Positions 1 to 64,000 of a stretch of 64,000 nucleotides of DNA are shown here, piece after piece. The stretch comes from Deltaproteobacteria bacterium. GTDB lineage: Bacteria; Myxococcota_C; UBA6777. The stretch covers positions 20,258 through 84,257 of the forward strand of contig PCBK01000017.1 in assembly GCA_002731275.1 (NCBI GenBank), read 5' to 3'. The notes below the pieces were generated by a model. That model saw only the letters and a list, made by a program, of their open reading frames with translations. It made no database searches and was not told the origin of the DNA. The position numbers and the translations under genes are program-made. The first letter of the stretch is position 1; every line of letters starts with the position of its first letter.

Positions 1-3000
1 CTTGTTCAGCCGCTTGCGTTGAGCAAAAAGCAATTTAAAGGTGAATGGTACTACATGAAGACGGTCTACGAAGCACCCTTTGAGTCAGGGTTCTTCAACG
101 GCCAGGGCGGTTGGCCACTTGGTGCCAAGATCCGTTGGGAGATCACAGAGCGTTACCTGTACGCATTTAACGCTTCCCCCAACGTCCGTAACACTGATAG
201 CGAATTGACTCCATTGGCAGCATGGCCAATCACAAGTCACTTCGATATCAAGCCCGCCATCAACTATATGACAGGCGAGCCCTCGAACGTGATCATCGAG
301 GAGCGACGTGATGGTCTTCCCTGGTATCAGCGTAAGTACATGCGCGTTATGTGGGAAAGACAATCATTGTCCGACTGGACAGACATCTTCCAGACATACT
401 ACAAATGGATGGGTGTTGTTCGCGTTGAGCCCGCAAACTACGTTGCACCACAGAAGGTGGAGATGTCTTCAGACTACATGACTTTTGTGTCTGATGACCT
501 GATCACCAAGATCTACGACAGCTACTACAACATGGTGATCAAAGAGATCCCCATGTCATCGTATCGTGTTCGTACTCGCCACGCCTTCAGAAAGGTCAAA
601 ACATCCACGTACTCCCCCAAAGAGTACAACGATGCCATGTTTGCGAAGTTTGGTAACTTCCGTACGACTGTCGTCCGATACAACCAACAACGTGGTATCG
701 TCGACTGGAGTTACAAGTTCTACGCAAGTCGCCACAACGTCGCGACCCAAGAAGAGCTCGACAAATACGCAGCCGACAACACGCCAGAAGATCAGCAAAA
801 ACCCAAGCAGGTCGTCTACTACCTCTCCCCAGACTTCCCCGAGGAGTTGATGGAAGGTGTGCGTAAGGTCGAGAAGGGTTGGAACGAAGCATTCCAACAC
901 GCGCTGCAGCGTAAAGACCAGGTCTTCGAGATCCGTTGTAACGGATACAAGATGATGGACGGAAAAGCTGAGTGTGACGCAGCCAAAACAGGTATTCGTC
1001 GCGACCTTGGTGATCTCCGCTACAACTTCATCTGGTGGGTTAATCCTCCACAAGCAGGTGGTCTTCTCGGTTATGGTCCCAGCCTCGCGGACCCAGATAC
1101 TGGTGAGATCGTTCACGGCTCCGCTTACATCTACGGTGCTCCCCTCCGTCAGATCGTCGACTCCTACATGGTCCTCTACGATATGACAACAGGCCGTTAT
1201 AAGAGTGAAGACATCCAAAACGGTGTCGAATACCTCAACGCAGCCTTTAACCTGAACAACAACTTGCCCCTCGCGTTGCCCAATGGCTCCACGCAGAAGG
1301 CTATCAACCCCACAGTGACAGGACCCAAAGTCCGCACACTGAATACACCCGCGAAAATCCTCACGCGCATCAAAAGCCCTGGGTACTTGCAACGTATGCT
1401 GCAAGTGAAAAAAATCGATCAGGCTTCCATCACTGCAAGCCTCTCTATGATCGACAACCACCCACTCGCAAAACAAACATTGATGCACGATGAGATGGTA
1501 CAGCTCGCATTCCCAGGTCTCGACCCTTCAGCAGTCCTGACGAACTCAGATGCGAAGGTCCAAGAGATCCTCAACCGCTACCACCCCGTCGAGATGTTGA
1601 AGCCACACCGTCTGCGTGACATGCTCAACACCTTCCTCGCGCCATCCAAAATGAACATGTACATGGCCGACTACTACGACGATGTAGCGCTGCAATCGTT
1701 CTTCAAGTACCACATCCAAAAGAAAACGCCTCGCAACGAATTGCGTAAGCGTATCATGGAGTTCTTGTTTGTCTCTGTCACCGCTCACGAATGTGGTCAC
1801 ACGCTCAGTTTGACACACAACTTCAAAGGCTCAACTGACGAGTACAACTACCACGACTCCTACCACGATCTCGCGAAAGACGGAAAAGTCAAATGTCAGG
1901 ACGACGACAAATGTCCTCCCGACATGAAAGTTCCCGCTTCAACGAGCAAAGAAGACATCACAGCAGTCCAACGTTTCTACCGAAACGCTTCTATCATGGA
2001 CTACGCTGGCGAATACTATGACGACACACTCGGTGTAGGTAAAACTGACAAAGCAGCGATCGCATTCATCTACGGTGGATTGGTCGAAAAAGCAGTCAGT
2101 GATCCTCGCGAGCAAGGTGAGTTGATCAAATGGAGCGTCGAGGTTGAGCGTAAAAACCAAAACCCCAACGATCCCCTGAAACTCCGTCCCTTCCGATTCT
2201 GCTCTGACTACCGCGTCGGCCAGGATCCCCTGTGTCAACGTTGGGACTCCGGTCCAGGCGCAGTCGATATCGTCCAACGTATCATCAAAAGTTACGATCG
2301 TACTTACCCACTTCGTTACTTCCGTCGTGGACGTCGTAGCTACAGCATGAACGCTGCGTTCTACCGCAACTTCTTCGGGTTCCAACATATCGCGAGTATT
2401 TACCAAGACTGGACATACCGCGTTATCACACAACCCGGTTACAAGAAGACCAAGGACTTCGAAGATAAACTCCAGGCGATCCAAACAGGTTTCCAATTCT
2501 TCACAAGAATTTTGACCACACCACGTGTTGGACAGCACGAGTTTGACAAGATCTCCCAAACATGGCAGCTCAGCGCGACAAGTGAAGACATTCACCGCGT
2601 CAAAGTGGACATCCCAGTGGGTGTTGCACGCTACATGTTTAGTACCGTCCAAGACGGTTACTACGGAATCTTCCGTCTCCGACGTTCAGGTTCATTGTAT
2701 GACAAATTGTTGTCCCTCATGTCGATGTCGATTCGCTCTTGGGGTTACTACAACAACGACGTCAACTGGATTTATACCAACTTCTACGATCTGTTTACAG
2801 AAGATACAACAGAGCTGTTCCAACAAGGTATCTCCAGTGTTTGGAAGCCAGACAGTCCACTGTTGTTTAAAATGGAAGTGGAAGAAAACGGCAAGAAGAT
2901 CCAAGCGCCCATCGAACCAGGTTGGCACCCCTTCTTGCAGTACAACAGTATGATTTACGGACTCGCGTTGCTCAACAACCAACTGTCTGATCGTACATTC

Positions 3001-3366
3001 CAAAACTTCATGCGCGTTGGTATTGAAGGTAGCGGTAAATCCTGGACACCACCAGGCTCCAAAACTGTCACCTGTCCTGACATCAACAGCGTCACCAAAC
3101 ACTACAGTTGCAAATCCGCTCCCGTACTCTGTTTCATGAACGCACAAAAGACACGTACCTACTTCGGTGTTCAAACAGAAGCAAACAACAGCGTCTCTTG
3201 GCAGCTCGTCAAGCGTGGCTGTGAGCTTGCTGAAGAAGTCGAGTTGTTGCGTAATAATACAGCGAACGTCGAGCGTTCGGACATCGAACGTAAAGAGAAT
3301 GAGCTTCGTCTGCTTGAGACCGTACTCACCTACATGCAGTACTACGTCTCGATCTATGGCGGTTGA
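1..3366 (+). CDS. Zinc metalloprotease, DUF5117/DUF4953 type (5' end outside window)
   Basis: This is the first of two tandem paralogues. The reading frame is open from base 1, and its first residues (LVQPLALSK) match residues inside the next protein just after that protein's lipoprotein signal, so the true start lies upstream of the window. The zinc site HECGH...H is encoded at 1786-1818 and a Met-turn-like SIMDY follows, as in metzincins. The third-ligand region reads HECGHTLSLTH, so the usual glycine of HExxHxxGxxH is Ser. The protein is over 1100 residues and is expected to be a secreted or lipid-anchored peptidase; its substrate is unknown. It ends 47 bases before the paralogue and is probably co-transcribed with it. 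The family assignment rests on the motif, the size and the RHNF-like surroundings seen in the paralogue. Confidence 0.8.
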   Translation, partial: LVQPLALSKKQFKGEWYYMKTVYEAPFESGFFNGQGGWPLGAKIRWEITERYLYAFNASPNVRNTDSELTPLAAWPITSHFDIKPAINYMTGEPSNVIIEERRDGLPWYQRKYMRVMWERQSLSDWTDIFQTYYKWMGVVRVEPANYVAPQKVEMSSDYMTFVSDDLITKIYDSYYNMVIKEIPMSSYRVRTRHAFRKVKTSTYSPKEYNDAMFAKFGNFRTTVVRYNQQRGIVDWSYKFYASRHNVATQEELDKYAADNTPEDQQKPKQVVYYLSPDFPEELMEGVRKVEKGWNEAFQHALQRKDQVFEIRCNGYKMMDGKAECDAAKTGIRRDLGDLRYNFIWWVNPPQAGGLLGYGPSLADPDTGEIVHGSAYIYGAPLRQIVDSYMVLYDMTTGRYKSEDIQNGVEYLNAAFNLNNNLPLALPNGSTQKAINPTVTGPKVRTLNTPAKILTRIKSPGYLQRMLQVKKIDQASITASLSMIDNHPLAKQTLMHDEMVQLAFPGLDPSAVLTNSDAKVQEILNRYHPVEMLKPHRLRDMLNTFLAPSKMNMYMADYYDDVALQSFFKYHIQKKTPRNELRKRIMEFLFVSVTAHECGHTLSLTHNFKGSTDEYNYHDSYHDLAKDGKVKCQDDDKCPPDMKVPASTSKEDITAVQRFYRNASIMDYAGEYYDDTLGVGKTDKAAIAFIYGGLVEKAVSDPREQGELIKWSVEVERKNQNPNDPLKLRPFRFCSDYRVGQDPLCQRWDSGPGAVDIVQRIIKSYDRTYPLRYFRRGRRSYSMNAAFYRNFFGFQHIASIYQDWTYRVITQPGYKKTKDFEDKLQAIQTGFQFFTRILTTPRVGQHEFDKISQTWQLSATSEDIHRVKVDIPVGVARYMFSTVQDGYYGIFRLRRSGSLYDKLLSLMSMSIRSWGYYNNDVNWIYTNFYDLFTEDTTELFQQGISSVWKPDSPLLFKMEVEENGKKIQAPIEPGWHPFLQYNSMIYGLALLNNQLSDRTFQNFMRVGIEGSGKSWTPPGSKTVTCPDINSVTKHYSCKSAPVLCFMNAQKTRTYFGVQTEANNSVSWQLVKRGCELAEEVELLRNNTANVERSDIERKENELRLLETVLTYMQYYVSIYGG

Positions 3367-3413
3367 TCATGAGAAACAGAATACAAATCCTCTTCGGACG
3401 GAAGGAGTATAAA

Positions 3414-6400
3414 ATGGCTACCCACCGAAAAAAGTTGTCCCTGGTGCTCCTATTTTTGGGCGCACTAGTACTTGGGGCTTCAGTGGGAACAGGCTGTGCC
3501 ATTCAGCGAGGTGAACGCAGTGTCGTTCAACCTCTCGCGCTGAGCAAGACCCAATTTCAGGGTGAATGGTACTACCAAAAAACAATCACTGAAGCGCCAT
3601 ATGACGCACCTGGCGTATTTATCGGATCGACCTCCACTGGTTACAAGATCCGTTGGGAAATCACAGAGCGTTATCTTTACGCTTTCACCACACAACCAAA
3701 CGTCCGTAACGCGGACTCCACAGTTGCACCAGTCGCGGCGTGGCCCATCATCGGTCACTTTACGATCCGCCACCGTATCAACTACTCCACAGGACAGCCC
3801 TCAAACGTTGTCTCTGAGGACTACATTGATAAGCCCTGGTATCAACGCCCACACTTCCGCGTTGCTTGGGAACGTTCCTTCATCACAGACTTCTCTAGTT
3901 CCTTCTGGATCTACAGAATGTTCGGATATGTCGTAGGCGAAAGACCCGTCAACGTACGTCCCGAAAAAGTCCGCATGTTGAAAGACTACATGGACTTTGT
4001 CACAGAAGAAGTCATCAGCCCAGGCGTCGGCGCACTCATTGGAAAACTCAACACTTCCATGCCAGTGTCCGCATACCGCATCAAGTACCGTCACTCGTTC
4101 CGCAAGGTTGGTAAGTCCACCTACACACCACAACCCATGAGCGACGATCAATTTGAAAAATTCGGATTCTTCCGTACAGCGATCATCAACAACCACATCG
4201 ACCGTGGTCTCGTTGACTGGAGCTACCAGTACTATGCAAACCGACATAACGTCGCGACACAAGCAGAGCTGGATAAGTACGAAGCCGACAAAACTCCTGA
4301 AGCAGATCGCAAACCCAAGCAGATCGTCTACTACCTCTCACCGGACTTTCCCGAGAAGTACAAAGACACTGCTCACCTGATCATGGAAGACTGGAACAAA
4401 GCGTTCCAAAACGCGCTGGGTCGTAAAGATCAAGTCGTCGTCCTCCACGAAAATGACTTCGGTCTGCCTGAAGGACAAAAGCGCGAAATCGGTGATATCC
4501 GATACAAGTTCCTCTACTGGGTCGCGAAACCCATCTCCATGGGACTGCTCGGATATGGACCTAGCTTCGCAGACTACGACACTGGTGAGATCATCTCCAG
4601 CGCCGCGTACGTCTACGGTGCAGTCGTCGACCGCGTCGTCAACCGCTTCATGCTTTACTACGATATGGTCAAAGGAACCTATACCGACGAAGAACTTCGT
4701 AACGGTAAAGATTACCTCGACATCATCAACAACTTCGGCAACAGCACAAACGGAACAAGCCAACCTCTGACCGCCAAAAATGGCGTGAAGATTATGCCCC
4801 CTGCATACAAAGGCTTTGACATCCAAAAAGCTCACAACTACGTGCACACTGCTGAATTTAAGCACAAAACACAGCTGCTTAAGAAATTGGACCGCACCGC
4901 GATCCAAGCGCGTATGTCAATGCTCGACAACAAACCCCACCTTCAGTGGGCGATGATGAGCGATGACATGTTGCGTGGCCTGTTCCCACAAACAGAGCCC
5001 GCTGCACTTCGCCAATCAAACAGCGACACAGCGCGTAACATCCTTGAGTCCTACTTCAACCCTGCAAAATTGACTCGCATCACGGGTCTTCGCAAGTTGA
5101 TGAATGACGCAGATGAGTTCTCCAAGCACAACGCAATGCTCGCTAACTACGTTGACCCTGCGTTGCAAAAGTTTGTCGTCGCCAACAAAAACCTCAGCCG
5201 CTCCGAGCTCGCTGATAAGATGGCACGCATGATCTTCCGTGGTACAGAAGCACACGAGATCGGTCACACACTTGGTCTTCGCCATAACTTCTCCGCTTCC
5301 GCTGATGAGCCAAACTACTTCCCCGAGTACTTTGAGCTTCAGAAAAAGCAAGGTGGAAATACTCCAGGTGATGACAAAGACAACCGTCACTCGTGGTTCT
5401 ACATGTACTCATCTATCATGGACTACCACGGTGAAGTCTATGGTGATGCAGTCGGTATCGGTAGTTATGACTACGCAGCGATCCGCTATGGTTATGCCGG
5501 AAAACTCGAACTGGATAACACAGATGATTTGACACAGTATGTCAAAAAGGTCGCTTCAGCGTTCAAAACAACTGAGTACTACAAAGATCTCTACACAGAA
5601 CTCAAGATCGAAGAGAGCGCACTGAAAACAAGCAAAGGTCTCGATGGTCAAACCATCTTCGACGCCAACCAGAGCTTGCTCAAGGTTACAGGTGTTAAAG
5701 CAGATGGCTCCACCACTTTGATCATGAACTTGACCGCTGATGACCTCAGTGGACGTCGTGCACTTCAACGTATCAAGGCGATGTTCAACATCATCCCCCA
5801 AGATGCACGTCTCTTCGCAGATGGTTACCTCTTCATCGATGATGGAAAGACACCTCTGAAACGACGCTTCTACCGATTCTGCTCTGACGAGCTCGTCGGT
5901 CAAAACCCATACTGTAACCGCTTCGACTCCGGTTCCAACCCACGCCAGATCGTCGACAACATGATTCGTCGATACGACGGTGTGTACCCACTGGTGAACT
6001 GGAGCCGTGGACGTCGTTACTTCCGCTTGGGTTATGGATACCTCTCCTACCTGATCGGTCGTTTCCGTGTTGTCAACGACTTCTATCAAAACTGGATGTT
6101 CCGCGTCATCAACGAAGCCAACTTCGACGGTAGCGCTGAGTACTACAACCAGCTCGCTGCGATCTCCAAAGGTCTCGGCTTCATCAGCCGTGTCATCCAC
6201 ACGCCTGAGCCAGGAAACCACGTCCTCGACACCGATCAAAATATGTACGTTGCGTCGCCCACCAAAACGGCCAACAACATTAACATCCCCATCGGTATCG
6301 GACGTTACTTCTACAGCCGTCTGCAACAAGATGAGCTTGGCCTCGCGATGTACCGCTTTGATCGCATCGGTACCATGTACGACAAGTACGTGGCGATGAT

Positions 6401-6971
6401 GACACTTGGTATTCGCGACTGGGGTCTTGTCCGTAACCGCTTGAACTTCTTCTACGTCAACTTCCTGGATTACTTCTCCAGAGATGATGTCACGGATATG
6501 TTCACAGGTTCGATCTCCGGTATCTTCGAGAAGAAATTCGCGATGACACACGACGACAAGATGATCGCTCCCAACTTCCACCCTGTCCTCCAGTACTTCA
6601 GCATGTACATGGCTATGACCATGCTCAACAGTGGGTTCTTTGGTAACACCTTTACCCACTACATGACTGTCGCAGCTGTTGGTAGTGGTGATAGTTGGAC
6701 ACCTCCACCAGGTGCCAAGACCATCTCGTTCTCCAACACCTCCAACACCATGACCTACTTTGCTGTCCAAACACGCGACAACAAGAGTATCGCTTACAAG
6801 CTCGTCAAGCTCGGAAACGACTACTCGACGAAGCTCAAAGAGTTGCGTGCAGCACAGCCCACGTCCGCTGTCAACAACGTCAAGATCAAAGAGCTTGAGT
6901 CCAAGCTCCAGTGGGTTGAGACGGTCATCAACATGATGAAGCTTTATGTAGACACTTACTTCGAAGGATAA
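3414..6971 (+). CDS. Lipoprotein zinc metalloprotease, DUF5117/DUF4953 type
   Basis: A 1185-residue protein homologous along its length to the upstream gene. I chose ATG 3414 because GGAAGGAG lies just upstream and the protein then begins with a basic, hydrophobic signal ending in a Cys (near residue 32), as in a lipoprotein. Upstream in-frame starts at 3363 and 3369 would add an unlikely leader. The zinc motif HEIGHTLGLRH is at about residues 614-624, a full HExxHxxGxxH, followed by a SIMDY Met-turn. Known family members are large bacterial zinc-dependent metalloproteases of unknown substrate. It probably faces the periplasm or the cell surface and is matured by the lnt gene product encoded at 50441. 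A strong terminator follows directly. Confidence 0.85.
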   Translation: MATHRKKLSLVLLFLGALVLGASVGTGCAIQRGERSVVQPLALSKTQFQGEWYYQKTITEAPYDAPGVFIGSTSTGYKIRWEITERYLYAFTTQPNVRNADSTVAPVAAWPIIGHFTIRHRINYSTGQPSNVVSEDYIDKPWYQRPHFRVAWERSFITDFSSSFWIYRMFGYVVGERPVNVRPEKVRMLKDYMDFVTEEVISPGVGALIGKLNTSMPVSAYRIKYRHSFRKVGKSTYTPQPMSDDQFEKFGFFRTAIINNHIDRGLVDWSYQYYANRHNVATQAELDKYEADKTPEADRKPKQIVYYLSPDFPEKYKDTAHLIMEDWNKAFQNALGRKDQVVVLHENDFGLPEGQKREIGDIRYKFLYWVAKPISMGLLGYGPSFADYDTGEIISSAAYVYGAVVDRVVNRFMLYYDMVKGTYTDEELRNGKDYLDIINNFGNSTNGTSQPLTAKNGVKIMPPAYKGFDIQKAHNYVHTAEFKHKTQLLKKLDRTAIQARMSMLDNKPHLQWAMMSDDMLRGLFPQTEPAALRQSNSDTARNILESYFNPAKLTRITGLRKLMNDADEFSKHNAMLANYVDPALQKFVVANKNLSRSELADKMARMIFRGTEAHEIGHTLGLRHNFSASADEPNYFPEYFELQKKQGGNTPGDDKDNRHSWFYMYSSIMDYHGEVYGDAVGIGSYDYAAIRYGYAGKLELDNTDDLTQYVKKVASAFKTTEYYKDLYTELKIEESALKTSKGLDGQTIFDANQSLLKVTGVKADGSTTLIMNLTADDLSGRRALQRIKAMFNIIPQDARLFADGYLFIDDGKTPLKRRFYRFCSDELVGQNPYCNRFDSGSNPRQIVDNMIRRYDGVYPLVNWSRGRRYFRLGYGYLSYLIGRFRVVNDFYQNWMFRVINEANFDGSAEYYNQLAAISKGLGFISRVIHTPEPGNHVLDTDQNMYVASPTKTANNINIPIGIGRYFYSRLQQDELGLAMYRFDRIGTMYDKYVAMMTLGIRDWGLVRNRLNFFYVNFLDYFSRDDVTDMFTGSISGIFEKKFAMTHDDKMIAPNFHPVLQYFSMYMAMTMLNSGFFGNTFTHYMTVAAVGSGDSWTPPPGAKTISFSNTSNTMTYFAVQTRDNKSIAYKLVKLGNDYSTKLKELRAAQPTSAVNNVKIKELESKLQWVETVINMMKLYVDTYFEG

Positions 6972-6985
6972 GCAAAAGCTTCGTT

Positions 6986-7035
6986 GGCCCCCTCAATAAG
7001 GGCCTCACAGAAAGGGGCCCTTTCCCCCCTTTTTC
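6986..7035 (+). terminator. Rho-independent terminator after the metalloprotease pair
   Basis: GGCCCC at 6986-6991 pairs with GGGGCC at 7014-7019, an inner GGGCC/GGCCC alternative is also possible, and a T-rich tract follows at 7021-7035. It sits 14 bases after the metalloprotease stop. Confidence 0.75.
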
Positions 7036-7086
7036 TATTCCCATTTTTTGAACAAAAGAAAGTAACAATTGTTCATGACATTCATT

Positions 7087-7141
7087 GCGTATCGTAGTAT
7101 ATTCTCAGCGTCCCCCGACATGGGGGTACACTACGATACGC
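7087..7141. repeat. Long inverted repeat (12-bp arms plus inner G/C stem)
   Basis: GCGTATCGTAGT at 7087-7098 is the exact reverse complement of 7130-7141. Inside it CCCCC (7112-7116) can pair with GGGGG (7122-7126) around a five-base loop. It lies between the terminator and the start of the next lipoprotein gene and has no T-tract after it, so a 5'-leader RNA structure or protein-binding site is more likely than a terminator. A shorter inverted pair, GAACAA/TTGTTC, lies upstream at 7050-7055 and 7069-7074. Confidence 0.6.
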
Positions 7142-7189
7142 CATCCCCTTCATGAACACATAAAAGGTTTGATAGGAGTTCACCACATC

Positions 7190-7876
7190 ATGGAACGCCT
7201 TTTCGCGAAATATTTCAAACGTATTGTTGTCGTAAGCATGTTGTTTGCGGGTCTCTCATTTGTCGCCTGTTCAATCGTTCCTCCTCCCCTTCCCACAGAA
7301 GGTCAGGATCCCAATAAGAAGGTCGAAAAAGACGTCACAGCCGCCAAAGACCTCAACATCTGGAACGGAACAAAGCCCGGTGAAAACCCACCTGAGTTCC
7401 CCAAACCACTCCACCTCACAGAGTGCAGCGCGGACACTGACTGTGGTAGCGGTATTCCCCCCAATGGTGGCGCACAGACCTGTGTGAACCTCCTCGGAAC
7501 ACCCACCTGCTTCTTCCCTTGTGATCCTGACAAAGGCGTCGGTGACAAGCAAAACCCAGACTGTATCCAACCCGAAAACTGTATTCGTCTGAACTCGAAC
7601 GAGGGGATCTGCATCTACGTTCCAGGTCAGCTCTACGGTATCGGTACCTATACAGCTGTTGTCCAACACAAAGCCGGTGAGCAATGTCTCCTTCGCTTTG
7701 GTGGTTGCATCAGCGGTTTGACCTGTGTTGACAACCAACGACACGGTTCAGTTGGACGTTGCGCTGAAGAGTGTATTCCTCCCCTCGATAGCAGCACACC
7801 TGCTCCCACTTGTGAGACGCCTAACACCGTATGTACTCGTCTCGCCAATGGCTTTGGTGCCTGTCTGCCCAAGTAA
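7190..7876 (+). CDS. Cys-rich lipoprotein
   Basis: A 228-residue protein. ATG 7190 was chosen because TAGGAG lies just upstream and the protein then starts with a signal peptide ending at Cys (SFVAC). The mature part has a Pro-rich linker and repeated Cys clusters of the form C-x2-D-x-D-C, spaced like those in the large lipoproteins at 13087 and 15637, so the three probably share a fold. No catalytic motif is visible and the function is unknown. It is likely anchored in the outer membrane or exposed at the surface. Confidence 0.75.
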   Translation: MERLFAKYFKRIVVVSMLFAGLSFVACSIVPPPLPTEGQDPNKKVEKDVTAAKDLNIWNGTKPGENPPEFPKPLHLTECSADTDCGSGIPPNGGAQTCVNLLGTPTCFFPCDPDKGVGDKQNPDCIQPENCIRLNSNEGICIYVPGQLYGIGTYTAVVQHKAGEQCLLRFGGCISGLTCVDNQRHGSVGRCAEECIPPLDSSTPAPTCETPNTVCTRLANGFGACLPK

Positions 7877-7986
7877 TTCCGCCTCTTCTCCCCACAAGTT
7901 TCCAACCGGACCTTCCCGCAACGCTCCTTTCTGTGATATTCTCATCCTCCCAACACTCTCTCGAAATGTATAGGAAGGGAATCTCT

Positions 7987-8883
7987 GTGCCCCAGCGCCC
8001 GTCACGAAAATGGATCTGGCAATTTATCCCAAGCTCTCTTGTAGGCTCGATCTTCATCTTACTAGGGCTGTGGTGTTTCCTACACCCTGCGATCTTTTTT
8101 ATGTATGGTGTGTTGTGGTTTTTTCTTGGCGCAGGGATCTTGGGCGGGAGTATCTACTTCCTCGCCCAGAGCGCGAGTATGAGCACAAAAGAGCTCAGCA
8201 GTCTTGGGCTTGGTGTAGTTGTCGCAGAGACCCGACTCCCCCAACCCCCATACCAATGTCAAAGATGTAAGAAGACCTTCCACTTTCGCCCTACTCTTCG
8301 AGGAGATGAGGTCTTTTGCTCAAAGAGTTGTGAGTTCCCCTCCCGCCAGCCCGAGATCGAAGAAGAGCCGATCTTGCTTCCGCCTCCCCTCTACGCTGAA
8401 GAAATCCACAGTACACTAGAAAAGGCCATTCAACTCGCAGAGAGAGCGCTCCGTAACGCCTCAGAAGGCAAGCTCGACCGCCCTTTGCTCAAAGCCACCC
8501 GAAAAGGCCTCGGCGCAGGAAAACTGACACAACACGTCATCACCTCTTTGCTGGTTTGGGGCGCTCACGAGTGGGCCACCAGACTCCTCAACGCACCCCC
8601 TCCAGAGCCCACGCTCGAAGGAGGCAGCACTGGTTCAGCCAGGTTTTTCTCGGTAGCGAGAGAATGTCAGCAATTTGTCTTGGAGTTGGAGCAAGGCGAA
8701 GATCCCTTTGAGATCCTCCAAATCGAAGATGCCCTGGAAGAAGATGATATCAGGGCTCTCAGGCAAGAACCACACTCTCCAGAAGAGCGCGCAGCGTTCG
8801 AGCAAATAGAGAAAGCATTTCAACAGCTTCAGGGGTTGATCGTAGAGCGAACCATCGAGATGGAGCTTCCTAATCTGTCGTAG
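7987..8883 (+). CDS. Membrane protein with a zinc-ribbon-like motif
   Basis: About 298 residues when started at GTG 7987, which has AGGAAGGG six bases upstream. ATG 7966 is an alternative, and the longer frame from 7831 would overlap the previous gene. Two hydrophobic segments lie near the N-terminus (about residues 12-60), then a C-x2-C...C-x3-C cluster (YQCQRCKK ... FCSKSC) that looks like a treble-clef or zinc-ribbon fold, then a mostly helical cytoplasmic region. I do not recognise a family. It converges on the fusion gene on the opposite strand, with 46 bases between the stops. Confidence 0.6.
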   Translation: MPQRPSRKWIWQFIPSSLVGSIFILLGLWCFLHPAIFFMYGVLWFFLGAGILGGSIYFLAQSASMSTKELSSLGLGVVVAETRLPQPPYQCQRCKKTFHFRPTLRGDEVFCSKSCEFPSRQPEIEEEPILLPPPLYAEEIHSTLEKAIQLAERALRNASEGKLDRPLLKATRKGLGAGKLTQHVITSLLVWGAHEWATRLLNAPPPEPTLEGGSTGSARFFSVARECQQFVLELEQGEDPFEILQIEDALEEDDIRALRQEPHSPEERAAFEQIEKAFQQLQGLIVERTIEMELPNLS

Positions 8884-8929
8884 AGCGCTCCGAAGATGTA
8901 GGGGATATCGTTGTTTGGAAGTGGTGAAT

Positions 8930-10402
8930 TCACATGACTCGAACGGGGATTTTTGGAAGCTCTTTTTCACGAGCAAGGGTCAGACGACGATAACCATCGA
9001 GCAGTACGTACTGTTCGCCTTCTCGTCGGATACGGATGGGGTGAAGCTGAAACTTTCCGGCATCGAAAAGCTCTGAGATCTCTTCATACCGTTTATCTTT
9101 GACATCATAGTCATCAAATTGCACAGGGACGAGGATCTCTTCGAGCGCCAATTCTTTGGGGTGATTGTTTGGTAGCTCAGGTGACTTCTCCAAAAATGCC
9201 TTGAGATTCGTACTCGATTCGAGGAGAAACTCGTTCCCTTCAGAGGCTTTGGCGACACTGTGTTTGAAGACAAATACAACCCCACCTTCATCGAGCTCCA
9301 ACAAGAATTGAAAACGATCGGACCAACCCACTTTCCCTTTTAACAACAACCCATCGTGTGTCACGAGCGAAAGGGAAGAGCCGCTTTTGAGAAGATCATC
9401 GGAGAGCTCAATCCGCCGGGAAGGCTCACGTGGCGGATATTGCAACAAAGACATCTGATCGAGATTGACATGTATCTGGCTGAGAATGGCGTCTGCTTCG
9501 GAGGAAACATAGACAAAAACACATCCGAGCTTGCGCAAACGAAGGGCTTCTTGGTGTTCCGTTTTCATGATCAACATGAGCGGCTGGATCTCTGTAATCA
9601 CCCCTTCAAAGCGAGGAGAGTGGAATCGCCAAACGGAGACAGAGTTCCCCTCTTCACTACGATTTCGCAGAAACTCATCCCCCATCGAGCCGAGATGTGC
9701 TTCTTGTTCGAGTCGCTCAGCGAGTAATTTCATCCGCTCTTCTTGTAATTCCTTCGCCCGATCACGCTCTTCAGAAGTACGTGTCGAGAGGGACTTCTTC
9801 TTTTTCTGTGCGCGACGCTTCAGGAACTCTTCATAGCTGATATTTTCTCGCAATAATTGCCCGGCAACAGCACGAGTCAGGTCGGGATATCGGCTCACAA
9901 GACGATCAAGCTTTGCTTTTCGTTCGGCCTCTTTGGAGAGACGATTTGAGCGTTTTTTCCCACCACCGCGCGGACCACCGCCACGAGGACCACCACGTGG
10001 TGGTGGCTTTCGGCCTCTGTGACGCTTTTGCTGCCGCTCTTGCTGTCGTGCGCGTGCCCGCGCTTTTCTTTGCTCTTCCGCACGGCGTTCGAGAAACTCT
10101 TCGGGGGTGATATTTTCTTTAACGATGAAGGTCGCTTCTTCTTCCGAAATGTTTTTATGTTGAGAACAAATGAAGGCGATCATACGCTTTTCTTTCGCGA
10201 TACGTCGGGCTTCCCGTTCTTCTTCTTTTTTCGCGTGCCACTCTTCAAAAGAGATCCCCATGTTCAAAATTTCGAGCGCTTCTTCGCGCTCAAGGGATGG
10301 GTGATCTTGGAGAAGTCCCGCCAGAAGAGCTTTCTTACTGGTCTTGTTACTTTTCTTCTTTTTTGAGGGGGTAGGTGCGCTTTTTTTCTTACGTTTTGCC
10401 AT
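8930..10402 (-). CDS. RGG-rich, Hfq-like and ParB-like fusion protein
   Basis: A 490-residue protein starting at ATG 10402 behind AAAGGAGCAGAG; the longer frame to 10492 lacks a ribosome site. Seen in order: a Lys-rich head (1-25); three related helical repeats ending in I-S/T-x-E-E-F/W-L-x-R/K-R (about 33-58, 81-108 and 171-198); an RGG-type stretch between the second and third (about 129-150); a charged coil (205-240); a possible beta-rich unit (256-300); a segment at about 343-386 that resembles Hfq/Sm (T-x-D-G-x3-L-x-G-x-V ... F-x-F-K-H, compare Hfq's YKH signature); and a ParB/sulfiredoxin-like end (418-490) with LLDGYRR. Hfq binds small RNAs, RGG boxes bind RNA, and ParB-type folds bind DNA or NTP. 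RNA or nucleic-acid binding is therefore the inference. The ParB-like end is the firmest call; the Hfq similarity is by eye. Confidence 0.65.
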   Translation of the reverse strand: MAKRKKKSAPTPSKKKKSNKTSKKALLAGLLQDHPSLEREEALEILNMGISFEEWHAKKEEEREARRIAKEKRMIAFICSQHKNISEEEATFIVKENITPEEFLERRAEEQRKARARARQQERQQKRHRGRKPPPRGGPRGGGPRGGGKKRSNRLSKEAERKAKLDRLVSRYPDLTRAVAGQLLRENISYEEFLKRRAQKKKKSLSTRTSEERDRAKELQEERMKLLAERLEQEAHLGSMGDEFLRNRSEEGNSVSVWRFHSPRFEGVITEIQPLMLIMKTEHQEALRLRKLGCVFVYVSSEADAILSQIHVNLDQMSLLQYPPREPSRRIELSDDLLKSGSSLSLVTHDGLLLKGKVGWSDRFQFLLELDEGGVVFVFKHSVAKASEGNEFLLESSTNLKAFLEKSPELPNNHPKELALEEILVPVQFDDYDVKDKRYEEISELFDAGKFQLHPIRIRREGEQYVLLDGYRRLTLAREKELPKIPVRVM

Positions 10403-10625
10403 CTTCTCTGCTCCTTTGTACCAGGGAGCGTCCGTTCTTGATAGCGTGGAACGACGCCCGTGGACCATGCATATTAGCTCACGAGCGAACACCTGTCCAG
10501 TCTTCTCGGAAGGTTCTAGATTTGAAAGGAGGCAAGGGACAAATACAGCACACCATCTGCATTGCAGAACAGCAAGCCAACAAGATGACCATTCGGTGCG
10601 TACAGAGATTTAGGGGGCGGTGACT

Positions 10626-11306
10626 TTACGTAGAAGAGAGCGCGGCTTGTGCCGTAAACAACTGAGGTTCTAGGCGACCAGTCTGCCCCTCTCGGATCAG
10701 CTGCATCAACCTATCCACGTGTTGTTCCTCCCGAAAATCGATGGAAGTCGTGTCGATAGAGATGACAGGTGTCTCCAGTGAGCGGGTAAACTCCGAGCTA
10801 TAGAGCTCGCTCAGTTGTGTGAGATACTGCGCATCCATCCCTTGCTCGTAGCTTCTTCCGCGAGCATGGATACGTTCGAGCAGGACCTGCACAGGAGCAT
10901 GCAAGTAGATGATCAGATCCGGAGTTGGCAGGGAGCGAGAGAGGATCGAGTACATTTGATCGAAGAGTTGAAACTCGTGTTTGTCGAGCGTCAAGAGCGC
11001 AAAAAGGCGACATTTTGGAAAGTAGTAATCGCCGATAGTGAAGCGCTGAAAGAGCTCCTCTTGGGCGAACGCTTCTTGTTGGCGAAAACGACCGAGAAGG
11101 AAGAAGACCTCCGTTTGAAATGCGTAACGTTTGCGATCTTCGTAGAACTTCGACAAGAAGGGATTGTCTTCAAATTGTTCGAGCATCAAACGTCCATTCA
11201 GGCGTTGTGCGAGCGCTTCAACCAGGGTCGTTTTTCCGACTCCGATCGGTCCTTCAACGATGACATAACGTGGAAAGTCATCGGAGGATTGACTGTGTAT
11301 ATCCAT
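10626..11306 (-). CDS. Deoxynucleoside kinase
   Basis: A 226-residue protein of the deoxynucleoside/deoxyadenosine-guanosine kinase family, which phosphorylates deoxynucleosides for DNA precursor salvage in the cytoplasm. The P-loop EGPIGVGKTT is near residues 18-27, an E-F-x-D-N-P-F-L-x-x-F-Y substrate motif follows, and the lid region has ARGRSYEQ. The start at ATG 11306 is preferred because AAGGAG lies inside the longer frame that begins at 11330. It is divergent from thiF and follows no obvious partner. Confidence 0.85.
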   Translation of the reverse strand: MDIHSQSSDDFPRYVIVEGPIGVGKTTLVEALAQRLNGRLMLEQFEDNPFLSKFYEDRKRYAFQTEVFFLLGRFRQQEAFAQEELFQRFTIGDYYFPKCRLFALLTLDKHEFQLFDQMYSILSRSLPTPDLIIYLHAPVQVLLERIHARGRSYEQGMDAQYLTQLSELYSSEFTRSLETPVISIDTTSIDFREEQHVDRLMQLIREGQTGRLEPQLFTAQAALSST

Positions 11307-11581
11307 CCAGGGCTCCTTTTCGACATCCAATCAGGGTACTTGTGAGCAGGCACAAGCCGCCCTACCTTAGCGGCTCTCTGGAGGGGTTGCAAGGATTCAA
11401 CAAAAGTCAGTACGCGCAGGACACACCGGCACCCCACCTAACCCCTTGTATCAACGCATAGACAACAAACCATTCAAAGCCCAAACAAAACGACAAGGAA
11501 GGCATCACCCCCGTCCATTGAGTATGCAAGGGACAACGTTTGTGGTAAAGAAGATCGCCTGTCAATCGAAAGGAGAAGCAG

Positions 11582-12610
11582 ATGTCAGAAAAACACACTC
11601 GCTATGTACGCCAAGAGATGTTTGCACATATAGGGCAAGAAGGACAGCAACGTATCGCGGCGTCCAAAGTCCTGATCGTAGGTTGCGGAGCGCTTGGCGC
11701 AGCCCAAGCCAACTTACTGGCCCGCGCAGGGGTCGGAAAGCTCATCCTTGTCGATCGCGACATTCTCGACTGGAGCAATCTTCAGCGACAACTCCTCTAC
11801 GATGAGTCCCAAACAGAAGCAGGCCTCCCGAAAGTTATCGCTGCACAGCAACGACTTCAACAGATCAACAGCGCCATCGAGATAGACGCTCACATCCTCG
11901 ACATCACGGCTTCAAACATTGCACAGTATGTCAAGCAAGCTGATCTTGTGCTCGACGCGACAGACAACTTTGAGACGCGCTTTTTGCTCAACGACGTCTG
12001 TCTCAAGCTCGGTGTACCCTGGATTTACGGCGCGTGTGTTGGAAGCTATGGCCTCAGCATGAACATCATCCCCCACAAGACCCCCTGTTTACGGTGCCTG
12101 TTTGAGAGCATTCCAGCGCCAGGCACCACCCCAACCTGCGATACAGCTGGTGTGATAGGACCGATCGTATCAATGATTGCCTCCATACAATGCGCAGAGG
12201 CGCTCAAGTTCCTCGTCGGTGACAAGGCAGCGCTGCGCGAAGGTGTCGTAAATGTCGACTTGTGGCAAAATCAACTCCACCAACTACAACTGACCCTCCC
12301 AAGACCAGATTGCCCGGCCTGTCAAAAACAGGAGTGGGAATACCTCCACGGCGAACGAAGGCACACAACGACAGTCCTGTGTGGGCGCAATACAGTACAG
12401 GTCACACCACAACAAGACGAACCCTTTTCTCTCGACAATGTCGCGGCACAGCTCGCCCAGATAGGCCCAACCACACACAACGCCTTCCTGGTGAGGTGCA
12501 CTCTCCCAGAGCATGTACTCACGGTCTTTCGAGATGGTCGAGCCCTCATCGAAGGGACCAGCGACCCCTCTGAGGCGAGAAGTATATATGCCCGATATAT
12601 AGGGGGCTAA
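11582..12610 (+). CDS. thiF: ThiF/MoeB-type sulfur-carrier adenylyltransferase
   Basis: A 342-residue E1-like enzyme that adenylates the C-terminal Gly of a sulfur-carrier protein (ThiS or MoaD) for thiamine or molybdopterin synthesis. The ATP-binding GCGALGAAQ is near residues 33-41, DRDILDWSNLQRQ and DATDNFETR follow, and zinc-binding CLRC and CPAC pairs are present. The C-terminal 80 residues, ending in a D-G-R...G-T-x-D...A-R-x-x-Y-x-R-Y pattern, match the longer Bacillus-type ThiF rather than short MoeB. AAAGGAG precedes ATG 11582. No ThiS, ThiG or MoaD gene is adjacent, so the substrate remains open. Confidence 0.85.
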   Translation: MSEKHTRYVRQEMFAHIGQEGQQRIAASKVLIVGCGALGAAQANLLARAGVGKLILVDRDILDWSNLQRQLLYDESQTEAGLPKVIAAQQRLQQINSAIEIDAHILDITASNIAQYVKQADLVLDATDNFETRFLLNDVCLKLGVPWIYGACVGSYGLSMNIIPHKTPCLRCLFESIPAPGTTPTCDTAGVIGPIVSMIASIQCAEALKFLVGDKAALREGVVNVDLWQNQLHQLQLTLPRPDCPACQKQEWEYLHGERRHTTTVLCGRNTVQVTPQQDEPFSLDNVAAQLAQIGPTTHNAFLVRCTLPEHVLTVFRDGRALIEGTSDPSEARSIYARYIGG

Positions 12611-13086
12611 AAGGGATAGAAACAGAGGGCAAATGTGGGTGTCTTTTTCGAGGTTCACAGTGTGAACTAGGAATGTTTCAAGAAGCCGCCTACACTTTTG
12701 TTGATGCAAATACTTTCAGGAGCGAAGTGCGCCTCTTGATGTTGTGGAATGAGAACCTCATATCCACCCACACGCTCCATGATATCAAAGTGTTGTTGGC
12801 AATGCAGATGAAGAAAACGACATGATGTCGATGTCGCAAAAACCACCATTCATTGTTGCGATGAGAGTTCTTCTTGACGTGTGTGCGTAAATTGTGATAT
12901 CACACCGTGCTCTATGCGAAAAAACTCCCATATCGAATAAAGATTCGATTTTCTCAGAGGTTCAATCTTTAAACTTTGAATGCGACACATAAACAATGCA
13001 AAATCCCTCAGTGTCCAATGAGGCTTACAAGCATATCAAAGTGACCCAAGCATGAATTTTTCCCATCTTTGGAGGAATACAAACCC
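12611..13086. other. 476-base intergenic region with palindromes
   Basis: No convincing gene. GTTCACA/TGTGAAC form an exact 15-base palindrome at 12653-12667, and TGTGATATCACA is an exact 12-base palindrome at 12893-12904. A TTGACG about 18 bases before TATCAC (12875 onwards) could be a promoter overlapping the second palindrome and reading toward the lipoprotein gene. The last 100 bases are AT-rich leader. Confidence 0.4.
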
Positions 13087-15540
13087 ATGAAACATAGTCT
13101 GCGCCTTACAGGCCTCTTACTCGCAACCATTTTTAGCATCACATCGATGATGTATGCCTGTTCCCCCCCCCCTGCTGAATGTTCGGCCGACAAAGCCTGC
13201 CCAAGCGGGCAAACCTGCTCCTCCGAAGGCAAGTGTGTCTCCGATAACAAAGAGCAAGGCGATACAGAAAAGTCTGAAGAGAAAAAAGGCGAAGACAAGA
13301 AACAAGACGAACCTACCAAAGATGACACCGCTGATGGTGGTACAGAGCCCACGCCCGACACAGAACCTAAAAAAGATGGGGGAGTGTGTCCTCTAGGGTG
13401 CCCGGATTGTGATGGTGGTACGACACCAACAAACGAACCATTAACCCTCGGCACGAGCTGTACAGAGCCCTATAAAGGTGCTGAGTGTACCGCCCAGCAA
13501 GCATGTGACAGCGGTTCAACCTGCTTGAAACCCAACGCTTACGCGACAAAAACATACTGCTTCGTCGAGTGTACAGCAGACACAGATTGTAAGGCTGCTT
13601 CTGACAAAGCGGGCAAAACTCTCACTTGTCAGACTGTCTCAGGCAAAAAAGTCTGCGCTGAAAAAGAGAGCTGTGACAGCACAAAGAACCATCGCTGTAT
13701 CCAAAACGGAATCAACGATGTCGGTTACTGTTACAGGTCATGTAACACCGACACAGACTGTGATCAGGGACAAAAGTGCCAGGATGATAAATTCTGCGCG
13801 ACACGCGTCGCAGAGCTCGAAGCTTGTAACTACTCCAGACAAGCATTCTGTGATGCAGGACTCATCTGTCTCGTCAGCAACTCAGAGCAAACAGCCGGTA
13901 TCTGTTACAAACAATGTCAGCAAGAGCAACAATGTGATGCGACAAAAGACTTGACTTGTCGAGCATTTAACGCGAGCGACCCCACCAACAAACTCTGTAT
14001 GCCCAAGATCTACGATGGTCCTCTCTGTATCGGACAAACTTGTAACACATCCGCGACCGCAACAAACTGCCAAAAAGGCCTCGTTTGTGATGGAGGAACA
14101 TGTGTCAAAACATGTTCCAGCGCAGCGGACTGTGACACAGCTTCGGGTGAAGAATGTAAGATCGTCGACATCACCAAACCAAAAGTCTGTCTGCTCCCCC
14201 CCTCCGTCACCAAATCTGGCGAAAAGTGCAACAACTTTGACAAACGATGTGATGATACCAAAGGACTTAGCTGCGCGAGTATCACCGAAGGCAACTCCAT
14301 CTGTTTGAAGACTTGTGATCCCAACAAGACCAACCAGGCCACAGGAATCAACCCCGATTGTGACGCAGGTGACATCTGTCGTGCAACCCAAAACGGCAGC
14401 GCTTTCTGTCTCAAAGGTAGCGACAAAAACGGCTCCTGTGTCGTTCCCAACACATGTAAAAGCTCCAACGATGTCTGCGTTGGCTTCTCATCAGACGGTA
14501 CAGAGTCTTACTGTCTTGGACCATGTGATCCCAAAAAGAACAAAAGCGAAGACGACGAAAGCAACCCCGACTGTGCAGACGCACAAGGAAACTTGGGTCG
14601 TTGTGTCACGCTGACAAATGGTAGCGGCGCGTGTATCCCTTACCGACCCAAGACCAAAAAAGCCGGCGAAAACTGCGGAACAGACGGAAACCTCGTCGCA
14701 CCAGACTGTGAAGATGGCTTGCGTTGTGTCAACCTGGGTAGCGGTCCCACTTGTTACGTAGATTGTGACCCATGTACAGCCAAGCTCGACTCGACTGGAG
14801 AGTGGAAACACCCCAAATGTAACGGCGGAAAAGATGCTTGTTCTGCGCTTACATACTCAGACGGTCGCGCTGCGGGTGGTGTTTGTCGAACTTCCGGTGA
14901 CCCTGTCCTCGACGATGGAGAGTACTGTGACGAGCCTGGAAAAGGCTGTAAAGAAGGTCTTACCTGTGTCAACTTCTCCAACGAAGAAGGCGCACGCCCC
15001 ATCTGCTCTGGAGAATGTATCCCCGGCGAACAAGGACAGTGTAACGGCGGAAGTTGTGCTTCCCTTACAAGTGGTGGTGGTGTCTGCCTCCCACAAGCCA
15101 AGCGAAAAGTCGACCTCGGTGGCGAATGCCTTGGTACTCGCGGAACGGATGGCTTCCATGACTGTTTGGAGAAGAGCAAAGACGGCAAACCGCTCGTCTG
15201 TGCCCTCCCCGCCTTCGCAGGCGCCAAACGAACCTGCCAGATTTTGTGTAACCCTGTTGACGGGATTCAAAACAACACTGGATGTAAAGCACAAGGACTC
15301 AACAACCACCTCTGCCTCTCCGCAGATGAAAGAGATCCCAAAAAAGGTGCTTGCCTCGAAAAATGTCAGCTCATCGACAAGCTCCGTTGTAAAACAAGCG
15401 CTTGCCAACTTGGCGTCTGCCAAGAAACCAGCGTAGGACGACGTGGTGAGTGTACAACCGCCGCAAAAGAGAAAGAGTGTGCAGACACCTTTGGCGGTAC
15501 ATGTGTTGACAAAACTTGTATTGTCAGCCTTTGTAACTAA
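13087..15540 (+). CDS. Large Cys-rich repeat lipoprotein
   Basis: An 817-residue protein. ATG 13087 follows GGAGG and opens a signal peptide ending at Cys 25 (MMYAC). Next comes a Lys/Glu/Asp-rich linker (about residues 50-95), then a long array of disulfide-type modules with C-D-x-x-x-x-C and S-D/T-D-C motifs down to the C-terminus. No catalytic motif is visible. Such arrays in myxobacterial-type genomes are surface or outer-membrane proteins of unknown role. It is separated from the similar gene at 15637 by a terminator, so the two may be independently expressed although they are clearly of one type. Confidence 0.8.
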   Translation: MKHSLRLTGLLLATIFSITSMMYACSPPPAECSADKACPSGQTCSSEGKCVSDNKEQGDTEKSEEKKGEDKKQDEPTKDDTADGGTEPTPDTEPKKDGGVCPLGCPDCDGGTTPTNEPLTLGTSCTEPYKGAECTAQQACDSGSTCLKPNAYATKTYCFVECTADTDCKAASDKAGKTLTCQTVSGKKVCAEKESCDSTKNHRCIQNGINDVGYCYRSCNTDTDCDQGQKCQDDKFCATRVAELEACNYSRQAFCDAGLICLVSNSEQTAGICYKQCQQEQQCDATKDLTCRAFNASDPTNKLCMPKIYDGPLCIGQTCNTSATATNCQKGLVCDGGTCVKTCSSAADCDTASGEECKIVDITKPKVCLLPPSVTKSGEKCNNFDKRCDDTKGLSCASITEGNSICLKTCDPNKTNQATGINPDCDAGDICRATQNGSAFCLKGSDKNGSCVVPNTCKSSNDVCVGFSSDGTESYCLGPCDPKKNKSEDDESNPDCADAQGNLGRCVTLTNGSGACIPYRPKTKKAGENCGTDGNLVAPDCEDGLRCVNLGSGPTCYVDCDPCTAKLDSTGEWKHPKCNGGKDACSALTYSDGRAAGGVCRTSGDPVLDDGEYCDEPGKGCKEGLTCVNFSNEEGARPICSGECIPGEQGQCNGGSCASLTSGGGVCLPQAKRKVDLGGECLGTRGTDGFHDCLEKSKDGKPLVCALPAFAGAKRTCQILCNPVDGIQNNTGCKAQGLNNHLCLSADERDPKKGACLEKCQLIDKLRCKTSACQLGVCQETSVGRRGECTTAAKEKECADTFGGTCVDKTCIVSLCN

Positions 15541-15557
15541 TAATGATGCCTCAACCC

Positions 15558-15600
15558 GGAGAGAAGTCGCCGAGACTGATGGCACTTCTCTCCATTTTCC
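15558..15600 (+). terminator. Rho-independent terminator
   Basis: GGAGAGAAGT (15558-15567) pairs exactly with ACTTCTCTCC (15584-15593), with an extra inner GCC/GGC pairing, and ATTTTCCTT follows. It ends transcription of the 817-residue lipoprotein gene. Confidence 0.8.
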
Positions 15601-15636
15601 TTCTTTCCGAGAAAGCGATAATAAGGAGTGTATAGT

Positions 15637-17709
15637 ATGATTCGTTCCATTCGTTCTTTGTTTGCAGTGGGCCTCGCGCTGCTGCTCGCAAGCTCCATCA
15701 TGGTAGCTTGTGGCGGTGGTGATGAGTGCGCCAAAGATGCTGATTGTGCGAGTAAAGGTGACGACTACAAATGTAAGCTCAACACCGAGACCAACAAACG
15801 CACTTGTCAACAAGAAACCGCATCCACAGTCTGTAAAGAAACAGATTGTGCAAGTGACGACGACTGTAAAGATTGCTCTGGTGGCAAAACCAAGTGTGAC
15901 ACCGCTGCAAAAACTTGCGGTACTGGCGGCTCTAGCACAGTTTGTAAAGAAACAGATTGCGCAAGTGACGACGACTGCAAAGATTGCTCTGGTGGCAAAA
16001 CCAAGTGTGACACCGCTGCAAAAACTTGTGGTACAGGCGGCTCTAGCACAGTTTGTAAAGAAACAGACTGCGCAAGTGACGACGACTGCAAAGATTGCTC
16101 TGGTGGCAAAACCAAGTGTGACACCGCAACAAAAACTTGTGGTACAGGCGGCTCTAGCACAGTTTGTAAAAACCCCTGCTCCACAAACAGCGACTGTAAA
16201 GACTGCTCCGGCGGCAACAACACTTGTAACAATGGTACCTGTGGCCCTGGTGGCAACAACCCATCTGTCGGTGACAACTGTAACCCACAACAAGCGGACT
16301 CTTGTGGTACAGACGGCAAACTCGTCTGTCTCGCTGTGAGCCAAACTGAAGCATACTGTGGTGAAGTTTGTACTGATGATGCAGGTTGTACTGACTCCGC
16401 ACGCAACAAGTGTGTCACTCTCTCCGATGGCACAACCAAAGTCTGTCTCGGCGAAGCTGACAAAGATGGCGCATGTGGTATCTCCGGAAAAACGCAAGTT
16501 GTTTGTAAAGAAGGCACCACGCCTCCCCTTGGTTGCCAAGGCGGAAAATGTGTTGAGCTTCAAGTTGTCGCAACAAACGAAGCTTGTGGTGGTGGAAGCA
16601 CCAAAACATGTGCAGACACAGACATCTGTGTCACTCTCGCGTCCGGCGCAAGCAACGGTTACTGTTTGACCAAGTGTGATCCCGCCAACAACACCTGCCC
16701 CAACAACGGAAGATGTGTAAGCCTCCAAGGCTCTGGTGGTGCTTGTATCCCCGCAGGGACTGCTACTGAAGGTGCGGACTGTGAAGATGTCTCCGCAGGT
16801 GGCGCGAAGCTCGATCCCGCAAAAATGTGTGCATCTGGTTTTAGCTGTGATGCAACGACCAAAAAATGTGTAAAAGTCCCCGAAGCTGCGACATTCGAAG
16901 CTTGTGGTGGAAACACAGGCAAACAATGTGCGTCCGCAGATGTTTGTGTCAGCTTCTCCCAAAACGCACAGCAAGGTTACTGTTTGACCAAATGTGACCC
17001 CAACGCTCCCAACTGTGCAAACGGTGGCGAGTGTCTGGCACTCTCCGGTGGTTCTGGTGCATGTGGTCTCGTCGGTACACTCACAGAAGACAAAGTCTGT
17101 GAAAGTGCAGGCGACACAGCGCCCAGGCTCGATCCTGCGACATCTTGTGCCAAAGGCCTCATCTGCCTCGTCTTCAGCGATGGGGTCGGAATGTGTACAT
17201 CGACTCTCGCGGGTGGATGTTCTTCTGGTACATGTCCTGGTACAAACAGAAAATGTATCGATCTCCAGAGCGGAGACGGTGCGTGCGCCAAAGATTGTAC
17301 AACAACCGACACCTGTACAACAGACGATCCTGCGACAGAGTGTCTCGACCTGACAAGCCAAGTCGGCGGTAAAGTCTGTGCTCCCAAGCCAGTCTTCGGT
17401 CCTAACGACTTCGGTCAGATCTGCTCCGACCCCACCAAAACAAATGGTTGTAAAGAGGGTCTCCTTTGTATGAAACAAGCAGCAGCAGATCCTTCCGGAT
17501 TCTGTTCAAAAACTTGTACAACTGACACTGACTGTGCTGGATACAAAAACTCCGCAGGTACTGCTATCAACGGAACTTGTGTCCAAAACGGAACAAGCAA
17601 AATCTGTTTGTTTGATTGTTCACAGCCTGGCTCAACTTGTCCCGATGGAACAACTTGCCAAGCGCTCTCTTCCGGTGCGCAATTCTGTTTCCCCGGCTCC
17701 ACTCCCTAA
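15637..17709 (+). CDS. Cys-rich lipoprotein with internal 37-residue repeats
   Basis: A 690-residue protein. ATG 15637 has AAGGAG nine bases upstream, and the signal peptide ends at Cys 25 (IMVAC) followed by GGG. Residues about 64-174 are three near-identical 37-residue repeats with six to eight Cys each, and a decayed fourth copy follows. The rest is a set of longer Cys modules resembling those of the previous gene. Function is unknown. The lipid anchor, disulfide-type Cys spacing and Gly/Ser linkers fit a stalk-like surface protein. Its antisense strand has a long open frame that is a by-product of codon bias. Confidence 0.8.
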   Translation: MIRSIRSLFAVGLALLLASSIMVACGGGDECAKDADCASKGDDYKCKLNTETNKRTCQQETASTVCKETDCASDDDCKDCSGGKTKCDTAAKTCGTGGSSTVCKETDCASDDDCKDCSGGKTKCDTAAKTCGTGGSSTVCKETDCASDDDCKDCSGGKTKCDTATKTCGTGGSSTVCKNPCSTNSDCKDCSGGNNTCNNGTCGPGGNNPSVGDNCNPQQADSCGTDGKLVCLAVSQTEAYCGEVCTDDAGCTDSARNKCVTLSDGTTKVCLGEADKDGACGISGKTQVVCKEGTTPPLGCQGGKCVELQVVATNEACGGGSTKTCADTDICVTLASGASNGYCLTKCDPANNTCPNNGRCVSLQGSGGACIPAGTATEGADCEDVSAGGAKLDPAKMCASGFSCDATTKKCVKVPEAATFEACGGNTGKQCASADVCVSFSQNAQQGYCLTKCDPNAPNCANGGECLALSGGSGACGLVGTLTEDKVCESAGDTAPRLDPATSCAKGLICLVFSDGVGMCTSTLAGGCSSGTCPGTNRKCIDLQSGDGACAKDCTTTDTCTTDDPATECLDLTSQVGGKVCAPKPVFGPNDFGQICSDPTKTNGCKEGLLCMKQAAADPSGFCSKTCTTDTDCAGYKNSAGTAINGTCVQNGTSKICLFDCSQPGSTCPDGTTCQALSSGAQFCFPGSTP
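15826..16158 (+). repeat. Three tandem 111-bp in-frame repeats
   Basis: Unit starts are visible at 15826, 15937 and 16048, and a degraded fourth begins at 16159. The spacing is exactly 111 bases (37 codons), with only a few silent or single-residue differences between units. This suggests recent in-frame expansion and scope for copy-number change by slippage or recombination. Confidence 0.9.
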
Positions 17710-17726
17710 GTCTCCAACACACCCTT

Positions 17727-17760
17727 CCTCTCCTCGGAGAGGCCCCTTCCTCCCCTTCTT
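17727..17760 (+). terminator. Possible terminator after the repeat lipoprotein
   Basis: CCTCTC (17727-17732) and GAGAGG (17737-17742) form a short hairpin 17 bases after the stop. The following tract is pyrimidine-rich but not a clean T run, so this is a weak call. Confidence 0.35.
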
Positions 17761-17983
17761 CATCCAAATCCACAAAAGAGCTACCTAAATGGCCTTCTTC
17801 CTGCTACAATGGCTGAAGGCTGAGATGTAACTCGATACATCCCCTCACCATTTATCCATCACAGCAAATGACCAAAACGCATCAATGCTCGCACACGTGC
17901 AGAGTTGTGATGGATGATCACCTATGGACTTATAAAACACTCATGTTGTGATTTTGGAATCGAGTAGTTAAAGGAACGAGAAT

Positions 17984-18460
17984 ATGGAAGGAAAAATTCC
18001 AATTACCCCACAAGGGTTGCACAATCTCAAAGAGCAACTCAAGCACATCAAAACCGTCGAGAGACGTAAGAATATCCAAGACATCGAGACCGCGAGAGAG
18101 CACGGCGATCTCAGTGAAAACGCTGAGTACCAGTACGCCAAAGAAAAACAAGCACAGATCGCAGGTCAAATCCAAATGCTTGAAGACCAGATCGCGCGCG
18201 CAGATGTTATCGATCCCAGAAAACTCGGCGGAAGCAGAGTTGTTTTTGGCGCAACCATCGAAGTCTACGACCACGATCAAGACAGAAATATCACCTACCA
18301 GATTGTTGGTCCCCCTGAAGCAGACAGCAAAAACAACAAGATCTCCGTCTTCTCCCCACTCGCCCGCGCGATGATTGGAAAAGAAGTCGATGATGAAGTC
18401 GTCGTCGAAACCCCCGCCGGCGATCGTTACCTCGACATCATCTCCCTCAAGTTCGAATAG
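17984..18460 (+). CDS. greA: Transcription elongation factor GreA
   Basis: A 158-residue protein of normal GreA length. It has an N-terminal coiled coil and a C-terminal globular domain with a SPLARAMIGK-type segment. GreA enters the RNA polymerase secondary channel and stimulates cleavage of backtracked transcripts. The acidic tip is intact (HGDLSENAEY, about residues 40-49). AAAGGAA precedes ATG 17984. Its stop lies one base from the stop of the convergent isochorismatase-like gene, so the two 3' ends face each other with no room for a separate terminator. Confidence 0.95.
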   Translation: MEGKIPITPQGLHNLKEQLKHIKTVERRKNIQDIETAREHGDLSENAEYQYAKEKQAQIAGQIQMLEDQIARADVIDPRKLGGSRVVFGATIEVYDHDQDRNITYQIVGPPEADSKNNKISVFSPLARAMIGKEVDDEVVVETPAGDRYLDIISLKFE

Positions 18461-18461
18461 C

Positions 18462-19028
18462 TCACTTCACCAGCCTGGAGATCGCTTTGAAATCCGGGCC
18501 TCCCACCTTCTGAAGCAAATCCAACAACATCGTATCTGTCGAAGATATCGTCACGCCAGCGCGTTCCATCAACCGAATCCCCACCTGCAAATTATCGTGA
18601 GAACGCGATGCAATTGCATCTTCAGCGATAAACACGCCAAAGTGGCGACGCACAAGATCACGCGCTGTCTGAAAGACACTGACATGCGCCTCGATACCAC
18701 AGACAATCACCTGATTGCGTTTGGAGTCCTTCAACGCCTCCATAAACGCAGGCGCTCCACAACAGGAGAAGCTCTCCTTCTCCAGGATCTTTGCGCCTTC
18801 AGGTAAACTGCGGGACAGATCGTCGAGTGTCGAACCGAGTCCTTTGGGATACTGTTCCGTCACAAACACAGGCATCCCAAAAGCCCTCGCACCTTCGATC
18901 AATTTGCGCACATTTTTGCGCAACGCGAACATACGACTTTCAGGCATCAATGCAGTATTTTTCTCTTGTAGATCGATGACCAACAAAGCAGCGTGTTGTT
19001 TGTGAAGTTGCAGAGTATCGACTTGCAT
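18462..19028 (-). CDS. Isochorismatase-like protein lacking the catalytic Cys
   Basis: A 188-residue protein with AAAGGAG before ATG 19028. The fold signature is clear: the first catalytic Asp in VIDLQ (Asp19), the Lys in LEKESF (Lys84), and the nucleophile loop GIEAHVSV. In the family, and in ISOC1/2-like proteins, this loop carries Cys; here codon AGT encodes Ser117. Asp and Lys are kept, so the protein may be a binding pseudoenzyme or use Ser. The C-terminal half is similar to ISOC2-like hydrolases as I recall them. It lies 32 bases after pepT on the same strand and may be co-transcribed with it. Confidence 0.8.
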   Translation of the reverse strand: MQVDTLQLHKQHAALLVIDLQEKNTALMPESRMFALRKNVRKLIEGARAFGMPVFVTEQYPKGLGSTLDDLSRSLPEGAKILEKESFSCCGAPAFMEALKDSKRNQVIVCGIEAHVSVFQTARDLVRRHFGVFIAEDAIASRSHDNLQVGIRLMERAGVTISSTDTMLLDLLQKVGGPDFKAISRLVK

Positions 19029-19060
19029 GTTCGCGGCTCCTTTCGAGGTAACAGAAACAA

Positions 19061-20296
19061 TCAGGCCTTTTCAGCCCATATCTTCACGAGCTCGATGATC
19101 GTCTCCACACTCTTTCTCATCGTGGAGACCGCAGCCCATTCAGTCTTTGCGTGGAACGCATGGGCACCTGTAAAAATGTTGGGTGTAGGGATGCCTTTTG
19201 CAGTCATCATCGCACCGTCCGTACCACCGCGGATGGAACTTAAGTGAGGCTCAACACCCACACGTTTGGCCGCCTCCATCGCGTACTCCACGATCTCTGG
19301 GCGCTCCTCAAGACGAAAACGCATGTTGTCATAACTGTGTTTGAACGTACAGGTCACCTCAGCGCCAGGAAAACGCTCCTCTGTGCGCGCACAGATCTCC
19401 CACAACAGCACTTGCTTTGACTCGACACCTTCTCGCTCGAAGTCGCGGATCAGGACGTGCAAAGAGGCCTCCTCTTCACATGCGGTCGCTTCATGTGGGT
19501 GGACATACCCTTCTCGACCTTCGGTGGATTCGGGGAGCATATCTTCGGGAAATTGTGTCACCAAAAAGGACAACACACGAAGCGCGTTGATCATCTTGTC
19601 CTTGGCATATCCAGGGTGGACGTTCTTACCACGAATGGTGATCTGTGCACCAAAAGCATTGAAGTTCTCGTTCTCGATCTCGCCGAGCTTGCTCCCATCC
19701 ATCGTGTATGCACACTCTACACCGAGCTTCTCAATGTCCAGGAACTCGACCCCACGACCAATCTCCTCATCAGGTGTAAAGAGCACCCTGACCTTTCCGT
19801 GGAGCGCATCCTTGTCTTGTATGAGCTGCTCCATCGCGGTCATAATCTCGGCAATCCCGGCTTTATCATCCGCACCAAGCAGGGTCGTCCCATCTGTCGT
19901 GATAATGGGCGTCCCCTCGTAATCCTTCAGCATCGGATAATCCGCGACCCGAATCACCTGTGAAGGATCTTTTGGCAACACAATGTCGCCTCCTTCGTAA
20001 TCAACCCACTGTGGATCGACGTTTGCGCCTGTCACAGAAGGCGAAGTATCAACGTGTGAGATAAACCCAATCACAGGGATCTCTTTGTGCCCCTCTGGTA
20101 GATTCGCAGGCAATGTCGCCATCACGTATCCGTGCTCGTCAAGCTCAACCTCCTGCATCCCAATCTCCTTCAACTCCTCCACCAACATACGGGATAAGTT
20201 GAGCTGTTTTGCGGTGCTTGGGTAGGTCGTGCTCTCTTCATCAGACTGTGTATCTATTCGGCAATATCGCATAAATCGTTCAATAAGACGTTCCAT
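19061..20296 (-). CDS. pepT: Tripeptide aminopeptidase PepT
   Basis: A 411-residue M20-family peptidase that removes N-terminal residues from tripeptides in the cytoplasm. Metal-site motifs are present: GFISHVDTSP, LGADDKAGIAEIM and TPDEEIGRG. AAGGAG precedes ATG 20296; the longer open frame to 20470 has no ribosome site. It is divergent from the radical SAM gene and upstream of the isochorismatase-like gene. Confidence 0.93.
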   Translation of the reverse strand: MERLIERFMRYCRIDTQSDEESTTYPSTAKQLNLSRMLVEELKEIGMQEVELDEHGYVMATLPANLPEGHKEIPVIGFISHVDTSPSVTGANVDPQWVDYEGGDIVLPKDPSQVIRVADYPMLKDYEGTPIITTDGTTLLGADDKAGIAEIMTAMEQLIQDKDALHGKVRVLFTPDEEIGRGVEFLDIEKLGVECAYTMDGSKLGEIENENFNAFGAQITIRGKNVHPGYAKDKMINALRVLSFLVTQFPEDMLPESTEGREGYVHPHEATACEEEASLHVLIRDFEREGVESKQVLLWEICARTEERFPGAEVTCTFKHSYDNMRFRLEERPEIVEYAMEAAKRVGVEPHLSSIRGGTDGAMMTAKGIPTPNIFTGAHAFHAKTEWAAVSTMRKSVETIIELVKIWAEKA

Positions 20297-20473
20297 GATG
20301 GACTCCTTTTCCTTCAAATGTTGGAGCACGAGCATCCCCGACACACCAGAAAAACGCAAGCTCTTTTGCGTAAGGTCCCAAACAGAAACCACCATCCAAC
20401 CTTCAGACTTGTCCCGATGTTTGTTCTTGGGTATCCTCTCAGTCAATCGATCGCGACCACACAGGAACAAAAC

Positions 20474-21556
20474 ATGTACGATACATCACACCATCCAGCC
20501 CGGTATTGGCACACGCTTGACACAACACGCATCCAGTGCAACTTATGTCCACGTTTTTGCAAATTGAAGGAAGGACAACGAGGATTCTGCTTTGTCCGGC
20601 AAAACATTGAACACCAGCTTGTCCTGACAACATATGGTCGTAGCAGTGGATTTTGCGTCGACCCCATCGAAAAAAAACCCCTCAATCACTTTTATCCAGG
20701 GACGAGCATTCTGTCCTTCGGAACAGCAGGTTGCAACCTCGGATGTCGTTTCTGTCAGAATTGGGACATCAGCAAGTCAAAAGAGATGGACAAACTTGCG
20801 GACTACGCCTCCCCCGAACAAATCGCCAAAAAGGCTGCATCTTTGGGCTGTCGTTCAGTTGCCTTTACGTACAACGACCCTGTGATCTTTGTCGAATACG
20901 CGATCGACATCGCCAAAGCTTGCGCAGAACACGACATCCGCTCCGTTGCCGTTTCGGCAGGATACATCACAGCAGAAGCTCGCGAGGATTTCTTCTCCCA
21001 CCTGGACGCAGTCAACATCGACCTCAAGTCATTTCGAGAGGCGTTCTACCACTCCCTGTGCTTTGCCCAACTTCAGCCAGTCCTCGACACTTTGCTTTAC
21101 CTCAAACACGAGACCGATGTCTGGGTCGAGATCACAACCCTTTTGATTCCAGATGAAAACGACAGCGATGAAGAATTACACGCACTCACAGAGTGGATCG
21201 CGACGCAGCTTGGTCCCGACGTTCCTTTGCACTTCAGCGCCTTTCATCCCGATTTTAAGATGGTGGACAAATCACGCACACCCAAAACAACACTCCAACG
21301 TGCGAAGCGCATCGCAACACAAAAAGGGTTGCGCTATGTGTACACAGGCAATGTCCACGACGAGACAAACGCGAGCACATATTGCCCCCAATGCGAAGCT
21401 CGTGTGATCCAACGAGATTGGTACGCGCTCGGAGAATACCATATCCGAGAAGGACGTTGTGCACACTGCCAAACTCCTATCGCCGGACATTTCGAGAACG
21501 AACCTGGAAAGTGGGGACGAAAACGACTTCCAGTCCGCATCACACAAAAAGGGTGA
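20474..21556 (+). CDS. amrS: AmmeMemoRadiSam system radical SAM enzyme
   Basis: A 360-residue protein. ATG 20474 has AGGAA upstream. An N-terminal Cys cluster (CNLCPRFC) is followed by the radical SAM motif CNLGCRFC (CxxxCxxC) and the AFTYNDP segment typical of this family. A C-terminal YCPQC...CAHC pair suggests a rubredoxin-like zinc site. In other bacteria AmrS occurs with AmrA (AMMECR1) and AmrB (MEMO1-like). Neither partner is visible in this window, and the reaction is not established. Confidence 0.85.
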   Translation: MYDTSHHPARYWHTLDTTRIQCNLCPRFCKLKEGQRGFCFVRQNIEHQLVLTTYGRSSGFCVDPIEKKPLNHFYPGTSILSFGTAGCNLGCRFCQNWDISKSKEMDKLADYASPEQIAKKAASLGCRSVAFTYNDPVIFVEYAIDIAKACAEHDIRSVAVSAGYITAEAREDFFSHLDAVNIDLKSFREAFYHSLCFAQLQPVLDTLLYLKHETDVWVEITTLLIPDENDSDEELHALTEWIATQLGPDVPLHFSAFHPDFKMVDKSRTPKTTLQRAKRIATQKGLRYVYTGNVHDETNASTYCPQCEARVIQRDWYALGEYHIREGRCAHCQTPIAGHFENEPGKWGRKRLPVRITQKG

Positions 21557-21793
21557 CAACGCTCAACACAAGAGGCAGAAACTTTTTTCTGGATAAGATT
21601 TGCCCTGCGAACAGACCTCCAAAAGTGATAATGCCGCTGGAAGGATGGACGAAAACTAGCCCTCTCTTTTTAGAGAGACGGAATTGACGTTTCAGTGGGG
21701 ACAGATTATCTTGTTGAAGGATAGGAGGGTGATCGAAGACAAACCTTCCCACGTAACAACACAAGGACCCTAGCGACAGAGACCGAATACACG

Positions 21794-23086
21794 ATGCCCC
21801 GCAACCTCTCGGCCTCACAACTCAGTGGAAACATGCGCTCTCGTAGCGTCATCCTATCGGTGTGTCTGCTACTCGCGGTCCTGCTTCACGCGCCGTTCTT
21901 CTTGATTCCTTCTTCTTGGCTCTTTTCGGACACGCCTCTCCCCAAGAAACGAACCCTCGTCGTCCAAAGACTGTACCGCACTTCAAAAGGTAAATACAAA
22001 CGCCGAAAAGTCCGGATGCAAAAATCGTCCGTGCGTCGGAGACTCGCAGAGAAGCGCAAGAAAAAGCGTAAAGAGCCCGATCCTAAGAAGGTGAAAGGAC
22101 AAGTCGTCGACCTCGCGCCAAGTCCCAGTGACAAAGCGCCCAAAGACGCGAAGTATCTAAGCCAGTACAACACTTACGCAAAGAAAGAGACCGTCAGCCG
22201 ACACAGGCGACTCAAATACAAACTCGCGACGAAAAAATTGCTGCGAAAGAAACGCGCCAAGCCCAAGAAAGGCCGGCTTGTCAGCCGTGGGATCAGTATT
22301 CGCAGCCGTAAGCCCTTCAAAGCCAACCCCAAACGTGCGCAAAAAGCCCCCTCCAAGGCCCAAAAACAACGAAAACGTGCGGCCAAAAAACCGAACAAAC
22401 GACGTCTCGCGATCCCCAAAGTTCGAAAGAAGCGACGTCTGCGACTGACAAAGTCGCAAAAAGCGCGCCTGCGATACCAAAGGAAAAACCAACGTATGAT
22501 CCCAGGAAGAGGCCGCTTTTTGAGCCTCGGCATCGGGAAACTATCCCTGAAAACCGCCCCCAACAATGGCAGCAAACAGGGTCAAAAAGGCGGTCGCTCA
22601 AGCGCAGGTGCAGGCGCACCAAATGTCGTCGATCTTCGCCCCGACTTTGGGACACTCTCTCGTATCCAGGGAGCCCCCGCACCTGACGACATTGACGCCC
22701 CCAAAGGCGAGGAGACCGCGCTCAACTCAAAACGTTGGCTGTACGCGTCCTTCTTCAACCGAGTCAAAAAGCTGATCGCCCAACACTGGAACCCCGTAAA
22801 AGTCTACCAAAGACGCGATCCATACCTCAACGTATACGGTGTCAAACGACGCACAACCATGCTCACAGTTACGCTCAGGGCAAATGGTAAACTCGAAAAG
22901 CTGAGCGTCTCCAATTCGAGTGGATTGACCTTCCTCGACAGAGAGGCGATGAGAAGTATCCGCGCTGCCTCTCCCTTTCCAAATCCCCCCAAAGCGCTCG
23001 TGTCCAAAGGACAAATCCGCTTCAAATTTGGCTTCACTTTAAGCCTCTCCAACAAAAGAGACCTCTTCAGAATCTTCCGAAGATAA
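21794..23086 (+). CDS. TonB-like energy-transducer protein with a basic middle
   Basis: A 430-residue protein with one N-terminal transmembrane helix (about residues 18-35), a very Lys/Arg-rich middle (60-250) instead of the usual Pro/Lys linker, and a C-terminal TonB-fold domain (about 320-430: TVTLRANGKLEKL ... REAMRSIRAASPFPNPP). TonB proteins link the ExbB/ExbD motor to outer-membrane receptors. No exbB or exbD is adjacent. The ribosome site is weak, and ATG 21833 is an alternative start. The basic linker might contact nucleic acid or anionic polymers, but this is speculation. Confidence 0.75.
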   Translation: MPRNLSASQLSGNMRSRSVILSVCLLLAVLLHAPFFLIPSSWLFSDTPLPKKRTLVVQRLYRTSKGKYKRRKVRMQKSSVRRRLAEKRKKKRKEPDPKKVKGQVVDLAPSPSDKAPKDAKYLSQYNTYAKKETVSRHRRLKYKLATKKLLRKKRAKPKKGRLVSRGISIRSRKPFKANPKRAQKAPSKAQKQRKRAAKKPNKRRLAIPKVRKKRRLRLTKSQKARLRYQRKNQRMIPGRGRFLSLGIGKLSLKTAPNNGSKQGQKGGRSSAGAGAPNVVDLRPDFGTLSRIQGAPAPDDIDAPKGEETALNSKRWLYASFFNRVKKLIAQHWNPVKVYQRRDPYLNVYGVKRRTTMLTVTLRANGKLEKLSVSNSSGLTFLDREAMRSIRAASPFPNPPKALVSKGQIRFKFGFTLSLSNKRDLFRIFRR

Positions 23087-23243
23087 CGTTTTGACAGAAA
23101 AACATGCGCCCACAAAATCAACGAATGGTGGCTCCACTCCCTGTATTCGAAGGCTGCGTAAGGTTTTGTAAGTTCAGGCTTTGTGTAAGAAGATCGTGTG
23201 TTTTGGTAGGTTTGGGCCTTGTGCCCAAGATAACGTAGAGGCT

Positions 23244-24494
23244 TCAGGAGAGGGCTTTGAGCATCCGTGCGACACTTTGTCTGTGTCCACCAGAGAGATC
23301 TTTGAGCAAGTTCCAGATGATCTTGACGCCGAGATTGGGGTCACTGCGCAGCAGATCGAGAAACTCAGTGCGTGGGATCTCCAAGAGGCGCACCTGGTTC
23401 TCGGCCTTGGCCGTGACCAGACGCCCCTGCCCATCGACAAGTGAGAGTAATCCAAAGTGTTGGCCAGTTTCGACAGTCGCGACCCAATGCTCTCCCCGGG
23501 AGAGTGTGACCTGTCCGTCAAACACGATGAACAAAGAGCGCTCAGCAGTGTCTTCTGTGAAGATCGTCTCGCCAGAGATATAATCTTGTGTGTGTCCAAG
23601 TTTGAGCACACGAGTGGTCTCACCAGGCTTCAATCCACGAAGAATCGGAGAGTTTGAGAGGCTTCGGCCGATATCGACTTCTGTGGTAGGTACGTAGTGT
23701 TCGGGAGAGGAGAGACGTATCGCGACAGCGGTGATGTTGTCACTTCCTCCGCGTGCGTTGGCACAGTCAATGAGTCGAGGGACGATCCTGTGACCTGCGG
23801 GCTCTTCGAGGACTGTGATGATCTCGTGGTTTTCGAGATAGCCATGAAGCCCATCAGAACACAATAAGAACTGATCACCGGGTTCAAGGGTAAAGAATTC
23901 AACTTGCGGATCGAGCTCTTCACCTTTTCCGATGGCCTGGATAAGGACGTTCTTAAATGGCGAAAATTTCGCTTGTTCTTCGGTGATGTACCCCTCTTTG
24001 ACCTGCTGCGCGACGAGGGAGTGATCTTCTGTGAGCTGGGAAAGCTCGCGATACCGGACGCGATAGATCCTTGAATCACCGATATGGGCGATAATACCAG
24101 TATTCCCTTGGAGGATCATGGCGGTCAATGTTGTCCCCATGGAGACATCGGGACCTATCTCTCTGCGCAAGCGAAGGATCTCGGCATTGGCCGCGACGAC
24201 AGCTTGCGTCACAAGCTCACCGACTTTTTCTTTCACAGCGCTGTCATTGGGTTGTTCTGCGATTTTGCGAACGAGGTCACGTTCGTTATAGATGGTCGCG
24301 CTGAAGGTCTCAATGGCGCGGCGGCTGGCTTTTTCGCCTTCGACACCACCACCCATACCATCAGCGACAACAAACAAGCCGTTGAGCGCATCGACGAGGT
24401 AATTGTCCTCGTTTTTCTTGCGGACCTGCCCTAGATCTGTACCCACCCAGGATTCAATTTGAAAGGGAGGTGCCTGATTTTGCGACGTATTCAC
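23244..24494 (-). CDS. PP2C protein phosphatase with cyclic-nucleotide-binding domain
   Basis: A 416-residue protein if started at GTG 24494, preceded by AAGGGGTGG; a TTG at 24533 would add 13 residues. The PP2C metal-dependent Ser/Thr phosphatase domain (about 18-265) has NEDN, DGMGGG, GDSRIYR, CSDGL and GGSDNITAV, so its metal ligands look complete. A cNMP-binding domain follows (about 285-400: SGETIF ... G-x-x-F-G-L-L-S-L). The domain order suggests phosphatase activity controlled by a nucleotide. It is a natural counterpart for the kinase at 43089. Confidence 0.88.
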   Translation of the reverse strand: MNTSQNQAPPFQIESWVGTDLGQVRKKNEDNYLVDALNGLFVVADGMGGGVEGEKASRRAIETFSATIYNERDLVRKIAEQPNDSAVKEKVGELVTQAVVAANAEILRLRREIGPDVSMGTTLTAMILQGNTGIIAHIGDSRIYRVRYRELSQLTEDHSLVAQQVKEGYITEEQAKFSPFKNVLIQAIGKGEELDPQVEFFTLEPGDQFLLCSDGLHGYLENHEIITVLEEPAGHRIVPRLIDCANARGGSDNITAVAIRLSSPEHYVPTTEVDIGRSLSNSPILRGLKPGETTRVLKLGHTQDYISGETIFTEDTAERSLFIVFDGQVTLSRGEHWVATVETGQHFGLLSLVDGQGRLVTAKAENQVRLLEIPRTEFLDLLRSDPNLGVKIIWNLLKDLSGGHRQSVARMLKALS

Positions 24495-24576
24495 GTGCCA
24501 CCCCTTGTGGAATGAGAGTGTCTGTTGATACAACAGAGAAAACGTTATAGGATGAATGAATCATTCGAGAGAATCG

Positions 24577-24605
24577 ATTATAACGAATGTGATCTTCTTT
24601 CTCAA
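24577..24605 (-). promoter_or_regulatory. Sigma-70-type promoter for the PP2C gene
   Basis: On the minus strand TTGAGA (24605-24600) is followed after exactly 17 bases by a perfect TATAAT (24582-24577). The expected transcript start lies about 75 bases ahead of GTG 24494. Confidence 0.65.
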
Positions 24606-24675
24606 GCAAAGACTTTCAACGGCACACAACAATGATCCGTAGTGTCGGTTTCTTCGAACCCATGAGAGGATTGAT

Positions 24676-25809
24676 ATGTCTACAAAAACATCGCCGTCGC
24701 CCACACAGGCGCCTTGTGCCCAGCCACAAGAGCAGTCGACAAAGACGTACTCCAGACGCGCAATGTTAACAGCAGGCGCAACGAGTTTGGCCGGTTTGTG
24801 TTTGGGCGCAGAGGACCTCTTTGCCGCAGATGATACGCTCACACATCAGAAGATCCCTCATCTCTCAGGCATTGGCGATGTCGGGGGGATGGTCAGAGGG
24901 GTAGGACAACGGCGCCAAGGGTATGTGCTGGAAGTCCACCACCGCTCGGTATATCCCAACACCATCTATCCTGTGAAGGGAGCCGCCGCCAAACAGATGG
25001 TGGATACATTCATCAAAACGTACACCAAAAAATCGACCGTCGCAGATGCTTGGGGACAATTTGTGGGGCCAGGTGATGTCGTTGGGATCCTCGTCGACGC
25101 GATCGGCAAACAGCAAGCTCGTGTCCGCCCTGCCGTCATTAAAGCTATCGCGCTAGGTTTGATCGCGGCTGGCGTCAACGCCAACCACATCATTGTATGG
25201 ACACGCCACGGAAAGTATCTCCCACAAGTCGGCTTCAAGATCAACTGGACCAAAAACGGCGTGCGCGCGGTCGGTGCAGATCAGATGGGGTTTGATGCAC
25301 GCCACGGTTTCCGCATCAAATCAGGACTCTTCGGACAGACCTGCGCCATCTCCAAGATCGTCTCTCGCTACTGCACCCATATCATCAACGTCGCGAGCCT
25401 TCAGGATCACCCAGTCATCGGCTGTCGACTCTCACTCGCCCAACAGATCCTCGCCTCTTATTCATGTTCGGGCTCATTTGTCCGCAAGTGGGGTGGCCCA
25501 GATATTGGCGTGATCTCCAAACAGACGATTATCCGACAAAAGTTCATTTTGCACATGATCGACGGTCTCGCAGGCACATATGATGGTGGTTTGAGTGGGT
25601 GGAATCCCCAGGTCATTATGGGTGGGACAGATCCCGTCGCGCTCGATCGGATTGGCTTCTCTAAGATCGAAGCCGCGCGACGCCGAACCGCCGCGACTCT
25701 CATCTCAAACTCCAGACGTAACCCCCAATACATCGGGCTCGCAGACACAAATGGGCTCGGAGAATCCGACCTCCTCAAGATCAAGCATCAAAAAGTCTTT
25801 CTTCGATAA
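24676..25809 (+). CDS. Tat-exported DUF362 family protein
   Basis: A 377-residue protein. The N-terminus carries a twin-arginine motif (YSRRAML, about residues 25-31) and a hydrophobic stretch ending near AADD, so it is probably exported folded. The body has the DUF362 pattern: VGPGDVVGILVD, RPAVIKAIALGL and, near the end, MGGTDPVALDRIG. DUF362 domains often accompany ferredoxin folds, but no 4Fe-4S Cys cluster is visible here. GAGAGGATTG precedes ATG 24676. The gene is divergent from the PP2C gene. Confidence 0.8.
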   Translation: MSTKTSPSPTQAPCAQPQEQSTKTYSRRAMLTAGATSLAGLCLGAEDLFAADDTLTHQKIPHLSGIGDVGGMVRGVGQRRQGYVLEVHHRSVYPNTIYPVKGAAAKQMVDTFIKTYTKKSTVADAWGQFVGPGDVVGILVDAIGKQQARVRPAVIKAIALGLIAAGVNANHIIVWTRHGKYLPQVGFKINWTKNGVRAVGADQMGFDARHGFRIKSGLFGQTCAISKIVSRYCTHIINVASLQDHPVIGCRLSLAQQILASYSCSGSFVRKWGGPDIGVISKQTIIRQKFILHMIDGLAGTYDGGLSGWNPQVIMGGTDPVALDRIGFSKIEAARRRTAATLISNSRRNPQYIGLADTNGLGESDLLKIKHQKVFLR

Positions 25810-25847
25810 GACCCTTTTCCGCTTCTACCCCCAACGCTCCCCCTTCT

Positions 25848-28400
25848 CTACTGAACGGTCACCTCATTGGGTTCGACAGCCCATACATTCACACTTTGCA
25901 GCCGCTGAAAGATCTGCTTATAGCGTTGGAGTGTCTGCAAGATATGCGCGGTGGATGGTCCTCGCTGGACGGAGATAGAAGGCAACCCCGAGAGGCTCAA
26001 TCGCCATGAAGGAAAACGTGGCCAACCCACCACATCAAGCTTCGCCTGTTTTGGGATCTGCGCCCTGATACGGACACGCTCGATAGCCTTCCAGAGACCG
26101 CCAAAGTCATCGATAAGACCATGCTTTTTGGCACGGATCCCTGACCACACACGTCCAGCAGCCAATCGCTTCACCTTCTCCAGTTTCATCTTGCGCCCTT
26201 TTACAACCTTGTCCAAAAACTGCTCGTAATTGACGAGGATAGAGGCCAACAATTGCTTTCGCTGAAGCTTGCTGAAGGCACGAAAGGGACTGAAAATATC
26301 GGCCATCTCCCCACGTTTTTGGATCTTGACATGGGCACCGATTTTCTTCATCAACCCTGAAAAGTCGAACTTCCCTGTGTAGATCCCAATCGAGCCCGTG
26401 ATCGTCCCAGGCATCGCGAGGATCTCATGAGCGGGCGCCGCGACGTAATATCCTCCAGACGCTGCGACCCCTCCCATCGAGACAACGACAGGCTTGACGC
26501 GCTTGAGCTTCTCGACATAGCGCCAGATCGTATCCGCCGCAATGACTGAGCCGCCAGGAGAATCCACACGCAGCACAACCCCCTTCACGCTCGGATCAAA
26601 GCGGGCTTTGATCAGCAACTTCACGATCGTCCGCGAACCAGAGAGATGTGTCCCAAACAAGGGATCGTCCAAATTCGGCCCAGAGACGATCGCGCCATCG
26701 ACGTAGATGACGGCGATCTTGTCACGACCACGCCACCGCTCTTTGACATAGCGACGACGGACGTATTTGACATCAAATGTGTAGGGGATCTTGATGTGCT
26801 TACGGAGCTTTTGCTCAAACATATCCCAGTAAAAGACATCATCGACAAGACCACGCTTTTTGGCCTGCGCAGCGGAAAAAATACCATGACGAAACCAGGA
26901 CTTGATCACAGAGAGCTTCCGCCCCCGGCTCTTACTGAGTCCCTTTTGAAGGACACCAAAGAGATCGTCAAGCAGCGCGTTCGAGGCCTCTTTGTGTGCA
27001 GGCGTAAAGCCCGTCTTCGTGTAGGTGTTGGGCGCTGTTTTGTACTTCCCAAACTTCAAGAATTCGGCTTTTACACCGACCTTTGCAAAGGTATCTGCCC
27101 AGAAGATACGACGACTCGCCAATCCACCAAGTTGCACGTTCCCAACAGGGCTCATGAAGACCTTATCAGCGACACTCGCGACAAAATACGTGCGTAAATT
27201 CATACCAGTCGCATACACGACGATCTTCTTCTTCTTTTTGCGGATCGCTTCGAGGGCCTCTCGCAACTCTTCGAGCTTGGCGACACTACAACGTAGATTC
27301 CCCAACCGCAGAAGGAGACCAACGACCTTTGGATCATATGCGATCCGGTAGAGAGCTTGCAGGACCCGCAAAAAGGTCGGCTGACCTGCTGTGAGTGTCA
27401 ATCCAAGCTGACGCTCAGGCAATGTCCCACCGAGATCCAACAACACCATCTTCCCACCAGTACGAATGAGCGGACGGTGAGGTTTTCCACGAACCCAGGC
27501 TGAGACGGTCATATTTTGAAACGTCGTCTGGTTGCCCAGACCGATCATCCCAGTCGAGCTGACACCCACACGACCAAAGCGAAACGCCAGATACGCCCCC
27601 ACCATCACTCCCATCCCAGGGATGAAGTTGTTTTGGTAATTGGCGCTGTGTGCGAAACTCGCTCCCAACACCCAGCCGTGAAGAGGCTCACCTTCGAGGC
27701 GATAGCGAAAGTCAATCCGCCCTGTCGTCTCAGGTAAAGACACATCAGCAGAGAGACTCAAGCGCGCGTTGGAGAGTGGTCGAATCGACAACCCAACCTC
27801 CCAAGTCCGAGGCGTCACGACAGTGCCAAAGCGCGGCGCCAAGACGTTACGGACATTGACACCGACGGACAGTATATTCAGCGGACGCCATAGCAACCCA
27901 ACGTCGAACTGGAAGAGATTGGAAAAACCGACCTCATCGCCGATCAACAGGTGAGCAGTCAGTGATGTGGAGAGTGTGGGATGGATCAAGACAGCCGATC
28001 CCAATGAAGCGCGCAAATGCGCACCAAGCTGCTCTCCAGCAGCGTTGGCAGAGTCCGGATAGAGGTACTGTAACCCAACAGAGGTGGACAACAATCCCAA
28101 AAATCGCTGGGACCAAAAGAGCGCGAGGCCATCTCCGTTCAGCGACGGATCTTGGGCAGCAGTCGGCTCCCAAGGCACGCGAAGTCCTGTATGCGTCAAA
28201 GAGAAGATCCACCCTTCCTGAAACCCTGTTGACGCTGTATTGAGCCGAAAAGAGACCGCGTCATCGTGATCTGCGATCGAACCCCAAGGGACAAACACCC
28301 CATCGACAGGGACATTATTTGCCCACACATTGGGAGCAGGCCACAACAGCAGCGAAACAAAGAGCAAAGACACAACACGACGAAGAACACAACAGGTCAT
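25848..28400 (-). CDS. sppA: SppA signal-peptide peptidase fused to a barrel-like N-terminal domain
   Basis: An 850-residue protein, well above the roughly 600 of E. coli SppA. Residues 1-27 form a signal peptide. Residues about 40-310 are beta-rich with alternating hydrophobic strands like an outer-membrane barrel. Residues 315-830 form the tandem S49 peptidase. The catalytic Lys is in FGKYKTAPN (Lys454) and the catalytic Ser is in GGVAASGGYY (Ser648). SppA degrades leftover signal peptides. The start ATG 28400 has GGGAGA upstream and overlaps the stop of the previous gene by four bases, so the two are translationally coupled. Confidence 0.85.
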   Translation of the reverse strand: MTCCVLRRVVSLLFVSLLLWPAPNVWANNVPVDGVFVPWGSIADHDDAVSFRLNTASTGFQEGWIFSLTHTGLRVPWEPTAAQDPSLNGDGLALFWSQRFLGLLSTSVGLQYLYPDSANAAGEQLGAHLRASLGSAVLIHPTLSTSLTAHLLIGDEVGFSNLFQFDVGLLWRPLNILSVGVNVRNVLAPRFGTVVTPRTWEVGLSIRPLSNARLSLSADVSLPETTGRIDFRYRLEGEPLHGWVLGASFAHSANYQNNFIPGMGVMVGAYLAFRFGRVGVSSTGMIGLGNQTTFQNMTVSAWVRGKPHRPLIRTGGKMVLLDLGGTLPERQLGLTLTAGQPTFLRVLQALYRIAYDPKVVGLLLRLGNLRCSVAKLEELREALEAIRKKKKKIVVYATGMNLRTYFVASVADKVFMSPVGNVQLGGLASRRIFWADTFAKVGVKAEFLKFGKYKTAPNTYTKTGFTPAHKEASNALLDDLFGVLQKGLSKSRGRKLSVIKSWFRHGIFSAAQAKKRGLVDDVFYWDMFEQKLRKHIKIPYTFDVKYVRRRYVKERWRGRDKIAVIYVDGAIVSGPNLDDPLFGTHLSGSRTIVKLLIKARFDPSVKGVVLRVDSPGGSVIAADTIWRYVEKLKRVKPVVVSMGGVAASGGYYVAAPAHEILAMPGTITGSIGIYTGKFDFSGLMKKIGAHVKIQKRGEMADIFSPFRAFSKLQRKQLLASILVNYEQFLDKVVKGRKMKLEKVKRLAAGRVWSGIRAKKHGLIDDFGGLWKAIERVRIRAQIPKQAKLDVVGWPRFPSWRLSLSGLPSISVQRGPSTAHILQTLQRYKQIFQRLQSVNVWAVEPNEVTVQ

Positions 28401-29641
28401 TCGATCTCCCGAAAGCGCGGAATCTGAAAAAGATCTTTCAGCACTTCATCAAAATAATCAGGCATGTACCGTATCCAGACTTTGATCGGAAGATCATCGA
28501 TACGGGTTTTAGGCGAGATGCCACAAGCAAACATAAATTCCATCAGGTAACTCACGTTTCTCGCAAGGTGGCCTCGATAAGACTGGTTCATTCGCTGACG
28601 AATGATGCGATTTTCGTGCATACTCCGACCGATCTCGGATTCCAACATCTCCTGAAAGTCGCTGATGATAAGCTCGATATGAATGGAGTCTTCACCACTG
28701 AGGACGAACTGGCGAAAGTCACCCTCCACACGATCGCGACGTAAACCTCGATGAACCAGACGATCAAGGGCTATCGTTGAGAGAGGCTGCGCGAGTAGTT
28801 CTTCTTTGTTGGGTGCGTAACGAAACACGACATTGGTCGCATTGTAATGACCGCGGTGATGCTCGATCTCGATGATCTCACAGTGAGGATGCTCTTTGAG
28901 CAACTGGATCACTTTCGGTTGCTCATACTCCTCAGCGATCACCTTCACACCAAGTACATCTTCGAGGATGAACGCCTGCTCTTTTGGAAAAAGTTGCCCC
29001 CGACTCAACGCCATCGCGATGCGACTCTCTGCCCGTTCAAACTCATCGTTCATTTGCTCCGGCGTCGAGATTAGCTCGCTCTTATGAATCCCCATGATAT
29101 CGGCACGCTCTTGAGCAAGTAGATCCGCACGTTGTTTGATCTGCTTGTAGATGTAATCGCTGATCCGTCGCGCCCCCTTCTCCGCGATACGACGGACCCT
29201 CTTGATGCGACGAGAACCGATATACGCAGGTTTTCCTTGGCGCTCTACAGAGTAAAGGACTCCAGAGAAAGGAGTCTCACGCAAGTAGCGCTCAGGATGC
29301 TGTTCATAACGTCTGTTTAGACTGATGATCCGCTCGTTGACGTAGCGAGGATTTTGCACGAGCAGATCTTTGAGCTCACCTTTGTTGCTGACGGTCTGTT
29401 CTTGGACCTTGTCGCCCGAGAATTGTGGAAAAAACCACTGCGCAAAGTCACGACCAAGTCGGTTGATCCACAAGCTGTTGAAGTTGATCAACGTTTTCAA
29501 CGTGACGAGATCAGCAGGTTCGAGTTGATCGGCGAGCCAGCGACGTGTAATATCGTAGAGTTGTTGACGATGTAGAAAGCTGTTGATACGGATCATAACA
29601 AACGCCCCCAAAACCAAGAAAAAAAGATTGTACACTCTCAT
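28397..29641 (-). CDS. Unknown protein with a possible RelA/SpoT-like fold
   Basis: A 414-residue protein upstream of and overlapping sppA. An N-terminal hydrophobic stretch (about 5-17) may be a membrane anchor; ATG 29596 is an alternative start that removes it. The segment 226-346 resembles a (p)ppGpp-synthetase fold: LEDVLGVKVI (compare D-x-x-G-x-R-x-I), GHYNATNVVF (compare GYxSxH), then IHIELIISDFQEMLESEIG (compare EIQIRT...AE). Residues 140-170 are Arg/Lys-rich. Catalytic identity is not shown, and a non-catalytic relative is equally possible. It lies 18 bases after the small gene at 29660. Confidence 0.6.
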   Translation of the reverse strand: MRVYNLFFLVLGAFVMIRINSFLHRQQLYDITRRWLADQLEPADLVTLKTLINFNSLWINRLGRDFAQWFFPQFSGDKVQEQTVSNKGELKDLLVQNPRYVNERIISLNRRYEQHPERYLRETPFSGVLYSVERQGKPAYIGSRRIKRVRRIAEKGARRISDYIYKQIKQRADLLAQERADIMGIHKSELISTPEQMNDEFERAESRIAMALSRGQLFPKEQAFILEDVLGVKVIAEEYEQPKVIQLLKEHPHCEIIEIEHHRGHYNATNVVFRYAPNKEELLAQPLSTIALDRLVHRGLRRDRVEGDFRQFVLSGEDSIHIELIISDFQEMLESEIGRSMHENRIIRQRMNQSYRGHLARNVSYLMEFMFACGISPKTRIDDLPIKVWIRYMPDYFDEVLKDLFQIPRFREIE

Positions 29642-29659
29642 ACCGATGAGAGCGAGATA

Positions 29660-29899
29660 TCAGCGAGCACGGACGAAGCGGTGACCGCTGACGCCAGGCG
29701 CTGAGACGACCTCCATGACACGCATACGTCGGCGATGAGGCTCTTCTTTGAGCTGATCCATCACGCTACGAAAGGTCTCTGTTCGCGCAGCTTCTTGTGC
29801 GTCGATCGACTGAACACGCCGGGCAGACTCATGCCAATGAATGGAATCAACACGCTCGGCATTGGACCGATGAACACGACCTATCGCAGAGATACGCAT
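29660..29899 (-). CDS. Small hypothetical protein
   Basis: A 79-residue Arg/Glu/His-rich protein with no signal peptide. ATG 29899 has GGAGGAGAAAG directly upstream, a strong ribosome site. It is the first gene of the leftward group that includes the RelA/SpoT-like gene and sppA. No family is recognised. Confidence 0.6.
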   Translation of the reverse strand: MRISAIGRVHRSNAERVDSIHWHESARRVQSIDAQEAARTETFRSVMDQLKEEPHRRRMRVMEVVSAPGVSGHRFVRAR

Positions 29900-29970
29900 A
29901 CTTTCTCCTCCATTTTTATCCACAGAACCGGTGTTTGTCTGTTTTGTCCTGGAAAATCTTGACCCAACAG

Positions 29971-29998
29971 AGTATAACATAGAACCCTGTTGACACAA
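29971..29998 (-). promoter_or_regulatory. Sigma-70-type promoter for the small gene/sppA operon
   Basis: On the minus strand TTGTGT (29998-29993) and TATACT (29976-29971) are 16 bases apart, upstream of ATG 29899. Confidence 0.5.
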
Positions 29999-30062
29999 TA
30001 TCATGCATTGTTGGTGATTTCATATTCGTAATCATGTGCAAGACCCCCCGAAGGAAGACAAG

Positions 30063-30896
30063 ATGCAGATGGCAAACCATTCGGCTCCCCAAGAAGCCCA
30101 TTGGCTCCAAATTTTCTGGCAACTGGAAAAAGGCAATCATCCCATCCGTCCAACACTGACGACCCCTTCGGAGAAAGTAGAGGACGTCCTCACACGTGCG
30201 CTTATGGAATTCCATACACTCGGTTATATCGACTCACCAGAGTCATTTAGCGCCCCCTCCCAGCTCAGCAACTTCTGGAATCTCTCCGTACTTGACGACG
30301 GTTTGCAACGCACGCTCAAGCTCGATCAAACGCTCGAAGCACAAGGTGTTACAGAAGGAAGCAAGATCTTCATCCAAGCGCTGTCACGTCCTGCGCTTGC
30401 ACAGCACGTCGATCCAGAGCTCCCAGTGCTCAAGGAAGGCTCCAACCTGCTCGTGTTCGCGCTCGTCTTTTGTATTCTGCTGCTTGTTGGAGCGATCGTC
30501 TTCGTCGCGTTGAGTGGTCCAGCCAAAAAACCAGCCAAGCGCGGAAACACCCCGACAAAGAACCTTACGCTCCCGACAGACACTGAGATACCATCCTTCT
30601 CAACGGAGAAACTGACAGCATCAAAAGACGCAGGTGCTGCCGAAAAAGCCGCCGAGGTCCTCCCAGAAGAAGCCCCCCCCGAAAAAGAAGCGCTCCCTGA
30701 ACCTGCACCCCCCAAGAAACGCAAGGTCGTCAAGAAGAAGCGCAAAAAACGCAAGCTCATCAAGAGAAAGCGCAAGAGACGCAAAAAAGTACGTCGACGT
30801 CGTTCCAAGCGTCGAGTCAAGAAGAAGCGCAAGGCCACCAAAAGAAAGCGCAAGAGGCGCAAAAAAGTACGTCGACGTCCTACCAAACGTCGCTAA
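30063..30896 (+). CDS. Membrane protein with ubiquitin-like head and histone-like basic tail
   Basis: A 277-residue protein with AAGGAAG before ATG 30063. The first 115 residues end in a beta-grasp-like pattern (L-x-x-D-x-T-L-x-x-x-G-V-x-x-G-S-x-I-x-I), like YukD/EsaB ubiquitin-like proteins. One transmembrane helix lies at about 130-152. A Pro/Glu linker and then about 60 almost purely Lys/Arg residues close the protein. The basic tail contains a duplication with a 26-residue period (78 bases, units near 30766 and 30844). Function is unknown; the tail could bind nucleic acid, teichoic-like or phospholipid polyanions. Confidence 0.65.
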   Translation: MQMANHSAPQEAHWLQIFWQLEKGNHPIRPTLTTPSEKVEDVLTRALMEFHTLGYIDSPESFSAPSQLSNFWNLSVLDDGLQRTLKLDQTLEAQGVTEGSKIFIQALSRPALAQHVDPELPVLKEGSNLLVFALVFCILLLVGAIVFVALSGPAKKPAKRGNTPTKNLTLPTDTEIPSFSTEKLTASKDAGAAEKAAEVLPEEAPPEKEALPEPAPPKKRKVVKKKRKKRKLIKRKRKRRKKVRRRRSKRRVKKKRKATKRKRKRRKKVRRRPTKRR

Positions 30897-31006
30897 TCCC
30901 GCCTTTTGTGCTTTCATCGATTCGCCAAACACCCCCAACATCTTTGATCTCATTCATCAACAAACCAAACGCCCCCATCATCACAGTAGTATGAGAAAGG
31001 AAGCGC

Positions 31007-32434
31007 ATGACGACACATTCCGAACCAAGCGATCTCGATATCCTGTTGGACTCAGGCCACGAAGACGAAATCCGCAGTTTCTTGCGTCTCCTCCAGCGCG
31101 ACGAGTTAATCGAGTTGCTTCAGGAATTGTCCACTCCCCACCGCGCAAAGATCTTCTCTTACCTGCACCCCTCTGATCTCGCGGACTTCCTCACACAGCT
31201 GCCAGAAGTCGAGTGGAATGCGGTCCTTGAAGAGCTCGACCACGAAGCGCTCTCCGACCTCCTCTCAGAGCTGGAAGATCCAGAGATCCAGCGCCTTCTG
31301 CAGATGATCCAACACCAGGAGTTGCCTGCGATCCTCTCGGATATGGAGTCCGATGACGCGGCAGATATCCTTGGGGAATTGAGTGAACAACAAGCGCTCG
31401 CGATCCTCAAACAGATGCCTGATGAAGAGTCCGACCCCATCGAAAAGCTGCTACAATATCCAGAGGACAGTGCCGGCGGATTGATGCAGACAGAGCTGAT
31501 CGCGGTCCCTACGACGTACAGCGTATCGGAGACGATCGAGGCCATTCGAATGCTCGCCGAAAAAGATGACGATCTCGATATATACGAGATCTTTGTGATC
31601 GACGAACGCCATCGACTGGAAGGGCAGATCTCCCTCAAAACCCTGATCCTCGCTGATCCCACCTCAACACTTGGTGGGCTACTCGACGCAGAACACTATT
31701 GGGTCCACCCCGAGCTCGATCAAGAAGAGGTCGCCGACTACTTCCAAAAATACGATCTCATCAGCCTCCCTGTTGTCGACAAAGGACACCATTTGCTAGG
31801 GCGCATCACTGTCGATGATGTCGTCAACGTCATCGAAGAAGAGGCCTCGGAGGACATCCTCCAGCTCGCAGGGGCCAACAAACAGGATCTCGTCTACGAC
31901 AAGATCCTGAGGAGCGTAATGTTGCGTATTCCCTGGCTGTTTACCAACCTCGGTGGAGGGTTGCTGACGGGATATTTGATGTGGTTGTACAAAGCGACGC
32001 TCAGTGAGATCCTCGCGCTCATAACATTTGTCCCCGTGATCACAGGGATGGGTGGAAATGTTGGGACACAATCATCGAGCATCACGGTCCGAGGCTTCGC
32101 GATCAATCGTATCGACTTGAGCAACTTTGGCCGCTACCTCTTCAAAGAGATGCGCGTTGGTGCGTTGCTTGGTGTACTATGCGGGGGCTCACTGATGCTC
32201 ATCGGCTACCTATGGCATGGTAACCCAATGCTCGGTGTCGTTGTAGGATCATCCCTGTTTATGGCCATGACACTCGCGGCCATCACTGGCTCTTTGTTCC
32301 CTGCGTTTTTTACTCGCATCAAGATCGACCCAGCGTTAGCATCTGGGCCGTTTGTCACGACGATTAACGACGTGACAGGGATTTTGATCTATTTGACCAC
32401 TGCGACGATTTTTCGCCAATGGCTTTTGCACTGA
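31007..32434 (+). CDS. mgtE: Magnesium transporter MgtE
   Basis: A 475-residue protein of typical MgtE length. The N-terminal helical Mg-sensing domain (about 25-140) is followed by two CBS domains (about 150-275) and five transmembrane helices. The pore region has GMGGNVGTQSSS, and the last helices have the FTRIKIDPALASGPFVTT signature with the key Asp. It moves Mg2+ into the cell and closes when cytoplasmic Mg2+ is high. AAAGGAAGCGC precedes ATG 31007. Confidence 0.95.
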   Translation: MTTHSEPSDLDILLDSGHEDEIRSFLRLLQRDELIELLQELSTPHRAKIFSYLHPSDLADFLTQLPEVEWNAVLEELDHEALSDLLSELEDPEIQRLLQMIQHQELPAILSDMESDDAADILGELSEQQALAILKQMPDEESDPIEKLLQYPEDSAGGLMQTELIAVPTTYSVSETIEAIRMLAEKDDDLDIYEIFVIDERHRLEGQISLKTLILADPTSTLGGLLDAEHYWVHPELDQEEVADYFQKYDLISLPVVDKGHHLLGRITVDDVVNVIEEEASEDILQLAGANKQDLVYDKILRSVMLRIPWLFTNLGGGLLTGYLMWLYKATLSEILALITFVPVITGMGGNVGTQSSSITVRGFAINRIDLSNFGRYLFKEMRVGALLGVLCGGSLMLIGYLWHGNPMLGVVVGSSLFMAMTLAAITGSLFPAFFTRIKIDPALASGPFVTTINDVTGILIYLTTATIFRQWLLH

Positions 32435-32512
32435 ACCTTGTTCTTACTGTGGACTTTGAGACAATAAGAAGTCTTCCTTCACCATGTACCATGCCTATGG
32501 GAGAGTCAGAGA

Positions 32513-33160
32513 ATGGACGTTGCGAGCTTACCAGCCGTCATCACCCCTGCGTTGTTTTTTGAGAAGATGCTCATTGAATGGGCTGAAGAGATCTTTACCC
32601 CTCCCCCTCTGATTGAGGAGGTCAAATTTGCCATCCAGATCGACCTCGTGGGAGATGAAGGTGGGATGTGGAGTCTCCACTTTGATCTGGGCGATGTAGA
32701 GTGCCAAACAAGCCCAGCGATGCGACCTCTGCTCGCGTTTAAAGGACACAGTGACGCGTGGATGACGACGTCTGGTCAGTGGCTAAAGGAGTTTGCACAA
32801 AAAATCGAGGACGCAGGCGGTCCAGAGGATTTTATCGAACAGCTCATTGAGAAAGAGCGCCAACAAGGACACCCCGAGATTCGCTTGACAGATGATATCT
32901 TGCAGGCACTTCTCCAACACCCAACCATGTTTGCGTTTACACTCAAGGACTACGAAGGACAAGATATGCACCTGCTCATGGGGTTGTGGTGCACGGACTT
33001 CTCCAAGAGTCCTGATATCACCGTGACATTAGACGGAGAAACGCTACGTGCCTTACGTGACCAAACACTCCACCCACTCAGCGCCTGGAAGCAAAAAAAG
33101 ATACTCGTCGAGGGGAACTTGAATCTCGGCCTGAAGTTGGCCAAAATACTCCGTCCATGA
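32513..33160 (+). CDS. SCP2-like sterol-carrier-fold protein
   Basis: A 215-residue cytoplasmic protein. The C-terminal third (about 165-213: D-I-T-V-T-L-D-G-E-T-L-R-A-L, then KILVEGNLNLGLKLAKIL) matches the SCP2 lipid-carrier pattern, and an earlier region (residues 45-80) may be a second, weaker copy of the fold. GGGAGAG precedes ATG 32513. No operon partner is evident; mgtE is 78 bases upstream. Confidence 0.6.
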   Translation: MDVASLPAVITPALFFEKMLIEWAEEIFTPPPLIEEVKFAIQIDLVGDEGGMWSLHFDLGDVECQTSPAMRPLLAFKGHSDAWMTTSGQWLKEFAQKIEDAGGPEDFIEQLIEKERQQGHPEIRLTDDILQALLQHPTMFAFTLKDYEGQDMHLLMGLWCTDFSKSPDITVTLDGETLRALRDQTLHPLSAWKQKKILVEGNLNLGLKLAKILRP

Positions 33161-33344
33161 TCCAACATAGACCTCTATTCCATGAGGCTTGTCACCAAAA
33201 TCTTACCACCTATAAGACCATCGTGTCGGTCTTGGCAATTCGCAGTGGGATGTGGTATGGTTGGGATTGGTTTCAGGAGCAAGTGGTCACGGAGAGACCA
33301 AAACATCAGGTAAATTCGGTTTTTGAGCCCGATAAGGACAAAAC

Positions 33345-35195
33345 ATGCACGAAGAAGACCAGTTTACGATTGGGATTGATTTGGGGACCACCAACTCGTG
33401 TGTCACGTTTATGGATGGCAACCGTCCACGTGTTATCCCCAATCGCTCCGGTTATTCAACGACGCCTTCGATCGTCGCCTTTACCAACAAAGGTCGTCGT
33501 CTCGTGGGTCAACTCGCGAAAAGACAGGCGGTGGTCAACTCCGCAAACACCATTTACGCTTCAAAACGCCTTATAGGTCGTCGCTGGGACAGCCCCCTTC
33601 GTGCAAGGATCCAGGAGATCGTCCCCTACCAACTCTCTGGCGACATGGGTGGAGGTATCCGTATCGACATCCAAGACCAACACTACTCCCCCGAAGAGAT
33701 CGGGAGTATTGTCCTCGCGGAGCTCAAACTCGTCGCCGAAGAATACCTTGGACACTCCGTCACCAACGCGGTGATCACTGTCCCTGCCTACTTCAATGAT
33801 GCACAGCGTCAGGCGACCAAAGACGCTGGTCGGATGGCTGGCCTGGAAGTCCTGCGCATCATCAACGAACCCACAGCCGCTGCACTTTGCTATGGATTCG
33901 GCAAACAAAACAACCAAAAAATTGCCGTTTACGATCTGGGAGGAGGGACATTTGATATCTCTATCCTCGAGATCAACGATGGGGTCTTTGAGGTCCTCTC
34001 GACAGCAGGAGACACCTTCCTCGGTGGAGAAGATTTTGATCAACGTGTTATCGAGTGGTTGGTGTTTAGCTTTGCCAAAGAGCACAAGATCGACCTGCGC
34101 AAAAACAAGATGGCGCTGCAACGTCTAAAAGAGGCTTCGGAGAACGCCCGCTGTGAACTCTCAAGTGTGACAGAGACCGAGATCAACCTGCCCTTCTTGA
34201 TTACAGACAACCAGGGACAAACCCTCCACCTGCGAAAAGTCCTCACACGAGAAAAACTCGAGACCCTTACAGCAGACCTGATCGATCGCACCATTCAAAT
34301 TTGCCAAAACACACTCGAAGAAGCATACATCAGCCCCGAAGAGATCGACGAAGTCTTGTTGATCGGTGGGATGTCACGTATGCCCAAAATTCAACAAGCC
34401 ATCACACAACACTTTGGTCATCCCCCAAACAGAGGTATCCACCCAGACGAAGCCGTCGCGCTCGGCGCTGCCGTCCAAGGTGCTGCGCTGCTCGAAGAAC
34501 GCACAGACGTCCTCCTACTCGACGTGACCCCCCACTCCCTTGGGATCATGATCGCGGGCGGTTTCTACCAAATCCTGATCGAACAAAACACCACTGTCCC
34601 TTGCTCTCACAGTCACATCTTTACGACCGTGAAAGACTACCAAACACAGGTCAAGATCCTCGTGCTCCAAGGGGAATCATCCAGGGCTGAGGAGAATGAG
34701 CTGCTCGGAGAGTTTGTCCTCGACGGATTGCGTCCTGCGCCTCGTGGTGAGGTACAAGTTGAGGTCACATTCTCGATCTCGGCAGATGGGATTGTCTCTG
34801 TCTCTGCAAGAGATTTGGAGACCAACCAACAACAATCGATCCTCGTCACCGCCACAAGCCGACTCAGTGAAGAAGAGATGCGGCGCATCATCGAAGAAAA
34901 CCGAGACTTCGCGCTAGAGGCCAAGACGAGCGAAGAGTTCGAACGGCAGCGCAGTGTCGCAGAACAAGATATGCAACACATCCTTGACTTGCTTCCACAG
35001 GTACAAGAGATTGTAAGTAACTCCTCTTTTGGACAGGAAGCCCTGGGCAAGGCCGAAGAGATCATTCTTCGCACAGAACAGGCCATCGAAGAGGAAAATT
35101 TGATGGTGTTGGCCTCTGTTTTGCCAGCCCTTCAACGAACAAGGAAGATATTCCGGCAGATCCTCGACCACTCCCTCAACAGTGGACGAATGTAG
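33345..35195 (+). CDS. DnaK-like Hsp70 chaperone (paralogue)
   Basis: A 616-residue Hsp70. The ATPase domain is complete: [42 protein letters not shown] and [10 protein letters not shown]. The substrate-binding domain follows from about residue 390, with [16 protein letters not shown]. The C-terminal helical lid is short and lacks the acidic EEV-like tail of housekeeping DnaK. No grpE or dnaJ is adjacent, so this is probably a specialised paralogue. The downstream TPR gene starts 13 bases after it and is its likely partner. Confidence 0.88.
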
Positions 35196-35208
35196 CAAGG
35201 GCGTCAGT

Positions 35209-36837
35209 ATGGATAAGCGCGCACAACTCATCGCACTCCTGGAAAAAGGCCTGGACCATTTTGGCCAGGGTGATCTCGACACAGCGAAACAAAACTGGTT
35301 GCAGGTCCTCTCACTCGATCCAAGCAACGAGAAGGCCAAAGAGTATCTCCAGTATCTGGAGACCGAGTACCCCGGAAATACAAACGCAATACCAGAAGCG
35401 CTTGAGGCAGATCTTCCCTTTCAAAGTCAAGATCACATGCATGCCTACACACAAAGTGGACAAGCGCACATTCCAGTACACGATCCACATCATGTCCCCG
35501 ATGATAATCCGTGGCTCTCTCATCCCTCCACCCCACCAGAAAACAACTGGCAAGCGACAGAGCTTGAGCTTGAGCTTGAGCACGAGCCCAACGGGGAATG
35601 GAACCCTTCAGGAGATGACTTTTTGCGCCCAAACGCGCAAGAGTGGAGCCCTTCCCCACACGAGACAGCCCCTCCACAGCAAACCTACGAATACCAAGGT
35701 CCCAACGGATACGCACAGGACCCCCAATATACACCACAGTACGATCCGCCCGCTTCCCACGCTGAGACGATGTACCCTAGCTACCTCGACTACAACATCG
35801 AATCCGAAGATCTCAGCAGAAGCCCCATCCCAGAACCGCTAGGTCCTGCACAACCTGTCGAACCAGAACAATTTCTCGAAGAGGATTTCCAGGACCCTTC
35901 TCCAGCCGCACAACACAACCCAAGTGGCTACCAAGTCAACTACTCACCGTACAATACAGAGGCTTACCCCCAAGACGTATTGACCTCTCGCTACGAACCA
36001 ACAAAGCCACCACAAGCCGATGTCTCAGCGTATTACCGCGAGGAAGACATCCTCCCTCAACCCCCTCCGCGCCCAAAACCAAAGATCCGAGAGCGGTTAT
36101 CCAACCAAGCAGATACAGCTCAATCATCCTCCGCCAACATACCCTCTGTAGAAAACAACAAGGGGCACCACCCATACGACTCTTCAGCACAGCACACTTC
36201 TGCGCAAATGCCGATGGAAAGTACCCTCAATTACATCACCCCAAACAAGACAAAACATCCCCAAAGCAAAAGTGGTGATAACTTCTCTCTCCCCCCTTGG
36301 GCATCAGACGCGTTTAAAAAGACACTGACCCCAAAACCAGCGTCCCCAAAATCTCTGGCCAAGGAAGCCTTTGCAGAGACATACATCGCTCCAAACAATG
36401 ACAACCCCCCTCTCGTCGCAGCACCGAGCAATCCCCCTCCTGCAGATGAGCCCGACGACGAGTTGGAGCTCCTACTCTCCGGCGCAGAGGACCTCATCGA
36501 TGCGAGAGATTATAGCGGCGCAATGGAGCTGTTAGAACTCTGCCTTGACTCATCTCCACACCACGGCAAAGCCAAAAGCCTCGTGCAGAAATGTGAACAG
36601 CAGCTCGCATCGCAGTACCAGGAACAATTTCAGGATCTTGATATGATCCCAAAGATGGACTGTCACCCTGATCAGCTCACACAGCACAGACTTGACCACC
36701 AAGCAGGTTTTGTCATCTCACAACTCGATGGACATACGAGTATCCAAGATCTCCTTCTGATCACAGGGCTCGAAGAATTTACGTTGCTGCGCATCCTCAG
36801 CCAGCTCGTGGATAAAAATCTTGTTTCGCTCTCTTGA
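35209..36837 (+). CDS. TPR protein with long Pro/Gln/Asn-rich linker, partner of the Hsp70
   Basis: A 542-residue protein, started at ATG 35209 behind AAGGGCG; GTG 35182 would overlap the Hsp70 gene. A TPR-like unit lies at 5-48 (LDHFGQGDLDTAKQNWLQVLSLDPSNEKA). Next comes a low-complexity stretch rich in Pro, Gln, Tyr and His to about 415, probably disordered. A second TPR-like unit lies at about 425-475, and a small helical, winged-helix-like end (about 495-542: ISQLDGHTSIQDLLLITG) closes it. It may act as a co-chaperone or scaffold for the neighbouring Hsp70, but this is inference from gene order. Confidence 0.65.
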   Translation: MDKRAQLIALLEKGLDHFGQGDLDTAKQNWLQVLSLDPSNEKAKEYLQYLETEYPGNTNAIPEALEADLPFQSQDHMHAYTQSGQAHIPVHDPHHVPDDNPWLSHPSTPPENNWQATELELELEHEPNGEWNPSGDDFLRPNAQEWSPSPHETAPPQQTYEYQGPNGYAQDPQYTPQYDPPASHAETMYPSYLDYNIESEDLSRSPIPEPLGPAQPVEPEQFLEEDFQDPSPAAQHNPSGYQVNYSPYNTEAYPQDVLTSRYEPTKPPQADVSAYYREEDILPQPPPRPKPKIRERLSNQADTAQSSSANIPSVENNKGHHPYDSSAQHTSAQMPMESTLNYITPNKTKHPQSKSGDNFSLPPWASDAFKKTLTPKPASPKSLAKEAFAETYIAPNNDNPPLVAAPSNPPPADEPDDELELLLSGAEDLIDARDYSGAMELLELCLDSSPHHGKAKSLVQKCEQQLASQYQEQFQDLDMIPKMDCHPDQLTQHRLDHQAGFVISQLDGHTSIQDLLLITGLEEFTLLRILSQLVDKNLVSLS

Positions 36838-36971
36838 CATGGCTTGCGAATTCTCACGGTGTATGCTACACCCTACAACGCAAGCACCGAGCTATTGCAG
36901 CCAAGAGAGTTTCCAAAAAAGCTCCCATACAACCACACTCACCAGCACACTTCACTCGAGCTGAGCTCTTC

Positions 36972-37418
36972 ATGTGCATGTTGCATCACAAAGACACCAA
37001 ATCCCACACCTCGCTCGTCCATCTCTCTCGTATATTTCGCGGCCTGACCCCTTGGTTCCTCGCCACACTTGCGTGTCTACTGCTCGCCTGCCCGCTCCAG
37101 AGGAAACCCTTACGCCCTTACCCCCCTCCCCCCGCAAAGAGCAGCGCAATCACTCAAAAAGTCCGATGGTTTCGCACCTCTTTTTACAATTACTACCAAC
37201 TTGAACGACAGCTCGCAAACCCACAAGATCGACTCAGAAGGTTGATCAAACAATTCCCCAACATCGCCACGCTGACCTTTTTTCGAAACCAGTCGTATGT
37301 CGAGAAGCGCAAAAAGCAAGGCCAGAGACTCAACAACCTCGCACAATTTTATATGCTCATGAACCTCCTCATCAAAGAGACCATCCCCATACCATCCACT
37401 CCCCCGAAACAACGCTAA
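36972..37418 (+). CDS. Small predicted lipoprotein
   Basis: About 148 residues from ATG 36972. A hydrophobic signal ends in LACLLLAC, a good lipobox, followed by a Pro-rich linker and a basic helical region. The open frame begins at 36834, overlapping the previous stop, but only the shorter start gives a sensible signal peptide. The ribosome site is poor and the start is uncertain. No family is recognised. Confidence 0.5.
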   Translation: MCMLHHKDTKSHTSLVHLSRIFRGLTPWFLATLACLLLACPLQRKPLRPYPPPPAKSSAITQKVRWFRTSFYNYYQLERQLANPQDRLRRLIKQFPNIATLTFFRNQSYVEKRKKQGQRLNNLAQFYMLMNLLIKETIPIPSTPPKQR

Positions 37419-37456
37419 CATCGTTTTCCCGTACCACGACAAGGAGAAGGTAGTCG

Positions 37457-38050
37457 ATGCCAAAAACAAAACCGGAGCTCACCCCTCACAACGCTCCACA
37501 CACCGCCTCGATGCAAGATGCAGTCCGCTCGCTCCTTGAATCCTCTGGTTTCTCAATGGACGAACCCCACTTACAAGACACACCACAACGTGTCGCGACT
37601 TGTTGGCAAACACACCTGCTAGATGGACATCAAATGGACGCAGCAACCCTGCTCTCCGAAACATTCCCCTCCGAGGGGCAGGGACTCATCGTCGCAAAAG
37701 ACATCTTTATCCAGGGACTTTGCCCTCACCACCTCCTGCCATTCTTCGGAAGAGCACACATCGCGTACCAACCTGATGAACACATCGTCGGATTTTCCAA
37801 GCTCGCAGAGCTACTGCAATGTTTCTCACATCGATTGACGCTTCAGGAAAAAGTGACGCAAGAGGTCTGTGACGCTCTCGAACAACATTTAGGCGCAAAA
37901 GGGACAGGCTGCATTATAGAGGCAACCCACACCTGTATGATTTTACGTGGTGGTGAGCAACGACAAAGTCAGGTCTTGACCAGTCAATTTACAGGCACCC
38001 TTAGAGACAATCCCCCCTGGCAGCAAATGATGCCCTCCTCCAGGCTCTAA
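37457..38050 (+). CDS. folE: GTP cyclohydrolase I
   Basis: A 197-residue enzyme that converts GTP to dihydroneopterin triphosphate, the first step of folate and other pterin synthesis. The zinc and active-site motifs are intact: CPHHLLPFFGRAHIAY (about residues 93-108), VGFSKL and ATHTCMILRG. AAGGAGAAGG precedes ATG 37457. The gene's stop overlaps the stop of the convergent protease gene by four bases. A pterin-synthase-fold gene occurs at 58301 but is not linked. Confidence 0.93.
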   Translation: MPKTKPELTPHNAPHTASMQDAVRSLLESSGFSMDEPHLQDTPQRVATCWQTHLLDGHQMDAATLLSETFPSEGQGLIVAKDIFIQGLCPHHLLPFFGRAHIAYQPDEHIVGFSKLAELLQCFSHRLTLQEKVTQEVCDALEQHLGAKGTGCIIEATHTCMILRGGEQRQSQVLTSQFTGTLRDNPPWQQMMPSSRL

Positions 38051-38907
38051 CGGACCAACCTCCCTCTACGCAACACAAACAAACACAACAATCCAAGAGA
38101 CCACAACAGCCATCCATCCCCGTGAGCAGAGACTGTTGAGCAACCAAGTCCCCTCTCAATATCGATCTGTTTGTAGATTGGGACGTTGATCTCTTTGGGT
38201 TTGTAGAGTGTACAGACGGCTTGTATATCATCCGCGTCGAGGTCTCTCTTTTTGAGCTCTTGGTCGAGCGCTGAGGCGTACATGGTCGCCTTTTCGACGT
38301 CACTGTGCCCCAAACCGACCATGTGCCCAATCTCATGTGTCACTGTATTTTGGATGTCACGGAAGATGTTGTTCTCATCCTCCGTTTGTGTGGTCAAACG
38401 GAACAATGGGTTGGACGCATTGATCTCCATATCAGCGTCCAAGATCTCACCAGTATCGAGGTTTTGTGTGGTCGTCGTCATCGCAAGGGATTGTTGATCG
38501 TGACGCCACTGCCCCTGATCCAAGAAAAAACGTATGAGATTGGTGTTGCAACTATCACAACTCTCATTGTAACCAATCGCCGTTGTACTTGGAACACGGC
38601 CTGTTGACTGGAATTGCAATGGTGAGGCGATCCCACCACATGTGATCCCAGCCCACGCACGAAAAGAGTTCTCAATCGCGTCGAACTCGCTACCAGAGAC
38701 TCCCCAGTCCTTGTTTTTTTCGTAGTATTCTCCAAGCCCCGCGGTGTCGATCGCGTAGCCGATCGGGAAGCGCTTCCAGTGAAGTGGTGCGCCATTGTCC
38801 GTTCGATTAAACTCATATGCGGAGGCGAGACGATGTCCCCAAGGCGCCGCTTGAAAGAGACCAACGAGCGCAAAAAAGAGCGCGATACGAAGATACATTT
38901 GTTGCAT
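38047..38907 (-). CDS. Matrixin-like metalloprotease with MYXO-CTERM-like tail
   Basis: A 286-residue exported protein. ATG 38907 follows AGAGGACAT. An N-terminal signal peptide (1-30) precedes the zinc motif HEIGHMVGLGH (191-201) and a Met-turn Met209. The end has GLGCSTVS (Cys near 256), a Trp/Leu-rich hydrophobic stretch and RRGRLVR. That is the arrangement of the MYXO-CTERM sorting signal, which in Myxococcota directs surface anchoring. The substrate is unknown. Confidence 0.82.
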   Translation of the reverse strand: MQQMYLRIALFFALVGLFQAAPWGHRLASAYEFNRTDNGAPLHWKRFPIGYAIDTAGLGEYYEKNKDWGVSGSEFDAIENSFRAWAGITCGGIASPLQFQSTGRVPSTTAIGYNESCDSCNTNLIRFFLDQGQWRHDQQSLAMTTTTQNLDTGEILDADMEINASNPLFRLTTQTEDENNIFRDIQNTVTHEIGHMVGLGHSDVEKATMYASALDQELKKRDLDADDIQAVCTLYKPKEINVPIYKQIDIERGLGCSTVSAHGDGWLLWSLGLLCLFVLRRGRLVR

Positions 38908-39005
38908 TTGTATGTCCTCTGGCACAAAAGTACGGGGAAACAAACCCACACCACGAACGAGCCACAAACTTCAGGTGATGTGAGAAAGAATCCCATTGTG
39001 CGAAA

Positions 39006-39021
39006 AGTACCTGCAGGTACT
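39006..39021. promoter_or_regulatory. Perfect 16-bp palindrome
   Basis: AGTACCTG/CAGGTACT is an exact 16-base palindrome about 100 bases upstream of the matrixin-like gene, between it and the stop of the next minus-strand gene. A dimeric regulator could bind here; none is identified. Confidence 0.4.
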
Positions 39022-39047
39022 CATTCACCCACAAAACATATCACTTT

Positions 39048-39590
39048 TTACGATGATATGGAAGGCTCCAAAGAGTCGGGAAACAAAGAGGGGCTCGAAC
39101 CCAAAACACATCCATTGCGTTGAACCCAGGCCTGCCAATCCACATCAGGCTCAAAGCGAAACAGGATGGGAAAAGGGAAACGCTTCGCGATCAAAGCCCT
39201 GTCAGCATACTCTGGTGCAAAGTGTTGCTCGGGTCCAATGTGGATGCACACAGCCAGACGACCAATGTCTTCGGCAGGCCCCCACACCTGAGGAATATAC
39301 CAATCCAACCAACCAAAGAAGTCAGCGGTCATCTCTTCACTTGCTTCAAAGGTAACAAGCTCTTTTCCGTCCAGTCCAAGCCACTGTTGGAATGCAGGTA
39401 GCAACTCGTCTTCCACCATGGGTACAGCTGCGACTCCCGCCGCAGACACTCCCCAATGGTTGAGAAAAAAAAGCATAATATCATGCCATTCGTCGGTAAG
39501 CCCTGGAAAAGTATACTTGTCTCGCTCTGTATCCAATCGTTCACTCCTTTCATCACGATCACACGATGCAGTGGCCAAATGAGCCAACAT
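39048..39590 (-). CDS. Hypothetical protein
   Basis: About 180 residues from ATG 39590; the open frame continues to a TTG at 39641 and the start is unclear. Trp/Phe/Pro-rich and acidic, without signal peptide or membrane helix. A VAAVPMVEDELLPAFQQWLGL segment suggests a globular cytoplasmic protein. No family is recognised. The longer start would overlap the proposed rightward promoter at 39635-39663. Confidence 0.5.
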   Translation of the reverse strand: MLAHLATASCDRDERSERLDTERDKYTFPGLTDEWHDIMLFFLNHWGVSAAGVAAVPMVEDELLPAFQQWLGLDGKELVTFEASEEMTADFFGWLDWYIPQVWGPAEDIGRLAVCIHIGPEQHFAPEYADRALIAKRFPFPILFRFEPDVDWQAWVQRNGCVLGSSPSLFPDSLEPSISS

Positions 39591-39634
39591 CTGATCCAAA
39601 ATCAACCCGCAAATCGTACCCCTCACAGGCGCTC

Positions 39635-39663
39635 TTGACAAGGTATCTGCTTACGTTCATGAT
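39635..39663 (+). promoter_or_regulatory. Possible sigma-70 promoter for the solute-binding protein
   Basis: TTGACA (39635-39640) matches the -35 consensus exactly; CATGAT (39658-39663) is 17 bases downstream, and ATGATA one base further is an alternative -10. ATG 39746 lies about 75 bases from the expected transcript start. Confidence 0.4.
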
Positions 39664-39745
39664 AACGCACAACAAGAGAGTACATCGATAACACCTACAA
39701 CCTCCCTACCGAACTTACTTGGAGCGCATACGAAGGAGAAAAAGT

Positions 39746-40648
39746 ATGAAGAAATTGCTCACTCTCGCGATCATGTTCGCCGCGACACCTGCATTTGCGA
39801 ACACACCTGTTGCAAAAAAAACAACAAAGAAGACCGTCGTCGCTAAAAAAGTTGAAGCCAAAAAAGTTGAGGTCAAAAAAGCAGCCTCACCGACAACCAA
39901 GGCGACCAAAAAAGCTCCCGCCACAGAGCCTCCACTGTACAGCATTGACTCCGCAGCAAAACCGGCTCCACCAGCAAAAACAGCTCTCGCACGTATCCTC
40001 AGAGCACAACACCTTCGCGTCTGTGTTCGCTCAGATGTACCTCCATTTGGGTACTTTACAAACAAAGGCCTGACAGGCTTTGACATCAGCCTCGCGACCG
40101 AGCTCGCCAAGCGTATCAGCATCGACTACAAGAAAAACCTGCACATCGGATGGACTGTGATCACCGCTGGCGCACGTATCACGAGCTTGCAACAAAAAAC
40201 ATGTGATATTGTCATCGCAGCATTTTCCTACACGAAAAGTCGCGCAAAACTCGTCTCCTTCAGCAAAATCTACTTGTTGACGGACAAAGTCCTCGTCGCA
40301 GCAGCGAACTTGACCAGGAAAACGCCTGTGATCGCCCGTGTCAAAGGGACAACAGGTAAACTCGATATCAAAGGTGAAGTGCGTTACTACAACAACTATC
40401 AAGAGATCATCAACGCGATGGAAGAAGGCACTGTCGATTACGTCATCGCAGACCGCCCCATCGCGCTGCACATGATCCGAAGCGTGACACGCCCCTTCAA
40501 TATCACCAAAACACTCTCCAAAAACGCCGAACATTATGCTGTGGGTATGAACAAAGGCGACACACACCTTTTAAAAGCCGTCAACAGCGCGCTCTCAAGT
40601 CTCGCTCAATCAGGACGTCTTACGTACCTTCACCGTCAGTGGCTCTAA
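39746..40648 (+). CDS. Periplasmic solute-binding protein, family 3 type
   Basis: A 300-residue protein. AAGGAG precedes ATG 39746. A signal peptide (1-18, ending AFA) is followed by an unusual Lys/Ala/Thr-rich repeat linker (about 20-65) and then an SBP_bac_3 domain from about 85 (LRVCVRSDVPPFGYFTNKGLTGFDISLATELAKR ... DIVIAAFSYTKSRAK). Such proteins bind amino acids or similar solutes for ABC import, or sense them. No ABC permease or ATPase gene is nearby, so it may be a stand-alone sensor or work with distant subunits. Confidence 0.82.
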   Translation: MKKLLTLAIMFAATPAFANTPVAKKTTKKTVVAKKVEAKKVEVKKAASPTTKATKKAPATEPPLYSIDSAAKPAPPAKTALARILRAQHLRVCVRSDVPPFGYFTNKGLTGFDISLATELAKRISIDYKKNLHIGWTVITAGARITSLQQKTCDIVIAAFSYTKSRAKLVSFSKIYLLTDKVLVAAANLTRKTPVIARVKGTTGKLDIKGEVRYYNNYQEIINAMEEGTVDYVIADRPIALHMIRSVTRPFNITKTLSKNAEHYAVGMNKGDTHLLKAVNSALSSLAQSGRLTYLHRQWL

Positions 40649-40901
40649 CCCACTGACTCCAAGTACTGCTCTCTCCTTCCACCCCTTCTCTGCCTGTTCC
40701 ACCCAAATTTTGATCATAGAAACACCACGCTCATATTGACGAAATGGGTCCTTTGCCTGTACAAAGAATGGACGCAAAAGCATATTCTCATGACTGCGGA
40801 CCTCTCAAGAGACCGATGCATACAATATGCGTTCAGGACAGCTCATCCAAAAGAACCCGGCCAAGTCGCCGGAATAAGGTATTTGTGGAGACGAAAAAGA
40901 T

Positions 40902-42926
40902 ATGGCAAGTTACGGAACCGCCAGGCCGACAAACCTAGGTGGCTACCAGCTACAACGAACCGTCACAGAAGATCGCCTGGGTGTTCTTTACTACGGCACA
41001 AGCCCACAACATGCACAACCTGTTTGGGTCAAGCAGTTCCACACAGCGTTTACACAAGACGCCGCTTTGCAACAACGCTTTCTGGATGGGATCCAATACC
41101 TTAGACAATTCCAACATCCGAGTATCTTGCGCGTGCTGGATTTTGGTAACGATGCACAGCATGGTCCTTTTGCGGTCACAGAGTCCTGTGACGGCCATAG
41201 CTTTCAACAATTGCTCTCCGAGCGACAACCCCTCAGTAGCTACACCATTCAGGCATTCATCGAGCAGTTACTCGATGGAATTGAATACCTGCACCGTTCC
41301 TCGCTGATCCACGGCGATCTACATTTGGGGAGCATTTACCAGGACGCACAACAAAACGTCAAAGTACTGCACCTCGGACACGGTTGGTGGTGGAGTGACA
41401 GTTTGCGCGAGTCGGGTGGTGTCACACAGCACTCGGAGTACTATCTCGCGCCAGAGCAAAGCAAAGGCTACGCGTGGGATCATCGCGTCGACATTTACGC
41501 CTGTGGAGTCATCCTCGCAGAGCTGCTCATGGGGACTTCTTTGTCCCTCAAACCACGCGCAGAGCTGTTTACGAAAGAACAGTCTCTCCGCGTCTCTACG
41601 CTGATCTCCTCCATGTCTCAAAGCGGCCTGGACCTCGCTCAGATCGAAGGTGTCTTGCGCAAGGCGCTCGCGCTCAACCCCAACGATCGCTTCCACTCCG
41701 CAGAATCATTTAAGCTCGCGTTGCAGGGGGCATTCACTCCATCAAGACCTGCACAAGCCGCACCTCAAAGCTTCAACGAGGAGGTCAAAACCGCGAGTCG
41801 CAAAGAGTTCAGCAACGAAGACTACGACGAGATGCTCGGCGACACAGGATTTGCAGATGATTCAACGGTCATCCAAACCATGCCCAAGCTCGACGATGAG
41901 GTAGAAGAGCTCAGCACGGTCCGTATGAGTGTCGATGAAGCCATGCAAAACATCGACTACCAGGAATATCTCAGAAGCAATGCTCAGGCGACACAGGCCT
42001 CACAGGTCGATCTCGCAGCACTTGAATCCGAGATGCTCGGCATGGATGAAGATCTCACGCGCCCAGGGATCGCCCCCCCCGACTCACTCCCTGCGCTGAC
42101 CCCGATGCCTACCATTCGGGCATCAGGAAAAGAACTCAGGGAGTCCATGCCCAACGACCCGTTGGAGGTCACCTACGTCGGACCTCGCGATGTCGCACGC
42201 GCAGCCGGTGGAAATGAAGAAGCCACTCCCATGGGTTGGCTCAAATGGGCTGCGCTCCCTGTCGGAGTGCTTATTCTCGGTGTCATCGTTATCTACGTGA
42301 TCCGCCCGACAACACCACTGCGTGCCCCCGCGCCACCACCGCGAAAAGTCCACGTCACAATGGAGCTCAACACAGTCCCCGGTGGAGCTGACATCTGGGT
42401 CAACGGTGAAAAAACAGGCAAAACAACACCTGAAACCATTCGCTCGCGTGTTGGGAACAAGCTCGTGATTCAGTTGCGCAAAACCGATCACAAACCCATT
42501 ACATTCTCATGGCTTGCCAAAGCACACAGCAAGCGAGAATTTACACTCGAATCGACCAAACCAAAGGTCATTCCGGATACGAACACACAGCCCGATGCAC
42601 CTCAACCAAGAGCCATCGCCAAAGTCGGGAAAAAAACAAACAAGAAGCCCAGAAAAGTCCGCACGGCAGGCACCTCTCCGCTCCCAAGAATCAGCGGCAA
42701 CATGGCCATCCTGTCACTCAAAAGCGTCCCCCCCAAAGCCAAGGTCATCGTAGGTGGACGGCAGTGGCCCGGGAGAACACCTCTCCGCATCCGCGTCACC
42801 CGTGGTGTCAACGTCAAAATCGTCATCCAAAAATACGGCTATCATCACGCCTTCTTTCACTGGAATGCCGACAAAAACGAAAGCAAGTCCATCCAACTCT
42901 ACCGATACAGCTGGTACAATCCCTGA
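40902..42926 (+). CDS. Pseudokinase with transmembrane helix and two PEGA domains
   Basis: A 674-residue protein. The N-terminal 270 residues have a Hanks-type kinase outline (VWVK with Lys44, LAPEQ at 182-186, VDIYACGV), but the glycine loop is absent. HRDxKxxN is HGDLHLGSI (137-145) and DFG is LGH (158-160), so the metal-binding Asp is lost. After a long acidic linker come a transmembrane helix (about 445-468) and two PEGA domains (about 482-548 and 600-672). It lies just before an apparently active kinase gene and is likely a regulatory partner or scaffold. GGAG lies about 11 bases before ATG 40902. Confidence 0.8.
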   Translation: MASYGTARPTNLGGYQLQRTVTEDRLGVLYYGTSPQHAQPVWVKQFHTAFTQDAALQQRFLDGIQYLRQFQHPSILRVLDFGNDAQHGPFAVTESCDGHSFQQLLSERQPLSSYTIQAFIEQLLDGIEYLHRSSLIHGDLHLGSIYQDAQQNVKVLHLGHGWWWSDSLRESGGVTQHSEYYLAPEQSKGYAWDHRVDIYACGVILAELLMGTSLSLKPRAELFTKEQSLRVSTLISSMSQSGLDLAQIEGVLRKALALNPNDRFHSAESFKLALQGAFTPSRPAQAAPQSFNEEVKTASRKEFSNEDYDEMLGDTGFADDSTVIQTMPKLDDEVEELSTVRMSVDEAMQNIDYQEYLRSNAQATQASQVDLAALESEMLGMDEDLTRPGIAPPDSLPALTPMPTIRASGKELRESMPNDPLEVTYVGPRDVARAAGGNEEATPMGWLKWAALPVGVLILGVIVIYVIRPTTPLRAPAPPPRKVHVTMELNTVPGGADIWVNGEKTGKTTPETIRSRVGNKLVIQLRKTDHKPITFSWLAKAHSKREFTLESTKPKVIPDTNTQPDAPQPRAIAKVGKKTNKKPRKVRTAGTSPLPRISGNMAILSLKSVPPKAKVIVGGRQWPGRTPLRIRVTRGVNVKIVIQKYGYHHAFFHWNADKNESKSIQLYRYSWYNP

Positions 42927-43088
42927 GACATTTCAACACACAAACCAAATTCTTGATGACATCCACCTCATTCTCCTCTATCATATCAACACCCGCAACC
43001 TTCCTAGAGACCCGCAATACATCGACATGTCTGGCCATTTCATACACCAGACAACATACCGCTCCCATAACCTGGAGAAGAGGAATCC

Positions 43089-45329
43089 ATGGGTGAGACA
43101 TCTTCCGAGTTGATTGGCCTCGTACTCAAAGACACCTACCGCATCGATACATACCTCGGCGAAGGCGGACCTTCTATCGTATATAAAGGGACAGACCTTC
43201 TACTCGGCGTCCCTGTCGCGATCAAGCGACTCAAGCTCCTTCAGCAAAACGAAGAACAACGCGAACTCATGGCCGAACGCTTCCTTCGAGAAGCTCGGAC
43301 ACAGGCCAAACTCGTACACCAAAATATTGTCGGCATTCGGGCGATGCTCGAAGAAAAAGGCGAATATTACATCATCATGGAGTTTATCGATGGCAAAGAC
43401 CTCGCCTATCGTCTCTTCGACACAGAAGGACACAGCAAAAAGCTCCCCTTCGATGAAGTGGTCCCTCTCTACGAACAAGCACTCGCAGGACTCGGCTACG
43501 CACATGAACATGGCGTGATTCACCGCGACATCAAGCCCTCCAACATACTCGTGACCCAAGACAATCACGTAAAGCTCGCTGATTTTGGTATCGCCCGCGC
43601 CCTTGACGATCAACGACTCACAAAGACAGGCTTCCTCGTCGGTACACCCATCTACATGTCTCCCGAGCAGCTCAAGTCCGGAGACATCGATCATCGCAGT
43701 GACATCTACAGTATGGGCGTCGCGCTCTTCGAAGCGCTCGCAGGAAAACCCCCGTTTGGAGGCGATGATGCGAGCAGCTACGAGATCATGTCCCAACACC
43801 TCTTTGAGCCACCACCGCCGCTCTCTGTCTTTCGTAAAGACCTGACCCCCGCGCAGATCACTGCGGTGATGCACAGCCTCCACAAAGAGCCACAAGCCCG
43901 CTACAGTACGTGTCGAGAGTTTGCAAATGCGCTCAATCTCTCCCTCGTCCAACCCGACCTCTCCCCTGATGAGTTGTTGGACCTCGCCGCAAAACACGAC
44001 CAACCAGCGCTGATCACCCACTTTGGCGTGCCCCTCCCGTCGAGCGAAGACCTCGACATGCTCGAACCAATCGTCGCAGATAAACGTGCGACCGTCACAG
44101 AGACACCTTCGCACAAAGAGCACACACCAGACGCCAAACAGACACAAGCGCTCCAAGACACTCCCTCTTCTCCAAAGACAACCCCCCCACTTTGGCTACT
44201 TGCAGCCGCGGCGCTCCTGATTGTAGGAGGAGGCTGGTACCTGCTCAACCCCTCGCCCTCTTCAGGTCCCCTATCCAACCACACAAACATCACGTCGAAG
44301 AAAAAGACAAACGTTCGCCCCAAGCGGGTAAAAACACTAACGCCAACAGCCCCAGGGATGCCAGACGCGCTTCACGTCCCAGCACCTGAGAAAACGCAGA
44401 CCCCTGAGAAGCCTCAGCCCCCAGAGCCACCTTCCCCCTCTGCCACCAAAGACAAAACCATGGTCCGCATCCTCGGCGGTTGGTACTGGCAAGGGCACGG
44501 CAAGATAGGACAAAGAGCGCTCTCTATCTACACAAAAAAGCGATTTAGACGGAGTATCAAGCGCTTAAAGAGAAGACGAAACAAGCGAGCAAAGGCCCTC
44601 CCTGAAGCTTTGCGAAAACTCACGCTCATGCGCGCAAACCTCTTGTACAAAACGCAAACAAACGACCACCCCAAACGTCGCGTGTACATCTCGACGTTCT
44701 GGATCGATCGCAACGAGGTCACCGTCGATGCGTACAGAAGCTGTGTCGAAACAGGGGCATGTCAACCGATCAAGCTGCGCTTTGCGCGCGGGATCAAGAG
44801 ACTCTTTGCGAAACCAAGAGATGTCACCAAACAGCTCGAGCCCGGCAGCCCAATGCGCTACATCACCTGGAAACACGCCTCCACTTACTGCACAGCCCAA
44901 GGCAAACGGCTCCCAACAGAGGCCGAATGGGAGTACGCAGCAAAGGGTTTCGGCACAAAACGCTACCCATGGGGGGACCAAGCCCCCAGCTGTACAAAAT
45001 CCGTTTACTACGGATGTAACAAAACACCTCTTCCACACACAACGTCATCGCGCCAAGAAGGAAAAAGCCCGAGTGGTGTTTTCGACATGGCAGGCAATGT
45101 GTGGGAGTGGGTGCTCGACTGTTACGATGCACGTGCCTACCACCAACAAGACGCCAAAAACCCTTCCGTCGATCGAGAGGCTTGTCGTCGTCGTGTCGTT
45201 CGCGGCGGTTCCTTCCAGGAGTTCCAAAACTCTCCAGGCCTCACGGTCTTCTATAGACGCCCCATGTGGCATAAATTTCGTCGCCGTGACATCGGCTTCC
45301 GGTGCGCCAGCTCCCATCCCCCAAAATAA
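43089..45329 (+). CDS. Ser/Thr protein kinase with formylglycine-synthase-like domain
   Basis: A 746-residue Pkn1-like protein. The kinase domain (about 12-280) is complete: GEGGPSIVYKG, AIKRL, VIHRDIKPSNIL, ADFGIA and SPEQL. A transmembrane helix lies at about 367-388. A periplasmic FGE-sulfatase/SUMF1-fold domain follows (about 455-743) with RNEVTVDAY, RLPTEAEWEYAA, GNVWEW and RGGSF. The two active-site Cys of true formylglycine enzymes are not seen, so this domain is probably a sensor. AGAGGAAT precedes ATG 43089. Confidence 0.88.
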   Translation: MGETSSELIGLVLKDTYRIDTYLGEGGPSIVYKGTDLLLGVPVAIKRLKLLQQNEEQRELMAERFLREARTQAKLVHQNIVGIRAMLEEKGEYYIIMEFIDGKDLAYRLFDTEGHSKKLPFDEVVPLYEQALAGLGYAHEHGVIHRDIKPSNILVTQDNHVKLADFGIARALDDQRLTKTGFLVGTPIYMSPEQLKSGDIDHRSDIYSMGVALFEALAGKPPFGGDDASSYEIMSQHLFEPPPPLSVFRKDLTPAQITAVMHSLHKEPQARYSTCREFANALNLSLVQPDLSPDELLDLAAKHDQPALITHFGVPLPSSEDLDMLEPIVADKRATVTETPSHKEHTPDAKQTQALQDTPSSPKTTPPLWLLAAAALLIVGGGWYLLNPSPSSGPLSNHTNITSKKKTNVRPKRVKTLTPTAPGMPDALHVPAPEKTQTPEKPQPPEPPSPSATKDKTMVRILGGWYWQGHGKIGQRALSIYTKKRFRRSIKRLKRRRNKRAKALPEALRKLTLMRANLLYKTQTNDHPKRRVYISTFWIDRNEVTVDAYRSCVETGACQPIKLRFARGIKRLFAKPRDVTKQLEPGSPMRYITWKHASTYCTAQGKRLPTEAEWEYAAKGFGTKRYPWGDQAPSCTKSVYYGCNKTPLPHTTSSRQEGKSPSGVFDMAGNVWEWVLDCYDARAYHQQDAKNPSVDREACRRRVVRGGSFQEFQNSPGLTVFYRRPMWHKFRRRDIGFRCASSHPPK

Positions 45330-45357
45330 CAAACCATCACATAAAAGGCCGTCCACA

Positions 45358-45972
45358 ATGCGCTCAGTCTCGCTTATTGGATTCAAACCCTTCGCCCACT
45401 ATCACATCAACCCATCACAAGAGCTCGTCAGGTACTTTTCGACAATTGCCCCTCACTCACTGCACACGCTCATCCTCCCCGTCCAACAGGATGGTCTCTT
45501 TCAAACGGTCTCCGAACACATCCAGACACATAAACCCGACGCGGTCATTGGGATCGGACAGGCACCAGGCGGAACCATACGCCTCGAACGAGTAGGCCTC
45601 AACGTCGCAGACTTTCGCATCCCAGACACAGCAGGTGCGCAGCCAAGTGCCCAACCGCTCATCGAAGGTGCTCCAGACGCCTACTTCTCCAATCTTCCTC
45701 TACAGGGTCTGCAACAACGTTTGCTCGACGCATCAATCCCGACGACCATCTCCGATTCGGCGGGCACCTACCTTTGCAATCAATTGCTGTTTACGATCAG
45801 ACACATCCAAAAAGAACACACCCCCGAAGCAATCGGTGGCTTTATCCACGTCCCTCTGCTCCCGTCGCAAGCAGCCGAACACATCTCCTCAAAGCGCCCA
45901 GGTCCGGCACCTGCGTCGATGTCATTGGAGACCATGCGCGAAGCACTTCAACATGTTATCGAATACGTATAG
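45358..45972 (+). CDS. pcp: Pyroglutamyl-peptidase I
   Basis: A 204-residue C15 cysteine peptidase that removes N-terminal pyroglutamate. The catalytic residues are visible: Glu in RLERVGLN, Cys in GTYLCNQLLF and His in GFIHVPLLP. ATG 45358 gives a protein of the normal length; a much longer open frame begins inside the kinase gene and is not supported. It follows the kinase gene by 28 bases and may be co-transcribed with it. Confidence 0.9.
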   Translation: MRSVSLIGFKPFAHYHINPSQELVRYFSTIAPHSLHTLILPVQQDGLFQTVSEHIQTHKPDAVIGIGQAPGGTIRLERVGLNVADFRIPDTAGAQPSAQPLIEGAPDAYFSNLPLQGLQQRLLDASIPTTISDSAGTYLCNQLLFTIRHIQKEHTPEAIGGFIHVPLLPSQAAEHISSKRPGPAPASMSLETMREALQHVIEYV

Positions 45973-46016
45973 GACTCGCCCCTTCCCTCTACTCCCCAGT
46001 CATCCAATCAACAACA

Positions 46017-49000
46017 TCACTGACAAATAGCCTTGATGTCATCGGTAAAAGGTGCAGGTGAAAAGAACGATTTTGCCGCGTCATCGAGGGTCGTCGTCTC
46101 CTTGCCATTCACCGATGAGAAGCGGAGATCGATCAGGCCATCACCGCCCTGCCCTCCGAGCGATTTTCCGACGGGCTGAACGAGATTTTCAATCGCAGGT
46201 CCGTTGCTTGCAGATTTCCCACCAGCTCCACCAGTCGCGGTCAACTGGCTTCCCTGATACAGCGCAACAACTTGTGTAAAGATCATGACGGAGCCACCAG
46301 CTCCACCACCACCACCACCAACAGCAGCACCATAGCTGGTAGCATCTCCACCACTTGCACCTTGTGCGTTGATCTCACCAGCGACGTTCAGCGATTTTGT
46401 AAAGAACAGAACAGCCCCACCGCCAGCGCCTCCGGCACCACTTTTGTTGTTTGTGTCCTTGCCAGCGTCGGCATTGTCAGGTCCACCAGCACCACCACCG
46501 GAGCCCAAAAAGATCTTCTCTTTTAAGTCGACAGGACCGTATACAACGCCTTTTGCAGCCGAGACATTTCCATTTTTATCGAGACCATCCACGCCGGCAG
46601 TCTTATACGATCCACCTGCTCCACTGGAGGCTGCATCGCTTGCGCTTGCAGCGGTCCCACCTCCAATGACACCTTTCACATCACTCGGCCAAGATGAGAT
46701 AGACTCACCCGCGCGCCCGACAGCCGGTCCGATAGCAGCGACACCACCACGATACCCCTTTCCGATGAGGTCGATCTTTCCACCCTTCTCGATATAGACA
46801 TACTCATTGGCTCGGAAGACCAACACCCCTCCTGTTTTTCCATTCCAGGGAGAGACTGTGAGAGAACCTTTGGGCTGAATGTGGATATGTGAGTAATGTG
46901 GAACACGAATGGCCACAATCGCTTGGCCTGCAAGATCACTGTTGCTCGCAGCACCATATGTGTGCTTGACATCAGACTGCAATGTCACTGTATCTCCCTG
47001 GACAGAGAGAACCTTCACAAACTCGTACTGACCGACAATCTTGGCATCCCCTTGCATATGAATGAGCATCAACTCTCTGTTCTTTGTGAGCAGCGTGTTC
47101 ATCGCAGGCAATCCAGACGGAAGCTGAAGCTTCAGTGTGTTCTTACCGATCGCGAGGACTTCGAAGGGGATTAAGTCAGGAGCCTGTTTTCCGGCGCGCT
47201 TCTCCGTATCAAGCACAACAGAGGCGGAAACAACAAGCTCTCCGTCAAGAACATCGCCCCAGCAATTATTACATGCAGAAGCCTCGTCGACATCTCCATC
47301 ACAGTCATCATCTTTTTGGTTACCACACAACTCGACGGAGGGGATCGCCTCTCCGACACACACTCCCCATTTTCCGCTCGTACAGGTTTGGGTACCACCA
47401 TTGCACTCACCGATATCTTTGGTTTGTGCGGCACCGCCATAACAAGCTCTGGAGAGAGGTGCGCCGTTGATGGAGTCGACCTTTCCATCACAGTCATTGT
47501 CTTTGTTATCACAAGACTTTTCGCGAGGTTCATAATCAGACGATTGGCGAAGATAATCATTGGCACTACAAGCTCCGAGCCATTTTTGCGCGCCAGCACA
47601 AAACTTCGTCGCGCCTTTACACAACGAGTTTTGCAGCGGACATAGAGGCGGTGTCTCGGAGTCTTGGTCCATCTCATCTGTTTGACCATCACAGTCGTTA
47701 TCTTTCCCGTCACATATCTCTTTGGACTTGTTCGTGGTTTTCGTACAGGTGAGCACACCACCTTGGCAGGTGGTCTTGCCAAGAGCACAGACACCCGTCT
47801 CGCCTTTTACAGTACACGGGGTGTTAAGCTTTGCATCGGTCTCATCGACCTGTCCATCACAGTCATCATCAAGACCATTGCAAAACTCGGTCGCTTTGCC
47901 CGCGTTGGCGCGACAGACGATCTTTCCACTGACACACGCTTTGCGTCCAGGACGACAAATCCCTTTGGCTGAGGTGATCGTGCAGGTTTGACCAATTTGG
48001 ACATCTTCTTCGTCCGTGACACCGTCACAGTCGTTATCCTGACCGTCACACTTCTCCTGCGCAGGGAGGACTTCGCCAATACATCCCCCCCATCGTTTGT
48101 TTGTTCCACAGGTTTGTTGACCGACACGACAGTTTCCGACATTTTGGGTGAAGGCGGGACCACGGTAACAGCTCTGTGTCGCGTTGGGACTGCAATTACA
48201 GCCTTCATCGATAAGACTGTCACAGTCGTCATCGGTGGCAATACCGCTGTTACTACAAGACTCTGTTTTCTTCGTTGTGGAGGGGGTGCATACCCATTTT
48301 CCGCTTCGACAAGTGTACTTTCCATAACCACACTGCCCCGTCCCACCGATCACAAAGCAGGTCGTTCCACCTCCGGGGACAGCGTCGTCAATGGAGCCAT
48401 TACAGTCGTTATCTTTTCCATCACAAGTTTCGGTTGTGGGTTTGGTTTCGTTGGTGCAGGGTCCCCAGCGACCAGACGCATCACAGGTCCGCTTGCCATC
48501 AGCACAAACACCTTTGCCTCGTGTTCCAGAAGGTCCAGTGTAACATGCTTCGACAGTGCCAGCCTTACACGCACACTGGCTGTCTTTGTCATCGATATTG
48601 CCATCACAGTCATTATCGATACCGTCGTCACAGCGCTCTTTGGCTTCTTTCGCAAAGGTCACAGAGCAGATCAGCTTCCCACCTTTACAGGCCGTGTATA
48701 CACCTTTCAGACAGGGGCCTTTTTGGCCACTTACATCACATGGTGTTCCGACAAGCGGAGCCAGTTCATCGACCTGGCCGTTACAATCATCGTCCTTGCC
48801 GTTACAAGTCTCGCTTTGTTCTCCAGGTTGTACATTGGGCGCACAGACGACAGCGCCGCTCTGGCAAGTTTTGGTTCCCTGCTGACAATCACCAGGGAGG
48901 CCAGTGCTACATGAACCGGAGATACCTGGGACATCGTTGTCGACCAGTCCGTCACAGTCGTCGTCCTTACCATTGCACTCTTCTTTGTTCGCCGGAAGAA

Positions 49001-50099
49001 CGGAACCAACGCAGTTGGTGTCCCACTTTCCACCGCCGCTCGCGACATCGAAAGTGCAGAGGTTTGTCCCTTGTGTACAGATCCCTTTTCCAGCGTTGCC
49101 TGCGGGACCGTCATAGCAGGGTCTTCTCATCCCGACGACACAACAGTCAACGATGCCTTCGTCTGTCTTGCCATCGCAGTTATCATCAAGGCCATTACAG
49201 ACTTCTTTCCCTGGCAGTTTCTCTCCCTCGCAGGTGCTCCAAGTGAGATCGTCTTGACATGTCTCGACACCATCGGCACATAGACCAAGACCTTTTGTCC
49301 CAGCGGCGCCTGTATAACAAGGACGTGTTTTACCAGGATGATGGCACTTTTCCGCTTCGCAGTTTTCGTCGGTTTGTCCGTCACAGTCATCGTCTACTTT
49401 GTTGCCGCAGATCTCACGTGAACAGATTTGACATCGTTGCGGGACAGCAGCCACTTTGAAGCTCTCATCCCCAAGTGTGTCTGGTTGGACTTGGAGGTAG
49501 AACCAACAGGGGTTGTTGTTTTGCTTGGTCAAATCGTCGGGAAAACACGTGTGTTTGGGATCAGTTGCGATGTCACACTTTTCTTTGTGGGGTTTTTTGT
49601 CCAGCTCTGGACTGCGGCGAATCATGTATAGATACCAACTCGTCTCACTGTCCTTGACTTCTTCAGGAGGGATCGCGAAGCCCGGAGTGAGCGAGTACAA
49701 ACCAGTCGTATCGCTCAACGCCTTGATTGCGCCAGTCGAATCGACTTCGACGTATTGCACCTTTTGTTTGATGCCCTCTGCAGTCGTCCAACGCATGACC
49801 AAACAAGCCTGTTCTTTTTGCACTGAGACCATAAAGTCACGATAAGGGGTGCGTGGCTGTTTGCTGTAGTCGACCTCGGGGTCGTCGTATGTTGAGGCAT
49901 TTTCGTACGCAGATTGATCTCGGAGCTGCGTGTAGACAGGACACTCCAAATTAAATTGCCAGTTGCTCGATTTACCACAACCAGCAAACCAACCAAGTAC
50001 AAAGAGAACACATAGCAATCGGGCACATGGCCACCAAAGATGACGTATCCATTGCGTTGTATGCGAGACATTCTGTTGATTCAGCACAGTACTTTCCAT
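46017..50099 (-). CDS. Giant lipoprotein with twelve MopE-like repeats and a Gly-rich end
   Basis: A 1360-residue protein. From ATG 50099 the N-terminus has a hydrophobic signal ending GWFAGC, a lipobox. Residues about 190-960 hold twelve copies of a motif of the type G-x-D-D/N-D/N-C-D/N-G-x-x-D, each flanked by Cys pairs and a C-x-x-G-x-x-x-C segment; this is the putative metal-binding motif of MopE (PF11617-like). The last 350 residues are beta-rich and then Gly/Ala-rich, with many G-G-A/G-G-A-G tracts. Likely surface exposed and calcium or copper binding, by analogy. The start is uncertain because no clear ribosome site is present. Confidence 0.8.
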   Translation of the reverse strand: MESTVLNQQNVSHTTQWIRHLWWPCARLLCVLFVLGWFAGCGKSSNWQFNLECPVYTQLRDQSAYENASTYDDPEVDYSKQPRTPYRDFMVSVQKEQACLVMRWTTAEGIKQKVQYVEVDSTGAIKALSDTTGLYSLTPGFAIPPEEVKDSETSWYLYMIRRSPELDKKPHKEKCDIATDPKHTCFPDDLTKQNNNPCWFYLQVQPDTLGDESFKVAAVPQRCQICSREICGNKVDDDCDGQTDENCEAEKCHHPGKTRPCYTGAAGTKGLGLCADGVETCQDDLTWSTCEGEKLPGKEVCNGLDDNCDGKTDEGIVDCCVVGMRRPCYDGPAGNAGKGICTQGTNLCTFDVASGGGKWDTNCVGSVLPANKEECNGKDDDCDGLVDNDVPGISGSCSTGLPGDCQQGTKTCQSGAVVCAPNVQPGEQSETCNGKDDDCNGQVDELAPLVGTPCDVSGQKGPCLKGVYTACKGGKLICSVTFAKEAKERCDDGIDNDCDGNIDDKDSQCACKAGTVEACYTGPSGTRGKGVCADGKRTCDASGRWGPCTNETKPTTETCDGKDNDCNGSIDDAVPGGGTTCFVIGGTGQCGYGKYTCRSGKWVCTPSTTKKTESCSNSGIATDDDCDSLIDEGCNCSPNATQSCYRGPAFTQNVGNCRVGQQTCGTNKRWGGCIGEVLPAQEKCDGQDNDCDGVTDEEDVQIGQTCTITSAKGICRPGRKACVSGKIVCRANAGKATEFCNGLDDDCDGQVDETDAKLNTPCTVKGETGVCALGKTTCQGGVLTCTKTTNKSKEICDGKDNDCDGQTDEMDQDSETPPLCPLQNSLCKGATKFCAGAQKWLGACSANDYLRQSSDYEPREKSCDNKDNDCDGKVDSINGAPLSRACYGGAAQTKDIGECNGGTQTCTSGKWGVCVGEAIPSVELCGNQKDDDCDGDVDEASACNNCWGDVLDGELVVSASVVLDTEKRAGKQAPDLIPFEVLAIGKNTLKLQLPSGLPAMNTLLTKNRELMLIHMQGDAKIVGQYEFVKVLSVQGDTVTLQSDVKHTYGAASNSDLAGQAIVAIRVPHYSHIHIQPKGSLTVSPWNGKTGGVLVFRANEYVYIEKGGKIDLIGKGYRGGVAAIGPAVGRAGESISSWPSDVKGVIGGGTAASASDAASSGAGGSYKTAGVDGLDKNGNVSAAKGVVYGPVDLKEKIFLGSGGGAGGPDNADAGKDTNNKSGAGGAGGGAVLFFTKSLNVAGEINAQGASGGDATSYGAAVGGGGGGAGGSVMIFTQVVALYQGSQLTATGGAGGKSASNGPAIENLVQPVGKSLGGQGGDGLIDLRFSSVNGKETTTLDDAAKSFFSPAPFTDDIKAICQ

Positions 50100-50440
50100 C
50101 CTTGTTTTGGGCTCACAAAAGAAAAGGGCAAACACCCACACAAGAGCCATAGACAAAAAGGTGTCTATTGTCTTTCCATTCTTCCTTACACATCTATTGT
50201 CGGATTATGTCTTCTCGTGTTGCGTCCATTCGTGTCGAGAAGAGTGCTCTCAGAGTGCCATAAAAGCCCCCAGGAATCAAGACGAACGGGGAAGCTGACA
50301 AAAACGCGTTCAGTCTGTTCATTGACTGATCGGGGAGGCTTGCGTGGGTGTAGACTTGTTGGTATACAAAGCGCATGTCATCCATTCGACATCAAGAAGA
50401 GGTTCTGTCACCTCATTGAGATAAACCCACGGGGAGATCA
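50100..50440. other. 341-base divergent intergenic region
   Basis: It separates the leftward MopE-repeat lipoprotein from the rightward lnt gene. No coding frame is supported. It should hold promoters for both directions, but no match close to the -10/-35 consensus with good spacing is evident. Confidence 0.4.
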
Positions 50441-52012
50441 ATGTCCAAAGCAGCGCAATCGTCCGAGACACAACAAGCCGAGGTTCAAAATGGAGGCACT
50501 GGTTTGTTTATGTTACGCCTCCTCGCCGTGTTGTTTACGGCTGTATGCCAGCCTGTGCTTTCAGCTCCTTTCAACTGGTGGCCACTGCACTGGTTTAGTT
50601 GGGTGCCCTTTTTGTGGGCGATCAACGCCCAAGGGGGTCGCAAACGTGTCCTGCTCGGGATGATCGCAGGCGTGACCTCCAACTACTTGATTTTCTACTG
50701 GATCGTGAATTTGCTCCCCAACTTCAGCAAGATCCCCATGTACGTCTCGATCTTCCTCAATCTCTTGATTTGTCTTGGGTTGAGTGTACTCTGGATGCTG
50801 TTGGCCCACTACATCCCCAAATTGCAAAAACACTTTCCCAAAAACTGGGTCTATCTCGCCCCAGCGCTGCTCGTCACGATCGAGTTTTTCCTTCCACAGA
50901 TGTTTCCTTACATGCAGGGTGTCAGCCACTTTCAGGTCCTCCCCGTCGTACAGCTCGCGTCTTTGACAGGTATCTATGGCGTGAGCTTTATGGTGTTTTG
51001 GAGCAACTGTGTACTGTATCGCGGTTGGGTGGAAAAAAAGAACGGTCGCCCATGGCCAGTGCAACAGACAGTGGTCTTGCTCCTCGCGGTGGTCTTGATG
51101 TTGGTGTATGGATATGGACGCATCTTTAAATACAGACAGCTCGAAGCAAAAGCCAAGACGCTCAAGATCGCGATGATTCAATCCAACCTCCAACCCAAAG
51201 ACCATCGCAACATCAGGCAGATCCACAAGCTTTACCTGAAGATGAGCCAAGAAGCTGTCAAACAAGGTGCAGACTGGATCGTCTGGTCCGAAGGTGAGTT
51301 CAAGATCCCATACAGCAGCTTTTCAGCACGTGTAGTGCTCGGAAGAATGGTACGCGACATCAAAAAGCCCTTACTCATTGGTGGCATTGATTACCGTAGG
51401 ACGAGCGGAAAGTTTCGCGTGTATAACAGCGCCTATCTCGTCAAACCTGGGCCTACCTTCAGCGAAGCCTACGACAAAATTATCCTCGTCCCCTTTGGCG
51501 AGTACATGCCCTTCGACAAAGAGCTGGACTTCATTTACAAACACGTAGGCTGGCGCTCTCGTTACTCTTCAGGAGGTAAGAGACATGTCTTCACGTTGGA
51601 CGGTGTGCCATTCAGCTATCTGATCTGTTATGAGGCGATTTACCCAGGCTTTGTAAGACAAACAATGAAGAGCGGCGCGCGATTGCTCGTCAATGTCACG
51701 TATGATGCGTGGTTTGGCAAGACAACGGCTCCCTACCAACACTTGATGCTCGCAGCGACGAGGAGCGCAGAGCTTGGGATTCCACTGATCCGAATGGCGA
51801 CAAGTGGTGTCAGCACAACGGTCAATGCGTTGGGAAAAATGGAGAAGTTAAGTCCGATCTTCAAGCGAGAGATCGTGATGCGACCACTCAAACTCGTCTA
51901 CATGCCGTCCATTTACTCACAAATCGGCGACCTCTTTGCGTGGTTATGTCTGATTTTTGTGTTATTCGCGGCGTTTGAGCTACGTCTCCGCCCCCATCCT
52001 ACCACTGCATAA
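50441..52012 (+). CDS. lnt: Apolipoprotein N-acyltransferase
   Basis: A 523-residue inner-membrane enzyme that adds the third acyl chain to lipoproteins. Six or more hydrophobic segments occupy the first 240 residues, followed by the nitrilase-type catalytic domain. The Glu-Lys-Cys triad is visible: Glu in WSEGEF (about 282), Lys before IILVPFGEYMPF (about 345) and Cys396 in LICYEAIYPG. GGGGAGATC precedes ATG 50441. It is the likely maturation enzyme for the many lipoproteins in this window. Confidence 0.93.
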   Translation: MSKAAQSSETQQAEVQNGGTGLFMLRLLAVLFTAVCQPVLSAPFNWWPLHWFSWVPFLWAINAQGGRKRVLLGMIAGVTSNYLIFYWIVNLLPNFSKIPMYVSIFLNLLICLGLSVLWMLLAHYIPKLQKHFPKNWVYLAPALLVTIEFFLPQMFPYMQGVSHFQVLPVVQLASLTGIYGVSFMVFWSNCVLYRGWVEKKNGRPWPVQQTVVLLLAVVLMLVYGYGRIFKYRQLEAKAKTLKIAMIQSNLQPKDHRNIRQIHKLYLKMSQEAVKQGADWIVWSEGEFKIPYSSFSARVVLGRMVRDIKKPLLIGGIDYRRTSGKFRVYNSAYLVKPGPTFSEAYDKIILVPFGEYMPFDKELDFIYKHVGWRSRYSSGGKRHVFTLDGVPFSYLICYEAIYPGFVRQTMKSGARLLVNVTYDAWFGKTTAPYQHLMLAATRSAELGIPLIRMATSGVSTTVNALGKMEKLSPIFKREIVMRPLKLVYMPSIYSQIGDLFAWLCLIFVLFAAFELRLRPHPTTA

Positions 52013-52049
52013 TGTCTCCACGACAGGATTCGAACAGGAGCCGTAAGGC

Positions 52050-54143
52050 ATGACCCTTCTTGCACAAACCTCGATCCTCTCTGCGCTCATCTCCTTCTCC
52101 ATCGCGATCTCTATCTTTCTAGAAGGGCGGCGTTCTCCACTACAATCACACTTCTCCTACTTTAACTTCAACATCACGGCGGTGATGGTCTCGTTGTTTT
52201 TGCTCGGATTGGTGGAGGGAATGCCAGACACGACGCTTGGGTCCATTGGGTTGCGAATGCTCCTGATCACGTCCCTTGGCTTGCCAGTGACAGGTCTGCG
52301 CTTCTTCTCGCTCTTTTTGCCAGATCTCGAAAAAGCCATCACACGGACACTCAATGTCTGCTACCCATTGACCGTTGCCTTCGCGGGCTTTGCGGTCACG
52401 CCTCTCTACAAAAACCCCATCCCACTTGCCCTTCACTCCTCGTATATCCTGCTGACGTTTACATTGTGTTTCCTCTTCATCCTGTTGCGATTTCGCACCA
52501 GCGACAACCAAACAGAACGAAATCGCCTGCGACCTGTTTTTTACGGTGGGTTCATCACGATTGTGTTGTTCACACTGGATTTGCTGTCGTACAGCATCAA
52601 TTGGCCGTATGTCTTTCTCGGCAACCTGTGTTTGGCGATGTACAACTACTATCTCCTACAGGTGTTGACGACATCACGGGCGATTGACACAACAGACTTT
52701 CTCGGCAAAGGGATCATCCTTGGTGTCTTATCCTTCTTGATCGCGGGGATTTACTGGCTGCTCACATTTTGGGTCGGTACCAAAGAGTTGGGTCCCTTCT
52801 TCTTCAGTGTACTGGTCGCGTCGATCGTCATCTTGATCCTGTACGAACCGCTCAAGATCATGGTGGAGACACAGGCGGCAGAGTATTTCTTTCGACGTAA
52901 ACGGGCGCTTCGTATCCAACTTGAGCAACTCAGGCGCAACTTAATCAACGTCATTGACCTCGAACGTATGGGTCGTTTGCTCATGGACACGCTCCGTGAC
53001 TCCAAGCGCGTCACCCACGCATCGTTTTATTTGTTGCGGGAGGATTCGGGTGGCTTCGCGCGGATCAACTTCTTCGGCGAAGCCCCTGTCGCCAACGTCG
53101 ACTTTGCGAGTGATGCGTCCTTCTTGCAGCACCTTCAGGACAATCTCAACCCCGTTGTCAAACAGGACCTGGAGTTCCAATTTACGACCTCTTCCATCTT
53201 CTCATGGCGACAAGAGGGAGGTGATATCCGGGAAGAGGAGCGATTGCTCGAACTGATTCGCAGCATGATCCAGATGAAGTCAGAGGTCTGTCTCCCCTGT
53301 ATCAGCTCGGAGCAGAAACTCTTGGGCTTCATCAACTTGCAGGATGATCGAATCGACGCTTCGTACTCACAGGAGGAGCTATCCTTTATGATGATGGTCG
53401 CTGCGCAGGTCGCGATTACCATCGAAAACTCTCGACTCTTCGAGAAGATCAAGGAGCGAGAGCGGCTCGCAGCGCTCGGCGAGATGGCCGCAGGTCTCGC
53501 ACACGAGATCCGCAACCCACTCGGCGCAATCAAAGGCGCCGCGCAGCTCCTCAACCCCGAACACCTCAACGATATTGAAGAGGAGATGATCGACATCATC
53601 CTCGAAGAGGTCGACCGTCTCAACGGAGTCGTCTCGCAGTTTCTCGACTACGCGCGTCCTCTACGTGTCGGCTTTGAGGTGATCGATCTCAACCACGTCC
53701 TCAAGCGTACCATTCAACTCGTCGAGAAAGAGGTCGCTTTACAGCATATTGAGGTCGACCTCTCACTCGATGAAACAGTCAAACCTCTCGCGGCAGATGC
53801 CGAAAAGCTCAAGCAAGTCTTCTTCAACTTGATCCGCAATGGCGTCGAATCCATGCCCAAAGGTGGCACACTCCACATCAGCACCAAACTCGTCGAAGAC
53901 CTCGACCCTCCAAGTGTCCAGATCATTTTTGAAGACGAAGGGATCGGAATCCCACCAGATGTCCTCAAAAACATCTTCATCCCTTTTTACACGACAAAGA
54001 GCAAAGGGACAGGGTTGGGGCTCAGTATCTGCCAACGCCTGATCGAGCACCACCACGGCTCGATCCAGATACAAAGTCGGCTCGATGAGGGGACGCGTTT
54101 CACGATCCGCATTCCACTCAAGCGCGAAGGCAGCGCAAGCTGA
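52050..54143 (+). CDS. Membrane sensor histidine kinase with GAF domain
   Basis: A 697-residue protein. The first 270 residues contain seven or eight transmembrane helices. A GAF-like domain follows (about 300-460), then HisKA with the phospho-accepting His in LAHEIRNPLGAIKG (about 485), and HATPase with N, G1 and G2 boxes (FFNLIRNGVESMP, DEGIGIP, GTGLGLSIC). It belongs to the NtrB/PAS-type kinases. AGGAGCC precedes ATG 52050. No response regulator is adjacent, although the next gene looks like a degenerate sigma-54 activator. It lies 37 bases after lnt. Confidence 0.9.
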   Translation: MTLLAQTSILSALISFSIAISIFLEGRRSPLQSHFSYFNFNITAVMVSLFLLGLVEGMPDTTLGSIGLRMLLITSLGLPVTGLRFFSLFLPDLEKAITRTLNVCYPLTVAFAGFAVTPLYKNPIPLALHSSYILLTFTLCFLFILLRFRTSDNQTERNRLRPVFYGGFITIVLFTLDLLSYSINWPYVFLGNLCLAMYNYYLLQVLTTSRAIDTTDFLGKGIILGVLSFLIAGIYWLLTFWVGTKELGPFFFSVLVASIVILILYEPLKIMVETQAAEYFFRRKRALRIQLEQLRRNLINVIDLERMGRLLMDTLRDSKRVTHASFYLLREDSGGFARINFFGEAPVANVDFASDASFLQHLQDNLNPVVKQDLEFQFTTSSIFSWRQEGGDIREEERLLELIRSMIQMKSEVCLPCISSEQKLLGFINLQDDRIDASYSQEELSFMMMVAAQVAITIENSRLFEKIKERERLAALGEMAAGLAHEIRNPLGAIKGAAQLLNPEHLNDIEEEMIDIILEEVDRLNGVVSQFLDYARPLRVGFEVIDLNHVLKRTIQLVEKEVALQHIEVDLSLDETVKPLAADAEKLKQVFFNLIRNGVESMPKGGTLHISTKLVEDLDPPSVQIIFEDEGIGIPPDVLKNIFIPFYTTKSKGTGLGLSICQRLIEHHHGSIQIQSRLDEGTRFTIRIPLKREGSAS

Positions 54144-54240
54144 ACACAAAAGCCCCCCCGGATATAAAAGTAGGGCCTTGTGAAACAAGGAGATTCGCAC
54201 TATGATAGGTGGATCACTTGTGTTGAAGGAGAATGTATAG

Positions 54241-56247
54241 ATGTCTGTTTTACGTATTTGTAAGATTTTGGAAGATGAAGGGCTACACGGGACGCAATTG
54301 CGCCGTGAGGTCGCGAGCTCTTTTGCCCCGCAAATCACACAAAACCGCTTCTCCCCCACCCTGCTCCAAGCCGACCAACCCAAAGAGTGCTCACGCATCG
54401 CACACCACTTGCACCACGTCGCAAATGCACTGTGCCAAAAAAGCGGACAGTTCGTCGAACAAAACGCTTCGTATTTGCACAAGCAACTCTTTCACCAACA
54501 AACGACGCGCCTGCCGAGTCAAGGCACTCTGCACATCATGCACCTCGAACGTTGCTCGCTCGCGAACCTCAAAGCCTTGCTCAAAACACTCGAAGACCAC
54601 GGCCCAATACAACGAGGTGAGCTGCTTGTCCTGGGCTCATTTGCACAACAGCCCAAACCCAAGTCCTGGCTTCAACTACAAGCATTCTTCCAACAACACA
54701 TCCAACTCCCCCCCCTTTACAAACGCTCCGTCGATATCGACCCACTGATCTATCATCTCAGCTCTCAACTCTTGTTGGAGCATCAACTCGACGAAGATAT
54801 CGCAGGCTTCTCCCTCGAAGGGGTCGCGCATATCCACAGAGCCATCCTACAAACCAAACGCAACGCCTCCGAGCTCGAAGCGTTTCTCACCGAAGCCTGT
54901 CAACGCCTTCAAAAAGAACGCCTCCCCCTCCAAGATGGCTTCATCATGGCGTGGCCAACTGTCCGAATGCTCGAAGATCTCTGGGGATACAAAATCCACT
55001 CCGTCCCGCATCTTGAACAAGAAGAGCTCGAACAATACGACTTTCAAGAGCGATTGTTCTCCGCGTCTTTAGAACACAGCGCACAACACAGCGGCTTCTC
55101 AAGAGAGCTACTCGAATCCCAATGCACGCTCCTCAAACATCTCATCCAAGAGTTGCCTCCCCACCAAAGAAGTTACCAGGGGATGACCTCAAGACTCGAT
55201 CAACTCGTTTGGATCGGGATGAAACTGATCAGTAACGCGCGCACACAAGCTGAGATGAGAGAGTTCTTCGGCTTTGGTGGAGATGGAAAAATCCCCAAAG
55301 CAACGGCCAAACTCAAGTTTGACCAACACCACCTCGAACAATACGGGTTCCGCCCAGCAGACCCACTCCCCTGGCCCACGCCAACAGCCGAGCTGCTGTT
55401 TGATGAGACACCTCCCCCACAACCGACCAAAAAAGACAGCGCCTCAGAGCGCGTTCTTTACGAGGTCGAGGGCGAACTCGCAGAGACGCTCTTTTGGCGA
55501 CATCAAGATCTGTTCACGATCCTCGCCGCAGATCCACTCACCGCGAAGAAGATCGCGTCGCTGATGAATGTCCCCGCCAACAAAGTCAAAAAAGACCTGA
55601 AGCAGCTCGTCGAATACGGTCTATTGGTTTGTCAGGAGGGACGTTACAAGCTGCCCGCGGATGACTTCTACTACAACCACGCGAGCAACAAACTGCGCTT
55701 CTTTGAGGGCAACATCGTCCAACGTTTGGGGAGCGCCTTCCAAGAAGAAGACGCAGCGGTCATCGACAATCTGTTCTTGCGACTTCCCACAGAAGGACTC
55801 AAACAGCTCCGCCAAGATATCATTAACCCCTTCTTGTACGACGAGTTTCTTCCACTCGCCGACAATCCACCCCTCGCAGAAGACGAAGTCTACGACAAAG
55901 AGATGTACGCGCTGTTACTGATCGGGACACACCGTCTCTCCCCCCAAGTACACGGGCGCTCTCCTCTCAAACAACGTGTCATCCACTACTTCCGCGAAGC
56001 ATGTTTACAGCGCGTAGACAGAAAACAACGACATCAGGCGATGTGCCTACAAGCCACCGTCATGATGAACCAAGCACAAGCAGAAAAAGCAACACAGTAT
56101 GTACAAAAACTGCGAAAAGAGTTAAAAACTCACTTACCGCAAGGCCGTGGCAACAAACCCAATTTCAACCAGACACTCTGTTTCACCCGCGTGCCACTTT
56201 CATTTTACCGAGATATGCCTGAAGTGGCAGACCTTTCCAAAGCATAA
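54241..56247 (+). CDS. Degenerate sigma-54-activator-like protein with winged-helix segment
   Basis: A 668-residue protein with AAGGAG before ATG 54241. Residues 44-185 align by eye with an NtrC-type AAA+ domain. A-H-H-L-H is followed by G-Q-F-V-E-Q-N (compare G-P-F-V-x-x-N). GTLHIMHLE at 95-103 stands where GTLFLDEI is expected, and LKALLKTLED and LPPLYKRSVDI (compare LPPLRERxxDI) follow. The Walker A GxxGxGK is replaced and the Walker B acidic pair is lost, so ATPase activity is unlikely. A winged-helix-like segment lies at about 433-478. No GAFTGA loop is seen. The role is unknown; it may be an adaptor for regulation. It follows the histidine kinase gene by 97 bases, which contain a CCTTGT/ACAAGG hairpin at 54176-54190. 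Confidence 0.65.
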   Translation: MSVLRICKILEDEGLHGTQLRREVASSFAPQITQNRFSPTLLQADQPKECSRIAHHLHHVANALCQKSGQFVEQNASYLHKQLFHQQTTRLPSQGTLHIMHLERCSLANLKALLKTLEDHGPIQRGELLVLGSFAQQPKPKSWLQLQAFFQQHIQLPPLYKRSVDIDPLIYHLSSQLLLEHQLDEDIAGFSLEGVAHIHRAILQTKRNASELEAFLTEACQRLQKERLPLQDGFIMAWPTVRMLEDLWGYKIHSVPHLEQEELEQYDFQERLFSASLEHSAQHSGFSRELLESQCTLLKHLIQELPPHQRSYQGMTSRLDQLVWIGMKLISNARTQAEMREFFGFGGDGKIPKATAKLKFDQHHLEQYGFRPADPLPWPTPTAELLFDETPPPQPTKKDSASERVLYEVEGELAETLFWRHQDLFTILAADPLTAKKIASLMNVPANKVKKDLKQLVEYGLLVCQEGRYKLPADDFYYNHASNKLRFFEGNIVQRLGSAFQEEDAAVIDNLFLRLPTEGLKQLRQDIINPFLYDEFLPLADNPPLAEDEVYDKEMYALLLIGTHRLSPQVHGRSPLKQRVIHYFREACLQRVDRKQRHQAMCLQATVMMNQAQAEKATQYVQKLRKELKTHLPQGRGNKPNFNQTLCFTRVPLSFYRDMPEVADLSKA

Positions 56248-56272
56248 AGTGTCAGGGAGGCTTTGACCAAAC

Positions 56273-56902
56273 ATGAAAACGAAGCTGCTTTCTCTCTTTT
56301 ACGGGACTATTGGGTTCATCCTACTTTGGCCCGTGTTCGCATATGGTGGTGGTATTGTGCAAGAAGCCAATGTCCTTCCAGCGTCCATAGACAATCCAAA
56401 GCCGATCAAAAAACACGCACACCCGAGGCTTTGCGAAGAAAACAAAAAGGATTCAACAAACAACACCGGCACAGCACAAATAAAAGTCATCAAAGAGCTG
56501 TTGACGCAAATTCACATCCGATACAACGAAACCTTACAGTCCACGACCATCACTTGGTCGACGCAGCAACACAAACAACAAGACGCCTCTTCCTACATGA
56601 TTTACCGCAAAAAACGCGGTACAGACGATGAGTGGGAGCTGATTGGTGTTGTCAACGGTGCCACCCTCACCTTCTCTGACCCCATAAGCAGCAAAAAGCT
56701 CGACTACGAGTATCGCGTCATCGCGGTATACCGTCTGACCGCTCCTATGTGGCAAAGCATCCCGATCTCCCCTAGCAATGACACTGTTCCCGAAGAACAG
56801 CTTGGCATGGGTTGTTCAACAACACAGTCCCCCACAACACCTCCGCTGTGGTGGATGCTCCTGCTCATTCCACTGTTGTCTGCATATCGTCAACGTCCCT
56901 GA
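56273..56902 (+). CDS. Exported protein with fibronectin-like domain and MYXO-CTERM-like tail
   Basis: A 209-residue protein. A signal peptide covers 1-24, and a beta-rich fibronectin-III-like region lies at about 75-165 (TTITWSTQQHK ... SYMIYRKKRGTDDEWELIGVV). The end has GMGCSTTQS, a Pro-rich spacer, a Trp/Leu hydrophobic stretch and AYRQRP, like the MYXO-CTERM signal of the protease at 38047. The basic end is weaker here. Its partner or ligand is unknown. Confidence 0.7.
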   Translation: MKTKLLSLFYGTIGFILLWPVFAYGGGIVQEANVLPASIDNPKPIKKHAHPRLCEENKKDSTNNTGTAQIKVIKELLTQIHIRYNETLQSTTITWSTQQHKQQDASSYMIYRKKRGTDDEWELIGVVNGATLTFSDPISSKKLDYEYRVIAVYRLTAPMWQSIPISPSNDTVPEEQLGMGCSTTQSPTTPPLWWMLLLIPLLSAYRQRP

Positions 56903-56966
56903 TCCTTCCCAAGTGCCCCCCTCAATGCACCCAAACACTCTCCCAACACAAGAAAGGTCATCACGA

Positions 56967-57716
56967 ATGTTGCGTTCGCTCTCGCTTCTCTTGCTCCTCT
57001 CTGTGCTCATCTTTGCAAGCTGTGGAAAGTCGAATCAAGTGTTCTTCCGCATCAAAGGTGTCGCGCTTGGGAACGACGGACAACCCTCTTCAGACGGCTC
57101 GTTCATCGTTCGCGATTTTCGCATCGATACCACTCGTGTTCTTATCGTCGTCGGCGATATCAACCTCCTCGCAGAGACTCCAGCGCAAGGCGTGCAGGTC
57201 TTCTCTTCACTCCCACCTCTGCAGACTCCAGGAGAACAAACACCTGCCGAACAAATCGGAAATAACGGTGAATATCCAGGTCTGTGGGCCATGAATATCA
57301 CCTTTGGTGCGCCTGAAAAACAATTTGCGCCCGGATATATGGATGCCCAGAGCTGGAAGCAGATCAAACTGCGCTTTGCGCCAGGTACGGGCTCAACGAT
57401 CGGACTGAGCTCTGACGAGTTACGAGGACATACTCTGTACTTTCAAGGTAACGCCCAAAAAGGCAACACACGTTGTCCCATTGAGGTCCGACTCGCCTTT
57501 GAGGGTGGAATCGGCCAAAGTGTGCAATTTGATATGACAGAAGGTACACTTTACAACAATCTCATCCAGGTCAATTACGCGAGGTGGTTTCAGGATGTCC
57601 CCCTTCAAAACCTCTGCGCCAATCCACCTGTCGTGATCAACAGCAGCCAAAATCAATCGACAGGCGCGCTCATCCGCGACGCCTTCTTTCAATCGTTCTC
57701 CTTTACTTTCAACTGA
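56967..57716 (+). CDS. Predicted lipoprotein
   Basis: A 249-residue protein. AAAGG lies upstream of ATG 56967, and the signal ends in LIFASC, a clear lipobox. The mature part is beta-rich with no visible catalytic residues. No family is recognised. It follows the fibronectin-like gene by 64 bases and could share its transcript. Confidence 0.7.
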   Translation: MLRSLSLLLLLSVLIFASCGKSNQVFFRIKGVALGNDGQPSSDGSFIVRDFRIDTTRVLIVVGDINLLAETPAQGVQVFSSLPPLQTPGEQTPAEQIGNNGEYPGLWAMNITFGAPEKQFAPGYMDAQSWKQIKLRFAPGTGSTIGLSSDELRGHTLYFQGNAQKGNTRCPIEVRLAFEGGIGQSVQFDMTEGTLYNNLIQVNYARWFQDVPLQNLCANPPVVINSSQNQSTGALIRDAFFQSFSFTFN

Positions 57717-57966
57717 TCCATCCAGGGTATGTCATTTCGATCATACCTCAGATGTCTATCTCCCCTCAAATGTCATACATTCCCGCCAACACCAATCCAC
57801 ATAAAACATCATCATCAATAACTATCAAAGAGATAGAGCCTTCCACATAAAGTGGCATGTGTATTGCTTTAACAATAGGTGGACAATGAAAAAGCGACAA
57901 AAGCCACGACGGCGCTTGCGTAGTATGTGCAACCACGTATTCCCTAAGGGAGCTAAGGAGTACAAC

Positions 57967-58104
57967 ATGTTTTATCTCATCCTTTCTGTTTTTCTTTACT
58001 TCATGGCATGTAAAATCTTCGCAGCCCAAGAGTCGCCCCCAAAGTCCATGGCCCTGCAGCGTATCCCCACCAGTCAGGGCCATCACCCAAGACGCCTCCG
58101 GTGA
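57967..58104 (+). CDS. Possible very small lipoprotein
   Basis: A 45-residue frame, MFYLILSVFLYFMAC followed by a hydrophilic tail. AAGGAG lies seven bases before ATG 57967, and the Cys falls where a lipobox Cys would. A longer in-frame start at 57886 exists but would bury the hydrophobic stretch. The region 57717-57966 otherwise shows no gene. The small size makes this tentative. Confidence 0.4.
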   Translation: MFYLILSVFLYFMACKIFAAQESPPKSMALQRIPTSQGHHPRRLR

Positions 58105-58300
58105 ACCCCCACACCAACCCCCCCCCAAAAACACAAGAGAAAGACACGCACGTTGAAATGGCTATTGAAGCCTGAAAAACAACGCGCCCCTGTCCCCTAA
58201 TAGAATGCGAAGAAATGTCGCTTGACGTAAGCCTCCTCCATTTGCTACACAACGCCAGAACTCTGGCCGTTCAAATGGCCTTTATCGCAGAGGTAACGTT

Positions 58301-58675
58301 ATGTTTATTGTCGCTGAAGAACGAATCTTCCCAGCCACCCACCGTATTCTCCTCCCCACAGGCGAATGGGAACCCTTACACGAACACGACTGGCTGCTCA
58401 AAATCTACATCCGCTGCAAGGAGCTTGATGACAAACAACTCGTCATCGACTTTCTCGACTTGCAACGCTACATGGACGAAGCTCTCGCTCCTTACATTGG
58501 AAAAGACATCGGAGAACAGCCCCCTTTCAACGAAGGCATCAGCCCCACAACTGAATACTTCGCTTGGGTCCTCTACCAGTCACTCGCTCCCAAAATCGAC
58601 GACGAACGAATCCAATTGTACAAGGTCGAATTAAGAGAAGCACCGACCTCTTGGGGCATCTACGAAGTCGCGTAG
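58301..58675 (+). CDS. 6-pyruvoyl-tetrahydropterin-synthase-fold protein
   Basis: A 124-residue protein close to the usual PTPS/QueD length. Zinc-ligand positions are kept: His14 in ATHR and His27/His29 in LHEHDW; the IDFLDLQ segment, SPTTEYFA and the C-terminal Glu of VELREAP are present. The catalytic Cys normally found before the HxH pair is absent, and DHxxLN is altered to E-Q-P-P-F-N. The reaction is therefore uncertain; it may act on a modified pterin or be inactive. It ends at a strong bidirectional-looking hairpin. Confidence 0.72.
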   Translation: MFIVAEERIFPATHRILLPTGEWEPLHEHDWLLKIYIRCKELDDKQLVIDFLDLQRYMDEALAPYIGKDIGEQPPFNEGISPTTEYFAWVLYQSLAPKIDDERIQLYKVELREAPTSWGIYEVA

Positions 58676-58678
58676 AGC

Positions 58679-58716
58679 AAAAAAAAAGGCCCAACAACTC
58701 GTTAGAGTTGTTGGGC
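58679..58716 (-). terminator. Strong hairpin terminator for the leftward rhodanese gene
   Basis: GGCCCAACAACTC (58687-58699) pairs perfectly with 58704-58716 around GTTA, giving a 13-bp stem. An A-run at 58679-58686 becomes a U-tract on the minus strand, so it terminates the gene ending at 58746. It may also end the rightward gene at 58675, although no T-run follows on the plus strand. Confidence 0.8.
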
Positions 58717-58745
58717 CTCAACACAACCAGGAGTATGTTTTGTTG

Positions 58746-59804
58746 CTATTTCGTGGGGTACTGCAAAGCATTCCAACGATTCATCCCACCAGCCATTGAG
58801 ACGACATTGTTGAAGCCCTTCTCCTCCATCAACATCGCCGCGCGGCCAGAACGACCTCCCGAACGACACACAACGACGTAGCGCTCATCGCGATCCCAGC
58901 TCACAATTTGGCTCTCAAGTGTGCCAAGTGGAACAAGCTCTGATCCTTCGATGTGTCCGAGTGGACCGCGGTATTCATCGAGAGAGCGAACGTCGATCAG
59001 GCGGTAATTGCCAGGGCTATCAAAGACCCACTCCACAGTGACTTCAGGTACACCGACAACAGAACGTTCAATGGGCGCCCAAGCCTCGGAAGGACGACCT
59101 GACTGGATCTGTCCTTTGTCGTGGTACACCCTGTTTTGGGCTTGTACTTCGTCGACCTCCTCTCTTGGGGGCAACATACGAGCTTGCAAACGGTACAAGA
59201 ACTCTTGCTCTGTGGGAGAACCTTTGAAGTACGGATTGTGTCGACGTTCCTCGGCGACGCTTGTGACAGTCACACCCATATGGTCGCGACCTGGATAAAG
59301 AAGTGTGTAGTCGGGTAAAGAGAGGACGTTATCTTGGATCGAACGCCACAGCTTGCGAGGATCACTGTCTGGGTGGTCAAGACGACATAGATCCCTGATC
59401 AGCAGACTGCTCCCTGTGAAAGCAAAAGACAGATCAGATGTGATGTACATCGCGTTGCCTTCTGTCCGCCCTGGGATCAGACGAGCTTCGATGGCCAACA
59501 GGCCAAAAAACAACGCCTCACCGTGATCGATGAAGATGTCAGCGCCCTCTACAACAGCACCTTTGGGCACGACGATCTCTGCGTCTGTTTCGGCTCTTAA
59601 CATCGCCCCGCTGCTCACGTGGTCTCCGTGAATACCAGTCTCTACAACGTATTTTAACTGAAGTCCCAGTTCGTTTAGAATATTCAAATCTCGCTCAACC
59701 TGCCCCATGACAGGATCGATCAAGATCGCTTGTCGACGTCGTTCATCTGCAAGCAAGTACGTATATGTGCGCGTATCAAAATCGATTAATTGCCGAAATA
59801 ACAT
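58746..59804 (-). CDS. Pseudo-persulfide-dioxygenase fused to rhodanese
   Basis: A 352-residue protein. ATG 59804 has GGAGG five bases upstream; the longer frame to 59966 has no ribosome site. Residues 1-240 follow the ETHE1 metallo-beta-lactamase fold, but the metal ligands are replaced: THxHxDH is TGIHGDH (Gly57), PGHT is PGRT (Arg113), TGDALLIR is TGSSLLIR (Ser132) and the late His is Arg173. The rhodanese domain (about 253-350) is intact with CRSGGR and Cys313. Rhodaneses move sulfane sulfur; the upstream domain is probably a binding or dimerisation platform now. Confidence 0.82.
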   Translation of the reverse strand: MLFRQLIDFDTRTYTYLLADERRRQAILIDPVMGQVERDLNILNELGLQLKYVVETGIHGDHVSSGAMLRAETDAEIVVPKGAVVEGADIFIDHGEALFFGLLAIEARLIPGRTEGNAMYITSDLSFAFTGSSLLIRDLCRLDHPDSDPRKLWRSIQDNVLSLPDYTLLYPGRDHMGVTVTSVAEERRHNPYFKGSPTEQEFLYRLQARMLPPREEVDEVQAQNRVYHDKGQIQSGRPSEAWAPIERSVVGVPEVTVEWVFDSPGNYRLIDVRSLDEYRGPLGHIEGSELVPLGTLESQIVSWDRDERYVVVCRSGGRSGRAAMLMEEKGFNNVVSMAGGMNRWNALQYPTK

Positions 59805-60211
59805 ATCATCCTCCATCGAATGGGTAGGTTGCTCGCTCTTTGGCTGCGGCTCCTTCTTTTCACATGCCACAGCTCTGGTTGTCTTCAGTGTAGTCATCAC
59901 TCCACAAAAGGACAATTTGCCTCTATCGCAAGAACAATGCTCACACATATCCTTTAACAAAAACATTCATAAGTCAAATAGATAGAAGATCAACAGCGAA
60001 GCGCAACACTTCTTATCCAGCAATATGCATCAAAAGAGACAACATTTTGCATCACATCGATGCAACACAGAAAACGAACGATGAGAAGAATGATTGGGAG
60101 TGTTGAAGAGGGGATTTTTGGGAGGAGGTTGGGACGTCGTATCCAACACTGGTTTAGGCCGCCGGATGGAAAAAAGGAAACGGAAAATGAAACGAAGACA
60201 AGAGGGCAGCC
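59805..60211. other. 407-base intergenic region with palindrome
   Basis: No gene is supported. TTGCATC/GATGCAA with a five-base spacer forms an inverted repeat at 60047-60065, upstream of the leftward rhodanese gene. The rest is AT-rich, with G-rich runs near 60110-60140. Confidence 0.4.
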
Positions 60212-60709
60212 TTAAAAGCGGTAAGCCAACCCAAGGCGAATCTCAGCGGGCATAGAGAGGCCTTTTTCGTTGACGTGGAGGAAGAACGGCGAGACATTGG
60301 CCTCTGCAACGAGCGCAAATTGCCCAAGGTGAACACGCGCCCCGACACCAACAAGGATCCCTAAATCAAATGGTTCGGAGGTCTGCTCCAAGCCAAATGC
60401 CATTGGGATCGCAGCACGAAGATAGAGCCAACCAAGGTGCAAACGCGCGCCAGGACGAAGGGTCAGTGCGTTGGCAGCGAAGTTGTAGTGAATCCCCATA
60501 TCGGCACTAAACATCAGGAATTGAAGACTTGGAAGGATCTCGATATTGGAACCAAGGGCAGGCTCGTCAGAAGGACTTCCGACGCGAAAGGTGTGTGAGC
60601 CACCAAGTGTTGCGTCGAGGTGAACACCTAACAATTTGGCTTCGCTCTCAGCGGGTTGGAGCAGGAACAAACCCCCAACGATCACAAAGAATAAACATAT
60701 TTTTTTCAT
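60212..60709 (-). CDS. Small outer-membrane beta-barrel protein
   Basis: A 165-residue protein with GGAGAAAG before ATG 60709. Signal peptide 1-25. The mature part has alternating hydrophobic strands typical of an 8-stranded barrel and ends LGLAYRF, an aromatic C-terminal outer-membrane sorting residue. No family is recognised. Probably a porin-like or OmpA-barrel-type protein. Confidence 0.65.
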   Translation of the reverse strand: MKKICLFFVIVGGLFLLQPAESEAKLLGVHLDATLGGSHTFRVGSPSDEPALGSNIEILPSLQFLMFSADMGIHYNFAANALTLRPGARLHLGWLYLRAAIPMAFGLEQTSEPFDLGILVGVGARVHLGQFALVAEANVSPFFLHVNEKGLSMPAEIRLGLAYRF

Positions 60710-60837
60710 GACTTTCTCCACATCTGTGAAAGTCTCAGCGAGTCACTCGGCTTGACAATTCAGCCTAGTCACGATACCCCGCTAAGTAGCAAAAGCAGGC
60801 TTCATCTACAAAGATAGGTCGCCTATTTCCAAATGAC

Positions 60838-60876
60838 TGTGAAATAGTTCACATAATCACTGTGAAACTGTTCACA
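60838..60876. promoter_or_regulatory. Two CRP/FNR-type palindromes
   Basis: TGTGAAATAGTTCACA (60838-60853) and TGTGAAACTGTTCACA (60861-60876) are each TGTGA-N6-TCACA with exact outer symmetry, 23 bases apart centre to centre. They lie 58 bases before the ATG of the membrane-protein gene at 60935 and also face the divergent barrel gene. TGTGA-N6-TCACA is the known CRP consensus in Gammaproteobacteria; here a related cyclic-nucleotide regulator is inferred. A TTGACA at 60752-60757 lies upstream, but its -10 partner is poor. Confidence 0.6.
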
Positions 60877-60934
60877 CCGATCAAAAGTGTCGGACCTCAC
60901 AAAAGAACGAAACAACGAAGGGTACGAAGAAAAC

Positions 60935-61633
60935 ATGAAGAGTTGGCTTGGTCCTTGGGTGCTTGAACTCTTTACCTGGATGGGCATCGTCATGGGTGTG
61001 CTCAACCTGGTGTTTGGGTATGGGCAGCTCAAGCGCATGTTTTTGGTGATAGGATTTGTGATAGGCAGCACCACTTCCCTGTCGATGGTGGGCTACTTTG
61101 GGTTCCACCCGACCTTTTCGTTTTTGCTCGCGGGATTTGTAGGGATTGTGACTGGGTTGCTGTTTTTCGCGGGGCACTTCTTGCTGCGCTTCACGTGGGG
61201 ACCGGGACTCGCTTACTTACTGGCGTTTGTGACGAGCATCTTGCTCAACATCTCCCACCCACACTTTCTGTTTCCCACCATCCTCGTCAACATCGGTATC
61301 ATCCTTGCGTTTGTGTACCGCCGACACTCCGTCATCTTGGGCTCTGCATTTTTGGGTTCATGGTGGTGTGTCACAGGGATTTACTATCTCCTCGTCCGCC
61401 CCATTCATCTGATGCTACCGCTGCCAAAAGAGATGGCCAAAATGCTCGAAGGAGACGCACGTGGTGAGTTGTTTGTGTTATTGGCATGTTGGCTTGTCAT
61501 AGGTGTGATAGGAGCGGTCACACAATACTTTGTCACAGGCATACCAGAGTCCCCCCAACATTTACAACATGAAGTGGACCCCTCCACAACGACATCGACG
61601 TTCTCTTTGGAAGACACACAGGATCATTCTTGA
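60935..61633 (+). CDS. Multi-pass membrane protein, DUF4203/TMEM198-like
   Basis: A 232-residue protein with about seven transmembrane helices and a hydrophilic acidic end. ATG 60935 is chosen over GTG 60887, which would overlap the CRP-like site region. G-x-x-x-G-type helix packing motifs are frequent. A DUF4203 assignment is from general pattern. The downstream receptor gene starts at a TTG overlapping the stop by four bases, so the two are probably coupled. Confidence 0.65.
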   Translation: MKSWLGPWVLELFTWMGIVMGVLNLVFGYGQLKRMFLVIGFVIGSTTSLSMVGYFGFHPTFSFLLAGFVGIVTGLLFFAGHFLLRFTWGPGLAYLLAFVTSILLNISHPHFLFPTILVNIGIILAFVYRRHSVILGSAFLGSWWCVTGIYYLLVRPIHLMLPLPKEMAKMLEGDARGELFVLLACWLVIGVIGAVTQYFVTGIPESPQHLQHEVDPSTTTSTFSLEDTQDHS

Positions 61634-62964
61634 ATCATCCGTTGGCGTGGGGATTGCGTAGTCGGGCGTCCTTGTCTACAATGGACACACCACGAGCACG
61701 GAAGAACGTCACCAATGAGGCGCAGACTGTCGTGAAACAACACTTCAATGTACGCGGACATTTCATACTTATCGCGATCGTATCACTCCTCGCGCTGTCG
61801 GGCTGTCGTTTCTCCTCTCGCCCCTCTCCACAGGCCAAACAAGGTGTCTTAGATCTACGCAATTGGGATTTTCAAAAGGACGGTCTCGCACAACTTCACG
61901 GTCAATGGTACGTCTCATGGAGAAAGCTCCTCACGCCCAAAGACTTCCAAGGCAAACGTCATCACCACAAGACATTCTTTTCCATCCCATCATTTTGGAA
62001 CAATGCTCAGATCGCGAAGGACAAAAAGATGGGGAGCTTTGGATATGCGACCTTCTTCTTACGCGTCCATCTTCCAACACAAGCCCGCTCTCTTCCCCAA
62101 GGGTTGGGATTGCTCTCTCCAAACCAACGCACAGCGAATCGTCTCTGGATTCTCGATGAGTCAGGCCACCCACTAACAGCTCCACTCCATAACGGAAACG
62201 TCGGGACGACAAAGAGCACACATATCCCACAATTAAAACCAGAGCAAACACAATTCCGGCCCAAACAACACAAAACACTGTGGCTTGTGCTGCAAGTGAG
62301 TAACTTCCAACACACAAACGCAGGTCCGTACAAAGCGCCGTCATTGGGAGATGCCAGACAGCTTATCGCGTACCAACGATACCATCGCCAGCTCACATTC
62401 TTCTTACTCGGCATGATCGCGTTTATGGCGTTCTATCACCTGCTCCTTTTCTCGTACCGAACGGCGGACAAAGCCCCGCTGTGGTTTTCGGGATTTTGTG
62501 GCACGATGATCCTGCGCATTGAGTTGACGAGTAATCATCTATACGGAGTCTTCTCATCACAAGGAATGTGGGACTTCTTGCTTCGACTTGAACACATCAC
62601 GGTGTTCATCGCCTGTTCTTTTGCGGGGTTATTTGTCCAGTCGATCTTTTCGCAGGAGATTCGGAAGAAGTGGGCGTTGTACTTTGCGTGGTTTGGTGTC
62701 GCCTTCACAGTGACAACGCTCTTGACGCCGATCCCACTCTACACACGGCTCGTCTTTTTCTACCAACCATTTTTGCTACTCTTTATCCTGTATATCATCG
62801 TCAAACTTACCCGCACGTACTTTCGCTCACGGGACAGTATCGCGCTGTGGTTGCTCGGTGGATTTTTTGTCGGCAGCATTACAGTGTTCCACGATCTCCT
62901 CCACCACCGTAACTGGATCACGAGCGCGTACTTGAGCCAATATGGCCTACTCGTCTTTATCTGA
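61630..62964 (+). pseudogene. 7TMR-DISM receptor gene truncated by an insertion
   Basis: The frame opens with TTG 61630 (AGGA upstream, overlapping the previous stop) or ATG 61681. A sensor domain has the typical GVLDLRNWDF ... L-x-G-Q-W-Y start, and six full transmembrane helices and part of a seventh (SQYGLLVFI) follow. The frame then stops at TGA 62962-62964, inside what looks like the start of a mobile element. Complete 7TMR-DISM proteins continue through helix 7 into a kinase or cyclase, so this copy is probably cut by insertion near 62960. The C-terminal part would lie beyond the window if it is still there. Confidence 0.65.
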
Positions 62965-62965
62965 A

Positions 62966-63017
62966 CCGCCGGGAAAACCCCTTCCTGAGCGTAGTGAAGG
63001 GAGGGGATGATAGGCGG
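62966..63017. repeat. Imperfect hairpin at the left end of the element
   Basis: CCGCC (62966-62970) pairs with GGCGG (63013-63017), and an inner CCCTTC (62979-62984) pairs with GAAGGG (62996-63001) around the loop CTGAGCGTAGT. It could be the left-end recognition hairpin of an IS200/IS605-type transposon or a REP-like element. Confidence 0.55.
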
Positions 63018-63031
63018 CACATTCTTTTTTG

Positions 63032-63060
63032 TTGCCTTTTTGAAACTGTCTTGCTATTCT
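63032..63060 (+). promoter_or_regulatory. Possible promoter of the TnpB-like gene
   Basis: TTGCCT (63032-63037) and TATTCT (63055-63060) are 17 bases apart, ahead of ATG 63093. Confidence 0.4.
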
Positions 63061-63092
63061 CTGTACATCTGTGCAGAGGAGAACACTTGAGC

Positions 63093-64000
63093 ATGTCCCA
63101 AAAGCAAAACAAACCAACAGAAATCCACCGTATGGTCGATGTCTCTTCTGCTCAACTCAACCATTCCAAAGAACAATCCCTGCTCTATCTTCGACAAAAG
63201 CTCATCGATACCGCAAACTCCTTTGTCAACGACATTTTCCAGCAAGAACCTCTCAACTGCAATCCTACAAAAAAGGAACTTCAAAACACCTTACTCAAAA
63301 AGCAAAAAGATGTCGAAGGTCTCAACAAAGGCTATGCTGAAAAAGCCCGTATACAGGCTCAAAATGTTGTCCATGAAGCTCATCGAAGATATTTCCGTCG
63401 CTTGATCGGTCGACTTGCCCATGCTTCTGAGCGTATCAAAGAGAAAGATGCAAGTCGTCTCTACTACTATGTGCCCCAACATATCGAAGATATCATCACA
63501 GAAAAACAACTCAAAGAACTCGAAGCATTTGTGAAACGGGGCTCTACTCAAAAGGCTCTTGATCTATTTCGTGCTGTCATTTTGGAGAAGGAGTCCCATC
63601 CTCTCGATGCTCTGCAAGTTCAAGTCATCCAAGAAATGCATCGTCAAGTCCAGCAAAAACATCAACGACCTCAATTTGCCAAGGGCGATGATTTTTGTCT
63701 GCAAATCCACCTTGACTATCGTTTTGTGACCAGACATCACGAGCGCATCCATGAAATGAACGAGCGAGCGGTCTTGATTTTCGATAAGGAAAACAAGCAA
63801 TTCAAAACATTCTTGAGTCTCTCCAATCCAATCCCCCGTGGAAAAAGGATTCAATTACCAATTTGTATTCGTGAGAGAACGATCAAAAGACTCGACCGAC
63901 AGGGACGTTTGAAGTCTATCGTCCTGGAACTCAGCGAGAACGGTGTGAAAGTCAAATTGGTCTTCGCCAAACAAAAAACCAACCCCAAACCGGTTGAGAC
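63093..64000 (+). CDS. TnpB/Cas12-like protein (3' end outside window)
   Basis: ATG 63093 has AGAGGAGAA nine bases upstream, and 302 codons run to the window end without a stop. The first 60 residues carry a helical segment (LLYLRQKLIDTANSFVNDIF) and a Lys-rich linker. The middle is helical (about 85-210). Residues about 240-300 (LSNPIPRGKRIQLPI ... LKSIVLELSENGVKVKLVF) resemble the wedge region that precedes the RuvC core in TnpB and Cas12. The catalytic DxxG would come next, outside the window, so nuclease identity is unproven. Other candidates are an unrelated transposon protein or an unclassified accessory protein. Confidence 0.5.
   Translation, partial: MSQKQNKPTEIHRMVDVSSAQLNHSKEQSLLYLRQKLIDTANSFVNDIFQQEPLNCNPTKKELQNTLLKKQKDVEGLNKGYAEKARIQAQNVVHEAHRRYFRRLIGRLAHASERIKEKDASRLYYYVPQHIEDIITEKQLKELEAFVKRGSTQKALDLFRAVILEKESHPLDALQVQVIQEMHRQVQQKHQRPQFAKGDDFCLQIHLDYRFVTRHHERIHEMNERAVLIFDKENKQFKTFLSLSNPIPRGKRIQLPICIRERTIKRLDRQGRLKSIVLELSENGVKVKLVFAKQKTNPKPVE

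Follow-up and report, generated by a model that had tools for sequence, protein, structure and literature searches.

The window (the whole stretch of 64,000 nucleotides that was analysed) carries on its minus strand a gene for a 490-residue protein, in which helical repeats with a basic, Gly-rich linker are followed by two Sm domains and a ParB/sulfiredoxin-type tail. This domain architecture is real and not a product of chance. The protein is a new version of Hfq-type proteins, neither Hfq proper nor ParB proper. Its features are as follows:

8930 to 10402, minus strand: gene of the tandem-Sm/ParB-like protein (ATG at 10402-10400, stop at 8932-8930; 490 aa)
10411 to 10414, minus strand: GGAG, Shine-Dalgarno-like, 8 nt upstream of the ATG, read from the sequence
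10238 to 10315, minus strand: helical repeat 1, residues 30-55 (predicted model)
10094 to 10171, minus strand: helical repeat 2, residues 78-103 (predicted model)
9923 to 10045, minus strand: basic Gly-rich linker, about residues 120-160, with three RGG triplets
9824 to 9901, minus strand: helical repeat 3, residues 168-193 (predicted model)
9497 to 9697, minus strand: Sm copy 1, residues 236-302, the end of a long helix and five strands; diverged Hfq type
9239 to 9400, minus strand: Sm copy 2, residues 335-388, Hfq type with the D-R-F ... F-K-H signature
8933 to 9169, minus strand: ParB/sulfiredoxin-type tail, residues 412-490, with G-Y-R-R (GxxR) at 470-473

In the ORF listing, an upstream GTG start would give a 520-aa version. 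The ATG at 10402 was preferred because GGAG lies 8 nt before it and because other members of the family start similarly: they share M-[AGS]-[KR]-[KR], which in P0003 lies 12 residues inside the listed start (alignment). Five neighbouring genes of the window were scanned with Pfam, and a deoxynucleoside kinase (dNK), a ThiF protein, a Met-zincin and two proteins without a family were found. The kinase gene (10626-11330, minus strand; PF01712, E = 1.7e-37) lies 223 bp upstream of the tandem-Sm/ParB-like gene and runs in the same direction. On the plus strand, a 1202-aa ORF (3363-6971) matches Met-zincin over a short part of its length (PF16313, E = 3.6e-11) and contains the stretch HEIGHTLGLRHNF, and an 823-aa Cys-rich ORF (13069-15540) has a lipoprotein-like start by eye.

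Relatives were collected by protein searches covering 5.8 billion proteins. The full-length query gave three matches (P0002-P0004) among the best 7,996 candidates scored, a search probably hampered by low-complexity words; residues 225-490 gave two, and a profile built on the C-terminal region gave eight, of which five were new (P0005-P0009). A first pattern scan of genome contigs (two patterns, one of them Lys-rich) found no locus and a second found one. The resulting set has ten members: this protein, P0002-P0009 and a tenth row (L003) from another genome in this phylum, which corresponds to SBHC01000073.1 (L009), filed as "Deltaproteobacteria bacterium isolate M3003". The members are 37-98% identical to this protein in the alignment. 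The source annotation of P0005 and P0007 reads "sRNA-binding regulator protein Hfq"; P0008 comes from an "Acidobacteriota bacterium". The original prediction had looked to other Myxococcota for the same architecture, which was not borne out: the host phylum comprises only five genomes here, and of the relatives a near one is filed under Deltaproteobacteria (M3003) and another under Acidobacteriota.

The tandem-Sm module is more widely distributed. It was found in 16 of 386 genomes (11 families), in 4 of which it is fused to a cold-shock domain, and 2 tandem-Sm genomes outside the host phylum carry the same ParB end. Among the further tandem-Sm proteins collected, those at L035 and L036 are tailed and the others are without a ParB-like tail. 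All five genomes of the host phylum possess a paralogue with both Sm copies and no ParB end. The one in the organism's own genome (locus L002, G000:C3:528129-528653; about 500 aa) begins with a FimV-like TPR region, followed by a low-confidence R/Q/G-rich stretch and then the tandem Sm. Second, short stand-alone tandem-Sm genes occur in two genomes of one genus, with the frame interrupted by TAA at L075 (G102:C172) and open at L074 (G368:C12). As to a phage or plasmid origin, the C-terminal 261 aa had no tblastn match at E ≤ 0.01 in either collection, and three proteins had no PHROG match at E ≤ 0.01. The neighbours at nine loci were by eye unlike each other, L039 and L040 excepted, and pointed to no pathway; dNK and ThiF were not seen by eye among ORFs of at least 200 aa around the L009 relative, where two ORFs were scanned. 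L039 (in G320) and L040 (in G043), both from cold-shock/tandem-Sm genomes, share two neighbour genes (L039:3982-4994 and L040:4128-5057). One is a CxxCxxCC gene (PF03692, just under the cut-off) that comes after the tandem-Sm gene in the same orientation; beyond it, on the opposite strand, lies a gene of 104-111 aa with a shared C-P-C-A-R-C stretch.

The original prediction had placed a single Sm domain at 340-390, and the Hfq-like segment there (340-384) proved real by predicted model and profile similarity. That reading was incomplete, for another Sm domain, of diverged Hfq type, precedes it at about 236-302; the stretch 250-300, one of those listed there for structure prediction, is this first domain. 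Copy 1 was almost dismissed as an Sm domain when nine-row alignments gave it only 2-3%; a wider set of 26 rows reversed this, the profiles of both copies matching Hfq far above 60 controls. In the predicted models, a helix and five strands make up copy 1 and both copies of the paralogue; copy 2 of the present protein has five strands with no helix of at least 4 residues just before them. The Y/F-K-H motif of the β4-β5 turn is present in copy 2 as F-[K/R]-H in all ten members, and copy 1 retains the K alone (K291, at the place of the K in the Hfq Y-K-H motif). Position 275 of copy 1 is aromatic in most members. The protein scored below the cut-offs of PF17209 (21.1 bits against 27) and TIGR02383 (17.8 bits against 61.7), and one relative, L077, reached 30.0 bits in Pfam, above the Hfq cut-off.

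The likeness to Hfq thus lies in the Sm fold, preceded in copy 1 by an N-terminal helix, in the D-x-F and F-[K/R]-H residues of copy 2 and in the profile matches of both copies. In contrast to Hfq, which has one short Sm domain per chain, there are 490 residues here with two diverged copies, a long basic helical arm and a ParB-like tail. A fused double Hfq was reportedly noted long ago in Novosphingobium. The double-Hfq model NF010691/PRK14091 (176 positions) also has two Hfq-type domains per chain, but both of its copies are plain Hfq, whereas copy 1 here has diverged strongly; this protein scores 12.8 bits with that model, whose cut-off is 270. Divergent Hfq-type domains are also described by NF047718 (cyanobacterial Hfq-related) and PF21979 (Hfq_1), single-domain models of 61-64 positions without a tail, which match weakly copy 1 of L037 and copy 2 of other members. 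The LIC_13076 family (NF047624), to which L040 and L080 have weak matches, was rejected as a home because its 30 listed genome places include none with a tandem Sm. Zinc-finger/Hfq-like fusions on archaeal plasmids, as described in PMC3543421, are a precedent for joining an Hfq-like domain to another nucleic-acid domain, with one Hfq-like domain and a zinc finger in place of the helical arm and ParB-like tail found here. The review PMC4347634, which uses the term "Hfq-like domain", speaks of ProQ. Neither an Hfq-ParB nor an Hfq-cold-shock fusion was found in the literature searched, which covered few subscription journals and no bioRxiv preprints.

The ParB fold that the original prediction had placed at the C-terminal end was upheld: in a structure search with the predicted model, residues 412-490 came nearest to sulfiredoxin and Myxococcus xanthus ParB, and the GxxR (Box II) of the ParB_N fold is retained in 10 of 10 members, [DN]-G-[YF]-R-R being part of one of the best conserved stretches. 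Three helical repeats were likewise recovered in the predicted model. The RGG stretch fared less well, since three triplets do lie in the linker but are not a conserved cluster, five of the ten members having no RGG; the linker varies among relatives, and its residues 129-148 have pLDDT < 50. The N-terminal half is basic. Matches to NAD_binding_2, RecG_N, N4BP1-UBA and DUF433 may be chance, or a partial hint on the helical repeats.

The sequence match to ParB_N (cut-off 26.3 bits) was absent from this protein at E ≤ 10, and 3 of 10 members matched at E ≤ 1 (best 7.9e-4). In all ten members the protein ends 13-14 residues past GxxR, and Box III, the helix-turn-helix (HTH) and the C-terminal dimer domain were looked for and are absent; Box III and the HTH are missing because the tail stops right after its last strand. 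The catalytic Cys of sulfiredoxin lies in a G-C-H-R motif. None of the ten members has a Cys at its place, which is taken by Tyr or Phe. Judged by its residues, the tail is without the parts for DNA partition or sulfiredoxin catalysis. It therefore shares fold and GxxR with the ParB-CTPase fold proteins (PF02195; ParB, Noc, PadC, SerK, SbnI, sulfiredoxin), but differs from them in these absences and in being joined to a tandem Sm. According to a 2025 survey of this fold (PMC12704722), GxxR is Box II, Box III is often missing in orphan forms, some 70% of the bacterial proteins with the fold carry further domains, and members bind CTP, ATP or GTP, 17 of 28 tested having bound none; "Hfq" and "Sm-like" each occur 0 times in its main text.

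We also surveyed canonical Hfq, which was over the cut-off in 61 of the 386 genomes, 325 having no match over it. It was over the cut-off in none of the 16 tandem-Sm genomes; with p = 0.06 in a one-sided Fisher test, on genomes that are not independent of each other, this exclusion is a trend only. The census is imperfect, as L077 (G047) passes the cut-off when scanned directly, yet G047 is unmatched in the census. Among the five genomes of the host phylum, none had canonical Hfq over the cut-off and all had CsrA. Other multiple arrangements of Hfq were seen. Three genomes of family f112 (G115, G252, G379) have a double Hfq in a frame of 173-188 aa, which looks like the NF010691/PRK14091 type, beside a separate single Hfq gene. 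Three of family f11 (G014, G162, G301; e.g., G014:C1:48856-49533) have three Hfq matches each, two of them in adjoining longer frames (167-191 aa), a different arrangement.

On balance, we lean towards reading the tandem Hfq-type Sm with its ParB/sulfiredoxin-type tail as a putative nucleotide-responsive RNA chaperone, which would trimerize into a six-domain Hfq-like ring. Canonical Hfq forms a homohexameric ring that binds U-rich and A-rich RNA. The proximal pore of its ring prefers uridines, and a basic patch on the rim is required for annealing (PMC6561178). Because each chain has two Sm copies and six are needed, three chains per ring are predicted. We infer RNA binding from the Hfq likeness of both copies, the retained aromatic, K and H residues, and the cold-shock fusions. 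The predicted RNA pockets would be formed by position 275 and K291 in copy 1 and by F364, K380 and H381 in copy 2, and the basic helical arms and linker may add RNA contacts. An NTP held by the putative nucleotide-binding tail would alter ring contacts or RNA release. In the host lineage, the protein and its paralogue may cover part of the usual work of Hfq.

It is also conceivable, though rather unlikely, that the tandem Sm binds RNA while the tail is a pure protein-protein scaffold that binds no nucleotide. The ParB parts beyond GxxR are absent, the paralogue and the further tandem-Sm proteins (L035 and L036 excepted) manage without the tail, and, according to PMC12704722, PadC uses the ParB fold without switching and the 17 of 28 tested proteins noted above bound no NTP. 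However, GxxR in all ten members and the well-conserved [DN]-G-[YF]-R-R are more than a loose scaffold needs.

The original prediction had also offered an RNA- or nucleoid-linked factor. Its RNA-linked half is supported; the nucleoid link has little support, because the tail stops so soon after its motif, with no HTH, and full-strength ParB_N exists elsewhere. We consider it improbable that the protein is a nucleoid or DNA-segregation factor whose tail binds to DNA or ParA and whose Sm part binds DNA or merely oligomerises. The tail fold nearest to sulfiredoxin and M. xanthus ParB and the basic N-terminal half agree with such a role, as do a crystal of Hfq with dsDNA (5uk7) and the description of Hfq as a nucleoid protein (PMC3543421). 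Against it, the tail has neither HTH, Box III nor C-terminal dimer domain, a Pfam scan of five nearby genes in the window showed no parA, and the cold-shock fusions of relatives point toward RNA. Moreover, ParB_N is matched five times in the own genome, once by a separate full-strength protein at 92.8 bits, so partition could proceed without this protein. It is highly improbable that the Sm-like pair is an adaptor of the Tudor, KOW or PilZ kind, a small barrel unrelated to Hfq by descent and without an RNA role, whose likeness to Hfq is convergence. Small barrels do resemble each other, and Foldseek ranked Tudor and KOW pairs and MrkH (ranks 1 and 7) at E-values like those of Hfq. But these rows superpose at about 11-16 Å only, against 0.9-1.5 Å for the best Hfq rows, helix α-1 included, Hfq is the favoured profile match of both copies, and one member is over the Hfq cut-off.

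Returning to the nucleotide-responsive RNA chaperone, a wider proposal can be made tentatively and is open to more doubt: that tandem-Sm proteins are a separate bacterial Sm branch of three-chain pseudo-hexamers with two alternating kinds of RNA pocket, replacing a missing Hfq and combined in turn with cold-shock modules, helical repeats or NTP-binding ParB-type modules. In that case the ParB-tailed form would be an NTP-gated RNA chaperone and would for the first time connect the ParB-CTPase fold with a ring of Hfq type. The tandem-Sm family, mostly under annotation cut-offs, is a concrete candidate for the role of Hfq where Hfq is unrecognised. The ParB-tailed form would bring the fields of ParB-fold nucleotide switches and RNA chaperones together in a single protein, and its two diverged copies would illustrate the evolution of an asymmetric ring from a symmetric one, as in the eukaryotic Sm/Lsm rings.
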